A DNA stretch of 64,000 bases from Robiginitomaculum sp. Its GTDB lineage: Bacteria > Pseudomonadota > Alphaproteobacteria > Caulobacterales > Maricaulaceae. Below, one piece after another: positions 1-64,000 of this stretch. The DNA lies in contig JAUZSF010000017.1 in the NCBI GenBank assembly GCA_030949705.1, forward strand, positions 62,001 to 126,000. Reading direction: 5' to 3'. Made by a program: the position numbers and the translations under genes. The notes beneath the pieces are model-generated. The model was not told the origin of the DNA. It saw only the letters and a program-made list of their open reading frames with translations, and did no database searches. Each line of letters begins with the position of its first letter. The stretch's first letter is position 1.

Positions 1-736
1 AATCATAATTGGTGACCACATCATCAAATCTGATTTTGCGAATAATAGCCGTGCCGGCAACCTTGTTATGTTCTTCAACCTTGACCAGCGGACCACCATA
101 CCAAGCGGGAGCATATTTCTGGTAAATATCAAACTGTTTTACCTTGGCAATGGGAATCGGGTGAAAAGGTCTCTCGGCCACATAATGCAGCCAGTGGATC
201 ATGCCATCTTTCTTGCCCACCGCAATTTTGCCATTCATATATTTGGCAATATCAGCGCCTTTTCCTTCGCCGCTGACATAGTAGCTGTCTGCAATTTCAA
301 AGCCATAAACCAACTCGTCACCATCTTCGCTAACCAGCGTTACTCCTTTGCTCAGACGCTGGCGCAAAGGCGGCAAATACAAATCCTTATTGGCATCATA
401 ATCTTCACTGCTGTGCTTGAGGTTTTTGCGCTGTTGACGACGTGCCTGTTTGGCATAGCCTTTTGGATCTTTTTCATAATCGGGATAAAGAATGGCCCAG
501 CGCTGTTCCTGTGGTGCCCCCGGATTAAATGATTTTTCAAGAAAAATCTTTCCAAAGCGAACAATCTTGCGCCGAAAATAAAACACAGCGTCAGCATTTT
601 TTGCATTTCTGGCCTCGGCCTCGACCAAGGCGGCCTCCAGTGGTGCCGGAAGCGCCGAAGTCGCCATAGCGGGAACACCATAAAGGGTCAGCGCAACAAT
701 GACGAATACAAAAGCTGATATGCGGTTTTTAATCAT
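1..736 (-). CDS. Secreted protein of unknown function, partial at the window edge (paralogue of 23216-24031)
   Basis: Reading leftwards from an ATG at 736 gives 245 open codons to the window edge with no stop. The N-terminus is a signal peptide (MIKNR, a hydrophobic core, then PAMA before TSALP). The mature part starts with an Ala/Glu-rich helix, has a Lys/Arg/Gln-rich middle (AKQARRQQRKNLKH) and ends with KVKQFDI and APAWYGGPLV before VTNYD. The same order of blocks occurs in the protein at 23216-24031 (KIKHFEI, APAWPDGPLV, TVTNFGFEKR), so the two are paralogues and only a few residues are missing here. I recognise no named domain. A periplasmic or outer-membrane role is inferred from the signal peptide alone. 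A 62-codon ORF immediately upstream (733-921) is not supported. Confidence 0.8.
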   Translation of the reverse strand, partial: MIKNRISAFVFVIVALTLYGVPAMATSALPAPLEAALVEAEARNAKNADAVFYFRRKIVRFGKIFLEKSFNPGAPQEQRWAILYPDYEKDPKGYAKQARRQQRKNLKHSSEDYDANKDLYLPPLRQRLSKGVTLVSEDGDELVYGFEIADSYYVSGEGKGADIAKYMNGKIAVGKKDGMIHWLHYVAERPFHPIPIAKVKQFDIYQKYAPAWYGGPLVKVEEHNKVAGTAIIRKIRFDDVVTNYD

Positions 737-1119
737 GGAAAACGTACTCCAAACAGTTTGCTCTGCACCATTATCGTGTTTAAGCGGGAAAAGGAATGGG
801 TGCGGTTGCTATCCCTTAAATCCTCTAAAAACGGCAAAATGAGGACCTGATCGCGTGAAAAAGGGCAATACAGGGGCGAAGCATTTTCCCAAGATTCGAG
901 CCGTTCTTTTTCTCCTCGCATTCACCTGTTAAAGATTGAAACCTTTATTGACTGGACTTTTACATAACATTTCTTCCATAATAGCTTAACAGCATGTAGG
1001 ATTTGACATTCTTGAATTTCCCTTTAGGGGAAAGAATTCGGCAGACGGGGCTATGGGCGGTTACCTTGTTATGTCGCCATGGAATAAGCGAGGATGATTC
1101 TGCGCTTTCACGCCGTATG
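737..1119. other. Intergenic region, no gene supported
   Basis: This region lies between the divergent secreted-protein gene and the acyl carrier protein gene. It is AT-rich around 920-1030 and should carry promoters for both directions, but I see no convincing -35/-10 pair. A TTGAAA at 936-941 followed 17 bases later by TTTACA is a weak candidate. Confidence 0.4.
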
Positions 1120-1147
1120 GCAGAGCAGTTTGGGCAGAGCAGTTTGG
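1120..1147. repeat. Perfect 14-bp tandem direct repeat before the acp start codon
   Basis: GCAGAGCAGTTTGG occurs twice without spacing (1120-1133 and 1134-1147) and abuts the ATG at 1149. It occupies the place of a ribosome binding site and contains no clear Shine-Dalgarno. Either the true start is further in (ATG at 1176 or 1197) or the repeat is part of an unusual leader. Confidence 0.85.
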
Positions 1148-1148
1148 T

Positions 1149-1427
1149 ATGAAATCATCACAATCAGCAGATACGATGAATGGTGCAGAAGCGGTTATGC
1201 TGGAAATCCAGACCCATTTGCGGGCCCGGGCAGGTGAAAGTGCCATCATTGGGCCGGACACCAATATCACCCGTGATCTGGGCCTCGATTCGCTGGCCAT
1301 CATGGATTTTATTTTTGACCTTGAAGACAGCTTTGATATTTCCATCCCCATGGAACGCATTGCCGAGGTGCAAACCTTGGCCGATTTAGCCAAAGCGATA
1401 GAAGTCCTGCAAAAGGAAGCGGCCTGA
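1149..1427 (+). CDS. acpR: Acyl carrier protein, sphingolipid-type
   Basis: A 92-residue acyl carrier protein. The phosphopantetheine site is the Ser in LGLDSLAIMDF (about residue 48), followed by the helix FDLEDSFDISIP typical of the fold. It sits 1 base upstream of serine palmitoyltransferase, the position held by the dedicated ACP in Caulobacter sphingolipid loci. There it is thought to present the acyl chain used by Spt. The symbol follows that locus and is by context. The start is uncertain: the first ATG has a tandem repeat instead of a Shine-Dalgarno, and ATGs at 1176 and 1197 would also leave a full ACP domain. Probably translationally coupled to the next gene. Confidence 0.88.
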   Translation: MKSSQSADTMNGAEAVMLEIQTHLRARAGESAIIGPDTNITRDLGLDSLAIMDFIFDLEDSFDISIPMERIAEVQTLADLAKAIEVLQKEAA

Positions 1428-1428
1428 T

Positions 1429-2766
1429 ATGAGTAGCATATTCGATAAATTTGCGCCCTTGCAGGAACAACATGCCAGCCTGACGGCGCTGGGCCGCAGC
1501 CCGGCCGATATCGAGTTTCAGGAAATCATATCGCCAACCGAAGCCACCTTAAATGGCAAACGCACGATTTTGATGGGTACCAATAATTATTTGGGCCTGA
1601 CCTTTGATGATGAGGCCGTTGAAGCGGCCATCGAATCCTTGAGAACCGAAGGCACCGGCACCACCGGATCACGCATCGCCAATGGCAGTTATGATGGTCA
1701 TAAAGAGCTGGAAAAAGAACTGGCCGAATTTTATGGCATGCGCTCGGCCATTTTGTTTTCCACCGGCTATCAGGCCAATCTGGGGGCCATTGCCGCCCTG
1801 GCTGGTCGCGATGATTATCTGTTGATTGATGCGGACAGCCACGCCAGCATTTATGATGCCTGCCGTCTCAGCGATGCTCAGGTCATCCGCTTTCGCCACA
1901 ATGATCCACAAAACCTGGCCCGCAAGCTGGAACGTCTGGAGGGCACTTCGGGCAGCAAGCTGATTGTGGTCGAAAGCATTTATTCCATGCTGGGTGATAT
2001 GGCGCCCTTGAAGGAATTCATTGAAATCAAGAAAAAATACGGCGCGTATTTGCTGATCGATGAAGCCCATTCCCTGGGGGTTATGGGTGAAAAGGGTCGT
2101 GGCCTTTGCGAACAAACCGGCCTGGAAGACGATGTGGATTTTATCACCGGCACGTTTTCCAAAAGTATTGGCACCGTTGGCGGCTTTCTGGTTTCCAATC
2201 TGCCGGGCCTGGACATTGTACGCTTTGTCAGCCGCCCCTATATGTTTACCGCCAGCCCGCCGCCATCTGTGGTGGCATCGGCCAGAAAGACCTTGTCAAA
2301 AATTGCCGGGGCAACGGACTTACGCAAGAAACTTTGGGACAATGCAGGCCAGCTGTATAACGGCCTGAAAGCCGCCGGGTTTGAGCTTGGCCCTACCTTA
2401 AGCCCGATTGTCGCCATTCGCCTTTCGGACTCGGAAAAGGCCATTGCCCTGTGGAATGGTCTTTTGGATGCCGGGATATACACCAATCTGGCACTGCCCC
2501 CGGCAACGCCCTTTGGCTGGTATTTGCTGCGTTCTTCCATCAGCGCGGCCCATACCCCCGAACAGATCGCGCTGGCGGTGGATGTCTGTAGCACCATCGG
2601 CAGAGAACTGGGCTTGATCGCCGTGTCCAACCGCAAAAATGCTGAAGAAATGCAAGTCAATGGGGCGAAAACCCTTAATGGCGCTTCTGAAAAGCGCCCT
2701 TTTTCCACATCTGAGCCAGAATCTGCGGTGCCGACAAGAGCGGGTGCGCCCGTTGCCAGGGCGTAA
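1429..2766 (+). CDS. spt: Serine palmitoyltransferase (alpha-oxoamine synthase)
   Basis: A PLP-dependent enzyme that condenses L-serine with a long-chain acyl thioester to 3-ketosphinganine, the first step of sphingolipid synthesis; cytosolic. Fold-type I aminotransferase motifs are in order: NNYLGL (52-57), GTGTTGSR (75-82), DADSHASIYD with the PLP-stacking His138, DEAHSLG (211-217) and the PLP lysine K245 in TFSKSIG. KBL and HemA belong to the same superfamily, but the adjacent ACP and ceramide genes favour Spt. The ORF is 445 residues, longer than the roughly 400 expected. The last 35 or so residues look non-native and cross a hairpin with a T-run. One missing A in the A-run near 2668-2671 would restore a TAA just before the hairpin, so the tail may be a sequencing artefact. 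Confidence 0.9.
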   Translation: MSSIFDKFAPLQEQHASLTALGRSPADIEFQEIISPTEATLNGKRTILMGTNNYLGLTFDDEAVEAAIESLRTEGTGTTGSRIANGSYDGHKELEKELAEFYGMRSAILFSTGYQANLGAIAALAGRDDYLLIDADSHASIYDACRLSDAQVIRFRHNDPQNLARKLERLEGTSGSKLIVVESIYSMLGDMAPLKEFIEIKKKYGAYLLIDEAHSLGVMGEKGRGLCEQTGLEDDVDFITGTFSKSIGTVGGFLVSNLPGLDIVRFVSRPYMFTASPPPSVVASARKTLSKIAGATDLRKKLWDNAGQLYNGLKAAGFELGPTLSPIVAIRLSDSEKAIALWNGLLDAGIYTNLALPPATPFGWYLLRSSISAAHTPEQIALAVDVCSTIGRELGLIAVSNRKNAEEMQVNGAKTLNGASEKRPFSTSEPESAVPTRAGAPVARA

Positions 2767-3628
2767 GCGTGAGGGTTATTCCCGTTCGCCGTTCTATTTT
2801 CCAGGCAACATAATCGGCACGGCCTTCAAAGGTCACGGCCCCTTTGAGAATACGCAATAAATTGACGCTTTTGCTGGCCATGCGCCGTGCCAGCCATTGA
2901 CGTTTCATGGCCTTGCGTCGGTCATCCTCCATGGGGATATGATAGGTGTTTTTCCCAGCTGAGGCAGGCAAAAAACCCGCCGCCATCATGGCTGGCAGAA
3001 AGAGATTGTCATACCGCGCGGCAGCCAGCTCAACGATCAAATCAGCACGGCTGGCATCTTCGATACGCAATTCAGCGGCATAGGTGGCCCGAAAGAGCGC
3101 CCGCCAAAATGCACCGGGTGCACCACAATCGGGCCCAAAACATACCGCCCAGGTCATCGCCGTCATTACCGCATCACGCAAGGTCTCATGCACGGCCTCC
3201 TTGGCCATATCATCACGTGCATAGATCAGGGCGGCGGGCTGTGCAAAACGTGCCCAGATTGAAATATCCAAAGCACCGGGCCGCGCCAGCGCCGCAAAGC
3301 GCGACAGGGTCATAATGGCGACTTTGGCATGTACCGGGCGGCCTTCATATTCACTTTTGAAATAGCGCACAAAGGGAGGCACCGCCTTGTGCACAGCACG
3401 GGAAATGAGACCATCGCCATAGCCTTGTGGTCCTTTGGTCAGGATATAAAAATCCATCAGGCCCGCACCATCACCGGTGCGCAGACAAGAGCCATAAAAC
3501 AGCACCGCCTGGGCCTGATCGCCCATTTCCTGGACCAGTTTTTGTACCAGAAATCTGGCCTCATCCATTACCGGCTGATCCATCTCTGCCGTAATAAAAT
3601 CGTCAAGTTCGTCCTGGGCCCTGATCAT
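2675..3628 (-). CDS. Nucleotidyltransferase-like protein of the ceramide phospholipid pathway
   Basis: A 317-residue protein with an N-terminal polymerase-beta-like nucleotidyltransferase signature: YGSCLR (45-50), then an acidic residue in LMDFYIL (57-63). The C-terminal two thirds are helical and basic (KRQWLARRM), with no domain I can name. It overlaps the ceramide kinase-like gene by 4 bases (ATGA type), so the two are co-translated. From memory, Caulobacter has a three-gene set (cpgABC) for ceramide phosphoglycerate synthesis comprising a nucleotidyltransferase-like protein, a kinase and a phosphoesterase-like protein. This gene fits the first fold. Inference: it transfers or activates the headgroup. 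The reaction is not visible in the sequence. Confidence 0.7.
   Translation of the reverse strand: MIRAQDELDDFITAEMDQPVMDEARFLVQKLVQEMGDQAQAVLFYGSCLRTGDGAGLMDFYILTKGPQGYGDGLISRAVHKAVPPFVRYFKSEYEGRPVHAKVAIMTLSRFAALARPGALDISIWARFAQPAALIYARDDMAKEAVHETLRDAVMTAMTWAVCFGPDCGAPGAFWRALFRATYAAELRIEDASRADLIVELAAARYDNLFLPAMMAAGFLPASAGKNTYHIPMEDDRRKAMKRQWLARRMASKSVNLLRILKGAVTFEGRADYVAWKIERRTGITLTLTPWQRAHPLLSAPQILAQMWKKGAFQKRH
2680..2704 (+). terminator. Candidate rho-independent terminator at the end of spt
   Basis: GGCGCTT, a short loop, AAGCGCC, then CTTTTT on the + strand. It lies inside the annotated 3' ends of both spt and the convergent nucleotidyltransferase gene. Its position suggests the true spt stop lies just before it. 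Confidence 0.6.
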
Positions 3629-4611
3629 GGTGCAATAAAATCAACTTGCATATCACTGGTAAAATGCAACCGGCCCGTGGGACCCGGCTGAAAGGTTTCC
3701 CCATCAATGATAAAGGGATTGTGGGTTTCGATTTTTAATTCATTGGCACTGCCACTGCGATAACCCGCAGCCGCCATCCAGGGTTTTGTGCGCTTGGTGA
3801 AAATCGCAATCAAGGCACGCAGCAAACGCGGTGGCGGTGCATCAATATCCAGCCAGATTATGGCTTTTGAGTTATCTCCCCAAAAGGGCCAGACCCCCAG
3901 CAAAAACGAATTCAGGGTCGTGAGAATGGCCCCAAAGCGCGGCCGGCTGGTATCCGGCTGATCATCAAAGCGAATGGTCATCGGCTCGCCGGCGCGCACC
4001 CCCTTTTCATTATCGCCAAACAAGGCCCCGCAAAAAAACCTGAAAATGGTCATCGCCACAGCGGCATTGTGGGTCAGCCCTTTGGAATGTACGTGCGTCT
4101 GTGCCAGATTGGTAGCTTCGCGATAGCCGCCAAACCCCACCAGCATGCCCTGCACCGGGGCATGAAACCCATCTTCCCATTCGACACGCAGCACATGGCG
4201 GCGGCGAATATGATGAGGGGTTATGCCGGTTTTGCGCAATTCAAGAAGACGGCGAAAGACGTCGCGCTTATATTTGGCGGTGCCGGTATCGTGGGCACAG
4301 ACATTGGTCTTGCCCGACGGCAGAATGCAAAACAGTGGCAAATCCTGGCCAAACACCCCGGGGCATTGGCTCAGCACTTCGCGCACCGTGCCATCCCCCC
4401 CGTCAATGACCAGAATGTCTACGCCCAGATCCCGAAAGCGCTCCAATATGCCGACAATATCCTGGGTTTGCTGGGCCTGTTCCACAAACACACCCGGATC
4501 GGCGGCGGCGGCCTGTTCAACGCCATAGCGTTTACGGTTCAGAGTGCTGAACGGATTTTGCACAACGCCGATGCGGGCTAATGTTGATGACAGGATCGGC
4601 TTCACAACCAC
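3625..4611 (-). CDS. cpgB: Ceramide / diacylglycerol kinase family protein
   Basis: A lipid kinase of the DAGK catalytic (LCB5) family, 328 residues. Visible motifs are IGVVQNPFS near residue 14, the nucleotide-binding GGDGTV at 71-76 and the LPSGKTN loop around residue 100, which takes the place of the usual GTGN. The family phosphorylates a lipid hydroxyl with ATP. Placement between spt and the other ceramide genes makes ceramide the likely substrate, as for CpgB of Caulobacter. The symbol is given on that basis. The start is a GTG at 4611 with no clear Shine-Dalgarno; a second GTG two codons on is equally possible. It is first in a two-gene operon with the nucleotidyltransferase-like gene. 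Confidence 0.8.
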   Translation of the reverse strand: MVVKPILSSTLARIGVVQNPFSTLNRKRYGVEQAAAADPGVFVEQAQQTQDIVGILERFRDLGVDILVIDGGDGTVREVLSQCPGVFGQDLPLFCILPSGKTNVCAHDTGTAKYKRDVFRRLLELRKTGITPHHIRRRHVLRVEWEDGFHAPVQGMLVGFGGYREATNLAQTHVHSKGLTHNAAVAMTIFRFFCGALFGDNEKGVRAGEPMTIRFDDQPDTSRPRFGAILTTLNSFLLGVWPFWGDNSKAIIWLDIDAPPPRLLRALIAIFTKRTKPWMAAAGYRSGSANELKIETHNPFIIDGETFQPGPTGRLHFTSDMQVDFIAP

Positions 4612-4733
4612 CGCACTTTCGGCCTAGACCATTGACATATTTGTGTTTATCGAACGTGTTGAGGGTGAGTAACTCCATATCCGCCTGATGGCAATGTTTG
4701 TCACCAGCCCACCGGGAATAATTTAAAGCCATT

Positions 4734-5642
4734 ATGACACAGCCTTTTCGTTTCGCCCATATTTCAGACATCCATTTACCTACCTTTGGGGCGGATTGCA
4801 CGCCGCCGACAGCCTTTTTGAACAAGCGTTTTTTTTCGATGCTCTCCTGGTTTGGCAAGCGGCGGCACATTCACCAAAAAGCCGTTACCGATCATCTGGT
4901 CAGGGATTGTCTGGCCAGCACACCGGACCATATTCTGGTCACTGGAGATTTGATCAACCTGTCCTTGGCCGGTGAATACGAGCGGGCCTTTGCATGGCTG
5001 CAAAGTCTGGGAACCCCGCAAACGGTTAGTGCCATTCCGGGCAATCACGACCTGTTACTGGACACCCCGGCCGCACAAAAGGGACTGGCGTTATATGCGC
5101 CTTATATGGGGAAGGGAGAAAAAAACAATCAAATTTTTCCATATGTTAAGCGAAGAAAAGACGTGGCCTTCATTGGCCTGTCCACAGCCATAGAAACGCC
5201 CCTTGGCTGGTGCAGCGGACGCCTGGGCGAGGCACAAAGAGAACAGCTGCGGACCATCTTGGATGAGGCACAGCGCGATAAGCTATGCCGCATTATAGCC
5301 CTGCACCACCCCCCTGCGGGCAAGCAAAAACCCCATGGCGGGCTGGAAGACCAACCGGAATTCGCCGCCATTATCGCCGAATATGGCGCAGAGCTGATCC
5401 TGCATGGCCATACCCATCAATCCTCCATGCACGCCCTGCCCGGCCCCAATGGCCCGGTACCGGTGATGGGGGTGGCCTCGCTTTCCGTGCGGCCGGGCAA
5501 GGGGTATCCGGTGGGGTGCTGGCACGAATACACGCTGGAACGTGTCGAAGACCATTGGCAAATTTTGTTAAACATTCACCGTTATACAGGCCCAGACACA
5601 CCACCGGCACGGGTTGCACAAGCAATCTTGAACAGCGCGTGA
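4734..5642 (+). CDS. Calcineurin-like metallophosphoesterase
   Basis: A 302-residue metallophosphoesterase with the full metal-ligand set: HISDIHLP (D12, H14), GDLIN (70-74), GNHD (102-105), ALHHPP and ILHGHTHQS. It would hydrolyse a phosphomonoester or phosphodiester in the cytosol or at the inner membrane face, since there is no signal peptide. It is divergent from the ceramide kinase gene and upstream of the LptF/G pair, so it is a candidate for trimming or remodelling the sphingolipid headgroup, possibly the third member of a cpgABC-like set. LpxH-type pyrophosphatases share the fold but are usually shorter. The catalytic family is certain and the substrate is inferred. Confidence 0.8.
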   Translation: MTQPFRFAHISDIHLPTFGADCTPPTAFLNKRFFSMLSWFGKRRHIHQKAVTDHLVRDCLASTPDHILVTGDLINLSLAGEYERAFAWLQSLGTPQTVSAIPGNHDLLLDTPAAQKGLALYAPYMGKGEKNNQIFPYVKRRKDVAFIGLSTAIETPLGWCSGRLGEAQREQLRTILDEAQRDKLCRIIALHHPPAGKQKPHGGLEDQPEFAAIIAEYGAELILHGHTHQSSMHALPGPNGPVPVMGVASLSVRPGKGYPVGCWHEYTLERVEDHWQILLNIHRYTGPDTPPARVAQAILNSA

Positions 5643-5740
5643 CACCCCCAGACCTTGCCAAAAGGGGTAGGTTTTTCTAGGGTCTAAACTCGTTCATTTC
5701 ATTTTACATACCCCCCCTATCACACCATTGAGCACCGCCA

Positions 5741-7024
5741 GTGAATAGCCAGTCCGACCTCATTTCTGCCCGCAGGACAGCGCTAAAACCGCGTCAGGGG
5801 CACTGGTTGATGCTGGACACCTATATGTTGCGCCTGTTGGCAAAACCCTTGATGGTTTCGCTGGCCGTGGTAATGGCGGCCTTGTTGCTGGAACGTCTGG
5901 TGCGCCTGTTCGAATTGCTGGCCGAACGCGGCGGCGGGGCCGGTATGGTCTTTGCCATGGCGGCCAATCTTATTCCCCATTATCTGGGATTGGCACTCCC
6001 GGCGGCATTTTGCTTTTCCATGCTAAGCGTTATTTTGCGTATGTGCGAAGAAAACGAAATGGATGCTCTGGAAGGCAGCGGGTTGTCGATACAGCGCATT
6101 GCGGTGCCCTATATCGGCGTCGGGGTTGTGTTGGCGCTGATCAGCGTGGCCCTGTTTGGCTATGTCCAACCCTATAGCCGCTATGCATTCAGCGCCATCA
6201 AGCACGCTTTGATCAATTCGCCCTGGGATGCCCAGGTCATCCCCGGCACCTTCATTGATACCGGCAATGGCATGCGCCTCAGTGCACTGGAGGTCGGCCC
6301 CGAGGGACGCAAGCTGAAAAACGTGTTTGTGTTTCAAATCACCCCGGATGAAAGCGGCAAAAAAACCGTCGAAACCGCCATTACGGCCAAAACCGGGGAA
6401 CTGATCGCCCACAAGGAAGCCGGCAAGCTGGTACTGAGCCTGAAAGACGGCATCACCATGCCGACCAGCGAGGACGGCGGCACCACGGCGCTGGCTTTTG
6501 GCTCGCTGGATATCAGCCGTGATTATGCCGCCAATGCCCCCATTTTTCGCCCCCGGGGCCTGAGTGAACGCGAAATGACCCTGGATGAGTTGTGGAATGA
6601 AGCGGCCTTGCCCGGGCCAGCGGACCGCCGGGCGCGCCTGAAATCTGAATTTCATGCCCGTCTGGTTCGGGGTATTTCCCTTATTTTTCTGCCCCTGTTG
6701 GCCATTCCCATGGGACTATCGGCCAAACGCACCCCCCGTTGGGAAAGTATCGCGCTGACCGGTGTGATTATCATTGCCTATCACCAGTCCATACAATTGC
6801 TGGAAGGATTTGGCGATTTGCAGATCATCAATCCCGGCCCTGCCATTTGGGGATTGGGAGCTGCCTTTGGACTCTTTTGTTCCTGGCTATTTTTCTCCAC
6901 CAAAGGCCAGGGCATGGGCATGCCACTGCGTCATGTATTCCGATTTGTCAGTTTTGTTACTCGACGAATTAGGCGCCTGTTGCCAACGCGTTTACGCCCT
7001 GAAAATCAGGCGCAAACCCCATGA
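5741..7024 (+). CDS. lptF: LptF/LptG (YjgP/YjgQ) family permease, first of a pair
   Basis: A polytopic inner-membrane protein of 427 residues in the LptF/LptG family. Transmembrane segments lie near the N-terminus (LRLLAKPLMVSLAVVMAALLL, cut short here by its charged flanks), there is a central periplasmic beta-rich part (roughly residues 150-300), and further membrane segments follow IFLPLLAIPMGLSAKR. In the Lpt system this subunit and its partner extract a lipid from the outer leaflet, powered by LptB. The next gene overlaps by 4 bases and encodes the second subunit. Both sit inside the ceramide gene cluster, between phosphoesterase and ceramide synthase, so they may serve sphingolipid rather than LPS. 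GTG start at 5741; an in-frame ATG lies at 5810. Confidence 0.85.
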   Translation: MNSQSDLISARRTALKPRQGHWLMLDTYMLRLLAKPLMVSLAVVMAALLLERLVRLFELLAERGGGAGMVFAMAANLIPHYLGLALPAAFCFSMLSVILRMCEENEMDALEGSGLSIQRIAVPYIGVGVVLALISVALFGYVQPYSRYAFSAIKHALINSPWDAQVIPGTFIDTGNGMRLSALEVGPEGRKLKNVFVFQITPDESGKKTVETAITAKTGELIAHKEAGKLVLSLKDGITMPTSEDGGTTALAFGSLDISRDYAANAPIFRPRGLSEREMTLDELWNEAALPGPADRRARLKSEFHARLVRGISLIFLPLLAIPMGLSAKRTPRWESIALTGVIIIAYHQSIQLLEGFGDLQIINPGPAIWGLGAAFGLFCSWLFFSTKGQGMGMPLRHVFRFVSFVTRRIRRLLPTRLRPENQAQTP

Positions 7025-8106
7025 TCCTGTCGCGCTATCTTTCCCGGCAAATGGCGCTCAAAATGTTTTGGGTGTTGCTCGCCTTTACCTCCCTCATGCA
7101 ATTGATCGACCTGTTGGGGGCCTCAACCGATATTATTGAACGGGGCGAAGGACTGTGGGGATTCTTGAAATATATTGCCTTGCGCCTGCCCATCACCATG
7201 CAGCACATGGTACCAATCTCGACCCTGTTGGGGGCGGCCCTGACCTTCTTTTCGCTGGCACAAAACAGCGAAATGATTGCGCTGCGCGGATCTGGCCAAA
7301 CCCCCTATCGCGCAGTTTTCATGCTGGTGCCCCTGACCTTGTTGATCGGCATTGCCTATTTCATACTTTCAGATCAGATCGTGCCCCGCGCCGACAAGGC
7401 TTTTGTATCCTGGTGGGAAAGCACAGACCCTAATGCGCAATCCAAAGACGCCGCCAATGCGGAACCGGGTGATGAGGTCTGGGCGCGCACCACCTTTAGC
7501 GTTATTCGCATCAAATCCCATGCCGAGGGCGGGCGCCATCTTGAAGGCGTGACCATTTATTCGCTGGATCAGAACCAACAGATATCCGAACGCATTGCCG
7601 CCAAAACCGCAGACTGGCAAAGCGAGGGCACCTGGATACTGAATGGTGTTGATCGCTATATCGGCAACGATGGTGGCTCCAGCACCTTTTCCATGTCGGC
7701 GATGAACTGGCATACAGCGCTGCGCCCTTCGACGGTTCTGGAACTGGCCAATCCGCAGGTGAGCATATCAACCTCTGGATCGCGCAAAGTGATCAAGGGG
7801 CGGGCCGCCGGGTCCCGGTCTGGCGATTATTATCAATTACAATTGCAAAAGGCCTATCTGACCCTGTTTTCACCTTTGATCATGCTGTTATTGGCCGCTC
7901 CTGTGGCCGCAGGTTTGCGCCGTTCGGGCACCACGACGCGCTATCTCGGGTTTGCCGTCATTGCTGGCTTCAGCTTTTTGCTGATGGACGGCATTTTACT
8001 TTCTCTGGGCCAAGCGCATATTGTGCCCATGTTTGCGGCGGCCTGGGCCACGGCCATACTTTTTGCCACAGGCGGCAGCTGGGTATTGTTACGTCTGGAA
8101 AATTAG
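7021..8106 (+). CDS. lptG: LptG/LptF (YjgP/YjgQ) family permease, second of a pair
   Basis: A 361-residue partner permease: ILSRYLSRQM at the start, membrane helices at the N-terminus, a periplasmic jellyroll-like middle and three helices at the C-terminus (LFSPLIMLLLAAPVAAG onwards). The SLAQNSEMIALRGSG motif after the second helix is the coupling-helix region of this family. The start codon overlaps the stop of the first permease (ATGA), so the two are made in a fixed ratio. The ceramide synthase candidate begins 10 bases after the stop, which puts lipid synthesis and permease on one transcript. Whether this is the cell's only LptFG or a dedicated sphingolipid copy cannot be told from the window. 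Confidence 0.87.
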   Translation: MILSRYLSRQMALKMFWVLLAFTSLMQLIDLLGASTDIIERGEGLWGFLKYIALRLPITMQHMVPISTLLGAALTFFSLAQNSEMIALRGSGQTPYRAVFMLVPLTLLIGIAYFILSDQIVPRADKAFVSWWESTDPNAQSKDAANAEPGDEVWARTTFSVIRIKSHAEGGRHLEGVTIYSLDQNQQISERIAAKTADWQSEGTWILNGVDRYIGNDGGSSTFSMSAMNWHTALRPSTVLELANPQVSISTSGSRKVIKGRAAGSRSGDYYQLQLQKAYLTLFSPLIMLLLAAPVAAGLRRSGTTTRYLGFAVIAGFSFLLMDGILLSLGQAHIVPMFAAAWATAILFATGGSWVLLRLEN

Positions 8107-8116
8107 GTCGGAATTT

Positions 8117-9250
8117 ATGGATACCTCCCTTAGCATTGCTCCCGTCACCAATAAGGCGCAGCTGAAAGAGTTCATACGCCTGCCCAATGATCTGTATGGC
8201 CAAGACCCAAACTGGATTCCGGCCCTGGAGATGGAACGTCTGGGCATATTGGATTCCAAACAAAGCCCCTATTTTGAACATGCCGAAGCGCAATACTGGA
8301 TCGCCCGCCAAAACGGCAGGGCCGTAGGCCGCATCAGCGCGCAGATTGACCAGATGTCACTGGAAGCCAATGACAGCACCACCGGCCATTTTGGCATGAT
8401 TGTGGCGATTGATGATCCGGCGGTTGTCAAAGCCCTGCTGGAGACCGCTGAAAACTGGCTAAAAGAACGAGGCATGAAAACCGCACAGGGGCCGTTTAAC
8501 CTCTCTATCAATCAGGAAGTCGGCCTGTTGATCGAGGGGCGTGATACCCCCCCCATGATGTTGATGGCTCATGACCCGGCCTATATGGGTGGCCATATAG
8601 AGGCCGCGGGCTATGCCAAGGCCAAAGACCTGCTGGCCTATATTCGTGGCACGGATTTTCTGTTTCCGGAAAAATGGCGGCACATGGCTGAACGGCGCAG
8701 CGGCCATGTCACCATGCGCATGTTCGACATGAAAAACTATGATCGGGATATCAAGCATATCGTCAGCATTTTTAACGAGGCCTGGCACAATAACTGGAAC
8801 TTTGTGCCCATGACCGAAAAAGAAGTGGATCACATGGCCAAGGAATTACGCCCGCTGATCCGCAAGGAACTGGCCTGGTTTGCGGATATTGATGGAGAAC
8901 CGGCGGCCTTTATTGTCTGCCTGCCCGATGTGAACAACGCCATTGGCGATCTGGATGGAAAGCTGCTTCCCTTTGGCTGGCTAAAGCTCTTATGGCGCCT
9001 GAAAGTCAAACGCCCCGCCACAGCGCGCGTTTTGCTGATGGGGGTGCGTAAAAAGTTCAGCGATGGGGTTCTGGGTCAGATTTTGCCGTTTCGACTGATT
9101 TATGCCCTGGAATCTGATCTTTACCAATCACCGATCAAACGGGTCGAAATGTCATGGATTCTGGAAGATAACGAACCGGTCAAGCGGATGATCGAAACCT
9201 TGGGCGGCAAGGCTTATAAAACCTATCGCGTCTATGAAAAGGCCCTATAG
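8117..9250 (+). CDS. GNAT-fold N-acyltransferase, candidate bacterial ceramide synthase
   Basis: A 377-residue protein. The N-terminal half reads as a GNAT-type domain (FIRLPNDLYGQDPNWIPAL, then the helix WLKERGMKTAQGPFNLS). The second half carries a conserved FNEAWHNNWNFVPM block. This pattern matches the large GNAT-like family that includes the Caulobacter bacterial ceramide synthase (bCerS), which N-acylates the long-chain base. The start is the ATG at 8117, 10 bases after lptG; a longer in-frame reading from 8021 overlaps lptG and is rejected. Function rests on the family resemblance plus the cluster; I did not identify catalytic residues. Confidence 0.78.
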   Translation: MDTSLSIAPVTNKAQLKEFIRLPNDLYGQDPNWIPALEMERLGILDSKQSPYFEHAEAQYWIARQNGRAVGRISAQIDQMSLEANDSTTGHFGMIVAIDDPAVVKALLETAENWLKERGMKTAQGPFNLSINQEVGLLIEGRDTPPMMLMAHDPAYMGGHIEAAGYAKAKDLLAYIRGTDFLFPEKWRHMAERRSGHVTMRMFDMKNYDRDIKHIVSIFNEAWHNNWNFVPMTEKEVDHMAKELRPLIRKELAWFADIDGEPAAFIVCLPDVNNAIGDLDGKLLPFGWLKLLWRLKVKRPATARVLLMGVRKKFSDGVLGQILPFRLIYALESDLYQSPIKRVEMSWILEDNEPVKRMIETLGGKAYKTYRVYEKAL

Positions 9251-10192
9251 CCAGCCTGCTTCACAATACCATTTTGCCGTTTCGGCAAATCCTTCTTCCA
9301 GTGTGATTTTGGGGCTCCACAGATCTGCCGGCACCAAATGGGTTTCCCGGGCCGACCAGTCAGAATGCAGGATTTCACGGGCCTTGCCCTCATCAAAAAT
9401 ACTCACCTGACCACGGAGCCGTGCCATCGCCCCATTCAGCCGCGCCGCCAGTACCACCAGGCCCGGCGGCACATAAAATGGCCGCGGCGGCCTGGATACT
9501 GCCTGACAGGCCACGGTGACGATCTGTGGCCAGCTATATCCATCCAGTTCCGCATCCGAGAGTTCCAGCAATTTCTGTGTAGGTCCCCCATCACACAGAG
9601 CACACAGGGCATCGGCCGCATCGCGCACATGGATCAGGCTTAATCGTGCCGCCTTGTTGCCCAGCATGGGGTGTATCGGCAAGCGGGCGGCCTTGAATAT
9701 GCTTAAACTTTCACGATCCCAGGGGCCGTAAATGGCCGGCGGACGCACCACCAGCCAATTGCCATCCAGCGCTATTACCGCTTCTTCGGCTTTTCTCTTG
9801 CTGGCTCCATAGGCTGACAAATGCGGCTCGCGCGCCGTAAAGGAGGAAACACTGATAAAGCGAGCGTCGGGCGCGTTTTGCCGCCATGCTGCGGCTATGC
9901 GTCTCGTACCACCGAAATTGGTGCGCATCAGGCTGTCCGCATCGCCCTTAATGGCCCCGGCAATATGGATAATGGCATCCGCCCCGGTGGCCAGCCGCTT
10001 TAGGGCCGCCTCGTCCTCCAGATCGCCGGGCACCAGTTCCAGCCGGTGGGGGGCGAGTTGTTCATGAATGGGCAGTGAGCGCACAATCGCCCGCACGCGC
10101 CATCCTTTGGAAGACAAGGCATCCACCAGATAACGTCCCAGAAACCCGGTGGCACCCGTTAATGCTACCAGAGGGGCGCCTGGTTGGCTCAT
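9245..10192 (-). CDS. cerR: NAD(P)-dependent SDR/epimerase, candidate ceramide reductase
   Basis: A 315-residue extended short-chain dehydrogenase: nucleotide-binding TGATGFLG (12-19), acidic LEDEA, and the catalytic YGASK pair near 127-131 with SVSSFTA before it. In Caulobacter the epimerase-like CerR in the sphingolipid cluster reduces the 3-keto group after N-acylation. The same neighbours here (spt, ACP, acyl ligase) support that role. The start codon overlaps the stop of the upstream acyl-AMP ligase gene by 4 bases, so both are one operon. The 3' end overlaps the ceramide synthase gene tail-to-tail by 6 bases. Confidence 0.82.
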   Translation of the reverse strand: MSQPGAPLVALTGATGFLGRYLVDALSSKGWRVRAIVRSLPIHEQLAPHRLELVPGDLEDEAALKRLATGADAIIHIAGAIKGDADSLMRTNFGGTRRIAAAWRQNAPDARFISVSSFTAREPHLSAYGASKRKAEEAVIALDGNWLVVRPPAIYGPWDRESLSIFKAARLPIHPMLGNKAARLSLIHVRDAADALCALCDGGPTQKLLELSDAELDGYSWPQIVTVACQAVSRPPRPFYVPPGLVVLAARLNGAMARLRGQVSIFDEGKAREILHSDWSARETHLVPADLWSPKITLEEGFAETAKWYCEAGWL

Positions 10193-11952
10193 GCGTTGCC
10201 CGGAGCGTGCACAGTTGAGGATTTGCGCGCCCGTTCAAAAGCCCCTTCCAGATACATCTGGCGGGCTTTCATGCGACTCAATTTACCCGAAGAGGTTTGC
10301 GGCAGGCTGTGCGGCGGCACGCTGACCACTTTGGCCATCAGGCCGTATTCAGCGCTGACCAGGCCTTCAATGGCACTGAGCAGCGAGTTGCGCCGTTCCG
10401 GGTCGGATATGCGGGTCTGTACCAACAGGATCACCTGTTCGCCTTCGCCATCATCCACCGAAAACGCCGCCACATCCCCGGCTCGCAGAACTTCGGAACC
10501 GTTTTCCGCCGCCCATTCCAGATCCTGTGGCCAGACATTGCGGCCATTGACCAAAATCAGATCCTTCACCCGGCCAGTAATGACAATCTGGCCATCCCGG
10601 AAATACCCAAGATCACCAGTATCCAGCCATCCATCGGGGGTCAGCACACAGGCGGTTTCGCCGGCATTGCCATAATATTCTCGCATCAGGCTGGGGCCGG
10701 TCACAAAAATTCGCCCGACTTCGCCCTCTTTCAGTGCCTTGCCCGAGGCATCGCGCACTTCCATTTTGTGACCGGGCAACGGGCCGCCGCACAATACAAA
10801 AGCACGCTGGGGAACGCCACTGCCATTGGTAGTGGTCACCGCGCGGGATTCCTTGTCCAGGATATTCAGGTCCAGACGATCATATACCAAGCCCTGCCCT
10901 TGGGGCGCAAAACTGATCGCCAGGGTAGCCTCAGCCATGCCATAGCTGGCAACAAAGGCCTTTTCGTCAAACCCTACCGGGGCAAAGCACTCAACAAAGC
11001 GTTCCAGGACGGGCAGGCGGATCATATCCCCGCCAATACCGGCCGCACGCCAGCAGGAAAGGTCCAGATGGTCCAGCTTGGCGGTTCGTGCCCGGCGGGC
11101 GCACAATTCATACCCGAAGGATGGGCTGTAGGCCAAGGTGGCACGATTATCAGAAATCATTTGCAGCCAGCGTAACGAACGGCGGGCAAAATCACGGGTT
11201 GGCAAAAGATCAATGGAGAGCTGGGAAGCCATCGGGGCCAGTAAAAACCCAACCAGCCCCATATCATGATAGAACGGCAACCAGGAACAGGCCCGATCCC
11301 CTTCGCGTATGGCCAGCCCATCACGACAAATGCCACGGGCATTGGCCATAAAGGCCTCGTGGGTGATCTCAACCCCCAAAGGAAACCGCGTTGTGCCCGA
11401 TGAAAACTGCAAATAGCTCATGTCCTGGGCTTTGGCGCGAGGTAATTCCACATCAGCCCCCTGTTTGGGCGGCAGAGCGGCCAGCGACCCGGCATAGACC
11501 AGGTCCAGCGTTTGCGCCGCATCTTCAATCCATTCCACCAGAGAGGCCGGTCCAAAGACCGCCTGGGCACCACAGACCTGCATTATGCGTTTCAGATGCG
11601 CAATATACCCTTCCTTGCCGCCAAATGCGACCGGCAATGGTAAGGGCGCCGGAATCAGTCCCGCATAGGCACAGCCAAAGAAGGTTGCCACAAAGTCTGC
11701 ATCGGTTTCCGCAATAATCGCCACCCGGTCCCCAGCGACCAGCCCTGAAGCCAGCATACGCTGGGCCGCGTCCAGTGCACGGGTTCGCAATTCCGAATAA
11801 GGTACCACGTCTTCCAGGCCATTGCGGGCACTATAGAAGTTCAATCCGCTCTGACCTTTGGCGGCATAGTCCAAAGCATCACTCAGCAGTTCAAAATCCG
11901 CCAGACGGCGTGGAAGACCGCTCTTTGTTGGGGTAGGTTGAATATCAATCAT
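10189..11952 (-). CDS. Fatty acyl-AMP ligase / acyl-ACP synthetase of the sphingolipid cluster
   Basis: An adenylate-forming enzyme of about 587 residues. It activates a fatty acid as acyl-AMP and would load it on the cluster's ACP. Seen in order: the P-loop-like YLQFSSGTTRFPLG, WLPFYHDMGLVGF (the fatty acyl-AMP ligase signature), YGMAEATL, then DGWLDTGDLGYF and the C-terminal VKDLILVNGRN hinge. A homologue sits beside cerR in Caulobacter. I start it at the ATG at 11952 (MIDIQPTP); an upstream in-frame start at 12009 would add 19 residues, and neither has a strong Shine-Dalgarno. It is followed by cerR with a 4-base overlap. Confidence 0.85.
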   Translation of the reverse strand: MIDIQPTPTKSGLPRRLADFELLSDALDYAAKGQSGLNFYSARNGLEDVVPYSELRTRALDAAQRMLASGLVAGDRVAIIAETDADFVATFFGCAYAGLIPAPLPLPVAFGGKEGYIAHLKRIMQVCGAQAVFGPASLVEWIEDAAQTLDLVYAGSLAALPPKQGADVELPRAKAQDMSYLQFSSGTTRFPLGVEITHEAFMANARGICRDGLAIREGDRACSWLPFYHDMGLVGFLLAPMASQLSIDLLPTRDFARRSLRWLQMISDNRATLAYSPSFGYELCARRARTAKLDHLDLSCWRAAGIGGDMIRLPVLERFVECFAPVGFDEKAFVASYGMAEATLAISFAPQGQGLVYDRLDLNILDKESRAVTTTNGSGVPQRAFVLCGGPLPGHKMEVRDASGKALKEGEVGRIFVTGPSLMREYYGNAGETACVLTPDGWLDTGDLGYFRDGQIVITGRVKDLILVNGRNVWPQDLEWAAENGSEVLRAGDVAAFSVDDGEGEQVILLVQTRISDPERRNSLLSAIEGLVSAEYGLMAKVVSVPPHSLPQTSSGKLSRMKARQMYLEGAFERARKSSTVHAPGNA

Positions 11953-12075
11953 ACGCACATCATGCCTTTGAATTCCATGGATAATAAGTTCAGCCCGCCG
12001 GGCTTCCAACGCCGACGGGAGCGTCTAGCACAGCAAATGGAAAAGTGCACCAAATCATCTGTAATTAGCCCCTCT

Positions 12076-12108
12076 TTGAAACAATATGCTGCATTTACCC
12101 ACTATAAT
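12076..12108 (+). promoter_or_regulatory. Possible pckA promoter
   Basis: The 11953-12254 gap between the acyl ligase and pckA contains a perfect TATAAT at 12103-12108. The nearest -35-like sequence is TTGAAA at 12076-12081, but the 21-base spacer is longer than normal, so only the -10 is attractive. I see nothing else in this gap. Confidence 0.35.
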
Positions 12109-12254
12109 GCAAGGCTCAGGCCATAGGTGCAGAACTTATGTCCCCATTTTGGTACGTAAACATACAGGCATAGTGTGGACTTGGATGCGGATAAAGCGTA
12201 ACGCTGCGCGCGTCTGGATTGGAGCCGGATTATCAATTCTCAAGGAGCCAGATT

Positions 12255-13861
12255 GTGAAGCACACGGGCCTGCACATTAACACAGCGGCACTAAGCGCGC
12301 TGGGCATTGAAAACAAACAGGATGTTCATTGGAACTGGCCAAATGCCGCTCTTTATGACGAAGCCATTGGCCGTCATGAAGGTCAGGTAGCGCAAGGCGG
12401 CCCCCTGGTCGTCAAAACCGGCCAGCACACCGGACGTTCGGCCAAGGACAAATATATCGTTCGCGATGCGGAGACCGAAAATTCGGTCTGGTGGGAACAA
12501 AATGTCTCCATGGCCCCTTCACAGTTTGACGTTCTGTGGGATGATTTCAAAGCCTATATGGGCGAACAGGAATTATTCGTACAGGCGCTCTTTGGCGGCG
12601 CTGATCTGGATCACCGCCTGCCGGTCAATGTAATCACGGAATTTGCCTGGCATTCTCTTTTCATTCGCCATTTGCTGCGCATTCCGGCCGAGACCGAACT
12701 GGAAAATTTTGCGGCGGAATTCACCATTATCAGCATGCCGGGCTTTCGCGCTGATCCCATCCGCCATGGCACTCGTTCGGAAACCGTCATTGCGGTCAAT
12801 ATGACCAAGCGTCTGGTACTGATCGGCGGCACGTCCTATGCGGGTGAAATCAAAAAGTCCGTATTTTCCATTTTGAATTACCTGCTGCCCAAAAAAATCC
12901 ATCATGCCCATGCATTGCTCGGTCAATGTGGGCCATGATAATGCCGATGATGCGGCCATTTTCTTTGGCCTTTCCGGCACCGGCAAAACCACCCTGTCGG
13001 CCAATCCGGACCGCACCCTGATTGGCGATGACGAACATGGCTGGTCAGAAAACGGTCTGTTTAACTTTGAAGGCGGCTGTTACGCCAAAATGATCCATCT
13101 TAGTGAAAAAGCTGAGCCAGAAATTTATGCCACCACCAAAATGTGGGCTACGGTGCTGGAAAATGTGGTGATGGATCCGGATACCCGCACCTTGGATCTG
13201 GATGATGCCAGTCTGGCTGAAAACAGCCGCGGGGCCTATCCCCTAAGTGCCATTCCCAATGCCAGCCCCACCGGGCGCTGTGGTCATCCTAAAAATATTA
13301 TCATGCTGACCGCCGATGCCTTTGGGGTTCTGCCTCCGATTGCCCGGATGAGTCCCAGCCAGGCCATGTATCACTTCCTGTCCGGCTATACCGCCAAGGT
13401 CGCCGGCACGGAAAAAAGGCATTACCGAACCACAGGCCACCTTTTCCACCTGTTTTGGCGGCCCGTTCATGCCCCGCCACCCATCCGAATATGGCAATTT
13501 GCTGCGTGAACTCATCGCCGAGCACAAGGTTACCTGCTGGCTGGTCAATACCGGCTGGACCGGTGGCCCCTATGGCACCGGCAATCGCATGCCGATCAAG
13601 GCCACCCGTGCTTTGCTGGCCGCGGCCCTGGATGGGTCACTGAATGCCGCTGAATTTCGCCTGGACGAGAATTTTGGTCTTGAGGTTCCCGTTTCGGTGC
13701 CCGACGTAGACAGTGCCATTTTGGACCCGCGTTCAACATGGGCAGATAAAGACGCCTATGACGCCCAGGCCAAAAAGCTGGTGGCGATGTTTATCAACAA
13801 TTTTGCCAAATTCGCCAGTCATGTTGGCCAAGACGTTCGCGAGGCCGGGCCCAAGGGTTAA
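12255..13861 (+). CDS. pckA: Phosphoenolpyruvate carboxykinase (ATP), two frameshifts
   Basis: ATP-dependent PEP carboxykinase, converting oxaloacetate to PEP in gluconeogenesis; cytosolic. The start is a GTG at 12255 behind CAAGGAG at good spacing. The N-terminal part carries [14 protein letters not shown]. The P-loop [10 protein letters not shown] and GDDEHGW follow in the second reading frame, and [10 protein letters not shown] in the third. The frame changes after an A7 run (12891-12897) and again after an A6 run (13412-13417). Removing one A from each gives an unbroken protein of about 535 residues reading [11 protein letters not shown] and GTEKGITEP across the joints. I regard both as sequencing errors rather than a pseudogene, since all catalytic motifs are intact. 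Confidence 0.9.
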
Positions 13862-13919
13862 TTAACGCCCTTTAGCATTCACTCTGGCATTTTTTTGGGC
13901 GGGCATGTTAATCTGAAAC

Positions 13920-15470
13920 ATGCTCGCCTTTTTTCGCCTATGTCTTGTTCTATACGCAATCACCCTTGGTCTGCCGGCCAAAGCCCAAAGCCTGTGGTCT
14001 CCAGCCCCCGGTCAAAGCTGGGATTGGCAATTATCCGCCCCTTTTGATTTCACCCGCCCGGTAGATATTCTGGACATCGACCAGCAGGAAACCAGCGCCC
14101 AGACCGTGGCCATGCTGCATGGGCAGGGCAAACACGTGATTTGTTATATCAGTGTAGGATCATGGGAGAGCTGGCGCCCCGATGCCAGCGCCTATCCCGC
14201 CGCCCTAAAGGGCAAGGATTATGATGGCTGGGAGGGCGAAAAATGGGTGGACATTCGCCGCCTTGACCTGTTGGGCCCCATTTTACAAGCCCGCTTTGAT
14301 GATTGCGCCGCCAAGGGCTTTGATGCCATCGAGCCAGACAATATAGACGGCTTTGAAAACGATACCGGCTTTGCCCTAACCGCCGATGACCAGTTGGTTT
14401 TTAATCGCTGGCTGGCCAATGAAGCACACAGCCGGGGCCTCTCCATCGGCCTGAAAAACGATAATGGCCAAGTGGCTGACCTTCTGAATGATTTTGACTG
14501 GGCCTTGAGCGAGGATTGTGACGCTCAAAACTGGTGCGCTGACCTTGAACCCTTCATTGCCGCCGGCAAAGCCGTCTTGCAGGCAGAGTATACGGATACC
14601 GGGGCCAGTCTTGGTACCTTTTGCACGGCGGCAAAGGCACGGGGATTTTCCGGCCTGTTAAAACAGCGCAATTTGCAGGACTGGGCCCGTTTCTGTCCAC
14701 AAGACTCCCCCCTCGCGGCCTCTATCCTGCCCTCGGCGCGCAGTACCCGTGCCGGCGAACCGGTGACCGTTTTTGCCACCCTTATCAATGCCTCCGCCAC
14801 GGACAGCGCCAATGGATGCACCATTGCTGCCCCGGCGGGGTTTCCCGCAACCTTGCAGTTTCAGACCACGGATGCAGCCACCAATACCCTGACGGGCACC
14901 CCCGATACGCCGGTCGATATTGCCCCCGGCGCCGCCCAGACTTTTCTCATATCCGTCACCCCCACGACGGATCTGAGTAAAAGCACGGATATGTATGTCC
15001 GCTTTGCTTGCACCAATACGGCCCCCGCGGCATCCTATCTGGGCACCAACACCCTGCACCTGGCCCCGGCGGCGCCCACAGGATCAGCGGACATCATCGC
15101 CATCGTTGCTACCACCAGCCATGATGGCACTGTGCATTTACCCTCGGCGTCGGGACAGCATTTCTTTACCGCCTCGGCCATTAATATCGACCAAAGCAGC
15201 ACCATCACCGCCCGTATTGATGATGATGGGGCAGGCCTGCCCCTCACCATCACCCTGTGCCAAACCAATGCCCAGAGTGCATGTCTGGCCACACCGGCGG
15301 GCAGTATCACTACCAACATGGCACATAATGAAACCGTATTTTATGCAGTGTTCATTACCGCCACGGGAGCCATCCCCTTTAACCCGGCGCTGAACCGCCT
15401 GACCCTGCGTCTTGAAGATAGTGCCGGCACTTTGCGCGGCGCCACCAGCATCGCGGTGCGCACTCCCTAA
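13920..15470 (+). CDS. Secreted GH114-like glycosidase with C-terminal beta domains
   Basis: A 516-residue protein. The first 22 residues form a signal peptide ending in AKA. Residues about 30-270 match the endo-alpha-1,4-polygalactosaminidase (GH114) TIM barrel pattern: WDWQLSAPFD, YISVGSWESWRPD, YDGWEGEKWVD, IEPDNIDGF and LSIGLKND; the Asp/Glu in EPDN is the likely catalytic centre. The remaining 240 residues are Thr/Ala/Pro-rich with Ig-like strands and paired Cys, probably two beta-sandwich modules for binding or surface display. It would cut a galactosaminogalactan-type or related polysaccharide outside the cytoplasm; the substrate is inferred. It stands alone 58 bases after pckA. Confidence 0.75.
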   Translation: MLAFFRLCLVLYAITLGLPAKAQSLWSPAPGQSWDWQLSAPFDFTRPVDILDIDQQETSAQTVAMLHGQGKHVICYISVGSWESWRPDASAYPAALKGKDYDGWEGEKWVDIRRLDLLGPILQARFDDCAAKGFDAIEPDNIDGFENDTGFALTADDQLVFNRWLANEAHSRGLSIGLKNDNGQVADLLNDFDWALSEDCDAQNWCADLEPFIAAGKAVLQAEYTDTGASLGTFCTAAKARGFSGLLKQRNLQDWARFCPQDSPLAASILPSARSTRAGEPVTVFATLINASATDSANGCTIAAPAGFPATLQFQTTDAATNTLTGTPDTPVDIAPGAAQTFLISVTPTTDLSKSTDMYVRFACTNTAPAASYLGTNTLHLAPAAPTGSADIIAIVATTSHDGTVHLPSASGQHFFTASAINIDQSSTITARIDDDGAGLPLTITLCQTNAQSACLATPAGSITTNMAHNETVFYAVFITATGAIPFNPALNRLTLRLEDSAGTLRGATSIAVRTP

Positions 15471-15883
15471 CCAGGGCACCAACACCGAAAAAATAAACAA
15501 ACAAGAAATGAAAAATCGCATACACATTGTTTACATGCGAATCAGTATAATATAACACATGTTTATTATAAATATATCTTGATTGACTAAATTCCTTAAT
15601 TATAATTATACAAATTATAATCACATTATATGATTGCTTTTAGCGCAAATTGCAACCTTTAATACATAGACTAAGATATATTATATTTGTATTTTATTTA
15701 AATTGGGGGTGCGGGGATTTTCTATTTTGCATTGGCATTTGCCGCATACGGCTATGCTGAGTCAACACCCCCACGCCACCCAAAGTATAAAGGCTCCGGG
15801 GGGACGATCTGTTTATTGTGAGTATGTGTGAAGAATGACCTTCCGTCATGGCAATACCGCCAAGCCTGTTAAAGGAAGAAATA
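15471..15883. other. AT-rich intergenic region
   Basis: No gene supported. 15520-15700 is strikingly AT-rich compared with its neighbours. It contains TTGACT at 15583-15588 with TATACA 18 bases later, a plausible + strand promoter but 270 bases from the next gene. Confidence 0.4.
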
Positions 15884-16333
15884 ATGAAATTCATATCCGC
15901 ATTAGCGTGCATTGGCACTTTGGCCTTGGCACAACCCGCTTTCGCGCAACTGGAAGTCTATAAAGATTACGATATCAGCGTTGCCACTTCTATTGTAACC
16001 ACGGTTAAGGTCGATTCCAATATGCTGGACTATTACCTGGAGGGCTTACGCTCTACCTGGATACCCGGCAATAAAATCGCCAAAGAGCTGGGCCATATTG
16101 AAGGTTACAGCATTCATGCCAGTGCTCTGCCCAATAGCGGCAGCTTTAACCTCGTTCTGGTGGTTGATTTCAAAAACACAGGCGATACCGGGCCATCCAA
16201 AGCTAAGTACAAAGCCTTCATGGCCAAGTGGGGTGAAGAAAGAGAGAAGAAAAGTCGCGCAACCGTAAAAACCTATCCGGATATCCGCAAAATTACTGGT
16301 GAATATCTGATGCACGAAATTACGATTAAATAA
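15884..16333 (+). CDS. Small secreted protein of unknown function
   Basis: 149 residues from the ATG at 15884, behind AAAGGAAGAA. A clean signal peptide (MKFISALACIGTLALAQPAFA) precedes a mature part of about 128 residues. The mature part (LEVYKDYDISVATSIVTTVKV and a Lys-rich EEREKKSRATVKTYPD stretch) has no cysteines and matches no family I know. It is monocistronic with a strong terminator directly after it, which argues for a real, well-expressed gene. Confidence 0.75.
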   Translation: MKFISALACIGTLALAQPAFAQLEVYKDYDISVATSIVTTVKVDSNMLDYYLEGLRSTWIPGNKIAKELGHIEGYSIHASALPNSGSFNLVLVVDFKNTGDTGPSKAKYKAFMAKWGEEREKKSRATVKTYPDIRKITGEYLMHEITIK

Positions 16334-16352
16334 GACCCTACCCTTACCTCAG

Positions 16353-16384
16353 GCCCCGCCATCTTCATGGCGGGGCATTTTTTT
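16353..16384 (+). terminator. Strong rho-independent terminator
   Basis: A 10-bp perfect stem, GCCCCGCCAT / ATGGCGGGGC, with loop CTTC, followed by A and seven Ts. It ends the small secreted protein gene. Confidence 0.92.
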
Positions 16385-16479
16385 GTTTCAATTCCCAGGT
16401 GCGCCTTCGGAACAGGCCTAGCGAAGCGTATAACTTCGCCTTATGATCTGCCTGTTCATAATGATGAGACAGGTACTTC

Positions 16480-17076
16480 ATGCCCCCCGTATTACTGACC
16501 ATCGCCCTGATCGGCGGTTATTTTCTTGGCTCCATTCCCTTTGGCGTCCTGTTATCGCGCTGGTTTGGACTGGGCGATGTGCGCAAGATCGGCTCGGGCA
16601 ATATTGGTGCCACCAATGTGTTGCGCACCGGGCGCAAGGATCTGGCGCTGGCCACCCTCATTCTGGATGGGGGCAAATCGGCAACGGCCTATGTTCTGAC
16701 CAGCCATTATCTGGGCCCCTATATGGGACTGGTAGCGGCAGTGGCGGCCCTGTTGGGCCATTGTTATCCGGTCTGGCTGGGTTTTCGCGGCGGCAAAGGG
16801 GTGGCTACATTTTTTGGCGCGGTTTTTGTGGCACTGTGGCCGCTGGGCATAGCCTGTGCCGCCATCTGGCTGCTTACCGCCGTCCTGGTTCGCATTTCAT
16901 CGGTAGCGGCGCTCCTGTCCGTCAACAGCGCCCCGGCCATTGCCCTGGCACTGGGCCGGCCTGACATTGCCATGTTCAGCGGCCTGATGGCACTGGTGAT
17001 CAGCATACGGCACTGGTCCAACATTGTACGCATGATGAAGGGCACCGAGCCGCGCTTTGGTGACAAGAAAAGATGA
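16480..17076 (+). CDS. plsY: Acyl-phosphate:glycerol-3-phosphate acyltransferase
   Basis: A 198-residue polytopic membrane enzyme that transfers acyl from acyl-phosphate to glycerol-3-phosphate, the first step of phospholipid synthesis. The family motifs are present: GSIPFG near residue 17, GSGNIGATNVLRTGRK (about 39-54) and GHCYPVWLGFRGGKGVAT (about 92-109). Five hydrophobic segments fit PlsY. The stop overlaps the dprA start (ATGA), a plsY-dprA pairing common in Alphaproteobacteria. Confidence 0.95.
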   Translation: MPPVLLTIALIGGYFLGSIPFGVLLSRWFGLGDVRKIGSGNIGATNVLRTGRKDLALATLILDGGKSATAYVLTSHYLGPYMGLVAAVAALLGHCYPVWLGFRGGKGVATFFGAVFVALWPLGIACAAIWLLTAVLVRISSVAALLSVNSAPAIALALGRPDIAMFSGLMALVISIRHWSNIVRMMKGTEPRFGDKKR

Positions 17077-18188
17077 ACCCACGGCAGGCACTTGGCCCCC
17101 GGGCGCTGGTGGCCTGGTTATGTCTGGCCCGCACGCCTCAGGTTGGCCCGGTGGCGTTTCGCGGCTTGCTTAGCCGGTATGGCGACGCCGAAACGGCGCT
17201 GGAGGCCCTGCCGTCCCTGGCGCGGCGCGGCGGGCGGATTGATCCACTGAAAATCACTAGCCGGGACGTCGCCGAAGCCGAAATCGAGGCATTGGACAAT
17301 CTTGGCGGCCTGATCCTGCCTGCGTGTGATCCGGACTATCCAGAGGCCCTTGGCGCGCTGGACCCGCCGCCGCCAGTGCTGAGTGTTCTGGGGGATATTT
17401 CCAATCTTGCCAAACCGGCCTGCGCCATGGTGGGGGCCCGCAATGCCTCGGCCATGGGTATGCGCATGGCGCGGCAAATGGCCAGTGAATTGGGCGATCT
17501 GGGTTTTATCATTGTTTCCGGTCTGGCCCGCGGCATCGATGGCGCCGCCCATCATGGGGCCTTGCAAAGCGGCACCGTGGCTGTGGTCGCCGGCGGCGTT
17601 GATCATATCTATCCGCCAGAGCATGCGGACCTGCGCGAAGAGATTTTACGCCATGGCACCATTGTGTCCGAGCGCCGGCTGGGCCACCGGGTCAGCGCCC
17701 GGGATTTCCCCCGCCGCAACCGGATTATTTCTGGCCTGACCCTTGGGGTGCTGATTATCGAGGCCGCAGAGCGCTCGGGCTCGCTGATTACCGCGCGCTA
17801 TGCACTGGAACAGGGACGCGAAGTGATGGCCACCCCCGGCTCGCCCCTGGATCCGCGCTGCAAAGGCACGAACGGACTGATCAAATCCGGGGCTTTGCTG
17901 GTCGAGAGTGCCCAGGATGTCGCCGACGCTCTGGCCGGGCGCCGACCGGAACACTTGCACGACCAAGGCGATCTGTTTGACATTCCGCCCGATAACGCCC
18001 CGGATGACGGGGATGTGGATCAGGCCCGCCCCACCCTTTTGCAACTGCTCAGCCCTACTCCGACGCCCCGGGACGAACTGGTTCGTCAAAGCGGCCTGCC
18101 GGCCGCAGTCTGTGCAGCAGCCCTTCTTGAACTGGAACTGGCCGGCCAAATCATCAGCCTGCCGGGGGGTAATGTGGCGTTGGCCTAA
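17073..18188 (+). CDS. dprA: DNA-processing protein DprA
   Basis: 371 residues. The protein protects incoming single-stranded DNA during natural transformation and loads RecA. It has an N-terminal helix-hairpin-helix/SAM-like region and then the Rossmann-like core with VGARNASAMG, IVSGLARGIDGAAH, VAGGVDHIYPPEH, FPRRNRIISGL and VIEAAERSGSLITA. A C-terminal winged-helix domain (LLQLLSPTPTPRDELVRQSG) is present. It is co-translated with plsY. Family assignment is secure; competence of this organism cannot be judged. Confidence 0.95.
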   Translation: MNPRQALGPRALVAWLCLARTPQVGPVAFRGLLSRYGDAETALEALPSLARRGGRIDPLKITSRDVAEAEIEALDNLGGLILPACDPDYPEALGALDPPPPVLSVLGDISNLAKPACAMVGARNASAMGMRMARQMASELGDLGFIIVSGLARGIDGAAHHGALQSGTVAVVAGGVDHIYPPEHADLREEILRHGTIVSERRLGHRVSARDFPRRNRIISGLTLGVLIIEAAERSGSLITARYALEQGREVMATPGSPLDPRCKGTNGLIKSGALLVESAQDVADALAGRRPEHLHDQGDLFDIPPDNAPDDGDVDQARPTLLQLLSPTPTPRDELVRQSGLPAAVCAAALLELELAGQIISLPGGNVALA

Positions 18189-18304
18189 CTTGCGCTCTTT
18201 AGCATTGCCCGACGGGTTCGAGCGATCCAGGGCGGCGCATGCCTATAACTGAATTACCCGGGCAAACCGGGTAATGACAGCTTGAGTTTTGCCCACCGAA
18301 CAAA

Positions 18305-18334
18305 AAAGCCCGGCGCAGAGCACCGGGCTTTCTT
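18305..18334. terminator. Bidirectional terminator between dprA and phasin gene
   Basis: AGCCCGG / CCGGGCT stem flanked by A6 on the left and TTTCTTT on the right, so it can act on both converging transcripts. Confidence 0.85.
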
Positions 18335-18358
18335 TATGCGATGTAATACCCCAAAGGC

Positions 18359-18832
18359 TTAGCGAAAGCCCTGGACCAATTGCGCACTGGCCTGTACCCG
18401 GTCGTTAATGGGCTTGGCCGCATTTTGCAGCAAAGAGGTGCTCATGCTGGTCAAGGTGGTCAGACCGGCAAGATAGGCTTCCATAGCCGTTTTGGCGTAA
18501 TCGCTTTGCAGCTCGACCACATCTTGCAGGCTTTTGGCGTCGGCCAGTGCCTGGGCCGTGGCAACACCTTTTTCCAGGCTGGATTTGGCCAGTCCAGACA
18601 TCTCCGCATTAATCGCTTCAATGCCTTTGCCCGCAATGGTCAGGCTATCGACCAGCGCTTCGGCATTGGCTTTGACATGATCACCAAATTCACTGGCGGT
18701 ACGCACAACCTGTTCAAAACCGTCCTGCATGGCGTCGCTGGAGGCTTTGGCGGTATTTTCAAAAGGTTCTTTTACGGCTTCGGGTTTATCGGCCTTGGCC
18801 TTGGCCTTGTTGGTTTTTGCTTGGGTCGTCAT
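18359..18832 (-). CDS. Phasin family protein (Phasin_2 type)
   Basis: 157 residues from the ATG at 18832 behind AGGAA. After a Lys/Ala-rich start (TKAKAKADKPE-like) the protein is a long amphipathic helix bundle without Cys or Trp, including SLQDVVELQSDYAKTAMEAYL, the hallmark of alphaproteobacterial Phasin_2 proteins. Phasins coat polyhydroxyalkanoate granules, though some members act elsewhere. It is far from the PHA module at 32-36 kb and of a different family from PhaF there. Monocistronic, with a shared terminator downstream. Confidence 0.82.
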   Translation of the reverse strand: MTTQAKTNKAKAKADKPEAVKEPFENTAKASSDAMQDGFEQVVRTASEFGDHVKANAEALVDSLTIAGKGIEAINAEMSGLAKSSLEKGVATAQALADAKSLQDVVELQSDYAKTAMEAYLAGLTTLTSMSTSLLQNAAKPINDRVQASAQLVQGFR

Positions 18833-19048
18833 CACGAATTCCTGTTTGAGCTTTAGCTATTTCGCAAACGCAGCAAGGGTGAAATGAGGAAGAGAGTTTT
18901 CATTCTTGCTAGTAAATACGCCCAAAATATAGGAATATTTCGCACTTGCGTCAAGGTTTTTGTGCATTGCACCATTTTGGGTTCTTTACCGCTTGGAAAG
19001 GTCACTGGCCTTAAATTTTGAGGTCCAGCAACCCATGAGACGACGCCC

Positions 19049-20320
19049 ATGCGCCCCCTAGTGCTCGCCATTATGGTCATTTTGACCAGCCAGATCCCGA
19101 CTCTGGCTAAAACACCGCCCAAGCGCTTTGCCGCCATTGCGGTGGTTGAAGCCACCGGCGAAGTTTTGCATGCCCGTCATGCCAACAAGCCGCGCCACCC
19201 GGCCTCGCTAACCAAGGTGATGACCCTGTATATGGTGTTTGATGCCATTAAGGCCGGCGAACTGGGCTGGGATGATCCTTTGCGCGTCTCGGCCAAGGCG
19301 GCGCGGGCGCGCCCCTCCAAATTGGGCCTGCAGGCCAATGCCACCATCAGCGTCGAAGATGCGGTACGCGCCATGGTTACCAAAAGCGCCAATGATGTGG
19401 CCATCGTGCTGGCCGAACGCCTGGGTGGCGGTGAAGCGCGTTTTGCCACCATGATGACCAAAAAAGCCCACGCCCTGGGCATGACAGACAGTCATTTTGT
19501 CAACGCATCGGGACTGCCAGACAAACGCCAGGTAATGACCGCCCGCGATATGGCGGTATTGGCCTATCGCATCCACCACGACTTTCCCGCCGATTATCGG
19601 TATTTCTCACTCAGCAAATTGGTATGGAATCAGCGCAGCCTGCCAAATCACAATACATTGCTGGGCCGTGTCAAAGGTGTAGACGGTCTGAAAACCGGTT
19701 TCACCAACCAGTCCGGCTATAACATTGCCGTCACGGCGGAACGCGACGGCGAACGCCTGATCGTCGTGGTCTTTGGCGGATCCACGGCAGCAGAACGCGA
19801 TGCCTATGCCACCAAATTGCTGGAGCGTGCCTTTGACGTACTGGCCCAGCGCCGCGCCAACAAAGCCCAGACACCGGCGCCCCCCCTCAAAGATCTGGAT
19901 GATCGCGAGCCTGTGCTGGTGGCGGGCTTGCCGGGGCTGGCCCATCAGGGTGATGGCGAGCGGCGCGGGGTGCAGATTGTGATTGATGACACCATCGAGA
20001 GCCGCCCCTTGCCCCTGATCAAGACGGCATCGACACCGCAAAGAAACCTGGCGGCTGCCCCCCCCGCCCCTGCTGGTCAATGGGGCATACAGGTGGGGGC
20101 ATATTCGTCCGCTGCACAGGCCAGTGCCCGCCTGCACCATATCAGTGACATTGCCCAGAATGAACTTGCCGGGCATGCAGGCCATATTGCCGAGGGCGAA
20201 CGCAATGGGGCGCCGCTGTATCGGGTACGATTTTTGGGCCTTAGCCCCGTGGGCGCGCGGGCCCTTTGCGCCAAGTTAAACCGCCTGGGTCAATCCTGCT
20301 TTGCGGTGCCGCCGGGCTGA
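19049..20320 (+). CDS. D-alanyl-D-alanine carboxypeptidase with SPOR domain
   Basis: 423 residues. After a signal peptide (MRPLVLAIMVILTSQIPTLA) comes a peptidase S11 (penicillin-binding protein 5/6) domain with the active-site SLTK (53-56), SAND and KTG. It trims the terminal D-Ala of peptidoglycan in the periplasm. A Pro/Ala linker leads to a C-terminal SPOR domain (WGIQVGAYSSAAQASARL), which binds denuded septal glycan and would recruit the enzyme to the division site. The neighbouring mipZ gene, convergent with a 4-base gap, also concerns division. Confidence 0.92.
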   Translation: MRPLVLAIMVILTSQIPTLAKTPPKRFAAIAVVEATGEVLHARHANKPRHPASLTKVMTLYMVFDAIKAGELGWDDPLRVSAKAARARPSKLGLQANATISVEDAVRAMVTKSANDVAIVLAERLGGGEARFATMMTKKAHALGMTDSHFVNASGLPDKRQVMTARDMAVLAYRIHHDFPADYRYFSLSKLVWNQRSLPNHNTLLGRVKGVDGLKTGFTNQSGYNIAVTAERDGERLIVVVFGGSTAAERDAYATKLLERAFDVLAQRRANKAQTPAPPLKDLDDREPVLVAGLPGLAHQGDGERRGVQIVIDDTIESRPLPLIKTASTPQRNLAAAPPAPAGQWGIQVGAYSSAAQASARLHHISDIAQNELAGHAGHIAEGERNGAPLYRVRFLGLSPVGARALCAKLNRLGQSCFAVPPG

Positions 20321-20324
20321 TCGT

Positions 20325-21218
20325 TCAAAATGCAAACGCGGCCCCTTGCAAGGCATTCAGCTTCAACACAATCAGTAAATCGCGCAATTCCTGACGGGCC
20401 GCTACATGGCTCATGGAAAACTGGATGGCGCTGCCCTTTTGCGTCAGATCCAACAACGTCAGGCCAGAAGGAAAGAGCTCGCGATAGATCACCCGCTCGC
20501 CAAAGCCCGGGGCCAGCCGAAAGCCCAATCGGTTTGAAAGAATTTGCAGACTCTCGCCCACCTTTTGTTTGTTGCGCGCATTGATCATACTCATGCGGTT
20601 GCGCATCACGACCCAGTCAATACTCTTGTGCGCCCGGGCCGCTTTGTGTTTGCGGGCCTCCCAAACCATCTCGCTATAGAGGCTGGGCCGCGCCTGGGCC
20701 ACCCCGCCCTGGGCCGTATTGGCGAGCAAATCAAAATCCACAAAACTGTCATTGATTGGCGTTAAAATGGTATCGGCATCCCCATGGGCCAGCCGGGAAA
20801 GATAGGTATCGCTGCCGGGGGCATCCACAATGATGAAATCATGGTGGGCCTTCAGCGCGCCCAGCGCGGCCTGCCAGTTATGGGCCTCTTCCTCTTCGCG
20901 CGTATCCAGTTGCCGGGAGACACCGGGCGCCACCAGGGCCATTTCGGGTATGGGCAAGGACTGGTTTTGTGCCTTGGCCCAGGCGGCCCGGTTTTCCATA
21001 TAGCGGGTAAAGGTGCGTTGGCGCGTATCCAGATCAATAACGCCGACCCGGTGGCCCATACGCATCAGCGCCAGTGCCAAATGCACTGCAATGGTGGACT
21101 TGCCGGCACCGCCTTTTTCATTGCCAACCACAATGACATGGCCACCGGGTGTTCCACGGTTTTTCAGGTTTTCAACGGTATCTTCATTCAATGGGGTTTG
21201 CATGACTACCTGATCCAA
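20325..21218 (-). CDS. mipZ: MipZ, ParA-family division-site positioning ATPase
   Basis: 297 residues. A P-loop ATPase with the deviant Walker A KGGAGKST (35-42), IDLDTRQRTFTRYMENR after strand 2, and IIVDAPGSD. The DTRQRT...ENR stretch and the long C-terminal helices are the MipZ pattern and are not seen in ParA or Soj. MipZ forms a gradient from ParB-bound poles and inhibits FtsZ away from midcell. Presence of MipZ points to Alphaproteobacteria. It is divergent from the chaperone gene at 21237, with only 18 bases between starts. Confidence 0.92.
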   Translation of the reverse strand: MDQVVMQTPLNEDTVENLKNRGTPGGHVIVVGNEKGGAGKSTIAVHLALALMRMGHRVGVIDLDTRQRTFTRYMENRAAWAKAQNQSLPIPEMALVAPGVSRQLDTREEEEAHNWQAALGALKAHHDFIIVDAPGSDTYLSRLAHGDADTILTPINDSFVDFDLLANTAQGGVAQARPSLYSEMVWEARKHKAARAHKSIDWVVMRNRMSMINARNKQKVGESLQILSNRLGFRLAPGFGERVIYRELFPSGLTLLDLTQKGSAIQFSMSHVAARQELRDLLIVLKLNALQGAAFAF

Positions 21219-21236
21219 TCACGAACAGGGACAATT

Positions 21237-21959
21237 ATGCGCCACTTCGCCAGATTTACACTCTGTTTGACTGCGCTTTTGGGATTTGTTTGCGCCAGTT
21301 ATGCAGACATTACCACCGATCCGTCGCGCATTGTCCTGACCGAGCAAACCCGCGCCGGCAAGGTGAAAGTTCATAACAGTGGCGGCCATACCATCCGCAT
21401 TGAGATCAGTTGGAGCGACATTGCCCAAGGGCCAGACGGGGTATTGCATCCAATACCCCAAGAGGCCGCCCCCGCCGCGTCACGTGGTCTGCACCTTTGG
21501 CCCCGCCAGTTTACCTTGAAGCCCGATGAAACCCGCGCCGTTTATGTGGTGCTGGACCCCAAAAGCGAGATCGAGGAAGAGCGCCGGGTACATATTCGCA
21601 TTAATGCGGATCGGGCCAATGGCAAGGGACCACGATGGGGGCTGACCCTGCCGGTATTTGTACGCGAAGCGTCCATGGCAATGACGGCCCAGATCACGGA
21701 TGTGCAGTGGGCCGGTACACAAAGCTTGCTGGTAAGCCTTTATCGCGATGGCGGGGCGACGCCCTATGGCCAGCTGGTAGTCACCAATGATCGAGGCGAA
21801 ACCTTGGGCGAACTGGGCAATATTACTCTTTATGCCAACAAACAGAATATCCAGTATGAAATCCCTCTGGAGCACCCCTTGGAAGGCAGTGCCTATGTGA
21901 CTTATCTGGGCATGGGTGAGTTTGAAAATCAGACCTTTGATGTTCGCCAGATCAATTGA
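21237..21959 (+). CDS. PapD-like periplasmic chaperone, orphan
   Basis: 240 residues with a signal peptide (FTLCLTALLGFVCASYA). An immunoglobulin-like domain follows, with ITTDPSRIVLTEQTRAGKVKVHN and LWPRQFTLKPDETRAVYVVL, the strand pattern of pilus assembly chaperones (P-G1 region). A second beta domain follows (LYANKQNIQYEIPL). Such chaperones hold fimbrial or spore-coat-U-type subunits in the periplasm. No usher or subunit gene is nearby. A much longer in-frame ORF from 20784 runs antisense to mipZ and is not used; the ATG at 21237 gives the signal peptide. Confidence 0.75.
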   Translation: MRHFARFTLCLTALLGFVCASYADITTDPSRIVLTEQTRAGKVKVHNSGGHTIRIEISWSDIAQGPDGVLHPIPQEAAPAASRGLHLWPRQFTLKPDETRAVYVVLDPKSEIEEERRVHIRINADRANGKGPRWGLTLPVFVREASMAMTAQITDVQWAGTQSLLVSLYRDGGATPYGQLVVTNDRGETLGELGNITLYANKQNIQYEIPLEHPLEGSAYVTYLGMGEFENQTFDVRQIN

Positions 21960-21962
21960 CGA

Positions 21963-22712
21963 TCAGCCAGGCATGCGGCCAGTAAAATCGGCAGGCACGC
22001 AATACTGGCCGGACTGATGCAATTGCGAACAAACGCTCAGCGCCTCTTTACGACTGGCAAAGGGACCGGCCTTCAGACGTTCAAATATCCCCTTCGCACC
22101 AAGGTCCACCCGCTCCACGCGTGGCTCCAGATCGTTTAACACCCCCGGCGTCTTGGCTTTGATCTGTTCATACCCCTCAAACGCACGACTGGCAGTGCGA
22201 TAACTACCCAAATGCACGGCATAGAACAGGCTGCGCGCGTCTTTTAGCGTCGGTGCCGGCTTAATGGAACGAGAGCCATTGGCCCGATAGGACGCCCGGT
22301 AAATCCGCGCGCCATTGGCAACGGCCCCCAGGGTACGGGCCGCACTGGCCTTTTGAATTTCCATGCGTTGCAGATCACCCAGGGTATTGGGCCGCGCCGG
22401 TGGTACATCCAAAGAGGCCTGTTTTGTACGCATTGGGCCATTTGCCGGTGGCATCAGGGCAGCCGCCAGCTGGTAAATCTCGGGGGCAGCCCTCTTTACC
22501 GACTGCAAGTCATGCTCGTCCGCATCGCGCAAGCGCGCCATCACCACATCCATCGCGATTTTCAGACCCGGATCGATGGCATCGGCCATGGGCGCTGACT
22601 TGGCTTTTTTATGGCCAACGATGGGCAGTGAGGAACACCCCCCCACAAGGGAGGCTGTCAGAAGAGCGGTGATGAGGGCAGACGTACGCATACCTATTAA
22701 CTGCGCCAACAT
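21963..22712 (-). CDS. SPOR-domain lipoprotein
   Basis: 249 residues, or 242 from the second ATG at 22691, which gives a neater signal peptide. The lipobox LVGGC makes it a lipoprotein. The middle is Ala/Arg-rich. The C-terminal 80 residues look like a SPOR domain: FYAVHLGSYRTASRAFEGYEQ and ERLKAGPFASRKEALSVCSQL. It would bind septal peptidoglycan. It lies 26 bases after the DUF1489 gene on the same strand and may be co-transcribed. Confidence 0.78.
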   Translation of the reverse strand: MLAQLIGMRTSALITALLTASLVGGCSSLPIVGHKKAKSAPMADAIDPGLKIAMDVVMARLRDADEHDLQSVKRAAPEIYQLAAALMPPANGPMRTKQASLDVPPARPNTLGDLQRMEIQKASAARTLGAVANGARIYRASYRANGSRSIKPAPTLKDARSLFYAVHLGSYRTASRAFEGYEQIKAKTPGVLNDLEPRVERVDLGAKGIFERLKAGPFASRKEALSVCSQLHQSGQYCVPADFTGRMPG

Positions 22713-22738
22713 GGTTACCGAAGCCTTAATGCCGGTGG

Positions 22739-23173
22739 TTACCAGGCTCCAATATCACGTAAATGCACCCGCAAATCGCTGGGCAGTTCTGCGCCCCCAC
22801 CCTGGGTCGTCAAATCCGCCGGGGCATCACTGGCATTCAGATAGCGCCAGCCCTGAAAGGGGCGCCTCGGTTGCGGCTCGGTGGGGATCAGGTCCAGCCC
22901 CAGCACCAGACGGCATCGTCGGATACCGTCTTCACCAATCACTTCTTCCAGGGCGACAATCTCCTGGCGGGCCTGCACCACGCGCTTGATCACCCAATAG
23001 AGCGACCCGCCGGCCAGAATTTCATCGGCACGGCGCGGCATCATGCGGGTAACATGATAAGGATTTGGCCGTTCGCCGCGCGCCCGGCGCGCGGCAATGC
23101 GCGCGGCATACAAGTCTTGCAACTGGTCCAGCCGGTCAATGCCAACGCAGAGTTTGATCAGGTGTAAGGCCAT
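22739..23173 (-). CDS. DUF1489 family protein
   Basis: 144 residues, matching the DUF1489 pattern typical of Alphaproteobacteria: LHLIKLCVGIDRLDQLQ at the N-terminus, TRMMPRRADEILAGGSLYWVIKR in the middle and RRPFQGWRYL near the end. Soluble, no signal. Function unknown. It lies between the secreted paralogue gene (42 bases upstream) and the SPOR lipoprotein gene. Confidence 0.85.
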   Translation of the reverse strand: MALHLIKLCVGIDRLDQLQDLYAARIAARRARGERPNPYHVTRMMPRRADEILAGGSLYWVIKRVVQARQEIVALEEVIGEDGIRRCRLVLGLDLIPTEPQPRRPFQGWRYLNASDAPADLTTQGGGAELPSDLRVHLRDIGAW

Positions 23174-23215
23174 ACCAGACTTTATGCAGGATTCACGTTA
23201 AATGGCAAAGCCGCA

Positions 23216-24031
23216 TCAGCGTTTTTCAAAGCCAAAATTGGTGACGGTGGTTAGCTGTTCAAACCTTTTAAACAGCGCCTTTCCACGAACCGTTACCGTC
23301 TGATGAGTAGTCACCAGCGGGCCATCCGGCCAGGCCGGTGCAATATCCATCATAATTTCAAAATGTTTGATTTTGGCCACAGCCACCGGCTTAAAGCTTT
23401 CCGGGGCGAAAAATCGCACGCCGGTCAGGCGCGGCTTGTCCTTGCTGATGAACATTTCGCCTCTCAAATGGCTTGCGAAATCGTCATCATCCTCTTTTGT
23501 CTTGCCTTTTTTCTCGTGCTCTTCCCCGCCATCATCACCAAAATTAAAAGAGCCGGGGGCTGGTCGAAAGGAAAACACGTACGCCTGTTCTTCTTCGCGC
23601 TTGAAATGGGCAGAATTATTCAACAGTTTTTTGGGATCCTTGATCACCAGGTCACGGTCGGGGGCCGACTCTTCGCCCTTTTTTGCCATTTTCTGTAAAT
23701 CTTTTTGGCGCTGTTTAAGCATTTTACGGCGCGCCTTGGGGTTTTCCTCCTCACTGGGGTGAAGAAGAATATATTGCGCGTCGGCCGGACGCTGTGGATC
23801 AAAGGAAAACTCGATCAGGGGGTTATCTTCATCGCCGGTTTCCACGCGGGTGGAAAACGCAAAACGGTCTTCCTTGGCGTTATCTCTACGGGTTTGCGCA
23901 TCCGCAATAGCCGTCGCCAGCGCGGCCTCGGCCGAAGCGGTCAGAGCGACATCGCCAAACGCCACCATGGGAGAGAAGACAATGAGGCAAAAGATAGCAG
24001 CAAAAGGATAAAAAGACCGATACATGGGCAA
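23216..24031 (-). CDS. Secreted protein of unknown function (paralogue of the gene at 1-736)
   Basis: 271 residues with a signal peptide (SFYPFAAIFCLIVFSPMVAFG; the second Met at 24025 is equally likely). The mature protein opens with an Ala-rich helix and has a very Lys/Arg/Gln-rich segment (RRKMLKQRQKDLQKM). An acidic linker (GEEHEKKGKTKEDDDD) follows, and then a conserved C-terminal module with AKIKHFEI, APAWPDGPLV and TVTNFGFEKR. The C-terminal module and the order of blocks match the gene at the left edge. No known domain recognised. Possibly an envelope protein. The acidic linker is absent from the paralogue. Confidence 0.8.
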   Translation of the reverse strand: MPMYRSFYPFAAIFCLIVFSPMVAFGDVALTASAEAALATAIADAQTRRDNAKEDRFAFSTRVETGDEDNPLIEFSFDPQRPADAQYILLHPSEEENPKARRKMLKQRQKDLQKMAKKGEESAPDRDLVIKDPKKLLNNSAHFKREEEQAYVFSFRPAPGSFNFGDDGGEEHEKKGKTKEDDDDFASHLRGEMFISKDKPRLTGVRFFAPESFKPVAVAKIKHFEIMMDIAPAWPDGPLVTTHQTVTVRGKALFKRFEQLTTVTNFGFEKR

Positions 24032-24101
24032 CTCCTGGCTTGCCCCCCGGCGAACCCGAACGCGCTTCTAGCGTGCCAGTAAGGCGTTCACAAGGCATCT
24101 T

Positions 24102-25047
24102 TTAGGCCACTGCCTTTTCGCCGCCCAATTCGCGCACCGCCGTGCTGGCATCAGGATCCACATCAAACAGATACCCCCCTTCATGGGCAGTCTTGGCCTT
24201 GACCAGTTTCATCTTGCGCAACACCCGCGAGGCGGCAAAGCGCACAAAACGACTGGCAAAGCCCTGTTCCTCGATTTTGGGATTCATACCCAGACGACGG
24301 CGCAAAATGCCATTGGTGATCTGGGCACCGTTTTGCATAATGGTGCTAAAGGGGGAATATTCCAAGGCGATGGAAACGTTCATGTCCCCAAGGTTCAACA
24401 CCCGGTGCGGCGCGTGCAGCGGCCAGCACGCCGCCTGCCCCGGTTCCAGATCATAAACAACGGCCTTTTTATCCATTGATTTTTTATAAGGTACATCGTC
24501 ATTATGTTCGTGCAGCAAAATTTCTTCGACTTCGTGCTCGGGCATGGTTTCATCATCGATGGGATAGACCCAGACGCGCTTGTGGCCACGTAAATGCCAC
24601 AACATCACATCCGAGCGATCAATGTGATACGGCACCCCGGCGGTGGGCGATGAGATCAGCAATCCGCCCATCATGCTGACCGAGCTAAAGCCGGGGTTCA
24701 GGGCCTTTAACTCGCCAATCATGGTGTTCAAGAGAGCCGCGTATTCATCATGAATATTAAAAGTTTTGCGCAAGTTAATCCAAAGTCTGCCGGTGCGCAC
24801 GGCACGCAGCAAATCTTTGCCGCTATGATTACCCGGATCACCGCCGCGCCACGAGGCCATATCGTCCGCCCCTTCGTTCATGGTGCAAAAATCAGATAGA
24901 TCGCGCGGGTGCTTTTCGATCAATTCGATCAGCTTTTCATCCGAGAACAGGGGGGCTTTTGTGCACACGGTGCTGCCATATAAGGGGGGCTTTGCGAAAA
25001 CTTTCGCGCTGTGCCCGTGTCCAATCGGTGATCAGTGGATCTGTCAT
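24102..25047 (-). CDS. Cupin-like (JmjC-related) domain protein, frameshift near the start
   Basis: About 314 residues. The core resembles cupin_8/JmjC-like oxygenases: LWINLRKTF, VPYHIDRSDVMLWHLRGHKRVWVYP with the HxD metal pair, and a later His in WPLHAPHRVLNLG. The likely role is Fe(II)/2-oxoglutarate chemistry; substrate unknown. A shorter reading starts at a GTG at 24968. I prefer the ATG at 25047, preceded by CAGGAG, which gives MTDPLITDWTRAQRESFRKAP and joins the core if one base is removed from a G6 run (24984-24989). The joined sequence continues naturally as KAPLYGSTVCTKAPLFSDEKL-type text typical of this family. Confidence 0.72.
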
Positions 25048-25126
25048 GACCTAAACTCCTGCAAATCTGCCCCATATTGGAGCATTGCTCTCAACGATGA
25101 GGGGAATTTTGCAAAAGTTACGCCAG

Positions 25127-27119
25127 TCAGCCCGTTTCGGCTTCAACCTCAAAACGCACCAACACATCGCCTTCGCTGACCTGTGCGCCGGGCTTGACCA
25201 GAATTTCGGCAATCACCGTGTCGGTTTGGGCGCTGAGGGCGTGTTCCATTTTCATGGCTTCCAGCACCACCAGCACCTCGCCCTTGCTGGCCGCGGCCCC
25301 GGCTTTGGCCGGCACCTCCAGAACCTTTGCCAGGCATGGGCGCCATAATTACCGTGCTGGCCGCCGCATCCATGGCCGCCGCATCGGGGTTGGGCTGGCC
25401 CAGCCACCAGGCATCGCCATTATCAAACGTGACCTGCCCACCATCATAAGGCATATTTTGCGCCCGATGGGCCACCCCATCGACTTCAAAACATATCCCC
25501 ACACCATCGGCGTGTACCTGATGGACTTCGATCACAAGATCACCACAGGCAAGCCGCCATGCGCATTCGCCCACAGGCTGCATATGCACACGCAGGGTTT
25601 GCCCGCCGTCGGCATAACTGCGCACCAGATGGGGGGGCTGGTTCAATCGCCAGCCATCCTGCCGCTGCCACGGACTGTCTGTCTTGGCATCCAAAGAGGT
25701 GATTTGCGCCACCAGCGCGGTAATAGCGGCCTTGTGGGCCGGGTTTTGATGCACCCCATTCAACAGGTCTTCATGGGCATCAATAAAGCCGGTATCGACC
25801 TGGCCCTTGTGAAAATCCGGAACAGCCAGACACCGCGCCAGAAACCCGGCATTGGTGCGCACCGGCCAGGATTGCACCGAAGCCACCGCCTTCCTGAGCG
25901 TATTGATGGCCAGGTCCCGCGTTGGGGCATGGGTAATGATCTTGGCCAGCATGGGGTCGTAAAACTCACTGACCCGATCCCCCTGCCCATAACCGGTATC
26001 CACCCGAATGGCGCGCCCCTCAGGCAGGGCAAAATGTTCCAGCCTTCCCGTGGATGGCATATAGGCATTGGCCGGATCTTCGGCATAAAGGCGCACTTCA
26101 ATGGCCGTGCCGCGCTGGGTAATCTGATCCTGTTCCGGCACCGAGCCACCGGCGGCCACGCGCAATTGCAGCTCGACCAGATCATATCCGGTAACCGCTT
26201 CGCTGACCGGGTGTTCCACCTGAAGGCGGGTGTTCATTTCCATGAACCAGAAGCCGTCAGCGCGAAGAGGACCGGAACCATCAACAATGAATTCCACCGT
26301 GCCGGCATTTTCATAACCCACCGCACGGGCGGCCTCGACGGCGGCTGAACAAATAGCGCTGCGCACATCGGCGCTCATGCCGGGGGCCGGGGATTCTTCG
26401 ATTACTTTTTGGTGACGGCGTTGCACCGAGCAATCGCGTTCATAAAAATGGGCAATGCGTCCGCGACGATCCCCAAAGATCTGCACCTCGATATGGCGGG
26501 GGTCGAGAATAAACTTTTCGATCAGCACCCGGTCATCACCAAAGGCGGCTTTGGCTTCGCGCCGGGCAGATTCCAGAGCTTCCAGAAAACCTTCGGCCGC
26601 ATCCACGCGGCGCATACCGCGCCCACCGCCGCCCGCCACCGCCTTGATCAATACCGGATAGCCGATCTTGTCGGCCTCGGCGGCCAAGGTGCTCTCGCGC
26701 TGGTCTTCGCCATGATAGCCCGGCGTTACCGGCACGCCGGCGGCCTCCATAATGCGCTTGGCCTCGTCTTTCATGCCCATCAGGCGCATGGATTGTACCG
26801 ATGGGCCGACAAAGGTAATATTAGCCCGCTCGCACGCCGCTGCCAATTCCTGATTTTCCGACAGAAACCCATAGCCCGGGTGGATCGCCTCGGCCCCGGT
26901 TTGCTTGGCGGCGGCCATAATCGCATCCACACTCAAATAGCTTTTGGCGGCCTCGGCCGGGCCGATCAACACTGCCTCGTCGGCCTCGCGCACATGCAGG
27001 GCATTGGCATCGGCCTCGGAATAAACCGCAATGCTGCGCATGCCCAAACGCCGGGCAGTTCGCATGATCCGACAGGCGATTTCGCCGCGATTGGCAATCA
27101 GAAGTGAGGTAAACATCAA
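25127..27119 (-). CDS. Acyl-CoA carboxylase alpha subunit (biotin carboxylase + biotin carrier), one frameshift
   Basis: About 664 residues. Biotin carboxylase motifs: LIANRGEIACRI, HPGYGFLSEN, the ATP-grasp glycine loop AGGGGRGMR, RDCSVQRRHQK and MNTRLQVEHPVSE. A linker domain follows, then a biotinyl domain with the biotinylated Lys in EAMKMEH. The frame changes at about 25324-25328; removing one base there makes MAPMPGKVLEVPAKAG continuous. The layout fits 3-methylcrotonyl- or propionyl-CoA carboxylase alpha chains. No beta subunit is in the window, so I give no symbol; AccC alone would lack the biotinyl domain. It starts 41 bases downstream of nadE. Confidence 0.88.
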
Positions 27120-27160
27120 ATGGCCTTCCTAACCCTGCCCGTTTCGCATCGGTACGAGCA

Positions 27161-28822
27161 TTATATTTTATCCCGAAAGCGGTTGGTAATTGGATAACGC
27201 CGGTCACGGCCAAAATTGCGGCGACTGATCTTCACCCCCGGCGGGGCCTGGCGGCGTTTATATTCCGCCAGATACAGCAAGTGTTCGATCCGGCGCACCA
27301 CATCGGCGTCATAACCGCGGGCAATAATGCTGGCCGCGTCCACTTCTTCCTCGATCAGGCCATGCAGGATGGCATCCAGATCTGCATAGGGCGGCAGACT
27401 GTCCTGATCTTTCTGGTCGGGCTTTAATTCTGCCGTGGGCGGTTTGTCGATTACATTTTGGGGCACCACCGGGCCGCGCGGCCCCCGAGCGCCGGCAGGC
27501 AGATGGGTATTGCGCCAGCGGCAAAGATCAAAAACTTCGGTTTTATAAATATCTTTCAAGGCATTATAACCGCCGGACATATCCCCATAAATGGTGGCAT
27601 AGCCCACCGCCATTTCGGATTTATTGCCGGTAGTCAGCAGCATATGGCCAAATTTGTTGGATAGCGCCATCAGAGTCACCGCGCGCACCCGCGATTGCAG
27701 GTTTTCTTCGGTGGTGTCCGCAGCGCGCCCGGCAAAGAGCGGCCCCAGCATATCGGCATAGGTATCCACCGCTGCCTCGATGGAAATGCAGTCATAGCGC
27801 ACCTCCAACAGCTCGGCACAGGCCACCGCATCATCAAGGCTCTCTTGGGAGGTATAGCGTGATGGCATCATTACGCACCAGACGCGCTCCGGCCCCAGGG
27901 CGTCCACGGCAATGGCTGCCGACAGTGCCGAATCCACTCCGCCGGACAAACCCAGCACCACGCCCGGGAAACCGTTCTTGTTTACATAATCCCCCAGGCC
28001 CAGGCACAGCGCCTGCCAGTCGGCCTCCAGATCATCAAGAGGGGGCGATAAAGGCGGGGCTTCACATTGCCAACCCGTCTCGCTCTCCTGCCAATGGCTG
28101 GTTTGCACGGACGGCACAAAAGGCGGCGCGCACTGCACCATTTTGCCCTCTGCATCCCAGGAAAAGCCGCCGCCATCAAAGACCAGCTCGTCCTGACCAC
28201 CGACCTGATTGATAAAGACCAGCGGCAGGCGCACATCCTTGTGCCAGATGCGAAAGGCCTCGTGCCGATAGGTGTTGATATGGCGCCGAAAGGGCGAGCC
28301 GTTAATGCATAGCAACATGTCCGCCCCGGCGGCCGCCAGCGCCCGGGGCACGGTTTGCAGCCAGATATCCTCGCAAATGGGCAGGCCCAGTTTCAGCCCG
28401 CGAAAGTCCACCGGCTCAGGCACCGGTCCGGGGGCAAATACCCGCATTTCATCAAACACGGCATAATTTGGCAGATCATGTTTGTAGCGGCGCGCGGTAA
28501 CCCGACCGCCCTCCAGCAACAACACTGCATTATATAACGCCCCATCATCCCGCCACGGCGCGCCCACCAGCAAGGCCGGGCCACCATCGCCTGTTTCAAC
28601 CGCCAGCGCCTCAACCGCCTCGCGACAGGCGGCCACGGCAGAGGGTTTTAAAACCAGATCTTCGGGCGGATAGCCCAACACGCCCAGCTCTGGCGTCATG
28701 ACAATATCCGCCCCCTCTTTCGCCCCCTGAGCCCGAGCATCACGGATCAGCGCGCAATTGCCCGCAATATCGCCCATAATGGGGTTGAGTTGAGCCGAAG
28801 CAATGGAAATCTTGCGCGTCAT
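27161..28822 (-). CDS. nadE: Glutamine-dependent NAD+ synthetase
   Basis: 553 residues, two domains. The N-terminal nitrilase-type glutaminase (SAQLNPIMGDIAGN, TPELGVLGYPPEDL, the Cys in LPICEDIW) feeds ammonia to the C-terminal synthetase. The latter has the PP-loop LSGGVDSALSAAIA, TTGNKSE and YGDMSGGYNALKDIYKTEV. It converts deamido-NAD to NAD. The length is normal for the fused alphaproteobacterial form. The gene is 18 bases downstream of an oxidoreductase gene on the same strand. Confidence 0.95.
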   Translation of the reverse strand: MTRKISIASAQLNPIMGDIAGNCALIRDARAQGAKEGADIVMTPELGVLGYPPEDLVLKPSAVAACREAVEALAVETGDGGPALLVGAPWRDDGALYNAVLLLEGGRVTARRYKHDLPNYAVFDEMRVFAPGPVPEPVDFRGLKLGLPICEDIWLQTVPRALAAAGADMLLCINGSPFRRHINTYRHEAFRIWHKDVRLPLVFINQVGGQDELVFDGGGFSWDAEGKMVQCAPPFVPSVQTSHWQESETGWQCEAPPLSPPLDDLEADWQALCLGLGDYVNKNGFPGVVLGLSGGVDSALSAAIAVDALGPERVWCVMMPSRYTSQESLDDAVACAELLEVRYDCISIEAAVDTYADMLGPLFAGRAADTTEENLQSRVRAVTLMALSNKFGHMLLTTGNKSEMAVGYATIYGDMSGGYNALKDIYKTEVFDLCRWRNTHLPAGARGPRGPVVPQNVIDKPPTAELKPDQKDQDSLPPYADLDAILHGLIEEEVDAASIIARGYDADVVRRIEHLLYLAEYKRRQAPPGVKISRRNFGRDRRYPITNRFRDKI

Positions 28823-28840
28823 GGCGCCCTTTTACGGCGC

Positions 28841-29755
28841 TTAGGCGACCTTGTCGACGCGCAGGGCCAGTGCCAGTGCCTTGGCCCCGGCAATGCCGCA
28901 AACCGGCACTCGCCCGCCATCCAGAATGGCGCAAACAAAGGCATCCACTTCGGCGGCCAGACAGTCCTGGGCCTCAGGCATATCAGCAAACCCGGCATTA
29001 AGCGCAAAAGGGGTACCATTGGTCAGCGAGCGATTGAAAAAATCAATTTCGACCACACCAGAGGGATATTCGATGCGCATATGGCGCTGGCGATCCTCAG
29101 ACACACGCGAGGCATGAATGCTGGCCTTGGTGCCGCCGGGAAAACGAATTTCGGCCCGGGCATCATCAATACCGCCGCTGGGGCCAGTCTGCACATTGGA
29201 GGTTACTTCGTCGGCCTCACCGCCCGCCAACAGGTTCACCAGATCCAGATCGTGGGTCATCAGGTCCAGCGTGACGCTGACATCGGTACCGCGCGGCGAA
29301 AAAGGCGCAATGCGCGAGGCCTGAATGCTGACCGGTCTTTCGGGAATATCAAACAGGCCAATGGCATGGGAAACAAAGCGTTCCTGATGACCGACCTGGA
29401 GAATAACGCCCTGTTTTTCCGCCATGGCCACCATTTCACGGGCATCCTCCAGGCGCGTGGCAAGGGGTTTTTCCACCAGCACATGCAGGCCCTGTTCCAG
29501 CGCGTCCATGGCCTGGCGGTAATGCACACTGGCCGGGCTGGCCACAATCAGGGCATCGGCCGCCGCAATCATATCTTCGCGGCTTTCAAACGCCAGACCA
29601 CCATATTCATCGACCAGCGCCTGCGCCCGTTCGGGGTGTTCCGGGTCATACACCCCCACAAAATCAATGCGGGGATGGGCCGCCAATTTGGCCGCATGGT
29701 GGCCGCCAAAAACCCCGGCCCCGGAAATGCATACTCTGATTTTACGGTTCATCAT
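28841..29755 (-). CDS. Gfo/Idh/MocA family oxidoreductase
   Basis: 304 residues from the ATG at 29755. A Rossmann domain with VCISGAGVFGGHHAAKL, then VASPASVHYRQAM and the family's EKPLA motif in VEKPLATRLEDA. The C-terminal alpha/beta domain contains DLMTHDLDLVNLL, whose His is the usual catalytic position. The family uses NAD(P) to oxidise or reduce sugars and related polyols. The substrate is not evident. UDP-GlcNAc 3-dehydrogenases and inositol dehydrogenases share this size. Confidence 0.85.
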   Translation of the reverse strand: MMNRKIRVCISGAGVFGGHHAAKLAAHPRIDFVGVYDPEHPERAQALVDEYGGLAFESREDMIAAADALIVASPASVHYRQAMDALEQGLHVLVEKPLATRLEDAREMVAMAEKQGVILQVGHQERFVSHAIGLFDIPERPVSIQASRIAPFSPRGTDVSVTLDLMTHDLDLVNLLAGGEADEVTSNVQTGPSGGIDDARAEIRFPGGTKASIHASRVSEDRQRHMRIEYPSGVVEIDFFNRSLTNGTPFALNAGFADMPEAQDCLAAEVDAFVCAILDGGRVPVCGIAGAKALALALRVDKVA

Positions 29756-29904
29756 CTGCCCATACGCGATACGTCCACCGTAAACTGCCATTGGCGACAC
29801 GGCGCGGCAATGCACAGGCCCAACAAGAAATGTGACCAATTCTTTCAGTCTGGCTATTTACAGAAGTGCACTTTAGGCTGGTCCAAACAAAGACTAGGGG
29901 CATT

Positions 29905-30726
29905 ATGAGGAATAAGAAAACACCTGAACTGGACACGCCTGCATTATCAGAGGATATGCGCGGGCCGGAACTTCGCGATGCTTTCAGAGTATTTCTGGGC
30001 TTTGATCTTCGCCTGCTGGTCACCATCAGGGACTTGATCCTGCACCCCATTCGGGTCGCCCGCGATGCGGTAAATGGCAATAAAGAGACCTATCTGGGGC
30101 AAGTGCGGCTGTTTGTGTTTCTGCTTGGCGCACAAACCGTTTTCTTTATCCTGATGAAAACCTATGATTCGATGTCCGTAAGCTCGATCATTGCTGATGC
30201 GGATTTACTGGCACAATACACCGATGTCATGACCAAACGCGGCATCAATCTGGACCAGATCAATGATGAGATCCGTAACTGGATCAATTTGCTGATCACG
30301 CCGCTTAGTCTCTTTTTCCTACTGTCCTTTACCGTGTTTTTTAAAATTCTTTCGCCGCGAACCACGTTCCTAGGTCACCTTATTCTTCTGATGACCGCCA
30401 ATAATGCGGCCACACTGATCGGCGTTCCGGTCGCGGTAATTGCAGTAAATGTGACGAAGAATGCAGTCGCCACCAATATGCTGATGATACCCTTTCAGAT
30501 GTTTTATATCGGGCTTTTTATCTGGGCCTTTATGCGCAAGACCATCCTTGGTGGCATCACCAAAATCATCGTCCTGATCGTCCTGTCCGTCATTATTTCC
30601 GCCATCATCGGCATCTTAATGATGGTGGTTATCAATATGGTGATTGCCCGGGATTTCGGCGTTGCACCCTGGTTCTTTTTAATTCAGGAAACACTAAAAG
30701 CCGCCCAGGCGACCGCCTCCCCTTAA
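29905..30726 (+). CDS. DUF3667-like membrane protein
   Basis: 273 residues from the ATG at 29905 (AGGGG before it). The N-terminus has the FLGFDLRLLVTIRDLILHP and TYLGQVRLFVFLL pattern of DUF3667-type proteins. About five membrane helices follow, in 80-100, 150-175, 180-200, 205-225 and 230-260. Function unknown. It is divergent from the oxidoreductase and overlaps the serine hydrolase gene tail-to-tail by 4 bases. Confidence 0.7.
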   Translation: MRNKKTPELDTPALSEDMRGPELRDAFRVFLGFDLRLLVTIRDLILHPIRVARDAVNGNKETYLGQVRLFVFLLGAQTVFFILMKTYDSMSVSSIIADADLLAQYTDVMTKRGINLDQINDEIRNWINLLITPLSLFFLLSFTVFFKILSPRTTFLGHLILLMTANNAATLIGVPVAVIAVNVTKNAVATNMLMIPFQMFYIGLFIWAFMRKTILGGITKIIVLIVLSVIISAIIGILMMVVINMVIARDFGVAPWFFLIQETLKAAQATASP

Positions 30727-31880
30727 TGCGGGACTTCCTCAAACGTCATCGCCACCTTTTGCGCCCAGTCATAAAGCGCCGGCCAGCTTTGCCCCCCATT
30801 CCCCATCAGGCCCAGGCGCACAATCACCAGATCGCGCGAGGGCACCACCCAGATAATCTGGCCCTCATGGCCTTGCGCGGAAAAGGCATCACGGGGGCCC
30901 AGGGCAGACCCCTGCCCTTTGGGGCGAATATCATCAGCATTGGCGGCATTGATCCACCAGCCGGCACCATAAACGGTGACATTCTCGGCCGGGCTTTTGG
31001 TGCGGGAAAAATCCACCCAGCCTTCGGGCAAGACCCGTTCGTTATTCCATACCCCGTCACGCAGATAGAGATAGCCAAAGCGGGCAAAATCACGTGCCGA
31101 GGCCCAAACCAGCGACCCGCCCAGAAACGTGCCCGCCGGATCAAATTCGATACGCGCATCCATGCCGATGGGGTCAAACAGATTGGTATTGGCATAATCG
31201 ACCATGGCCTTTGGGGTATGGTCATGCAGCAATCCCTGAATAGCATGCGCCAACAGGTGAAACCCGGCGGTGGAATAGTTCCAGTGGGTGCCGGGCGTAT
31301 GGATCAGCGGCAAGGCTTTGGCATAGGCAATGACATCATAACGCCCCTTGCCAAACATCATCTGTACCACATCATTTTTGGCCAGATCCGCCTCGCCAAT
31401 TTCATGATAATCTAGGCCATCCACCATATTCAGCCATTGCCGCCAGGTAATGGCCGCGCGTGGATCGTCCGGTGACCATGGGCCCGGCATGGGCGCATCC
31501 AGATCGGCAATCATGCCGCGTTTGACCGCCGTGCCCACCAATGCCGAGGTAAAGGATTTGGCCATCGACCAGCTGACCTGTTTGGTATCGGGACCAAAGC
31601 CATCGCGATAGCGCTCGGCCACCATTTTACCTTTGTGAATGATCACAATGGCGCGGGTCTGCCCCATAACATCATCAAGTTCTCGGGCCATGGCATCATC
31701 CAGTAACGCCTCCAGAGGAGCCTTGGTCTGGGGCGGCAGAATGCCCTCTTCCCAATTGGCACCCGGCCAGGCCTGTCCTTCGGGCTGAGGCGGTAAGGGA
31801 TAAAGCCCTTGGGCCAAGGCGCCATGGGCCAGTACCAGTAAAAAAGCAAACGCGGTGGCCACGGCCATCTTGATTGTCAT
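30723..31880 (-). CDS. Beta-lactamase-family serine hydrolase, exported
   Basis: 385 residues with a signal peptide ending in ALAQ. A class C beta-lactamase/penicillin-binding fold with the nucleophile in SMAK (about residue 130) and the NYSTAGFHLL block that supplies the tyrosine. The C-terminal part has a HEGQIIWVVPSRDLVIVRLG strand in place of the HTG box. Such proteins are esterases, peptidases or carboxypeptidases more often than antibiotic resistance enzymes. Divergent from the 103-residue gene at 31921. Confidence 0.85.
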   Translation of the reverse strand: MTIKMAVATAFAFLLVLAHGALAQGLYPLPPQPEGQAWPGANWEEGILPPQTKAPLEALLDDAMARELDDVMGQTRAIVIIHKGKMVAERYRDGFGPDTKQVSWSMAKSFTSALVGTAVKRGMIADLDAPMPGPWSPDDPRAAITWRQWLNMVDGLDYHEIGEADLAKNDVVQMMFGKGRYDVIAYAKALPLIHTPGTHWNYSTAGFHLLAHAIQGLLHDHTPKAMVDYANTNLFDPIGMDARIEFDPAGTFLGGSLVWASARDFARFGYLYLRDGVWNNERVLPEGWVDFSRTKSPAENVTVYGAGWWINAANADDIRPKGQGSALGPRDAFSAQGHEGQIIWVVPSRDLVIVRLGLMGNGGQSWPALYDWAQKVAMTFEEVPH

Positions 31881-31920
31881 GCAGATCTCCCCTTAAGCTG
31901 TCCTATCTTAGGGGAGCGTT

Positions 31921-32232
31921 ATGAAATTCGTCAAAGTCTTATTGATCCTTGCCGCTGTTTTGGGCCTGATTGCCGCTGGCATCTGGCACTTTGCCCTTAA
32001 GGGACAGGTGGCCTATGCACAAATCGCCAGCGCCTATACCGCCAAGCAGGTGTGCTCATGCCGCTTTATTGCCAAACGAGAGCTGAAAAGCTGTGTGAAA
32101 GATTTTACCGACGATATCAGTGCGCTCTCGATCACCCAAAAAGACGATATGGTGATTTCCAGGGCGCCCCTTGGCCTGGCCCAGTCCCGCGCCCGCTACA
32201 CCCCCCAGCTGGGCTGTGCCTTGCTGAAATAA
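31921..32232 (+). CDS. Small membrane-anchored protein of unknown function
   Basis: 103 residues. One N-terminal membrane segment (VLLILAAVLGLIAAGIWHFAL), then an exported part with four cysteines (VCSCRF, LKSCVKD, GCALLK) that could form two disulfides in the periplasm. The start has GGGGAGCG just upstream. It is divergent from the serine hydrolase gene with a 40-base gap and so may share its control region. I cannot name the family. Confidence 0.7.
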   Translation: MKFVKVLLILAAVLGLIAAGIWHFALKGQVAYAQIASAYTAKQVCSCRFIAKRELKSCVKDFTDDISALSITQKDDMVISRAPLGLAQSRARYTPQLGCALLK

Positions 32233-32269
32233 CGGTTTTTATTTTTGCGACAGCGTTGTTTTTCTGTGA

Positions 32270-33130
32270 TCAGGCCGTTTGCACACCGCGGGTAATGTCG
32301 GCCAGATCCACTTCGTAGGGCTCGTTCAAAAAACCCTGAATGACTGGCACCGTCTCTTCGGCCCGGGACATAAGGAACAAATGCCCGCCGTCATGGATCA
32401 CGTGCAGACGCGAATTGGGCAGCGCAAAGTTCAGAATATGGGCATTGGCCATGGGCACGATGCGATCCCGGTCGCCGGCCAGCACCAGGGTGGGCATTTT
32501 CAGCATGCGCATGAAAGGCAGGCTGGTCCAGCCGATAAAGGCCAGCATCTGAAACATATAGCCCCGCGGACTGGGCGGGCGCAGATTGGTAACAAAGTTT
32601 TGCGCTTCATCGCCGCCTTCTTCGCCATAGAGCGTTTCAAAATTGCGCAGCATGAAATCCGGGTCTGCATAGCGGCGCGGATTGGTCATTTTGGAGATGG
32701 AGGCCATCTTGCCAGGCACCATGGTGACGCCAGTGGTGGTGGCCGCCAGAATGAGGCGTTTAACCCGCTTGCGATATTGAATGGCAAACTGTTGGGCCAT
32801 CACCCCGCCCCAGGAGACGCCCATAACATCCAGATTATAATAGCCAAAACGGTCCACCAGCTTGCGCGCCGTGCGCGCCAATTGCCAGGGCCGGTAAGGC
32901 AGCATGGGGGCGGGGCTTTCGCCCACGCCCGGCACATCAAAGGTCAGGATATCCCGGTCAGGCAATAACTCGCCCAACATAAAGGACAATTCCAGATTGG
33001 CCCCTATTCCATTGAAAAACAACAATGGCCGTTTACCCAGATCCGCTTCGGCGCGCCAATGCGCCACGCGCAAAACCTGACTACCGATCGTCTCATAACT
33101 AATACTTAGACGTTCGTGCGTATAGGCCAT
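32270..33130 (-). CDS. phaZ: Poly(3-hydroxyalkanoate) depolymerase, intracellular
   Basis: 286 residues, alpha/beta hydrolase. The nucleophile elbow is GVSWGG, the acid lies in AGDRDRIVP and the His in DGGHLFLM. FNGIGANLELSFML and the SYETIGSQVLRVAHW start are typical of the medium-chain-length PHA depolymerase of pseudomonads. It releases 3-hydroxyalkanoic acids from stored granules. It lies 26 bases after class II phaC on the same strand, the phaC-phaZ order of Pseudomonas. Confidence 0.88.
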   Translation of the reverse strand: MAYTHERLSISYETIGSQVLRVAHWRAEADLGKRPLLFFNGIGANLELSFMLGELLPDRDILTFDVPGVGESPAPMLPYRPWQLARTARKLVDRFGYYNLDVMGVSWGGVMAQQFAIQYRKRVKRLILAATTTGVTMVPGKMASISKMTNPRRYADPDFMLRNFETLYGEEGGDEAQNFVTNLRPPSPRGYMFQMLAFIGWTSLPFMRMLKMPTLVLAGDRDRIVPMANAHILNFALPNSRLHVIHDGGHLFLMSRAEETVPVIQGFLNEPYEVDLADITRGVQTA

Positions 33131-33156
33131 GGGCCCTCCTTTGAGTCGACTAGGGT

Positions 33157-34839
33157 CTAGCCGAACACGTATTCACCCGGCGCGTCAACCAGCGGCGGGA
33201 AGGCTTCGGACCCCATTTTCTTGGGAGCCGTTTTCAGGGGGCCGGAATGGTCTTTTAGCCATTCGGCCCATTCCACCCACCAGGACCCGGCCTTTTCTTC
33301 GGCCTTGGCGGCCCATTCATCGGCGGTGACCGCCAGTTCCGGGTTGGCGAAATATTTGGCCTTGGGATTGCCCGGCGGGTTCAGCAGGGACTGAATATGG
33401 CCGGAATTGGAAAGCACAAATTTGATGTTCTTGCTGCCCAGCAATTTGGTGGTGCGATAGCACGCCTTCCACGGGGTGATATGGTCCTTGATCCCGGCGA
33501 CGATGAAGGTATCGCATTTTACCTTGGTCAGATCGGCGATATGACCGGCAAATTCAACTTCGCCCGGATTGGCAAACGGCTCGTAAACACTCATGTCCAG
33601 ATAATCTGAATGCAATTGTGCCGGCAAATTGGTGGTATCGGCGTTCCAGAACAAAACATCAAACGGGGGCGGGTCCTGCCCCATCAGATAATTGTTGATG
33701 ACATAGCTCCAGACCAGATCATTGGGACGCATCCAGGCAAACATGCGGGCCAGATCATCGCCTTTCAAAATGCCTTTATTGCGTGACCATGACCGAGCGA
33801 TCTCGATGCTCTTTTCGGAAACAATCTGCCCCAGCTCGCTGTCATCGCGGCGTGGGTCCAAAACACAGACCTGAAACGTCAGGGCATTGATGCGCGTATC
33901 GCCCGCCGCCGCCAGCGTACTGGCAAAAGTGGCCGTGGTGATCCCGCCGGAGCATGCCCCCGACACGTTCAGTTTTTTCGAGCCGGTAATCTGCGCAATG
34001 ACTTCACTCGCCTGAATCAGGCTGTCCACATAATCCTGCAATCCCCAATGGGCGTTTTCTTTCTGGGGATTGGCCCAGCTGACGATAAAGGTCTGAAACC
34101 CTTGCGAAAGCAAAAACCTGACCACGCTTTTTTCCGGAGAAAGATCACTGGCATAATATTTATTGATTTGTGGCGGGATCTGTAAAAATGGGATCTTGTG
34201 CACTTTTTCAGTGGTCGGCACATATTGGATCAGCTCCATGATCTCATTTTTCCAGACCACTTTGCCCGGCGTATTGGCCAGATTTTCACCAACCTTGAAT
34301 GGACGCTTGTCGACCTGTGAGGGCATGCCACCGTTTTTGGTCATATCCTCATAGACGTTTTTCAGCCCCTTGATCAGGGACAGGCCGCCAGAATCAATCA
34401 CGCGCTTTTGCGCCATGGGGTTGCCAGCAAGGCTGTTGGTTGGGGCCAAGGCATCAATAATCATGCCCATAACGAACTGGGCACGGGCGTGTTCCAGCTC
34501 GTCCAGTTTCAGATCTTCTACCCAGGTGTGCAGATTATCCTGCATGGCCAGATAGGCCTGAAGCCCGCGTTTATAAAACGGGTTAAACGTCCAGGCCGGG
34601 TCCTGAAAGCGGCGATCGCGAGCATCGGGGGCACGTTCTGACTTGCCAAGTACAATTTCAACGCTCTCCTTGGCCATACGCCCAGCATATTTGGCCGTGG
34701 CTTTGGGGCTGGTACCGGTACGGCGCAATAACATTGCCACTGCGCCCAGCAATTCCTGGCGGTTAATCCCCATCAGCGGGTTTAACGCCGTGGTATTTTG
34801 GGCCGCATTTGCCCCAATATTGCCTGTCTCTTTTGCCAT
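33157..34839 (-). CDS. phaC: Class II (medium-chain-length) PHA synthase
   Basis: 560 residues. It polymerises 3-hydroxyacyl-CoA on the granule surface. The lipase-like box GACSGG places the catalytic Cys at 296, exactly the class II position. The acid and His follow at 452 (KDHITPW) and 481 (SNSGHIQS). The N-terminus (LNPLMGINRQELL), RRFQDPAW, NGGMPSQV, PPQINKYY and FAWMRPNDLVW are close to Pseudomonas PhaC1, and the length is the same. Alphaproteobacteria normally carry class I enzymes, so this is unusual. It heads a phaC-phaZ operon divergent from the phaD regulator. Confidence 0.93.
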   Translation of the reverse strand: MAKETGNIGANAAQNTTALNPLMGINRQELLGAVAMLLRRTGTSPKATAKYAGRMAKESVEIVLGKSERAPDARDRRFQDPAWTFNPFYKRGLQAYLAMQDNLHTWVEDLKLDELEHARAQFVMGMIIDALAPTNSLAGNPMAQKRVIDSGGLSLIKGLKNVYEDMTKNGGMPSQVDKRPFKVGENLANTPGKVVWKNEIMELIQYVPTTEKVHKIPFLQIPPQINKYYASDLSPEKSVVRFLLSQGFQTFIVSWANPQKENAHWGLQDYVDSLIQASEVIAQITGSKKLNVSGACSGGITTATFASTLAAAGDTRINALTFQVCVLDPRRDDSELGQIVSEKSIEIARSWSRNKGILKGDDLARMFAWMRPNDLVWSYVINNYLMGQDPPPFDVLFWNADTTNLPAQLHSDYLDMSVYEPFANPGEVEFAGHIADLTKVKCDTFIVAGIKDHITPWKACYRTTKLLGSKNIKFVLSNSGHIQSLLNPPGNPKAKYFANPELAVTADEWAAKAEEKAGSWWVEWAEWLKDHSGPLKTAPKKMGSEAFPPLVDAPGEYVFG

Positions 34840-34997
34840 GCCTATCGTCTCTCCCCTTTTTACCTTAACACAGACTGCCCGGTAAATTTGCCGATACTTT
34901 TATTTGTCCATTTATAAACAGCGTGCCATGGTTACTAAAGAAAATCGTTTCATGTTGTTGTTTAAGTGTCAAACCAAGCGTGTAAAATCAGCCCCTG
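34840..34997. promoter_or_regulatory. Divergent control region between phaC and phaD
   Basis: 158 bases separating the two start codons, AT-rich in its centre. It must hold promoters for both phaC-phaZ and phaD and is where PhaD would be expected to act. I see no clear palindrome. Confidence 0.5.
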
Positions 34998-35633
34998 ATG
35001 AAAACCCGTGATCGCATTTTGCAGACCAGCCTGGCGCTCTTTAATGAAGAAGGCGAAGCCAGCCAGTCCGCCGTCGATATCGCCAATGCACTGGAGATGT
35101 CACCGGGCAATCTGTATTACCATTTCAAGGGCAAGGATGCGATTATCCGGGCCTTGTATGATAATTTTGAACACGAAATGCGGATCATCCTGCGCGGCTC
35201 CCGTGGGCGTATCACCTCGATTGAAGACAACTGGGTCTATACGTATATTATCCTCGAAGAAATTTTCGACTTTCGCTTCTTTTACCGTAACTTAGGTGAA
35301 TTACTGGCCCGTTATCCTGATCTGGCGGTACGCTTTCGCGCTCTGCTGGCCGAAAAACGACAAACCGTTCATACCCTTTTGAGCGATTTGAACAAACGCG
35401 ATGTTCTGTTTCTTGGACCGCGCATGGCCGCTGTCATCACCGACCAAATCCTGTCTGCCCTGACCTTCTGGCTCAGCCTTGACTTTATCGAAGGTAAGCA
35501 CACCGAACCCAGCGTCCTGATTCACAAAACCGTGTTTTCCATCATGTCTCTGGTCGCCCCCCATATGGGGAAGGATGGCTTTGATATCATGCAGGCCATG
35601 ATGGCCTATTACGACAAAATGGTGGGACAGTAA
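34998..35633 (+). CDS. phaD: TetR-family regulator, PhaD-like
   Basis: 211 residues. The N-terminal helix-turn-helix is of TetR type: RDRILQTSLALFNEEGEASQSAVDIANALEMSPGNLYYHFKGKDAI split across residues 4-50. The remainder is a helical ligand domain (IILEEIFDFRFFYRNLGELL). In Pseudomonas PhaD activates the pha operons in response to a CoA intermediate. The location divergent from class II phaC and next to phaF supports the name. Confidence 0.85.
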   Translation: MKTRDRILQTSLALFNEEGEASQSAVDIANALEMSPGNLYYHFKGKDAIIRALYDNFEHEMRIILRGSRGRITSIEDNWVYTYIILEEIFDFRFFYRNLGELLARYPDLAVRFRALLAEKRQTVHTLLSDLNKRDVLFLGPRMAAVITDQILSALTFWLSLDFIEGKHTEPSVLIHKTVFSIMSLVAPHMGKDGFDIMQAMMAYYDKMVGQ

Positions 35634-35671
35634 GCAGGAGGCCAAAGGCCCCCTGCCACCATTCACTGGCC

Positions 35672-36394
35672 TTAGGCTGCTTTAGAAGCATTATCCACAG
35701 GCTTGTCAGCCGCTTCGGGGGCTGCCTTTTTGGCCACGGCTTTTTTAGGAGCCGCCGCTTTCTTGGCCACAGACTTTTTGGGAGCTGCCTTTTTAGCCGC
35801 TGGCTTTTTCGCCGCCCGCTTCTTGGGGGCTGCCTTTTTAGCTGCCGTTTTGGGCGCATTGGCCTTGGCAATGGCTTCGATTTCACCGGTCAGTTGAGCC
35901 AGACGGTCCGCAACACTTTTGTCGGCAGCCTTGGCTTTGGAAGCAATGGTATCGTTGCGCAGCGCTTCGATCTCTTCTTCCAGACGATCAATTTTGGCGT
36001 GCAGTGCATCAACCTTGCTGCTCTTTTTGCCAAAGCCCAAAATCTTCCGCATACGCGCCATGCGATCTTCCAGACGCTCACGTTGTTTTTGGGTGATGCG
36101 ATTGGCAACACTGGCCACCTTGGTTACCCGTTCACTGGCTTTATTGAGGCGTTCATTGGAGGAAAGACGGTTCAAAACGTCCCCCTCAATGGCTTCGCCG
36201 CGTTTGACCAGATCATCAAAAAACTCACTGGTGCCGGCATTCAGCTTCAAAGCACCATCGCGGGCTTCGCTATAGGCACGGCCATAGGCACCCACGCCAG
36301 CCAGCCAGATTTTGTGAGCAACATCCTTGCCCTGGGCTTCGATTTGCGCGCCGATTTTGGCCGCCGCCGCTTTTTTGGTCTTTGTCATGTTCAT
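35672..36394 (-). CDS. phaF: PhaF-type phasin with histone-like tail
   Basis: 240 residues. The first half is a phasin domain (KIWLAGVGAYGRAYSEARDG, FDDLVKRGEAIEG), followed by a coiled-coil leucine-zipper-like stretch (VDALHAKIDRLEEEIEALR). The last 70 residues are Lys/Ala/Pro repeats (AAKKAAPKK units) like histone H1. PhaF of Pseudomonas binds granules through the first part and DNA through the second, sharing granules between daughter cells. It is convergent with phaD. Two ATGs (36394, 36388) follow GGAGAC; the second has better spacing. No separate PhaI gene is seen. Confidence 0.88.
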   Translation of the reverse strand: MNMTKTKKAAAAKIGAQIEAQGKDVAHKIWLAGVGAYGRAYSEARDGALKLNAGTSEFFDDLVKRGEAIEGDVLNRLSSNERLNKASERVTKVASVANRITQKQRERLEDRMARMRKILGFGKKSSKVDALHAKIDRLEEEIEALRNDTIASKAKAADKSVADRLAQLTGEIEAIAKANAPKTAAKKAAPKKRAAKKPAAKKAAPKKSVAKKAAAPKKAVAKKAAPEAADKPVDNASKAA

Positions 36395-36692
36395 GTCTCC
36401 ATTGTGTTTTCAGGCCCATGGCCCAAAAGAAAAACTGTTGATGAGACCGGTTTAGCGACAAATTTTAGAAACCGCATACTAATCCACATTCACAAGGCAT
36501 CATGCCTAAAAAAGCCTTAGGGAAAGAGCATCGTTTTTTATAATATTATAATATTATTTGTATAAATTCATTATAAACAACTAAATAATTGCATTTACAT
36601 GCATTATCAAGAATTTGAAACTTACCTGCCTATAACCGCATTGTAATTTTATTTCGTACGATTGTGCGACAACAGAACAAAGCGGGGATCAT
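36395..36692. other. AT-rich intergenic region upstream of the Tad cluster
   Basis: 298 bases between divergent phaF and cpaB. 36530-36660 is very AT-rich, with a TAATATTATAATATTA run. No pilin-sized ORF is present here, although an flp gene is commonly found just upstream of cpa genes. Confidence 0.55.
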
Positions 36693-37634
36693 ATGCGTTT
36701 CATGACCATTATCAGCATAGGTGCATCGGCGCTATTGGGAATACTGGCCGTATTTCTGGTCCGCAGCATGATCAATAATGCCGAAACCTCTGGCGCTGCC
36801 CAGGATAATGCCAAAACCGTGCAAACCGTGCCCATTGTGGTGGCCGCCCGCGAAATTGGTTTTGGCGATGCGTTAAAGGCCAATCATTTAAAACTGGTCC
36901 CCTGGCCAGAGGACAGCGTTCCCAAAGGCGCATTTACCTCGCTGGAGCCTTTCAAGGAAAATAACAAGACCTGGCGTTCGGCCCTGGTGCGCATGGCCAA
37001 AAACGAACCGGTATTGGCGTTCAAGGTCTCCGGCGAAGGGCAACGTCAATCGCTCTCTTTGCAAATCGGCGTCAATATGCGTGCTTTTGCCATCCGGACC
37101 AATCAGGCCAGCGGCGTTGGTGGATTTATTTTGCCCGGCGACAGTGTCGATGTGGTGCTGGTTCGCAAACTGGGTGGCGAAGTTACCCGCACCGACAAAC
37201 GCGTGTCCGATCTGATTGTACAAAATGTCCGGGTATTGGGTGTCGACCAGAATGCCGATGCCACTTCGGAAAAAACCCGCGTTGCCAAAACCGTTACCGT
37301 CGAGGTCAGCGCCCGGGATGCCCAGCGCCTGGCCCTGGCCGCAGATCTTGGGGATCTGAGCCTGACCCTGCGCCGCGCCGGCTCGGAGACCACTACCCAG
37401 GCCCGCCAGGTGACCATTGCGGATTTGCGCGGCTCCTCGGCATCACACCGGGTGCGCCGCGTCACAAAGATCAGGCACAAAGCCTATCCCAGCACGGCGC
37501 AAGTCGCCGTCATTCGCCCCAAAAAGCGCGAAATGGTGCGCGTTCTGCGCGCTCCGGACCACCAGTATGACCGCGAAGAGGCAAAAACCTTTGCCCGCCT
37601 GGAAGACAATCTCGATGGGGGATTACAGCCATGA
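36693..37634 (+). CDS. cpaB: Flp pilus assembly protein CpaB/RcpC
   Basis: 313 residues. One N-terminal membrane anchor (ISIGASALLGILAVFLVRSM), then a SAF/CpaB domain (VPIVVAAREIGFGDALKANHLKLVPWP) and the RcpC domain (RAFAIRTNQASGVGGFILPGDSVDVVLV). It acts in the periplasm with the secretin. GGGGATC before the ATG. It overlaps cpaC by 4 bases and is the first gene of the Tad/Cpa operon. Confidence 0.92.
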   Translation: MRFMTIISIGASALLGILAVFLVRSMINNAETSGAAQDNAKTVQTVPIVVAAREIGFGDALKANHLKLVPWPEDSVPKGAFTSLEPFKENNKTWRSALVRMAKNEPVLAFKVSGEGQRQSLSLQIGVNMRAFAIRTNQASGVGGFILPGDSVDVVLVRKLGGEVTRTDKRVSDLIVQNVRVLGVDQNADATSEKTRVAKTVTVEVSARDAQRLALAADLGDLSLTLRRAGSETTTQARQVTIADLRGSSASHRVRRVTKIRHKAYPSTAQVAVIRPKKREMVRVLRAPDHQYDREEAKTFARLEDNLDGGLQP

Positions 37635-39010
37635 CCATGAATAATATCAGCCAGTTTGCGGCTATGGTGATTGGCGTGTTTTCCCTCTGGGTTTCGCCCT
37701 CCCTGGCCCAGGTCCACGCCATAGAGACCGGTAATTACAACGATTCCTATATTTCCGTGCCGGTTTCAAAATCTACGGTGCTGCGCACCAAAACCAGCTT
37801 TGCCACCATGGTGGTCTCGCGGCCCAAGATTGCCGATGTGTCCCCCATGACGGATCACACCTTCTATTTGCAGGGCAAATCCATCGGCGCCACCAATGTG
37901 TTGCTGTATGACAAAAAACGCCGTCTGGTAGACATTGTCGAAGTGCGTGTCGGGCATGATATTGCCAGCCTGCAACGGGATCTGGAACTGGTTCTGCCCG
38001 GCGAAAAGATCAAGGCCTATGCCGCCGCCTTTGGCGTCTATCTTTCCGGCACCGCCTCCAGCGCCCCGGTGGCCGAGCGCGCCGCCGAGCTGGCCGAACG
38101 TTATGCCCCCAAGGCAGTGACCAACGGCATCAGTATTTCCGGCAAGCAACAGGTGTTACTGGAAGTGCGCTTTATCGAGGCTTCACGCTCGGCCATCAAG
38201 GAAATGGGCCTGGGCTCGCTGATCCAGAAAGTTGGCAAGTTCTCCTTTTCCACCAGCGCCACATTGGTGGGCGGCATGGCGGCCAATACCAATGGCTCGA
38301 TCAACACCTCCATCGGCAGCACCAATGTTGATATGTACCTCAACGCCCTGGAAGAAAAGGGCATTATTCGCACCCTGGCCCAGCCGAACCTGATCGCCCT
38401 TTCCGGCGATACGGCAAGCTTTCTGGCTGGGGGCGAATTTCCCTTCCCCGTGGCCAATCGCAACGACAATATCAGCATCGAATTTCGACAGTTCGGCATC
38501 GGCCTGGCCTTTACCCCTACGGTACTTGGTGATGGGGTGATCAATCTGAAGGTTATCCCCGAAGTCAGCCAGCTGGACCAGCGTAATTCCATTCGCATCA
38601 AAGGCGTGGAAATCCCCTCCCTGACGGTGCGCCGCGCAGACACCACGGTGGAGTTGCGCGACGGGCAAAGCTTTGCCATCGCCGGCATGTACCAGTCCGC
38701 CTATACCAATATGGCGCGCCAGACCCCCTGGCTGGGCGATGTGCCGGTCCTTGGTGCGCTGTTTCGTTCCACCCGATTTCAGAAAAACGAGACCGAACTG
38801 GTGATCCTGATCACCCCGCATCTGGTCCTGCCGGTGGACGACATCAATGAGTTGAAAACCCCGCTTAGCAACACCCCCGAACCCGGTGAGGGCGAATTAT
38901 TCCTGCAAGGGAAAACCCGTGGTCACCACGCGCCCTCACCGGACCCCCACAGCACCCCTTCGGCCAAGCGGGCCTTTCCCCGCCAATTGGCTCAAATCGA
39001 GGAGAAATAA
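37631..39010 (+). CDS. cpaC: Tad/Cpa secretin
   Basis: 459 residues with a signal peptide ending in SLAQ. An N-terminal pilus-assembly domain (VSRPKIADVSPMTDHTFYLQGKSIGATNV) is followed by a BON-like part and the secretin domain (LLEVRFIEASRSAIKEMGLG, ALSGDTASFLAGGEFPFPV, VELRDGQSFAIAGM, VPVLGALFRSTRF). It forms the outer-membrane channel of the Tad system. It overlaps cpaB and is followed 1 base later by the small lipoprotein gene. Confidence 0.94.
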   Translation: MTMNNISQFAAMVIGVFSLWVSPSLAQVHAIETGNYNDSYISVPVSKSTVLRTKTSFATMVVSRPKIADVSPMTDHTFYLQGKSIGATNVLLYDKKRRLVDIVEVRVGHDIASLQRDLELVLPGEKIKAYAAAFGVYLSGTASSAPVAERAAELAERYAPKAVTNGISISGKQQVLLEVRFIEASRSAIKEMGLGSLIQKVGKFSFSTSATLVGGMAANTNGSINTSIGSTNVDMYLNALEEKGIIRTLAQPNLIALSGDTASFLAGGEFPFPVANRNDNISIEFRQFGIGLAFTPTVLGDGVINLKVIPEVSQLDQRNSIRIKGVEIPSLTVRRADTTVELRDGQSFAIAGMYQSAYTNMARQTPWLGDVPVLGALFRSTRFQKNETELVILITPHLVLPVDDINELKTPLSNTPEPGEGELFLQGKTRGHHAPSPDPHSTPSAKRAFPRQLAQIEEK

Positions 39011-39011
39011 G

Positions 39012-39254
39012 ATGAAAGCCTTTCGCCATATCGGCCCTGCCCTCGTCCTATTGTCTCTGGTCGCCTGTACCAGCACCCCATCAGATATGGGGGCCCATTC
39101 GGCGGTGGCCGCCAATGTCCGCACGCACACCCTGGCCACGGGGGCACTGTCCGCCTCCACTGCCCGCATGACGCTGGCCATCCGTAAATACAACAAGAAT
39201 GAAATTGAACCACCAGTGAATATGCAAACCACCGACTCGGTTAGCGCAAATTAG
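39012..39254 (+). CDS. Small lipoprotein in the CpaD position
   Basis: 80 residues with the lipobox LSLVAC; start ATG at 39012 behind GAGGAG. After the anchor it is a short Ala/Thr-rich region, with no domain I recognise. In other Tad clusters the gene between secretin and CpaE encodes CpaD, a lipoprotein of about 200 residues. This one is far shorter and could be a reduced equivalent or an unrelated lipoprotein acting on the secretin. Context only. Confidence 0.75.
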   Translation: MKAFRHIGPALVLLSLVACTSTPSDMGAHSAVAANVRTHTLATGALSASTARMTLAIRKYNKNEIEPPVNMQTTDSVSAN

Positions 39255-39262
39255 GTCCCAGC

Positions 39263-40471
39263 ATGTCCAATTCTTCTTCCCTTTCCATCCCCCGATCCAC
39301 ACCGGCTATCCACATATTGGCGGTGCTGGGATCCAGCAAAGCCGCGGTGCAGGCCGCGGTGCAGGGGGAAAGCCGTTTTACACTGGAAGCCCACGAGGCC
39401 AGCCAGTGCACCCGTTTGCCGTGGCAGGCAGAGCGTCAGCCCGATCTTGTTCTTCTGGAGCCCCCAACCGGGGAACAAGATCGGCTGACCGTCTGGCTGA
39501 AAGAACTGGCGGTGCTGAGCCCGCAAACCCCCGTTCTGGTGATTGGCGAACTGCTGTCTGTTTCCGCGGTGCAGGCCCTGTTGGCCCTGCGTTCCACCAA
39601 CATGGTTTCCCTGCCATTTTGCCACAAAACCTTTCTGGATCAGATCCGCAACGTTATGCACAGCGAGCCTGCTACCGCTTCGGGGGCGCAATGCTGGTCA
39701 TTCATGTCGGCGGTTGGTGGCGCCGGCGCCACCACCCTGGCCATTGAAACCGCTATGCAATTACAGGCGACCAGCGGCGCAAACAAAAAAATTGCCCTGA
39801 TTGATCTGAACTTTGTCGATGGCGCCTGTGCCGCCTATCTGGATGTGCCCGCCAATTTACGCCTTGGCGATGTGGCCGATGATCCGGACCGTATTGACGA
39901 AGCGCTGATCGACGCCTTTGCCTCGCCCCATGCCTGTGGCTTTGATGTGCTGGCGGCGGCGCGTAACCCCCTTGGGTTTCAGGATATTAACGCCCAAAGC
40001 ATTGGCCAGTTACTGGATGTTTGCTGCACCCTTTATGACCACGTCATCATTGATATGTCGCGCTGGATGCAGGACTGGACCATGGATGTGATCGGTGGCT
40101 CTGATGCGCTGGTGCTGGTCTCCGAACTGACGGTTCCGGCCCTGCATGCGGCGCGCGATCTGGCCCTGAATATTGAATCCGCGGTGCCTCATAATGCCGA
40201 CCGCCTGCACCTGATCCTGAACCGCATGTCCAAACGGGTGTTTGGGCATTCCATATCCATGGCAGATGCGCAAAAGGCACTCGGCAGAAAGGCCACGGGT
40301 TCCATCAGTTCCGATTGGGATGGCGCCGCCCAGGCCGTCAATTATGGTCTGCCCATTGGTCAGGCCAGCCCCAAAAGCAGAATTTCCAAAGACATTCGGG
40401 CCCTGATCAAGGCGCTGGATCCCAAAACCCGCAAAGGCAGCGCACCGGCCCGTGCCAGTATGGCATCGTAA
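39263..40471 (+). CDS. cpaE: CpaE/TadZ, pilus localisation ATPase-like protein
   Basis: 402 residues. A degenerate receiver-like N-terminal domain (about 10-130) is followed by a ParA/MinD-type ATPase domain. The Walker A site reads SAVGGAGATTLA without the usual lysine, as in many CpaE proteins. IDLNFVDGACAAYLD and IIDMSRWMQDWT follow. CpaE/TadZ places the pilus machine at the pole. The stop overlaps the next start (TAATG). Confidence 0.88.
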   Translation: MSNSSSLSIPRSTPAIHILAVLGSSKAAVQAAVQGESRFTLEAHEASQCTRLPWQAERQPDLVLLEPPTGEQDRLTVWLKELAVLSPQTPVLVIGELLSVSAVQALLALRSTNMVSLPFCHKTFLDQIRNVMHSEPATASGAQCWSFMSAVGGAGATTLAIETAMQLQATSGANKKIALIDLNFVDGACAAYLDVPANLRLGDVADDPDRIDEALIDAFASPHACGFDVLAAARNPLGFQDINAQSIGQLLDVCCTLYDHVIIDMSRWMQDWTMDVIGGSDALVLVSELTVPALHAARDLALNIESAVPHNADRLHLILNRMSKRVFGHSISMADAQKALGRKATGSISSDWDGAAQAVNYGLPIGQASPKSRISKDIRALIKALDPKTRKGSAPARASMAS

Positions 40472-41928
40472 TGGGACGTTTTTCACGAAACAGAGCCGCC
40501 CCTGTGGACACTGCCCGGGTAATGCCAACCTTGGCCCCGTCAGCCCAGATCGCCACGCCCCCCAAGGCTGATGGTGGCGAGACGACGCGCAAAAGTACCC
40601 CGGACAAAAAAGCCAACCCCGGCAAGGTGCAAAATGACCTTTTGACGGCCAAATTGCGCATTCATTCCAAGCTGATCGACGAGATTGATCTTAGCGATCT
40701 GGACAAGCTGGACGATGAGGCTCTGCGCAAACAAGTGCACGCCCTGGTCGCCGAAATCGTGCGCGAAGAGCGCCTGACCATGAATGCCGCCGAAGTGGTC
40801 AACTTTGCCAATGCGGTATTTGATGAAATGACCGGCCTTGGCCCGATCGAGCCGCTTTTGCAGGACGACAGCATTTGCGACATCCTGATTAATGGTCCCA
40901 AACAGGTTTATATTGAACGCCATGGCGAGCTGGAGCTGGCCCCGGTCAGCTTTGCCGATGATGACCATTTATTGCGCATCATCAATCGCATTGTGGCCCA
41001 GGTCGGGCGGCGGGTGGACGAATCCCACCCCATGGTCGATGCGCGCCTGCCCGATGGTTCGCGCTTTAATGCCGCCATCGCCCCCATTGCGGTGGACGGG
41101 CCGCTGGTCTCGATCCGTAAATTCTCCAAACAGCCTTTGACCATTGAAAAACTGGTGGCCTTTGGCGCCATGCCCGCCTGCGTTGCCGAATTCTTGCAAG
41201 GAGCCGTGGCGGCCCGGGTCACCACGGTCATTTCCGGCGGCACGGGCTCGGGCAAAACCACTTTGCTGAACGCATTATCATCCGCCATCAGCCATAAAGA
41301 ACGCCTGATCACCATCGAAGACGCCGCCGAATTGCAATTGCAACAACCCCATGTGGCGCGCATGGAAACCCGCCCCCCCCCAATGTGGAAGGCAATGGCG
41401 AGATCAAACAACGCGAATGCGTTAAAAACGCCCTGCGCATGCGCCCGGACCGGGTAATTTTGGGCGAGGTGCGCGGCGAAGAAGCCTTTGACATGCTGCA
41501 GGCCATGAATACCGGCCATGAAGGCTCGATGGCCACCATCCACGCCAACACCCCCCCGCGATGCCATTACCCGGCTGGAACAAATGGTCGCCATGGGCGG
41601 CATGAACATTTCCGAAGACGCGGTGCGCGGCCAGATCGCCTCGGCCATCGGTTTGATTGTCCAGGCCACGCGTCTGGCCGATGGACAGCGCAAGGTGGTT
41701 TCGGTCACCGAAGTCACCGGCATGGAAAGCAATGTCATCCAGATGCAGGAAATTTTTCACTTTGAACGCACCGGCACCGGCCCGGACGGCGAAGTGCTGG
41801 GCCAGCACCGCGCCACTGGTTTGCGTCCCAAATGCCTGGATGAAATGCTGACCCGGGGTCTGCATTTTGATACCCACTGGTTTGACCCGGCACGGGATTT
41901 AAACCGGGAGCAACCGGATGAGCTCTGA
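40471..41928 (+). CDS. cpaF: CpaF/TadA secretion ATPase, two frameshifts
   Basis: About 484 residues after correction. The hexameric ATPase drives pilus assembly on the cytoplasmic face. Seen in order: [33 protein letters not shown], the Walker [16 protein letters not shown], then [31 protein letters not shown] and [14 protein letters not shown]. The frame breaks in a C9 run (41373-41381, two extra C relative to the RPPN motif) and in a C7 run (41551-41557, one extra C). All motifs are present across the joints, so I treat the gene as intact. It overlaps tadB by 11 bases. Confidence 0.92.
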
Positions 41929-42868
41929 GATCGTCTATGTGCTGATTTTCGGTTCCGGCTTTTTGGCGGTGCAGGCTATTTTTGGGCTGGTGCGCAGCGC
42001 CCGGTCCAGCCGGGTGGTCAACCAGCGCCTGCGGGTTGAGGCCCGGGCCGGGTCCGGCACCGAAGCCTTGCAAATCATGCGAAAATCCCGCGGTCTGAAC
42101 GAAAGCGGCGATTTTGCCATGGCACTGCACTGGTTCAACACGTTGGTAACCCGATCCGGCCTGCCCTTTCGGGCTACCGAATGGGCAATCATCGCCGCCG
42201 CCCTGTTTTTGGTGGGAGCCGCCGGGGCATTTTTGATGACCCATTCCCTCATCATGGCCCTGATATCCAGCCTGTTTACCGGCCTGATCCTGCCACTTTT
42301 TTATCTGAAACGCCGCGCCGCCAAGCGCTCCAAACAAATCAGTTCGCAATTGACCAATGCACTGGAAATCATTGTACGCTCGCTCTCGGCCGGGCATCCG
42401 GTACCCAGCGCCGTGGCGCTGGTGGGCCGTGAAATGCCAGACCCGATCGGATCGGAATTTGGCATTGTTTCCTATGAAATTTCCTATGGTTCTTCGCTTT
42501 CTCAGGCGGTGGGCCGCCTGTCGGAACGGGTGGGCAATCCGGATATTGACCTTTTTGCCGCCACCGTACGCCTTCAGGAACGCACCGGCGGCAATCTGGC
42601 CGAGCTGTTATCGGTTATCGCCGACACGGTACGCGAGCGTCAGAAAATGCGCCTGAAAATCAATGCTGCCTCCTCCGAGGGGCGCGCCTCGGCCATGATC
42701 CTTACCTCCGCCCCCTTTATTGTAGCCGGAGTGTTGCAGGTCATGTCGCCCAGCTTTTATGGCGATGTCATCCACGAACGGGCCATCCATATTGGCCTGG
42801 CTGGCCTGTTTACCTGGATGGTGCTGGGTAATCTGGTGATGCGCAAAATGATCAATTTCAAGGTTTAG
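41918..42868 (+). CDS. tadB: TadB inner-membrane platform protein
   Basis: 316 residues. Four membrane helices (near 5-25, 85-125, 265-285, 295-313) enclose a T2SSF domain with LTNALEIIVRSLSAGHPVPSA and LFAATVRLQERTGGNLAELLSVIADTVRERQK. Together with TadC it forms the platform that the CpaF ATPase acts on. Its start lies inside the end of cpaF. Confidence 0.9.
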   Translation: MSSEIVYVLIFGSGFLAVQAIFGLVRSARSSRVVNQRLRVEARAGSGTEALQIMRKSRGLNESGDFAMALHWFNTLVTRSGLPFRATEWAIIAAALFLVGAAGAFLMTHSLIMALISSLFTGLILPLFYLKRRAAKRSKQISSQLTNALEIIVRSLSAGHPVPSAVALVGREMPDPIGSEFGIVSYEISYGSSLSQAVGRLSERVGNPDIDLFAATVRLQERTGGNLAELLSVIADTVRERQKMRLKINAASSEGRASAMILTSAPFIVAGVLQVMSPSFYGDVIHERAIHIGLAGLFTWMVLGNLVMRKMINFKV

Positions 42869-42878
42869 GGGCCCAAGC

Positions 42879-43812
42879 ATGCAAGCTTTATTTGCCGATC
42901 CGCTGATGATGGCCCTGATGATTGTAGGGGCCGCCCTTGGTCCCATACTGTTGGTGGGGGTGCAAAGCCTGGCCAACAAACGCGCCCGTCTGGCAGCGCG
43001 TCTGGCCAGTACCGGGCCCAAAAGCAAACCGGCCAGCACCAAGGCCCAGCGGCTTTCCTGGGTGCAGGGGCTGGGCCAGGTGGTTTCGCCCAAGGGCGAA
43101 AAGGCAAATTCCGCCATTCGCATGCGCCTGATGCATGCGGGCTATATCAACAAAAGCGCCCCCTATTGGTATTACGGTGCACGGTTGGTGTTTCTGGTCA
43201 GCGCACTGGTTCTCCTGATGGTGCTGTGGCCCTTTATTGGGGACCATGTGCCGCTTTCCGGCCCGCTGCCAGCGGCCATAGCGGTGGCGCTGATTGCCAA
43301 TATCGCCCCCGGTTTCTGGCTGGATCACCGACAGGGCCAATTGCAACAGGAATACCGCAATGGCTTTCCCGACATGATGGATTTGCTGGTCGCCTGTGTA
43401 CAGGCAGGTCTCAGCCTGGATGCGGGGATCGGTCGCGTTTCCCGAAGAGATCGGGCGGCGCTATCCCAATCTGAATACTCATCTGGGCATTATGAGCCTG
43501 GAATTGCGCGCCGGGCGCTCGCGCATTGAGGCGCTTTCCGGCTTTGCCGAACGCCTTGGCATGGACGAGGCCCGCGCCTTTGCCACCATGTTGCGCCAGT
43601 CCGAAGAAATGGGCACGTCGTTAAGCGCCACTTTACGCGTTTTTGCCGACGACATGCGTGAAAAACGCATGTTATACGCCGAAGAAAAAGCACTTTCCCT
43701 GCCTGCCAAACTGGTGGTGCCGCTGATCCTGTTTGTGTTCCCCTCGCTGCTGGGCGTCCTCATGCTGCCCGCCGGGGTGCGGCTTTATTCGGTGTTTTCG
43801 GGGATTAATTAG
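42879..43812 (+). CDS. tadC: TadC inner-membrane platform protein, one frameshift
   Basis: About 310 residues after correction. An N-terminal helix, then two central helices (LVFLVSALVLLMVLWPF, LPAAIAVALIANIAPGF) and a T2SSF domain: FPDMMDLLVACVQAGLSLDAGIGRVS, then EEIGRRYPNLNTHL and FATMLRQSEEMGTSLSATLRVF. The frame changes at a CCC at 43441-43443; one C fewer makes RVSEEIGRR continuous. It is the last gene of the Tad run and overlaps the sulfotransferase gene tail-to-tail. Confidence 0.88.
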
Positions 43813-44724
43813 GGGTCAGTCCCCGCTCGCCGCTCTTTAACCAACGCGCGCAGTCGGGGCCGAGTTTTTCCACCGCCAGGGCTTCATAGTCGGCGCAGTC
43901 TTGCGCGCTTAATAAATCATGCCAGCGGCCATTGGTGCCTTTGTTGATAAAGGTTTTGGCACCGCCTTTCCAGATGGCACCGCCAAGCGGTGAGCTTTTT
44001 TCTGCATGGGCTTTCATATAGTCAAAGCCGCAATGTTCGACAATTTTGTCCCAGGTGTTCGCATCAATGGGAATATCCAGAAAGGCCGCGATCTTGCGGA
44101 TCTGACCGGCATGTCGGCTTTGAGATCGTTAAAATGCATAAGCATTACATTGGGTAGATCGCGCACCGCCCACCAACTGGCAATATTGTCCCAGAACGGC
44201 CAGATCGGCCAGCCATCGCGTTCCAGCCATTCATGATAAAACCCGACCACATCCTTGGTCAGCGGGGCAAAGCGCTCAACCCCCGGCGGGCAGACGGCCG
44301 CCATTTGCTCGTAGATATCAGGCACATAATTTGACTGGTGGTTATAATAGCTCCACGCCACATCGCGGCCATCGCGGGCAATATAGATATATTTTGCTTT
44401 TGGCGAAAATTTCAGCGCGTCTACCGGCAAATGGGTTTTGATAAAACGCCGGTGGGTTTGCGCCTCCATATCGTCCAGTTTTTCCTTCCCCGAAGGCAGG
44501 CAGGAATCCAGCCAGGGGGACATTTCGGCAACGTTCAGCCCCCCTTGCCCGTTAAAAATCAACTGGCTTACGATCTGTTGTAACCAGGTAGTGCCCGCCT
44601 TGGCATAGGTGGCAATGATGATGTCGTCATCACGAAAGACGAAATCATTCCAGACGGTGGAGTCAAAATGGTTGTGAATCAGTTCTCGTTTTTTTTGCGG
44701 CCATGCGATGGCATTGTCTTTCAT
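43805..44724 (-). CDS. PAPS-dependent sulfotransferase, one frameshift
   Basis: About 306 residues after correction, starting at the ATG at 44724 behind GGGGGA. The 5' phosphosulfate-binding loop is TYAKAGTTWLQQ (41-47 core), and the 3'-phosphate-binding motif is YIARDGRDVAWSYYNHQ. The C-terminal PAPS loop of the family is partly kept in AIWKGGAKTFINKGTNGRW. It transfers sulfate from PAPS to a hydroxyl or amine; the substrate is unknown and could be a lipid or small metabolite. The frame breaks near 44106-44107, where one C appears to be missing; with it the text reads DMPGQIRKIAAFLDIP, the expected family sequence. Confidence 0.85.
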
Positions 44725-44847
44725 AGGCGTCCCCCTGCGTTTATATTGACAATAGCACACCCGCTCAGGAAAAAAACGCCATGCACTTCGACAAGTTCGG
44801 AACAAGCGTTTAAGCTGTACCAAATTCAAAAAATGAAGGAACTCCCC

Positions 44848-45861
44848 ATGACAACCACAAGCCGTGAAATCCAATTAGCCAGTCGCCCGATCGGCATGCC
44901 CAAGCCAGAAAACTTTAAACTGGCAAGCGTCGAGCTGCCGGAGCCGGGTGCCGGCGAAGTGCTGGTCAAAAATCTGTGGATGTCTGTGGATCCCTATATG
45001 CGCGGACGCATGATCGACCGCAAAAGCTATGTGCCACCGTTCCAGATTGGCCAGGCACTGGAAGGCCATGCGGTTGGTAAAGTGACCGTCTCGAACAATC
45101 CGGACTTCGCCGAAGGTGATCTGGTCCTCTCGATGAATGGCTGGCGCGAGGCATTTGTCTCCGATGGCAAGGGTCTGCAAAAGCTGGAAACCTTTGGCCT
45201 GCCTGAACAGGCGTTTCTGGGCGTGGCGGGCATGCCGGGCCTGACCGCCTATGCCGGTCTGTTGCGCATATTGGAGCCCAAAGAAGGCGAAACCATCTTT
45301 GTCTCCGGGGCCGCCGGGGCCGTTGGCTCGCTGGTTTGCCAGATCGCCAAGATCAAGGGCTGTGCGGTGGTTGGCTCGGTTGGCTCCAAGGAAAAGGGTG
45401 ACTGGCTGAAATCTTTGGGCGTGGATGAGGTCATTCTTTATAAGGAACACCCGAACCAGCAATCCTTGATGAAAGCGCTAAAAACCGCTGCGCCCAAGGG
45501 CGTGGACATGTATTTTGAAAATGTTGGCGGCGATCATCTGGTGGCGGCGCTGGACGCCATGCGCGATTTTGGCCGTATTGCTGTTTGCGGCATGATTTCG
45601 GGTTATAATGATACCGAACCAAAACCCGGCCCGTGGAACCTGTTCAATATCATTGGCAAGCGCCTGAGGGTTCAAGGCTTTATCGTATCGGATCATCAGG
45701 ACATGTTGGGCGATTTTGTTCGCGATCTGGCCGAGTGGGTGCCCGCTGGCAAAGTACAATGGCAGGAAACCGTGGAAGAAGGCATTGAAAATGCCCCAGC
45801 GGCATTTTTGAAACTCTTTACCGGGGGTAATACCGGAAAAATGCTGGTCAAATTGAGCTAG
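44848..45861 (+). CDS. Zinc-independent MDR family NADP-dependent oxidoreductase
   Basis: 337 residues from the ATG at 44848 (AAGGA upstream). A medium-chain reductase of the leukotriene B4 12-hydroxydehydrogenase / CurA type: SVDPYMRGRM, GMPGLTAYAGLL, the NADP loop SGAAGAVGSLVCQIAK, and YFENVGGDHLVAAL. It reduces enone or alkenal double bonds with NADPH. No zinc-binding cysteines are present. The thioesterase gene begins 4 bases after the stop. Confidence 0.9.
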   Translation: MTTTSREIQLASRPIGMPKPENFKLASVELPEPGAGEVLVKNLWMSVDPYMRGRMIDRKSYVPPFQIGQALEGHAVGKVTVSNNPDFAEGDLVLSMNGWREAFVSDGKGLQKLETFGLPEQAFLGVAGMPGLTAYAGLLRILEPKEGETIFVSGAAGAVGSLVCQIAKIKGCAVVGSVGSKEKGDWLKSLGVDEVILYKEHPNQQSLMKALKTAAPKGVDMYFENVGGDHLVAALDAMRDFGRIAVCGMISGYNDTEPKPGPWNLFNIIGKRLRVQGFIVSDHQDMLGDFVRDLAEWVPAGKVQWQETVEEGIENAPAAFLKLFTGGNTGKMLVKLS

Positions 45862-45865
45862 GCTC

Positions 45866-46309
45866 ATGCGCGGCTTTTCCAAATTGACCATGGATAAAAC
45901 CTCGCTGGAGGCCGCCAATGCCGTAGGCCGGGAAACCTTTCCCGGCCATATGGGCATTCAATTTACCAATCTGGATCCGGCATGTGTTGAGGCCGAATTT
46001 GAAATCACCAATGCCCATATGGCCCCCAACGGGTTCTTGCATGGGGCTTCGGTGGTGGCGCTGGCCGATACCATTGCCGGCTTTGCCAATGTGTTGAACC
46101 TGCCCGAAGGGGCCGGTGGCTTCACCACCATAGAGCTGAAAACCAATTATCTTGGCACGGCGCGCAGTGGCATTATCCAGGGAGTGGGTACACCGGTGCA
46201 TCTGGGCCATTCCACACAAGTGTGGGATGTCAAGGTCTCCCGCGCCAGCGATGACAAGGCCATCGCCATGTTTCGCTGCACCAACATGATTTTGTGGCCT
46301 AAAGAATAA
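45866..46309 (+). CDS. PaaI-type hotdog thioesterase
   Basis: 147 residues. A hotdog-fold domain with NAHMAPNGFLHGASVVALADTIAGFA (the HG motif) and FTTIELKTNYLGTAR. It hydrolyses acyl-CoA, commonly aryl or short acyl groups. Together with the upstream reductase it forms a two-gene operon, possibly detoxifying or processing an unsaturated acyl-CoA; inferred. Confidence 0.87.
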   Translation: MRGFSKLTMDKTSLEAANAVGRETFPGHMGIQFTNLDPACVEAEFEITNAHMAPNGFLHGASVVALADTIAGFANVLNLPEGAGGFTTIELKTNYLGTARSGIIQGVGTPVHLGHSTQVWDVKVSRASDDKAIAMFRCTNMILWPKE

Positions 46310-46320
46310 CCTATCCGGCT

Positions 46321-47691
46321 TTATTCGGCGGCAGCAACTCGGTCCCTTTGTGCCTTGATTTGCTCGGCCAGCAAGAACGCCAGTTCCAGCGCCTGTTCAC
46401 CGTTCAGGCGCGGATCGCAATGGGTGTGATAGCGCGAGGAGAGATCATCTTCGGTAATCTCGTTTGCCCCGCCAATACATTCGGTGACATCACGGCCGGT
46501 CATTTCAAAATGCACACCGCCCGGCCAGGCGTTTTCACTGCGCAGCACTTCCATAAACTCGCTGACCTCGGCCAGAATGGCACTGACGGGGCGGGTTTTG
46601 AAACCATTGCCGGTCTTTTTGGTATTGCCGTGCATGGGATCGCATGACCAGACCACCACGCGGCCATCGCCTTCGACGGCGCGAACCAGCGCGGGCAGAT
46701 GCTGTTCCACCTTGCCGGCACCAAACCGGTTGATCAGGACAATGCGGCCCGGCTCGTTCTGCGGGTTCAGGGCATCCAGCAATTGCAACAATTCATCGGG
46801 TTGCATGGTAGGACCACATTTAATGCCGATGGGGTTTTTAATGCCCCGACAAAATTCCACATGGGCACCATCGACCTGGCGGGTACGATCCCCGATCCAC
46901 AACAGGTGTGCGGACGTATCGTACCAGTCCCCCGAGGTGCTATCCACGCGGGTCATGGCCTGTTCATAGCCCAGTAACAGCGCTTCATGAGAGGTATAAA
47001 AGCTGGTACCGGCCAGTTGCGGCGCACTTTCGGCAGTAATCCCACAGGCATCCATAAATTCCAGGGTCTCACTGATCTTGTCGGCAATATGGCGATAGCG
47101 CGCGCCCGCCGGACTGCGCTTTACAAAGCCCAGCGTCCATTGGTGCACATTGCCCAAATGGGCATAGCCACCGGTGGCAAAGGCCCTGAGCAGGTTTAAC
47201 GTGGAGGCGGACTGGTTATAGGCCCGCATCAGGCGTTCCGGGTCCGGCATGCGCCCTTCAGGGGTAAATTCCATGGCATTGATATTATCGCCCCGATAAC
47301 TGGGCAGAGTTACCCCGTCACGGGTTTCCACGGGCGAGGAACGCGGCTTGGCAAATTGCCCCGCAATACGGCCCAGTTTGACCACCGGGCGCCCACCGGC
47401 AAAGGTCAGTACCACCGCCATCTGCATCAGCACACGAAACATATCGCGCACCCCATCGGCAGAAAACTCCTTGAAGCTTTCGGCGCAATCGCCCCCCTGC
47501 AACACAAAGGCCCGGCCTTTGGCGGCTTCGGCCAGTTCGCTTTTCAGCGCCCGGGCTTCACCGGCAAACACCAAGGGGGCAGCCTGGCAAAGACGCTCTT
47601 CTACCGCGGCCAGCGCTGCTGGATCGGGATAGTCCTGGGGAATGTGCATAGCGGGCTTTGTGCGCCAGCTGGATGGGGACCATTTGGTCAT
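46321..47691 (-). CDS. 3-deoxy-7-phosphoheptulonate synthase, class II
   Basis: 456 residues. The plant-type (AroA-II) DAHP synthase condenses PEP and erythrose-4-phosphate, the first step of the shikimate pathway. Motifs: [81 protein letters not shown] and [16 protein letters not shown]. This class is standard in Alphaproteobacteria. AGGTG precedes the ATG. Stand-alone gene. Confidence 0.94.
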
Positions 47692-47874
47692 AAGAACACC
47701 TGTTACTATCTGGGGGTCTGCCCCTTAGGCTGCGCTCTATACGATAAAGCGCGCACGGCGCAAATAAGAAGCGACAGCCAAAATGCCTTTTTTTAAACAC
47801 CTTGCATAAAAAATGGAGGGTTTTGCGCCCTGGTGGCGTCCTCTCAGTATAGCAAACACTGAAAGAGGGAAATT

Positions 47875-48402
47875 ATGCGTAATTTAATTATCAAACCAGT
47901 GCTGGGTGTTGCTCTGGCAGTTGCCGGCATGACGCCTGCATTTGCAGAGCCTTATTATGCCGCCAGCCAGTCATTGCAGGACCTTCGTCCGCAAAATGAC
48001 ATGGCCGCCAAAGCCTATATGAGATTTTCGCTGGGTGGCAAAAGACTTACCCCCCGTGAGCGTTTTCGCTCTGGCCTGAAACTGCAAATGCGTAATGTTC
48101 TGCAATCGCAAAATCTGCAAGACAGCCGCTTTGTATATCCCGGTGGTGACATCAATCTGTTGGACCTGTCCATGGGTGGACAGGGATTTTCATCTCTGAA
48201 GCTGAATGGCGTTCCGCTGCAACAGGCCGCTTATACGCTGAATGCCGATGAAGAAGGCAATAATGGCGGCTACAAGCGCGGCATGCGCAGTGGCCTGGTC
48301 ATTGCCGGTGCTGTCATCATTGCAATCGGTGTGGCCGCTGCCGCCGCCGGTGGCAGCGACAGTGAGAATAATCACAACGACCGTAATAACGATAATCATT
48401 AA
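47875..48402 (+). CDS. Small exported protein with a C-terminal membrane segment and polar tail
   Basis: 175 residues. A signal peptide ends in PAFA. The middle has a Gln/Leu-rich region with FSLGGKRLTPRERF. Near the C-terminus GLVIAGAVIIAIGVAAAAAGG is a hydrophobic segment, and the last 17 residues are Asp/Asn/His/Ser-rich. An AGAGGG lies before the ATG. No family recognised. The end resembles a membrane anchor or sorting tail, and the polar Asn/His tail could bind metal. A GGGGCCTG...CAGGCCCC hairpin follows at 48419-48448, without a T-run. Confidence 0.65.
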   Translation: MRNLIIKPVLGVALAVAGMTPAFAEPYYAASQSLQDLRPQNDMAAKAYMRFSLGGKRLTPRERFRSGLKLQMRNVLQSQNLQDSRFVYPGGDINLLDLSMGGQGFSSLKLNGVPLQQAAYTLNADEEGNNGGYKRGMRSGLVIAGAVIIAIGVAAAAAGGSDSENNHNDRNNDNH

Positions 48403-48439
48403 CTCCCCCCCAAGCCCCGGGGCCTGGACGGTAAAAGGT

Positions 48440-49336
48440 TCAGGCCCCACCCCCTCTCCTAATGTGCACCAACAGCCCATCCAACAAGGGCGCGGCGAAG
48501 CCCTTGCCCTGCTCGGGATAATGATAGGGCTCGATCAATTCCACTTCCATAATTACCGGTTGGTTCTGGGCATCGCGAACCAGATCAATGCGCGCATAGA
48601 GCGGCAATTGTGGCAAGGCCGCGATGGCCGCCTCGGCAACGGTGTGCTCGGACGCATCAGGCTGGTGATCAATTTCCCGGCCGCCATAGCCTGATTGTAC
48701 ACGATAATCGCCATCACCCGGGATTTTACGCGCAGCATGGCTGAACCGGCCATTGTAATAGAGCATGGAAATTTCGCCATATCTGGCAATACCAGGCAAA
48801 AACGGCTGTATAAAACAGGCCTCCGGCGGCAAGTCTTTAAGAGTCGGCAAAACCTCTCCACGTTTTAAGCGCGCCTGGCGCCAGGCATTGGCCCCGATGC
48901 GTGGCTTGATAACGATTTCATCAGCTTGTAGCGCCTCAAAGGCGGGCAAAATGGCTTCTGCGTCCGCCGCATCAGCCCAGACGGTAGGGATGGACGGCAC
49001 GCCCTTTTTTGCCAGATCGGCCAGATAGACCTTGTCTAGATTCCATTGCATCAGGGCCAGCGGATTAAGCAAGGCGGTATGGGCATCGATCTGGGCCAGG
49101 GTTTTAAAGAACCGGTCGCGCTTTTGCGGATAATCCCAGGTGGTGCCCACCAGCGCCGCCTCATACTCCCCCCAGTGAATCGCCGGATCATCCCAGATCA
49201 CCTCATCAAGGCGTATATCCCGCTGGCTCGCCGCATGGTGCAGCGCCGCCATTTGCAAATCATGCTCACGCCCTTCCGGCCCGCGACCCGGCTGTCCCGG
49301 GCGCAGTTCTGCACAGGTAAGAAAGGCAATACGCAT
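48440..49336 (-). CDS. ATP-grasp domain protein (RimK/glutathione synthetase-like)
   Basis: 298 residues from the ATG at 49336. Motifs of an ATP-grasp ligase: WDYPQKRDRF, NPLALMQWNLDKVYL, IVIKPRIGANAWRQ, CFIQPFLPG and IMEVELIEPYHY, which carries the Mg-binding Glu pair. Such proteins form amide bonds using ATP. It begins 10 bases after glutathione reductase, as the last gene of the glmU operon, which hints at thiol or amino-acid ligation. Substrate unknown. Confidence 0.82.
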   Translation of the reverse strand: MRIAFLTCAELRPGQPGRGPEGREHDLQMAALHHAASQRDIRLDEVIWDDPAIHWGEYEAALVGTTWDYPQKRDRFFKTLAQIDAHTALLNPLALMQWNLDKVYLADLAKKGVPSIPTVWADAADAEAILPAFEALQADEIVIKPRIGANAWRQARLKRGEVLPTLKDLPPEACFIQPFLPGIARYGEISMLYYNGRFSHAARKIPGDGDYRVQSGYGGREIDHQPDASEHTVAEAAIAALPQLPLYARIDLVRDAQNQPVIMEVELIEPYHYPEQGKGFAAPLLDGLLVHIRRGGGA

Positions 49337-49346
49337 GTGAAATTCC

Positions 49347-50741
49347 CTAAACCGCTTCGCCGTCTTCCAGCGGGTCTGGCACGAATTTTTCACGCATCAA
49401 TACCAGCTCTTCGGCCGCCGTGGGGTGCACGGCACAGGTTTCATCCCATTCAGCCTTGGTCAGACCGGCCTTGACCGCAATGGCCGCCACCTGAATAATT
49501 TCCGGCGCGGCATCGGATACCAGATGCACCCCCACTACCACCTGATCACTGGTACGCACCACCAGTTTCATCAAATACTGTTCCTGTGAACCGGAAATGG
49601 TGTGGCGCATGGGCCGAAAGCTGGATTTGTAAATATCCACTTCGCCATATTCTTCGCGGGCTTCATGCTCGCTCAGGCCGACCGAGCCAACCGGAGGCTG
49701 GGTAAAGACGGCGCTGGCCACGTCCTTGTGATCAAAGGCATGTCGACGATCCCCGAATTCGCTGTCGGCAAAGGCCGCCCCTTCGCGAATGGCCACGGGG
49801 GTAAGCGCGATCCGGTCGGTGACATCACCCACCGCAAAAATGCCGGGCACATTGGTCTGGCCAAATTCGTCTACCATAATGGCCCCGGCCGCATCGGTAT
49901 TGACCCCGGCGGTTTCCAGACCCAGACCTTCGGTCGCCGGCACCCGGCCAATGGCCATCATTACCTGGTCACAATCGATATTCACACCGGTATCCAGTGC
50001 CACACAGAGACCATTATCGGTCTTTTTCACGGCCTCAATATTGGCATGGGTGATCACCCGCACGCCCTGGCGGATCAATTCATTATGGACATGGGTGCGC
50101 ACATCGTCATCAAAACCGCGCAACACCAGATCGCGCCGGTATATCAGGCAAACCCTGGCCCCCAGACCAGCAAAGATAGAGGCAAATTCACAGGCAATAT
50201 AACCGCCGCCATTGATAACAATATGGCCCGGCAATTTGGCCAGATGAAAGGCCTCGTTCGAGGTAATGGTGTGTTCTTCGCCCTCAAAGCCCAACAGGCG
50301 CGGCGTGCCGCCCGTGGCGATGAGGATTTTGCCGCATTTAAACACCCGCCCGGATTGAACCAGCCGCACCGTATCGGGGCCGGTAATTTCGGCACGTTCT
50401 TCCAGCATTTGCACCCCGGCATTGCGCAAATTGCGCCGGTAAATGCCCGACAAGCGATCAATTTCCACATCCTTGGCGGCAATCAGGCTGGACCAGTCAA
50501 AACGGATATTATCGGCGCTCCAGCCATACCCTCTGGCCTCGTTAAAACCTTGGCCATAGGCGCTGGCATACACCAGAAACTTTTTGGGCACACAGCCACG
50601 AATGACACAGGTGCCGCCAATGCGATATTCCTCGGCAATGGCGACCTTGGCCCCATATTGGGCACTCATCCGCGCCGCCCGAACCCCGCCGGATCCTGCG
50701 CCAATCACAAAGAGATCCACCACTTCTTGGTCGTCGGTCAT
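49347..50741 (-). CDS. gor: Glutathione-disulfide reductase
   Basis: 464 residues. An FAD-dependent disulfide reductase with VIGAGSGGVRAARM, the redox pair in GGTCVIRGC (C45, C50), the NADP-binding INGGGYIACEFASI, IYRRDLVLRGFD and GDVTDRIALTPVAIREG. The C-terminal AVHPTAAEEL holds the catalytic His. The RGC spacing and the basic residues after the NADP loop favour glutathione reductase over lipoamide dehydrogenase. It is 3 bases after rpiA. Confidence 0.94.
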   Translation of the reverse strand: MTDDQEVVDLFVIGAGSGGVRAARMSAQYGAKVAIAEEYRIGGTCVIRGCVPKKFLVYASAYGQGFNEARGYGWSADNIRFDWSSLIAAKDVEIDRLSGIYRRNLRNAGVQMLEERAEITGPDTVRLVQSGRVFKCGKILIATGGTPRLLGFEGEEHTITSNEAFHLAKLPGHIVINGGGYIACEFASIFAGLGARVCLIYRRDLVLRGFDDDVRTHVHNELIRQGVRVITHANIEAVKKTDNGLCVALDTGVNIDCDQVMMAIGRVPATEGLGLETAGVNTDAAGAIMVDEFGQTNVPGIFAVGDVTDRIALTPVAIREGAAFADSEFGDRRHAFDHKDVASAVFTQPPVGSVGLSEHEAREEYGEVDIYKSSFRPMRHTISGSQEQYLMKLVVRTSDQVVVGVHLVSDAAPEIIQVAAIAVKAGLTKAEWDETCAVHPTAAEELVLMREKFVPDPLEDGEAV

Positions 50742-50744
50742 GGG

Positions 50745-51446
50745 CTAATGCTCCAGTATTGCGGCGCCGTGTTCATTACCAATAATGACCACCCGTGCCA
50801 GATCAATAAAAAGGCCATGTTCGACCACACCCGGCACCGCACAAAGCCGCGCCGCAGTTTTTACCGGATCGGGAATGGCTACACAGGCGCAATCCAGTAT
50901 GTAATGCCCGCCATCGGTGATAAAAGGCGTATTGCTGTTCTTGTGTTGCCGAAGCTGTACATCGGGACGGCTGGAACCGGCCTGACAAAGAGCATCAAAG
51001 ACTTTTTTGGCGGTAATGGAAAAACCAAACCGGTCTACCTCCACTGGCAGGGGATAGGCCCCCAGCGTTTTGACCATCTTGCTTTCATCGGCGATCACCA
51101 CCATCAGATCCGAGGCGTTGGCGATGATTTTTTCGCGCAGGAGACGCCCGCCCCCCCCCTTGATCAAGGCAAAGTCCGGGCCGATCTCATCGGCACCATC
51201 CACGGTTACATCGATCCGGTCTGCGTGCTCTATGCTCAACAACTCAATGCCCGCTTCACGCGCCGCCTCGGCGGTCTGTTCCGACGTGGGAACCCCCTGC
51301 ACTTTCAGACCGGCGGCCACACGGATGCCCAGAAGTTCAATAAATATTTCAGCAGTAGAGCCAGAGCCAAGCCCCAGGATCATGCCATCGCTGACATAAT
51401 CCAGCGCCGCCCGCGCGGCATGGGTTTTGGGATTGTCATCAGTCAT
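50745..51446 (-). CDS. rpiA: Ribose-5-phosphate isomerase A
   Basis: 233 residues. It interconverts ribose-5- and ribulose-5-phosphate. Motifs GLGSGSTAEIF, VDGADEIGPDFALIKGGGGRLLREKI and the C-terminal VVEHGLFIDLA are all present. The start overlaps glmU by 4 bases. Confidence 0.96.
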   Translation of the reverse strand: MTDDNPKTHAARAALDYVSDGMILGLGSGSTAEIFIELLGIRVAAGLKVQGVPTSEQTAEAAREAGIELLSIEHADRIDVTVDGADEIGPDFALIKGGGGRLLREKIIANASDLMVVIADESKMVKTLGAYPLPVEVDRFGFSITAKKVFDALCQAGSSRPDVQLRQHKNSNTPFITDGGHYILDCACVAIPDPVKTAARLCAVPGVVEHGLFIDLARVVIIGNEHGAAILEH

Positions 51447-52786
51447 TTACGTTTTTTCCTGTTGCGAAAGCTTTCGGCCCAGCCTTCGATATTGCGTTGT
51501 CGTCCCCGTGCCACGGCCAAAGCATCATCGGGCACATTACGGGTGATCACACTGCCCGAGCCGGTCACCGCCCCCGCCCCCACCGTAACCGGGGCCACCA
51601 GCGAGGCATTCGAGCCGATAAACGCCCCGGCCTTTATGGTGGTTACATACTTGTCAAAGCCATCATAATTACAGGTAATGGTGCCGGCCCCGATGTTGAC
51701 ATCGGCGCCAATCAGGGCATCGCCAATATAGGAAAGATGGCTGATTTTCGCCCCATCGCCAATCTTGGCCTTCTTGGTTTCAACAAAATTGCCAATCTTG
51801 GCATGGGCGCTGATTTCGGTGCCTGGACGCAGACGGGAAAATGGCCCGATGGAAACCTGTTCCTCGGCCTGGACCCCCTCTATATGGGAAAAGCTGTGCA
51901 CATGGGTGCCCGCCCCCAGGGATACCCCGGGGCCAAACACCACATAGGGGTCGATCACACAGTCCGGGCCTATCTGGGTATCCCAACTGGCATGGACCGT
52001 ATCCGGGGCCGCCATGCGCACCCCCTCGTCCAGCCATTTGGCGCGCATACGCGCCTGAAACAGGGCTTCGGCTGTGACCAGTTCGCGTTGGGAATTGACC
52101 CCCATCACTTCGTCTTCCGGGGCGGTGACCACCACCACTTTCAGTCCTCGCCCCCGGGCCAGGCCAACAACATCCGTCAGATAGTATTCGCCATTGACAT
52201 TATCATTGGTTACTTCGCCCAACAGTGAAAAGAGCAAATCGGCCGAAGCCGCCATAACGCCAGAATTACAAAGGGTAATGGTCTTTTCCTGCGGATTGGC
52301 GTCTTTTGCCTCAACAATGCGATCCAATGTGCCATCTTCACGCAGAACCAGACGCCCATAGGCCGTGGGATCGGCGGATTCAAAGCCCAGCACCACCACC
52401 GCCGCCTTCTGATCATCCAGCGCCGCAAACACCCGATCGATGGTTGAAGGCTGGATCAGGGGGGTATCGCCATAAAGCGTTACCACATTACCTTCAAAAC
52501 CTTCCAAGACCCCGGCGGCCATGCGCACCGCATCCCCCGTGCCCCGGGGTGGGTCCTGAACCATCACCGCGCCACCGCCCAGCTCGCTGGCGGCCAGTTT
52601 TCCCACCGGATCGGTTTTCTTGCTGACCACCGCGCAAATCAAGGCTGCATCCACCGCGCGCGCCAGCCCTACTGCCCAGGAAAACATCGGTCGCCCCCCC
52701 ACCGGGTGCAAAACTTTGGGCATTGAGCATTTCATCCGCGTGCCATGACCGGCCGCCAGGATGACAGCCGCGCGTAATTGGGGCAT
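51443..52786 (-). CDS. glmU: Bifunctional GlmU: GlcN-1-P acetyltransferase / UDP-GlcNAc pyrophosphorylase
   Basis: 447 residues from the ATG at 52786 (TGAGG upstream). The N-terminal uridylyltransferase has LAAGHGTRMKCSMPKVLHPV, LYGDTPLI and NGEYYLTD. The C-terminal left-handed beta-helix (hexapeptide repeats from about residue 250) has NFVETKKAKIGDGAKISHLSYIGD and GTITCNYDGFDK. It makes UDP-GlcNAc for peptidoglycan and LPS. First gene of the glmU-rpiA-gor-ATP-grasp operon, divergent from gph. An alternative start 12 bases upstream is less well placed. Confidence 0.96.
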   Translation of the reverse strand: MPQLRAAVILAAGHGTRMKCSMPKVLHPVGGRPMFSWAVGLARAVDAALICAVVSKKTDPVGKLAASELGGGAVMVQDPPRGTGDAVRMAAGVLEGFEGNVVTLYGDTPLIQPSTIDRVFAALDDQKAAVVVLGFESADPTAYGRLVLREDGTLDRIVEAKDANPQEKTITLCNSGVMAASADLLFSLLGEVTNDNVNGEYYLTDVVGLARGRGLKVVVVTAPEDEVMGVNSQRELVTAEALFQARMRAKWLDEGVRMAAPDTVHASWDTQIGPDCVIDPYVVFGPGVSLGAGTHVHSFSHIEGVQAEEQVSIGPFSRLRPGTEISAHAKIGNFVETKKAKIGDGAKISHLSYIGDALIGADVNIGAGTITCNYDGFDKYVTTIKAGAFIGSNASLVAPVTVGAGAVTGSGSVITRNVPDDALAVARGRQRNIEGWAESFRNRKKRK

Positions 52787-52874
52787 AGAACACCTCATAG
52801 AGAATCGTCATTGTACGCCTCTATGTAGCGCGTCAATATGATCTCGTCATCATTGCACCGACCAGGAGAACCAT

Positions 52875-53570
52875 ATGCCCCTTAACGGGTACACGATTGT
52901 TTTTGACCTTGATGGCACGCTGGTTGATACCGCGCCGGATCTGGTGCGTGCTTTGAATGTCTGTATGCAAGGTTCCGGCGTTGATCCGATCAGCACCCCC
53001 GAGGTGCGCAATCTGGTTGGCCAGGGGGCCCGCGCCCTGATCGAACGGGCCTTTGCCTTTGGTGGCATCACCCCGGACCCAGCCGATGTGGATGCGCGAC
53101 TGGTACATTTTCTGGAAGATTACAGCGCCAACATTGCCGAAGTCAGCACCGTATTTGACGGTGCCATAGCGTGCATGGACGCGCTGAAACAGGCCGGCGC
53201 GCGCCTGAGCATATGTACCAACAAGCCCGAAATGCTGACCCACAAGCTGTTGGATGCCTTTGCCCTTACCCCGCATTTTGATGCCATTGTCTGTCCGGAA
53301 AATGTCAGCGCCAAAAAGCCGGACGCCGCCCACATGCTGGCCGCCATCACCCCGCTTAGCCCTAAAAAGGCCCTCATGGTTGGTGACAGCATCGCCGATC
53401 TGGGCAGTGCCCGCGCCGCCGGGATACCCGCCATTTTAATGAGCCATGGCTATAGCACCCCACCAGCAGCCGAACTGGGGGCGGATCTGGTACTGGATCA
53501 TTTTTCCGCCCTGAATGACGCGGTCTACCACTTGTTTGGTGTTCGCCCCAACCCACAGGAAACCTTATGA
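52875..53570 (+). CDS. gph: Phosphoglycolate phosphatase (HAD superfamily)
   Basis: 231 residues. HAD motif I is FDLDGTLVDT, motif II ICTNKPE, motif III KKPDAAHM and motif IV MVGDSIADLG. It dephosphorylates 2-phosphoglycolate from DNA repair. Divergent from glmU, a common alphaproteobacterial arrangement. It overlaps the GST gene by 4 bases. Confidence 0.9.
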   Translation: MPLNGYTIVFDLDGTLVDTAPDLVRALNVCMQGSGVDPISTPEVRNLVGQGARALIERAFAFGGITPDPADVDARLVHFLEDYSANIAEVSTVFDGAIACMDALKQAGARLSICTNKPEMLTHKLLDAFALTPHFDAIVCPENVSAKKPDAAHMLAAITPLSPKKALMVGDSIADLGSARAAGIPAILMSHGYSTPPAAELGADLVLDHFSALNDAVYHLFGVRPNPQETL

Positions 53571-54238
53571 TTATTGTTCACCATCTGGAAAATTCCCGCT
53601 CGCAACGCATTTTATGGATGCTGGAGGAAATGGGACTGGATTATGAAATCAAGCATTACAAGCGCGATCCGGAAACCATGCTGGCGCCACCAGCGCTAAA
53701 GGCCGTTCACCCGCTGGGCAAATCTCCGGTAATTACCGATGACGGCAAGGTGATTGCCGAAACCGGGGCGATTATTGAATACCTGGCCGAAAAAACCGGC
53801 AAGATGGCCCCGCCAACCGGCACAGACGAATATTTGCGCTATCGTTATTGGCTGCACTTTGGTGAAGGCTCGGCCATGTCGCCGCTATTGCTGAAACTGG
53901 TATTTGATATTTTGCCGACCAAACCCATGCCGTTTTTTGTGCGCCCGATCGCCAAGGGCATTTCCAAAGGGACCTTGAAAAACTTCGTTACCCCGCAAAT
54001 CGAGGCCCATCTTGATTATATGGAAGCCGAATTGGACAAAAACACCTGGTTCGTTGGCGAAGAGATGACCGGTGCCGACATTATGATGAGCTTTCCGCTG
54101 GAGGCCATTGCCGGCCGCGGTGGCCTGGGCAAAAAACGAAAAAACCTCAAAGCCTTTCTAAAACGCATACACGCTTTGCCAGCCTATAAACGCGCCCTGG
54201 AAAAAGGCGGTGAATACACCATCGTCAGCGGCTCTTGA
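53567..54238 (+). CDS. Glutathione S-transferase
   Basis: 223 residues. A thioredoxin-like N-terminal domain (VHHLENSRSQRILWMLEEMG, the ESGAI-type loop as AETGAIIEYLAE) and a helical C-terminal domain (GEEMTGADIMMSFPLEAI). The SRSQRI start carries the catalytic Ser/Arg region. It conjugates or reduces using glutathione. Co-translated with gph. A terminator follows. Confidence 0.9.
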   Translation: MIIVHHLENSRSQRILWMLEEMGLDYEIKHYKRDPETMLAPPALKAVHPLGKSPVITDDGKVIAETGAIIEYLAEKTGKMAPPTGTDEYLRYRYWLHFGEGSAMSPLLLKLVFDILPTKPMPFFVRPIAKGISKGTLKNFVTPQIEAHLDYMEAELDKNTWFVGEEMTGADIMMSFPLEAIAGRGGLGKKRKNLKAFLKRIHALPAYKRALEKGGEYTIVSGS

Positions 54239-54274
54239 GGCAAACGACCAAGAACAAATGGTTTTTCCAGCACC

Positions 54275-54303
54275 AAAAGCCCCGGAAAATTCCGGGGCTT
54301 TTT
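54275..54303 (+). terminator. Rho-independent terminator after gph-GST
   Basis: AAAGCCCCGGAA / TTCCGGGGCTTT, a nearly perfect 12-bp stem ending in TTTTT. The A-run on its left also lets it serve the convergent small gene. Confidence 0.9.
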
Positions 54304-54350
54304 AATGCGTCTGTCTTATCCGCGCGAACGCGAAAAATCCTTAAACGGTA

Positions 54351-54545
54351 TTAGGCCGCCTTGCGGTGGCGCGGCAGACCATTGACCATGTCGGAACGTA
54401 CATCCGTACGGGCCGAGCGCATGGCCGCAACAAAGCTGGCGCCAACCAGCGCAACATCGACATCATAGCCACGATCGCGCCAATAATCCTCGATCTTTGC
54501 CTTGATACGACGTGCACCATCGTCTGTGCAGTAGTCACCTGACAT
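54351..54545 (-). CDS. Small conserved alphaproteobacterial protein
   Basis: 64 residues. CTDDGARRIKAKIEDYWRDRGYDVDV and VGASFVAAMRSARTDVRSDMVNGLP look like a short family I have seen in alphaproteobacterial genomes, but I know no function for it. Basic, soluble, no signal. An AGGAG lies just upstream of the ATG, and a good promoter is at 54602-54629, so it is probably a real, expressed gene. Confidence 0.78.
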   Translation of the reverse strand: MSGDYCTDDGARRIKAKIEDYWRDRGYDVDVALVGASFVAAMRSARTDVRSDMVNGLPRHRKAA

Positions 54546-54601
54546 TATCTTAACTCCTCGTCCACGGGTCTTGGCCCGCTTTATTTAATATTCCTGATAT
54601 A

Positions 54602-54629
54602 AATTTAGCCTATAAAACCATAACGTCAA
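54602..54629 (-). promoter_or_regulatory. Promoter of the 64-residue protein gene
   Basis: On the minus strand TTGACG, a 16-base spacer and TAAATT, about 57 bases upstream of the start codon at 54545. Confidence 0.6.
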
Positions 54630-54679
54630 GGGTCTGACGTCAAAAATTCGTCATAAATTTACGATTTCCTTATCCTTGA

Positions 54680-54696
54680 TGTCCCGAAACGGGACA
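54680..54696. promoter_or_regulatory. Perfect inverted repeat, likely operator
   Basis: TGTCCCG AAA CGGGACA, a 7-bp palindrome with a 3-base spacer, overlapping a CATAAT -10-like box at 54695-54700. It lies between the XRE regulator gene and the divergent small gene and is the natural candidate for regulator binding. Confidence 0.65.
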
Positions 54697-54832
54697 TAAT
54701 GCGTATTTTTTTCCCCAAACTCAGCAAATGAGGAAATATTTCCTCTACCTACTGCTAAAACTCAGCATATTCCCGCGTTATAAGTTTTACAAATATTTTT
54801 TATAAGTTATGTTTAGAGCTCAAGGGGGGAAT

Positions 54833-55471
54833 ATGACGCAAATCGGACAACGTATACGCGAAGCCAGAACACGACGCAGCTGGAGCCAGGCTCGTCTGGC
54901 CGAAGCGACCATGGTCAGCCAGCCCACCGTGGCAAACTGGGAAAACGGCAGCCACAGCCCACGCGAAGCAGCGCTGGAACGCCTGACCACGGCCCTGGAG
55001 GTAGGACGGCTATGGTTATTGGAAGGCCATATGAATGGCGCCAATTCCAACAGCTCGCCCGAACCGGTGGCCGATGTTGGGTATTTTGCCACCCCGATCC
55101 TGCATATTCCTGTTTTTCCCTGGCCCCATGATGCCAGCCAGATTGAAAACCCCAGCAATCCGCCCTTGCGCCACCTGGCCGCCTCGGTGCAGGCCAAATC
55201 CCCATTTGCCCTGGATTGCGAAGATCGCGCCATCCGCCGCGCCTTCCCTGCCCCTTCAACCATTATTTTTGATCGCGACGTAAAACAGCTGAGCGATGGG
55301 GCCTTTTATCTGTTTGAATGGCAAAACAGCGTTTTGGTGCGCCGCTGGCGCGACACCCCGGCACGCTTTGAACCCGCCGGGGATCCCGGGCGGTTTGAAA
55401 CCATTTTTCCCGAAGAACGCCCCCACATTCTTGGCCGCGCGGTCATGGCCATCCGCTGCCTGGTGGATTGA
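54833..55471 (+). CDS. XRE-family regulator with a C-terminal LexA/S24-like domain
   Basis: 212 residues from the ATG at 54833 behind GGGGGGA. The N-terminal helix-turn-helix is classical: IGQRIREARTRRSWSQARLAEATMVSQPTVANWENG. The C-terminal 120 residues have the general form of a cI/S24 domain (SDGAFYLFEWQNSVLVRRW, LGRAVMAIRCLVD), but I see no clear Ser-Lys catalytic pair, so it may be non-cleaving. A palindrome at 54680-54696 is a likely self-regulatory site. Confidence 0.8.
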   Translation: MTQIGQRIREARTRRSWSQARLAEATMVSQPTVANWENGSHSPREAALERLTTALEVGRLWLLEGHMNGANSNSSPEPVADVGYFATPILHIPVFPWPHDASQIENPSNPPLRHLAASVQAKSPFALDCEDRAIRRAFPAPSTIIFDRDVKQLSDGAFYLFEWQNSVLVRRWRDTPARFEPAGDPGRFETIFPEERPHILGRAVMAIRCLVD

Positions 55472-55547
55472 ACAACCAGGCCGCTTGACTTGATCCGCGC
55501 CCACCTTCTATAGACGCGGCCTCCCATCCTTGTGGTTTATTCATCAA

Positions 55548-55622
55548 GGGCGATTAGCTCAGCGGGAGAGCGCCTCGTTCACACCGAGGAGGTCACTGGT
55601 TCAATCCCAGTATCGCCCACCA
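55548..55622 (+). tRNA. tRNA-Val (anticodon CAC)
   Basis: Full cloverleaf: acceptor GGGCGAT / ATCGCCC, D-arm GCTC...GAGC, anticodon stem CCTCG / CGAGG with loop TTCACAC (anticodon CAC), T-arm ACTGG TTCAATC CCAGT, then A and an encoded CCA end. Confidence 0.96.
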
Positions 55623-55671
55623 TTTTTCCTTGTGCTATCGCGACGCTAAAGCTCGCTATTTGAGCACGCGT

Positions 55672-55727
55672 CTTGCCCTCCTCATCCTGAGGTGGCGCGT
55701 AGCGCCCTCGAAGGATGCGATGGCAAG
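55672..55727. repeat. Palindromic dispersed-type repeat element
   Basis: Nested inverted repeats: outer CTTGCC / GGCAAG, inner CATCCT / AGGATG, core GGCGC GTA GCGCC. This is the RPE/REP-like form (CCTCATCCTGAGG...CGAAGGATG) often found in Alphaproteobacteria; a related copy occurs at 63082-63111. Confidence 0.75.
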
Positions 55728-55736
55728 CCAGACAGA

Positions 55737-56867
55737 TCAGGCGCTCTGACGCAGGCTTGGCGTTTTGACAAAAGACGGCTGCCAGGCTTTGCCGGCATCA
55801 CGGGCATCCAGAATGCGGCGAATGGCAATTTCATCGGCCACTTCATTGGTTGCCCGCTTGGTTTTCAACGACTGGTCAATGATTTCACCAACCGTGTCCT
55901 CCAGATGTTTGATTTTATCCCGTACCCATTCATGGTTGACCTGCCCCTTGGCCTCGGGCGCAATATTAATCACCCCACCCGCATTAATCACATAATCAGG
56001 GGCATAAATAATACCGCGCTCCATCAGCACCGTACCCAGGCCATCATGGCTGAGCTGATTATTGGCCGACCCGGCAATCACCTTCACGGCCAATTGGTCA
56101 ATGGTGTCATCATTAATGACGGCACCACGGGCACAGGGGGCAAATACATCGGCCTTGGTGCCGACAATGGCATCGGTATCAACAATTTTGGCATCAAACA
56201 GGCGCGCCGCCCGAGCCGTGGTTTCGGGCATAATATCGGCCACGATCAGGCGCGCACCGGCGGCGTGCAAATCCTCGCATAAACGCCAACCAACCTTGCC
56301 CAGCCCCTGTACCGCCACGGTAAGGCCAGACAGGCTGTCGGTATTAAAGGCTCGGCGCACACAGGCGCGAATCCCCAAAAACACCCCTTCGGCGGTTAAT
56401 GGAGATGGATCGCCCATGCCCCCATGACTGACATCCAGACCAACCACATAATCGGTTTCCAGGGCCATATTTTCGGCATCTTCGACGCTGACATTCATGT
56501 CCTCGGCGGCGATATAACGCCCGCCCAGAGATTGCACCGCCCGGCCAAAAGCACGAAACAGCGCGGCGCGGTCCTCGCCCTTGTGCCGGGGATCACCACC
56601 CCAGCTTTTGGGCGGAATAATTACTGATTTACCGCCGCCCAGTTCCAGCCCGGCCAGCGAATTTTTAAAGCTCATCCCCCGGGACAGACGCAAAACGTCG
56701 GTAAGGGCCTCTTGTGAGCTGGCATAATTGACCACGCGACAACCGCCCAGTGCCGGCCCCAACACCGTCGAATGAATGGCAATGATGGCCTGCAGGCCGG
56801 TGGCTTCGTCAGAAAAAAAGTGAACCGAGTCGTGATGCAAAAACGCATCATTATCAAAAACGCTCAT
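55737..56867 (-). CDS. ldh: Leucine dehydrogenase (Glu/Leu/Phe/Val dehydrogenase)
   Basis: 376 residues. It oxidatively deaminates branched-chain amino acids with NAD. ALGGCRVVNYAS, the catalytic Lys in GGGKSVI, AAEDMNVSVEDAENMALET, and the NAD loop VQGLGKVGWRL; DYVINAGGVINIA near the end. Size and motifs fit leucine dehydrogenase better than the longer glutamate dehydrogenases. Confidence 0.9.
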   Translation of the reverse strand: MSVFDNDAFLHHDSVHFFSDEATGLQAIIAIHSTVLGPALGGCRVVNYASSQEALTDVLRLSRGMSFKNSLAGLELGGGKSVIIPPKSWGGDPRHKGEDRAALFRAFGRAVQSLGGRYIAAEDMNVSVEDAENMALETDYVVGLDVSHGGMGDPSPLTAEGVFLGIRACVRRAFNTDSLSGLTVAVQGLGKVGWRLCEDLHAAGARLIVADIMPETTARAARLFDAKIVDTDAIVGTKADVFAPCARGAVINDDTIDQLAVKVIAGSANNQLSHDGLGTVLMERGIIYAPDYVINAGGVINIAPEAKGQVNHEWVRDKIKHLEDTVGEIIDQSLKTKRATNEVADEIAIRRILDARDAGKAWQPSFVKTPSLRQSA

Positions 56868-56927
56868 GGACTTGCTCTCTCTACACTAACCGCCAAGGCG
56901 GTAACATGCACCAGAGCCTTGTTATGA

Positions 56928-57845
56928 TTATATCAGCTCATCGGCGCGGGGTTTGATGACTTCTATTCGATAAACCGCTAGCGCGCCGCGCTCAAGTGCC
57001 TTGAGGCGATTTTTTGCTGTATTCCACTCACATTTGAAATGATCCGCCACATTTTTCAGTGATGGCGATTGTTTCATTGCCTTTGCCAAGGTCTCATAAC
57101 GCTCATCTGCCTTATCCAATGCCTGGCGCATGGCCCGCAAATGGGCACCGGTACGTTCCCTGACATTGCCAAGGGTAAAGCCATTGCGGCGCAGAATGCT
57201 TTCCTGTTCATCCAGCCTTAGCCATTGCGCACTGGGCAATCCGCGCACTATCCAGCCATTGCGCACTTCGCGGGCCGGTAGAGCAGGCGAATCAACGGCC
57301 AGCTCTTCCAGGATCAAAGTCCCCCCCGGCTCCAGCGCCAAACGGGCCCAGCGCAACAAGGATGACCCGGCCTGGGCGAATACGGGCTCTACCCCCAACA
57401 GACATGAACACCGCACCGGCGGGGGTAACAATACGCCCAGATTAACCTCGTAAAATGTTTGTTCCGGTAATTGCGCCCGATCCCGTTCCAGACGCCAGCG
57501 GGACACATCGGCGCGCCAGTCAAATTCGGTAATGGTGGCCGTTGGCACCTGATCGGCAACACTGCGCCCCCAGGCCCCAAGGCTGGCTCCTAAAATCCCG
57601 ATATGCGTGCCTTCACCGGCCTGCCAGGGCAAGGCATTTTCGCTGACTTCATCATAGGGCCACAGCCGATCCGGCCCCCAGAGTAAATTGGCCGCCACCA
57701 GATGGGCCGGCCCCTTGTATTGCTCTTGCGAACGATTCTGACCACTCTTCGCAGGGGAAGCGCTCGCCTTGACCGTTGGTTTTGACCGGGCTTTGGCAGT
57801 CGGCTTGGCCGGGGCTGCACGCTTGCCCCATAATCCCTGAAACAT
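56928..57845 (-). CDS. Methyltransferase-like protein of unknown function with basic N-terminus
   Basis: 305 residues. The first 45 are Lys/Ala/Pro/Ser-rich and probably disordered. Residues about 85-210 read as a class I methyltransferase fold: a glycine-rich loop (HIGILGASLGAWGRSVAD), then ITEFDWRADVSRWRLER with an acid at the end of strand 2, and LALEPGGTLILEEL. The usual GxGxG is altered to GASLGAWG, so activity is uncertain. The C-terminal 90 residues are helical with LRAMRQALDKADERY and resemble a DNA- or protein-binding tail. I cannot assign a family. Confidence 0.65.
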   Translation of the reverse strand: MFQGLWGKRAAPAKPTAKARSKPTVKASASPAKSGQNRSQEQYKGPAHLVAANLLWGPDRLWPYDEVSENALPWQAGEGTHIGILGASLGAWGRSVADQVPTATITEFDWRADVSRWRLERDRAQLPEQTFYEVNLGVLLPPPVRCSCLLGVEPVFAQAGSSLLRWARLALEPGGTLILEELAVDSPALPAREVRNGWIVRGLPSAQWLRLDEQESILRRNGFTLGNVRERTGAHLRAMRQALDKADERYETLAKAMKQSPSLKNVADHFKCEWNTAKNRLKALERGALAVYRIEVIKPRADELI

Positions 57846-57953
57846 ATTTGACGATTTTTTTTGCAGAGCTTTTCATAGCCTGCAATCTATACCAAAGGCG
57901 TAACCGTCCCGTTGAGGGATATAGTTAAAAGGGGGTGAATAGCGCCCCTGCAC

Positions 57954-57985
57954 AAAAAGAAGACGCAGGGAGTGCCTGCGCCTTC
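57954..57985 (-). terminator. Terminator of the YfdX gene
   Basis: On the minus strand AAGGCGCAGG / CCTGCGTCTT (one G-U pair) followed by TTTTT, 25 bases after the YfdX stop. Confidence 0.85.
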
Positions 57986-58009
57986 CTTTTATACTTGCGG
58001 TGAAATCAA

Positions 58010-58939
58010 TTATGAGGCCGAAACACTGTTAACGTGCTTTTTCTCAATCGCTGATTTCAGCTTCATACGTTTGACAATATCAGCAAAGGATTTGGTGCCT
58101 TTCTTGCCAGCCTTGACCTGTTTACGCACCTCTTCAATGGATTTATGCAAATCCTTCAACGAGCCGCGATCCGCATAACCAAGAGCCACCGTCAGGCGCA
58201 ATTGCTGTTGGGCAACGTCCAGGTAATCATTCACCTTGGTCAGTTCCGCACGACTGAGTCCCTTGTCGCTATTTGCCAGGCTTTGCGCCTCTTCAATGGC
58301 GGCCTCGGCCCGCAAAATCGGCAAGGGGATGATCACATCGCTGACCACCAAGGTATCCAGTGTGGCCTGCAAGGCAGTAATGGCCTCATCCACCTTATCA
58401 TCCGTGATCAAGGGGACCACATCCTTGATCGCGTCAGGGTATAACCCCAGCGGGATAGAGGTGGTCTCAATCACCACTTCGCTGGCCAGATTGGCAAGCA
58501 AGGCCCGGGCCTCGGGCACGTGACCATCGCGCAACAGATCCACCGCCCGACGGCGTGTTTCATCAACAACTTTTGGATCAGCAAACAGGTCATACAGACG
58601 CCCCTGGATTTTGATCGGGGCGAAGGCCAGCTCCGGTTTGGCACTGGTCACCAGTTCCAGTTTGCCAATGGCTTCGGCCAGCGCACTAAGCGCCGTTTCC
58701 TTATCCTGTTTCTGCAACGCCGCCAGGGCCTGATTGGTCTTTTCCAAGGCAGCGATGGCATCGTCAATCAGGCCGTCCTGTGCCTCTTCGGTCAGTTTTT
58801 TGGCCGTTACATCGTTGTTTACACTGGTTTTACTGATACTCACGGCCGGGGTTTGATCCACGTTTGCCGCCAAACCGGCGGGCACCACACCCAAAGCAAG
58901 AACACTGCATAATGCTGTCGTCAAGAATACTTTTTTCAT
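58010..58939 (-). CDS. YfdX family exported protein
   Basis: 309 residues from the ATG at 58939, preceded by AAGGAGGAG. Signal peptide MKKVFLTTALCSVLALGVVPAGLAA. Two helical repeats with AIAALEKTNQALAALQ and AITALQATLDTLVVSDVIIPLPILRAEAAIEEAQSL match YfdX, a periplasmic protein linked to acid or envelope stress in enterobacteria. Own terminator, so a single-gene unit. Confidence 0.82.
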   Translation of the reverse strand: MKKVFLTTALCSVLALGVVPAGLAANVDQTPAVSISKTSVNNDVTAKKLTEEAQDGLIDDAIAALEKTNQALAALQKQDKETALSALAEAIGKLELVTSAKPELAFAPIKIQGRLYDLFADPKVVDETRRRAVDLLRDGHVPEARALLANLASEVVIETTSIPLGLYPDAIKDVVPLITDDKVDEAITALQATLDTLVVSDVIIPLPILRAEAAIEEAQSLANSDKGLSRAELTKVNDYLDVAQQQLRLTVALGYADRGSLKDLHKSIEEVRKQVKAGKKGTKSFADIVKRMKLKSAIEKKHVNSVSAS

Positions 58940-59127
58940 CATCTCCTCCTTCATTTGATACTCAACGCAAACATAATTTCCGGTTCTCAGACCCCCGATG
59001 TAGTAAAAGAATTTTAATCTGCAAGGGTGGCCATCGGTCGCCATTTAGCCTCCAAAACCACTGCCCATATAAGCGGTTGCCATGACCCTGCCGACGGTGC
59101 ACCTTGTACCTGAACCAAGGAGAAATC

Positions 59128-59850
59128 ATGCGCCGCGACGCCCGCCCCAAATGGCTTTATGATATCCAGAACCAGTTTTGGGACTGGTGGACCAATCGCT
59201 ATGTGGTTCCGTTTTTTGAGGCATTGGGCCCTCATGCCAAATTCATTGGCCCGCGCCATCTGCACCTTTTTGGGCGCGGCATTACCGCCGGACGGGCGCT
59301 GCATGTCATTGCCTCGGCCGATGCGCCGGTACGTCTGACCGTCTGGGCCACGCCCGAAAAAAACGGCCAGATCATCCTTGGCGATTGTGTGCTGCTCACC
59401 GGCGGCACGCGCATTCTGGCGGCCAAAAAAATCACCATTGGTGATGGCTGTATGCTGGCCCACAGCGCCACGGTCAGCGATTGTGACTGGCACGGCCTTT
59501 ATGACCGCACGCAAATTGATGACAATGCCAAACCGGTCACCCTGGCCGACAATGTCTGGCTGGGTGATGGGGCGTTTGTTGGCAAGGGCGTTACCATTGG
59601 GAAGAACAGCATTGTTGGCGCCCGCGCCGTGGTCACCCGCGATGTGCCTGCCAATGTGGTGGTGGCCGGCAATCCGGCGCGCGTGGTCAAGGACCTGGAC
59701 CCGGATGCCGAATTTCGCACCCGTATGGACCTGCTGGCCGATCCGCCCGCCCTGGATCGGTTTATGGACAAGGCGTATGAAGACATGTTGAAAAACAATA
59801 CATTGCTGGATTGGCTGCGTAGTCGCCTTGCGCCCGGCAAAGAGGATTGA
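59128..59850 (+). CDS. Left-handed beta-helix acyltransferase
   Basis: 240 residues from the ATG at 59128 behind AAGGAG. Hexapeptide repeats (ITIGDGCMLAHSATVSD, LADNVWLGDGAFVGKGVTIGKNSIVGARAVVTRDVPANVVVAGNPARVV, in pieces) form an LbH fold with the catalytic-type His in DCDWHG. The family includes O-acetyl- and serine acetyltransferases. An N-terminal 60 residues with many aromatics could touch a membrane. Three bases separate it from the peptidase gene, so they are one operon. Substrate unknown. Confidence 0.85.
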   Translation: MRRDARPKWLYDIQNQFWDWWTNRYVVPFFEALGPHAKFIGPRHLHLFGRGITAGRALHVIASADAPVRLTVWATPEKNGQIILGDCVLLTGGTRILAAKKITIGDGCMLAHSATVSDCDWHGLYDRTQIDDNAKPVTLADNVWLGDGAFVGKGVTIGKNSIVGARAVVTRDVPANVVVAGNPARVVKDLDPDAEFRTRMDLLADPPALDRFMDKAYEDMLKNNTLLDWLRSRLAPGKED

Positions 59851-59853
59851 ACG

Positions 59854-61101
59854 ATGATCAGCAAACGTGAACTTCTGGCTCTGGGGGGTACCGCCGCCCT
59901 ATTGACCGCTTGCAAGGGAACGGTCGTTTCAGGCAATGCAGGCCCGCCCAAGGCGTCTGCTTTGCCAAACCTTGCCAAAAACGCCGTACCCATCGGCATA
60001 GAGGAACGACAAACCCGCATCGCAAAACTGCAAACCCTGATGCAACAAAATGGCATTGCCGCCCTGGTGCTGGAGGCCGGATCCGCGCTGGTATATTTTA
60101 CCGGCATTCGCTGGTGGCGATCAGAACGTTTTACCGGAGCCATCATCCCGGCAACGGGAGAAATGGCCGTCATCACCCCCTATTTTGAGGAACCCTCGGT
60201 GCGCGAGAGCATGAGCTTTGGCGAGGATGTACGCACCTGGAATGAGCATGAAAATCCGTTCGATCTGGTGGCCGGCGTTTTGGCAGATCGGGGCCTTAGC
60301 AGTGGCAAAATCGCCATTGAGGAAACCGTCCGCTATTTCATTATTGACGGGATCAAAAAGGCCGCCCCCACCTTTGAGATTATCTCGGGCGCACCGATAA
60401 CGCGTGGCGTACGCCTGTACAAATCCCCCGCCGAGCTGGCCCTGATGCAAATCGCCAACGATATTACCATGGCCGCCTATAAAACCATTCACCCCCATAT
60501 TGCCGTCGGACAGAGCGCCCATGATATTGCCAATATGATGAGCGAGGCGACCCGCGCCCTTGGTGGCGAGGTACAGTTTTCCATGGTGTTGCTGGGTGAA
60601 GCCAGTGCCTATCCGCACGGATCAAAAAAACCGCAAAAAGTTCAAAATGGTGAAATCATTCTGATGGATTGCGGCTGTTCAGTACATGATTATGAATCCG
60701 ATATTTCCCGCACCTTTGTGTTTGGTGAACCCACCAAAAAACAACGCCAAGTCTGGCAGACAGTAAAAAACGGACAGGAACTGGCGCTGGAAACCATGCA
60801 GATCGGCACCCCCGCCGGCAAGGTGGATGATGTGGTACGCGCCTATTATGAACACGAAGGCTATGGCCCCGGATACAAGACCCCGGGCCTGTCACACCGC
60901 CTTGGCCATGGCATTGGCCTGGATGGGCACGAACCGGTAAATTTTGTCCATGGCGAAACCACGCCCTTGGCCGCTGGCATGTGTTTTTCCAATGAACCCG
61001 GCATTTATATTTTTGGTGAATTTGGCGTGCGTCTGGAAGATTGCCTCTATATGACCGAGGCCGGGCCAAAGCTCTTCAGCCCCCCTCTCCCCCTCCATTG
61101 A
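59854..61101 (+). CDS. M24 family metallopeptidase, lipoprotein
   Basis: 415 residues. The lipobox LLTAC with an RELLALGG run before it suggests an exported lipoprotein (twin-arginine not clear). The N-terminal creatinase-like domain ends near 190. The C-terminal pita-bread domain has the metal ligands in MDCGCSVHDYESDISRT (two Asp), LGHGIGLDGHE (His), NEPGIYI and RLEDCLYM (two Glu). It is related to Xaa-Pro aminopeptidase and proline dipeptidase. An exported form is less common. Co-transcribed with the acyltransferase. Confidence 0.87.
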   Translation: MISKRELLALGGTAALLTACKGTVVSGNAGPPKASALPNLAKNAVPIGIEERQTRIAKLQTLMQQNGIAALVLEAGSALVYFTGIRWWRSERFTGAIIPATGEMAVITPYFEEPSVRESMSFGEDVRTWNEHENPFDLVAGVLADRGLSSGKIAIEETVRYFIIDGIKKAAPTFEIISGAPITRGVRLYKSPAELALMQIANDITMAAYKTIHPHIAVGQSAHDIANMMSEATRALGGEVQFSMVLLGEASAYPHGSKKPQKVQNGEIILMDCGCSVHDYESDISRTFVFGEPTKKQRQVWQTVKNGQELALETMQIGTPAGKVDDVVRAYYEHEGYGPGYKTPGLSHRLGHGIGLDGHEPVNFVHGETTPLAAGMCFSNEPGIYIFGEFGVRLEDCLYMTEAGPKLFSPPLPLH

Positions 61102-61140
61102 TGCACCATTTGGATAAAATACAGGGCGTCTTTGCGGTGT

Positions 61141-61222
61141 CATGACCCGATTTATTCGGGTAATCCAGTTTATAAAATTCCTAGCATCTGGATTGCCGGG
61201 ACAAGCCCGGCAATGACAAGTG
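61141..61222. repeat. Paired inverted repeats, dispersed type
   Basis: ACCCGA / TCGGGT (61145-61161), then TTGCCGGG ACAAG CCCGGCAA (61193-61213) with CTGGA before and TGACA after. This composite is common as an interspersed element between genes in Alphaproteobacteria. Confidence 0.75.
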
Positions 61223-61229
61223 GACGCAT

Positions 61230-61849
61230 TTACCCCTTTTGTCCGCAAGGGCGGTCCAGCATGCGCGCCCGCCAGGCGTGCAGATTGGGCAATTCCTCCG
61301 CATCGGGTTTCCATTTGGCCACCCGGGCAAAACCGACTGAGGCAAAGGCGGTAATATCGGCTATGGTAAAACGATCCCCGGCGATAAAATCACGCTGGCT
61401 CAGTTCGTTATCCAGCCATTTGGCAAAGCGGCGAAAACCCTTTTCTCCCCGCGCGGGGCCAGATCGGCGATTTGTTTTTCCAGAACCGTAAAGGCCGGAT
61501 GACCGTGGCGGATCCACCAGGCCAGCGGCAACAGGAACATGAATTCCACCCGCCGGTCATACATTTCGATAAAGGCAGTTTCTTCGGGGGTGGTGCCAAA
61601 CAAATTTGGTTCCGGATAAATGCCTTCCAGATAACGACAAATGGCCCGGCTTTCGGTCAACACCCGCCCATCATCCAGTTGCAGCGCCGGGATCTGCGCA
61701 AACGGACTAAGGGCGCGATAATCGCTGGTTTTGTGTTCACCCTCCATAATATTGATCTGCACCATTTCCAGATCATCCACACCTTTTTCGCGCAAAAACA
61801 TGTGGACACGTTCGGGATTGGGGGCAAAGGCCGAGGTATAGAGTTTCAT
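61230..61849 (-). CDS. Glutathione S-transferase, one frameshift
   Basis: About 205 residues after correction, starting at the ATG at 61849 behind GGAGAC. Thioredoxin-like domain with LYTSAFAPNPERVHMFL, ALSPFAQIPALQLDDG and LTESRAICRYLE; helical domain with FIAGDRFTIADITAFAS. The frame changes in a T4 run (61441-61444); removing one base makes APRGEKGFRRFAKWL continuous. Distinct from the GST at 53567. Confidence 0.88.
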
Positions 61850-61956
61850 GGAAGATGTCTCCAAAAATGGGGGCTTGTTTTACACGTATAAGGGTGCGTA
61901 TTTCTTTCAATCCTGCAAGCCGTAAATCTGCCTGCTGGACCAACATAAATGCATGC

Positions 61957-62965
61957 CTAGCTGTCCGTGCGGCCAAGGCCATTATGACAGGCAATGGCGG
62001 CGCGCAACACATTGATTGCCAGAGCCGCGCCAGAACCATCGCCAAGGCCCAGCCCCAGGTCCAGAATGGGATGTTTGCCCAGCCGGTCCAAAATGGCGCG
62101 ATGCGAATCCCGCGGCGTTACCGACCCGGCCACGCAATGATCCACCGCGGCGCGATTAATGCGGTGCAATACTGCCGCCGCCGCGCACGAGGCAAAACCA
62201 TCCAGAATAACCGGCACCCCCCTGATGGCGCGCCGCCAAAATGGCCCCGGCAGCCCCTGCCATATCGCGCCCGCCAAGGCGGCGTAAAACCTCCAGCGGA
62301 TCATCCAGATTACCGCTGTGGCAATCCACCGCCGCGCCGATGACTTTGGCTTTGGCGGCCAGCATTTTTTCGTCATCCACCGCCGATCCGGCCACCGCCC
62401 AAAAGGCAGGCGTGCCGCCATAAAGCGCCAGCGCCATGGCACCGGCCGCCGTGGTGGCCCCGGCCCCGACCACCCCAAGGCACAAAACGTCCGGCTTTTC
62501 TTCCAGCACCTGCATGGCATAGGCCATGGTGGAGGCACAATCCCGCTCGCTTAAGGCTGCCCCCTGGGTGATGTCCGGGGTGGGTTCCTCCAGCGCCAGT
62601 TCAAATACTTTCAGCCCGGCCCCCGCAGCCTTGGCGATCTGATTGACCGCGCCCGTGCCTTGCAGCACCGCATCGGTCATTTCGCGCGCCCGTGCCGTAT
62701 CATAGCGCGATATTCCCTTCGCCGTGATCTGGTGGGATGAGGCAAAAACCGCCACCATGGGCCGGTCAATGTGGGGGGTATCGCCGCCCTGCCAGCTGGC
62801 CATCCATACCGCCAGATCCGCCAAACGGCCCAATTCACCGGCAGGCAACGCGATCTGGTCCTGTCGCAGCATCGCCCGGGTCCGTGCATCCTCGTCGGCG
62901 GCCGGACAATTGGCAATCAGCGAGCGCAAATCATCAAAGGGTGCGCTTGGTTGAGCAAGGGCCAT
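61957..62965 (-). CDS. cobT: CobT, nicotinate-nucleotide:dimethylbenzimidazole phosphoribosyltransferase, one frameshift
   Basis: About 335 residues after correction, from the ATG at 62965 with AGGAA upstream. It makes alpha-ribazole phosphate for the lower ligand of cobalamin. Motifs: VAVFASSHQITAKGIS, GVVGAGATTAAGAMA, RDMAGAAGAILAARHQG, VPVILDGFASCAAA and GLGLGDGSGAALAI. The frame breaks in a C6 run (62217-62222); with one base fewer the protein reads ARHQGVPVILDGF. No other cobalamin gene is near. Confidence 0.92.
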
Positions 62966-63081
62966 GGTGTTTCCTGTGATTCCCAAAAGATAGTATGCAC
63001 CGCCTTATACGCTCTATACAGACGTAATGCATGATTTTTTTGACGGCGTTTATCTGAAAACCAGATTTGGTTTTCTTCCCT

Positions 63082-63111
63082 CCATCCTTCGACAAGCTCA
63101 GGATGAGATGG
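63082..63111. repeat. Dispersed palindromic repeat
   Basis: CCATC...GATGG outer arms with CATCCT / AGGATG inside, surrounding CTTCGACAAGCTC. Related to the element after tRNA-Val. Confidence 0.7.
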
Positions 63112-63429
63112 AAAATAACATGCTGACCTCATACTGAGATGTTCTGAGGAGGGGCGCAGCACCCCGAAGGGCCTCAAAGTATGGGTGGCATGATACCTCA
63201 GGCCACGACATGTGGGACTAGATATTTCTATCCCCGCCCCCAAAAGCATCGCACCGACATGGAAACAATCTCTTTCCTCTCCCGGGGCGGGAGAGGAATA
63301 AGGTGAGGGATCAAGAGCTTAAAGAAAGTACCCAGTCTTTGCTTCACAAGCCCCTCACCCCGGCCCTCTCCCCAGGGCGAGGGAGAAATCCCCCGCATAG
63401 CGCACATGAGGGTCAAAGAAGGGTAAGAC

Positions 63430-63530
63430 TTACCCCTCTGCATGCCCGTCTTTACCCCTTAAATGCCCCTAAAGGGCGCAAAATCGCCCCTGAAACGCCC
63501 TCATTTACCCCTCACTGCCCCTGAAATCGC
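63430..63530. repeat. Imperfect array of TTACCCCT...TGCCC units
   Basis: Three copies of TTACCCCT followed within 2-6 bases by TGCCC, at 63430, 63452 and 63505, interleaved with two CGCCCCTGAAA/TGCCCCTGAAA copies. No coding reading is sensible. Confidence 0.55.
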
Positions 63531-63598
63531 GGGGATAAACCCAAAAAACCCCCGCCGTGATGACGAGGGCTATAATGTTTCCATTTGGATAAAAGAGA

Positions 63599-64000
63599 TC
63601 AGCCCTGTTTGGCCCAGCGGCCATCGCCATCCTGTCGCCAGTACGACACCGCGGCGCCCTCGGCACGGGCCCTTTTCCAGCGCTGACGGGTTTGCTCCAG
63701 CGCCTGCTGATCCGCCCCGTCAAACATGGTGACACAGCGTTCCACGCCCGCCAGGTCCGGCATCTCTGCCCCATGGATCAGGATGACAATCTGGGCATTA
63801 TTTTCGTTATCTGCCGTCTGGGTCAGCAAAATCGGCTGGGTGGCGGCCCGTGGTTCGCTACTTAAACCATGAGGCAAAAAACTGTCGGGCCGGTGAGTCC
63901 ATAAATGACGGTCCAGCGCCAGCAAGGCCTCTGCATCACCAGAGCGGATCAACGCCCGCCAGCCCCGCTCCAGAACCTTCTCCAGAAGCGGCGGCAAGGC
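63599..64000 (-). CDS. holC: DNA polymerase III chi subunit, partial at the window edge
   Basis: 133 codons visible; the gene continues past the right edge, since PPLLEKVLERGWRALI normally follows about 20 further N-terminal residues, and the apparent start here is only an internal TTG. DRHLWTHRPDSFLPHG and the later VILIHGAEMPDL are the HolC pattern. It links the clamp loader to SSB. Confidence 0.85.
   Translation of the reverse strand, partial: ALPPLLEKVLERGWRALIRSGDAEALLALDRHLWTHRPDSFLPHGLSSEPRAATQPILLTQTADNENNAQIVILIHGAEMPDLAGVERCVTMFDGADQQALEQTRQRWKRARAEGAAVSYWRQDGDGRWAKQG

Follow-up and report, generated by a model that had tools for sequence, protein, structure and literature searches.

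A gene cluster known from Caulobacter recurs in trimmed form as a chromosomal island in a Robiginitomaculum-related alphaproteobacterium, and in our estimate (a probability of roughly 0.7) this island serves the making, decorating and exporting of one sphingolipid. An open-frame reading of the window, the whole 64,000-nucleotide stretch of DNA analysed, places ten intact frames at positions 1149–11952 in the strand pattern ++--++++--. Close relatives that keep the ceramide genes and lack the headgroup and permease genes help to show which of the island genes belong together.

In the proposed pathway, AasR would deliver a fatty acid to AcpR, Spt would condense the AcpR-borne fatty acid with serine, and CerS and CerR would complete dihydroceramide. 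CpgC, which is Tam41-like, would then most likely use CTP to form CDP-ceramide, from which ceramide phosphoglycerate (CPG) would be produced; candidates for this step are PgsA, CpgC and an enzyme encoded outside the island. LptF2 and LptG2, paralogues of the LPS extraction permeases, would extract this phosphosphingolipid from the inner membrane and pass it toward the outer membrane; the island sphingolipid is probably exported to the surface.

Gene content and order

The initial annotation had named ten genes side by side, and all are present as open frames with the expected families. The first, acpR (1149–1427, + strand), encodes the acyl carrier protein for Spt; it matches PF00550 (E 1.7e-12) and carries DLGLDSL, which we take to be the attachment motif. 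It adjoins spt in most relatives compared. The serine palmitoyltransferase gene spt (1429–2766, +) scores 642 bits against NF047599 (cut-off 500), groups in a tree with other Spt, is 56% identical to its homologue in Caulobacter sp. AP07 (locus L114), and has a GTFSK motif whose lysine is presumably the PLP lysine. On the opposite strand, the nucleotidyltransferase-like cpgC homologue (2675–3628, -), in the position of CC_1161 and 42% identical to AP07 CpgC, overlaps spt by 92 nt at its 3′ end, and is accompanied by the cpgB homologue (3625–4611, -), a candidate ceramide kinase with a PF00781 (DAGK_cat) match of 36.0 bits, a GGDGT motif and 37% identity to AP07 CpgB.

A metallophosphoesterase gene (4734–5642, +) takes the position of CC_1158, with a PF00149 (Metallophos) match at E 1.7e-18 and metal-site motifs. 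It is followed by lptF2 (5741–7024, +; 37% identity to AP07) and lptG2 (7021–8106, +), which match PF03739 (LptF_LptG) at 188.6 and 217 bits, respectively. The GNAT-type ceramide synthase gene cerS (8114–9250, +) has a weak PF00583 (Acetyltransf_1) match, 24.1 against 20.7, and 51% identity to AP07 CerS. Two genes on the opposite strand close the island: cerR (9245–10192, -), an SDR-type reductase (PF01370, Epimerase/SDR, E 1.7e-24; 41% to AP07 CerR), and aasR (10189–11952, -), an AMP-binding fatty acyl-AMP ligase/acyl-ACP synthetase (NF006624, 838 bits, cut-off 600; 54% to AP07 AasR). A short-motif check of the island proteins found the motifs typical of their families.

The gene-order comparison across related genomes that the initial annotation had proposed revealed the full ten-gene set, in unchanged order, in all five other sampled cpgC-bearing genomes of the genus (L161–L165), and in the Robiginitomaculum sp. 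MAG M2_metabat2 (L061), so the arrangement is not a matter of chance. A secreted neighbour, cut by the window edge (2–736, -; complete as L007:16978–17736), is conserved next to acpR in L061–L064 and in four of the five same-genus loci, being absent there in L162; its membership of the island is uncertain. It has zero Pfam matches, and the fold search placed LolA at the top (E 0.21, probability 0.30) with no match below E 0.001, which leaves a LolA-type carrier as a tentative reading.

Relation to known clusters

The island corresponds to the ceramide/CPG/CPG2 cluster of Caulobacter crescentus (CC_1152–CC_1168) in shortened form (PMC11324152). All ten island genes also occur in the Caulobacter cluster, as seen in AP07, with the relative order spt, cpgC-cpgB, phosphoesterase-lptF2-lptG2-cerS kept. 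The island differs in being without cpgA, the CofC-like gene, cpgD, HIT, the flippase (CC_1166) and LptC2, and in having cerR-aasR behind cerS on the opposite strand. The Caulobacter-type ceramide set (spt, acpR, aasR, cerR and cerS) is complete by family matches and 41–56% identity to AP07. The initial annotation had named this likeness to Caulobacter, and the identities agree with it, as does the published cluster (PMC11324152). Novelty is nevertheless below what that annotation implied, since the cluster, its LptF2/LptG2/LptC2 and 11 biosynthetic genes already appear in the same source. Of the best-hit comparison that the initial annotation had set as a refuting test for three of its proteins, the whole-genome part covered cpgC alone; for the kinase and the GNAT protein the comparison was confined to loci chosen because they contain cpgC or spt.

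Azospirillum sp. RU38E (L072) shares the order acpR-spt-cpgC-cpgB-phosphoesterase-lptF2-lptG2-cerS and is likewise without a cpgA match in its 21-kb locus, but has aasR-cerR ahead of acpR and lower identity (spt 58%, lptF2 46%). The L061 locus, which also shares fdhD and the secreted protein as neighbours, is closer, at 66–76% for acpR, spt, cpgB, lptF2, lptG2, cerS and aasR, 57% for cerR, 49% for the phosphoesterase and 48% for cpgC.

CpgC and the headgroup

Papers of 2025 and 2026 give the action of CpgC as still unidentified (PMC12275187, PMC13228409). Homologues were found in 43 of 385 genomes of the class, one of them doubtful (E 7e-4), and at E 0.01 neither Pfam nor NCBIfam gave a match for the island protein. 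Its AF2 model (pLDDT 92.4) was compared with known structures using Foldseek, where the top five matches were all Tam41 (E 5.7e-10 to 8.2e-8; PDB 6ig2, 6ig4, 7ecd), the best having probability 1.00 and a TM-score of 0.50 by query and 0.56 by target length. The CDP-diacylglycerol synthase Tam41 is thus the best structural likeness of the model, over most of the length of CpgC. This closeness is structural only, at TM-scores of about 0.5, as the sequence-based routes to a known family gave no link: the Tam41 Pfam family matched none of 14 CpgC proteins at E 0.1, and a CpgC profile search of PDB sequences returned zero Tam41 chains. Because of the 0/14 result, CpgC is classed as working like Tam41, and not as a member of its family. 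On the basis of the model, CpgC is predicted to be a CTP:ceramide-1-phosphate cytidylyltransferase, with ceramide-1-phosphate as its predicted substrate, which suggests CDP-ceramide as an intermediate of CPG and gives CpgC a testable activity.

The same fold is compatible with a headgroup other than phosphoglycerate, a reading we regard as unlikely. PgsA would here join CpgC-made CDP-ceramide with glycerol-3-phosphate and the phosphoesterase would dephosphorylate the product to ceramide phosphoglycerol, or ceramide-1-phosphate would itself be the end product. This would suit the CDP-diacylglycerol synthase-like fold, a PgsA-like protein as the sole CDP-alcohol transferase match in the genome, and the phosphoesterase, whose profile, searched against solved chains, placed 2xmo first and then GpdQ/Rv0805-type phosphodiesterases. 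However, the phosphoesterase, which is 39% identical to an AP07 homologue lying between cpgA and HIT, does not track cpgC: among long Spt loci it occurs in 21 of 27 with cpgC and 13 of 21 without (p 0.34), and it was therefore rejected as a strict member of the CPG block. Caulobacter, moreover, has homologues of these genes and makes phosphoglycerate lipids (PMC11324152).

As to how far the pathway proceeds, the published work on Caulobacter mutants assigns CC_1160 and CC_1161 to CPG, and CC_1159, CC_1158, CC_1153 and CC_1152 to CPG2 (PMC11324152). The initial annotation had envisaged a full pathway including headgroup steps; the candidate genes of the CPG branch, cpgB and cpgC, are both present and in positions like those of AP07, and the remainder is not supported, cpgA not being found and no convincing cpgD being recovered. 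In light of these mutants, the product expected from the gene set should be CPG at most, and not CPG2.

That CPG2 is made as in Caulobacter is somewhat less probable again than a different headgroup; it would require cpgA, cpgD and a CofC-like gene to lie elsewhere, to fall into an assembly gap or to have diverged beyond the reach of the searches. The assembly is 92% complete, and cpgA is commonly distant from cpgC, being missing from its surroundings in 22 of the 40 cpgC stretches fetched. CpgA had no match in the window, L161–L165 or L061, and genome-wide it was sought through PF01066 (CDP-alcohol transferase) only, against which a true CpgA scores just 39.9 bits, with no control for CpgA recovery. 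Against this, exactly one PF01066 match was present in each of the six island-bearing genomes of the genus (92–99% complete), the one in the present genome being PgsA-like and following a UvrC-like frame, and the same search picked up a second, 51-bit member in a relative (G386). This second member was rejected as cpgA, since the CpgA query matches nothing there and a gene for inositol-1-phosphate synthase lies next to it. For cpgD, the best match in the genome (33% over 117 aa) is a nucleotidyltransferase beside an APH-type kinase, which is the context of MurU, and relatives within the order gave matches of 47–49% (L166, L171, L176, L178) and 70–74% (L174, L175). No CofC-like gene (CC_1153) was detected in the window or the fetched stretches, and the island's ten include no CofC-like, HIT, flippase or LptC gene. 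Phosphatidylserine decarboxylase also had no match; this was dismissed as a special feature, as 13 of the 14 genomes searched have none and the Caulobacter control was negative too.

The proposed headgroup-and-export block

The distance from spt to cerS is 5.31–5.44 kb in the window, L161–L165 and L061, the gap being occupied by a 5.3-kb block of cpgC-cpgB-phosphoesterase-lptF2-lptG2. In three Robiginitomaculum MAGs (L062, L063 and L064), one of them a same-genus genome, the block is missing whole and cerS directly follows spt, at 13, 40 and 124 bp. The genome of L063, identified as G386 by identical Spt coordinates, was the one of these three covered by a search for LptF/G genes, which found two (one pair) there and four to six (two or three pairs) in all 13 cpgC-bearing genomes. 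The block is not universal, as five of the 40 fetched cpgC stretches (L044, L045, L049, L172, L180) have cpgC and cpgB with the other island genes absent nearby, and an LptF2/G2-type match occurs in 32 of 40. The genus thereby offers a small natural set, in which CpgB and CpgC are present and CpgA was not found, and relatives keep the ceramide core without the block; this narrows the genes that may be enough for CPG, and ties LptF2/LptG2 to the headgroup and not to ceramide.

Co-occurrence was also seen more widely. Of 80 named Spt loci, 48 exceed 20 kb; in these, cpgC and lptF2 occur together in 25, cpgC alone in two, lptF2 alone in one and neither in 20 (Fisher p 3e-10, in a test that treats related genomes as independent); in the single lptF2-only locus, L073, the match fits LptF1 better. 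Across the 385 class genomes, with the doubtful G067 set aside, the scoring gave at least four LptF/G genes for 20 of 42 cpgC-bearing genomes and for four of 343 without cpgC; the counts, below four in the other 22 cpgC-bearing genomes, are lower bounds, because at most five candidates were scored.

Three LptFG pairs

The genome contains LpxC, so LPS is probably made. Roughly 1.7 kb past the edge of the window, a second LptFG pair is located next to LptD and SurA, and a third is in a glycosyltransferase operon (GT4-GT4-GT2-DUF2334-membrane protein-LptF-LptG). An organism without LPS, using sphingolipids as a substitute, was rejected in view of LpxC, LptD and the LptD-linked pair. A tree of LptF and LptG (80 rows; a quick tree with long-branch warnings) splits LPS-type from cluster-type pairs and places both island proteins outside the LPS clades. 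That LptF2 and LptG2 are spare LPS permeases, incidentally placed, is very improbable: they share a Pfam family with the LPS permeases in a genome with LpxC, but another pair adjoins LptD and SurA, the tree separates the two types, both genes are missing along with cpgB and cpgC in G386, and cpgC and lptF2 co-occur across loci.

A role for LptF2 and LptG2 in carrying the island lipid accords with PMC11324152, which proposes phosphosphingolipid transport and leaves it unstudied. As a more tentative extension, which we hold at less than even odds, three Lpt-type permeases may act in parallel, each serving a lipid class of its own, with LPS assigned to LptFG1, the island phosphosphingolipid to LptFG2 and a glycolipid, perhaps a glycosphingolipid, to LptFG3. 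If so, Lpt would be a general scheme of outer-membrane lipid export, with permease pairs accompanying the biosynthetic genes for their cargo.

The island and its Caulobacter counterpart

The ten genes named by the initial annotation (acpR, spt, cpgC, cpgB, a phosphoesterase gene, lptF2, lptG2, cerS, cerR and aasR) are intact open frames at 1149–11952 of the window, on strands ++--++++--. That observation is sound, and the accompanying reading of a full sphingolipid pathway, headgroup steps included, is mostly right but overstated; the island is a trimmed form of a cluster already described in the literature, and no cpgA was found for the island. Its value lies in a clean presence/absence series, a Tam41-like CpgC, and a third Lpt pair in the same genome. 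The window covers bases 62001–126000 of a contig of 262,610 bases; the assembly totals 2.83 Mb and is 92% complete.

Pfam and NCBIfam searches placed serine palmitoyltransferase and the fatty acyl-AMP ligase above their curated cut-offs, with further matches to an ACP, a diacylglycerol-kinase-type kinase, a calcineurin-type phosphoesterase, LptF, LptG and an SDR. The GNAT match is weak, and the nucleotidyltransferase-like CpgC has no family match in these collections; of the 385 genomes sampled from the class, 43 carry a homologue (one doubtful, E 7e-4). The short motifs expected of these families are in place.

The cluster is that described in Caulobacter crescentus as CC_1152–CC_1168, where ceramide phosphoglycerate (CPG) requires CC_1160 and CC_1161 (the cpgB and cpgC positions), CPG2 requires CC_1159, 1158, 1153 and 1152, and LptF2, LptG2, LptC2 and a flippase are putative lipid transporters (PMC11324152). 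Gene identities were assigned here via proteins of Caulobacter sp. AP07 (L114) and of L112, a MAG titled only 'bacterium', rather than C. crescentus sequences; the gene order and families of both agree with the cluster as given there (PMC11324152). In L114 the phosphoesterase takes the place of CC_1158, and CC_1157 has its counterpart in a HIT-like gene (21.3 bits, slightly below cut-off).

The ten-gene order is identical in five other loci of the genus (L161–L165) and in the MAG locus L061. Across the order, 103 of 398 genomes gave a cpgC match, including six of the seven sampled from the genus, the window's own among them. Of the named Spt loci, those closest to the window's come from Robiginitomaculum MAGs, in a searched set that may omit the nearest records. 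Across four of the five genus loci, identity is 80–90% for spt, lptFG, cerS and aasR, 69–75% for cpgB, 65–78% for cerR, and 63–70% for cpgC and the phosphoesterase (2675–5642); these last two diverge faster than the first group, with cpgB and cerR intermediate. The convergent spt and cpgC overlap by 92 nt (2675–2766), inside the Spt C-terminal extension.

Presence and absence of the headgroup and putative export block

The spt–cerS distance is 5.31–5.44 kb in the window, L061 and L161–L165, with cpgC, cpgB, the phosphoesterase gene, lptF2 and lptG2 occupying the space between; in the Robiginitomaculum MAG loci L062, L063 and L064 it is 13, 40 and 124 bp. Identical Spt coordinates show that L063 belongs to G386, a genome of the window's genus. 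G386 has one LptF/LptG pair and the other six genus genomes two or three, and at least two pairs occur in 13/13 cpgC-bearing genomes (search scoring every candidate); of the three loci with short spt–cerS distances, these counts cover the genome of L063.

Of the 80 named Spt loci, 48 exceed 20 kb. In these 48, cpgC and lptF2 co-occur: both are present in 25, cpgC alone in 2, lptF2 alone in 1, and neither in 20 (p 3e-10); the corresponding figures for cpgC and cpgB are 26, 1, 0 and 21. The phosphoesterase does not track cpgC in these loci (p 0.34), being present in 13 of the 21 that lack cpgC. In the class-wide set of 385, 20/42 cpgC-positive versus 4/343 cpgC-negative genomes had four or more LptF/G genes scored, gene counts that are lower bounds. 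As related genomes are not independent, the p-values serve only to rank associations. The 40 fetched cpgC stretches, five with cpgC and cpgB only, 32 with an LptF2/G2-type match and 22 with the phosphoesterase, speak against a universal block.

Reyranella-type and similar loci (L070, L075, L078, L090, L094, L106 and others) read aasR, cerR, acpR, spt, phosphoesterase, cerS, and gave no match to cpgB, cpgC or lptFG, hinting that the phosphoesterase may serve ceramide synthesis itself.

A Tam41-like CpgC

In PMC12275187 and PMC13228409, CpgD is a phosphoglycerate cytidylyltransferase and the mechanism of CpgC is given as unidentified; CDP-DAG synthase had already been raised for CpgC from an InterPro match (PMC11324152). 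A predicted model of the window CpgC, built from 31 sequences (mean pLDDT 92.4), was compared with the PDB using Foldseek. The first five chains are Tam41 (E 5.7e-10 to 8.2e-8, TM 0.47–0.59), followed by aminoglycoside nucleotidyltransferases from E 2.8e-5; sequence searches from CpgC did not reach Tam41. The model strengthens the earlier suggestion, and from the two together CpgC would be expected to make CDP-ceramide. Glycerate would then be added to this predicted product by an enzyme that may be PgsA, CpgC itself or one encoded outside the island.

Headgroup genes not found and the expected product

A CpgA protein query gave no match in the window, L161–L165 or L061, the loci searched in this way; genome-wide, PF01066 served instead, and each of the six island-bearing genus genomes gave a single match, the island-less G386 two. 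The matched protein of the window's genome is PgsA-like, has 182 residues and follows a frame read as UvrC-like. Because CpgA itself scores just 39.9 bits on PF01066, the only family used genome-wide, a divergent cpgA copy may still be present in the genome. Neighbourhoods without cpgA are common, with a match in 18 of the 40 fetched cpgC stretches. The best cpgD-like match in the genome (33% over 117 residues) is a nucleotidyltransferase adjoining an APH-type kinase, and CofC-like and HIT genes are absent from the window, its genome's fetched stretches and the genus loci. Judged by the published mutant phenotypes (PMC11324152), the island gene set should lead to CPG and no further.

G386, which lacks the block, carries an inositol-1-phosphate synthase (PF01658), then a CDP-alcohol transferase and later a nucleotidyltransferase (L185:4830–11593), with flippase-like and RND-like frames, assigned by reading, in between; this is possibly an inositol-lipid locus.

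Three LptF/LptG pairs

A quick tree of 80 LptF/LptG rows, which carried long-branch warnings, sets apart in both halves, as separate clades, those pairs that most resemble the LptD-linked pair of the window's genome, the one genome in which linkage to LptD was checked. Island LptF2 and LptG2 group instead with the pairs of sphingolipid clusters, in the other clade (SH-aLRT 99 for LptF and 91 for LptG).

A third pair joins them in that clade, outside the LPS-type ones. It closes an operon (L009:4498–11871, which is C4:128498–135871 of the same genome) whose other genes encode glycosyltransferases (two GT4, one GT2), a DUF2334 protein and a membrane protein with no Pfam match. The operon order is conserved in three of seven genus genomes. 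Homologues of the membrane protein occur in 43/398 order genomes and, at 22 fetched loci outside the genus, LptF follows directly in 20 and a GT4 of at least 45% identity is found in 19; the tree rows leave out these LptF proteins. Caulobacter glycosphingolipids depend on two GT4 enzymes, Sgt1 and Sgt2 (PMC6445935).

Origin and flanks

The Spt and CerS proteins of the genus group apart from their counterparts in the other genera sampled from the family. Forced joining was rejected (AU p 1e-51 for Spt and 2e-6 for CerS), on quick trees of 13 rows versus 20 with the group picked after identities were seen. In the Spt tree the sister group of the genus includes Azospirillum, Methylopila-type and Caulobacteraceae sequences. 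Horizontal acquisition and a retained older second lineage would both fit this placement.

After aasR, a phosphoenolpyruvate carboxykinase gene (12219–13861; PF01293 in the first two pieces) is split over three successive frames of 239, 201 and 130 aa, reflecting either sequencing errors or a broken gene; the first two pieces have 69–99% matches in same-genus loci. The genes at 2–736 and 23216–24031 encode uncharacterized secreted proteins that are related to each other (25% identical). The former has no Pfam match and gave only a weak LolA-like hint in a fold search; its position next to acpR is also kept in relatives that lack the headgroup block.
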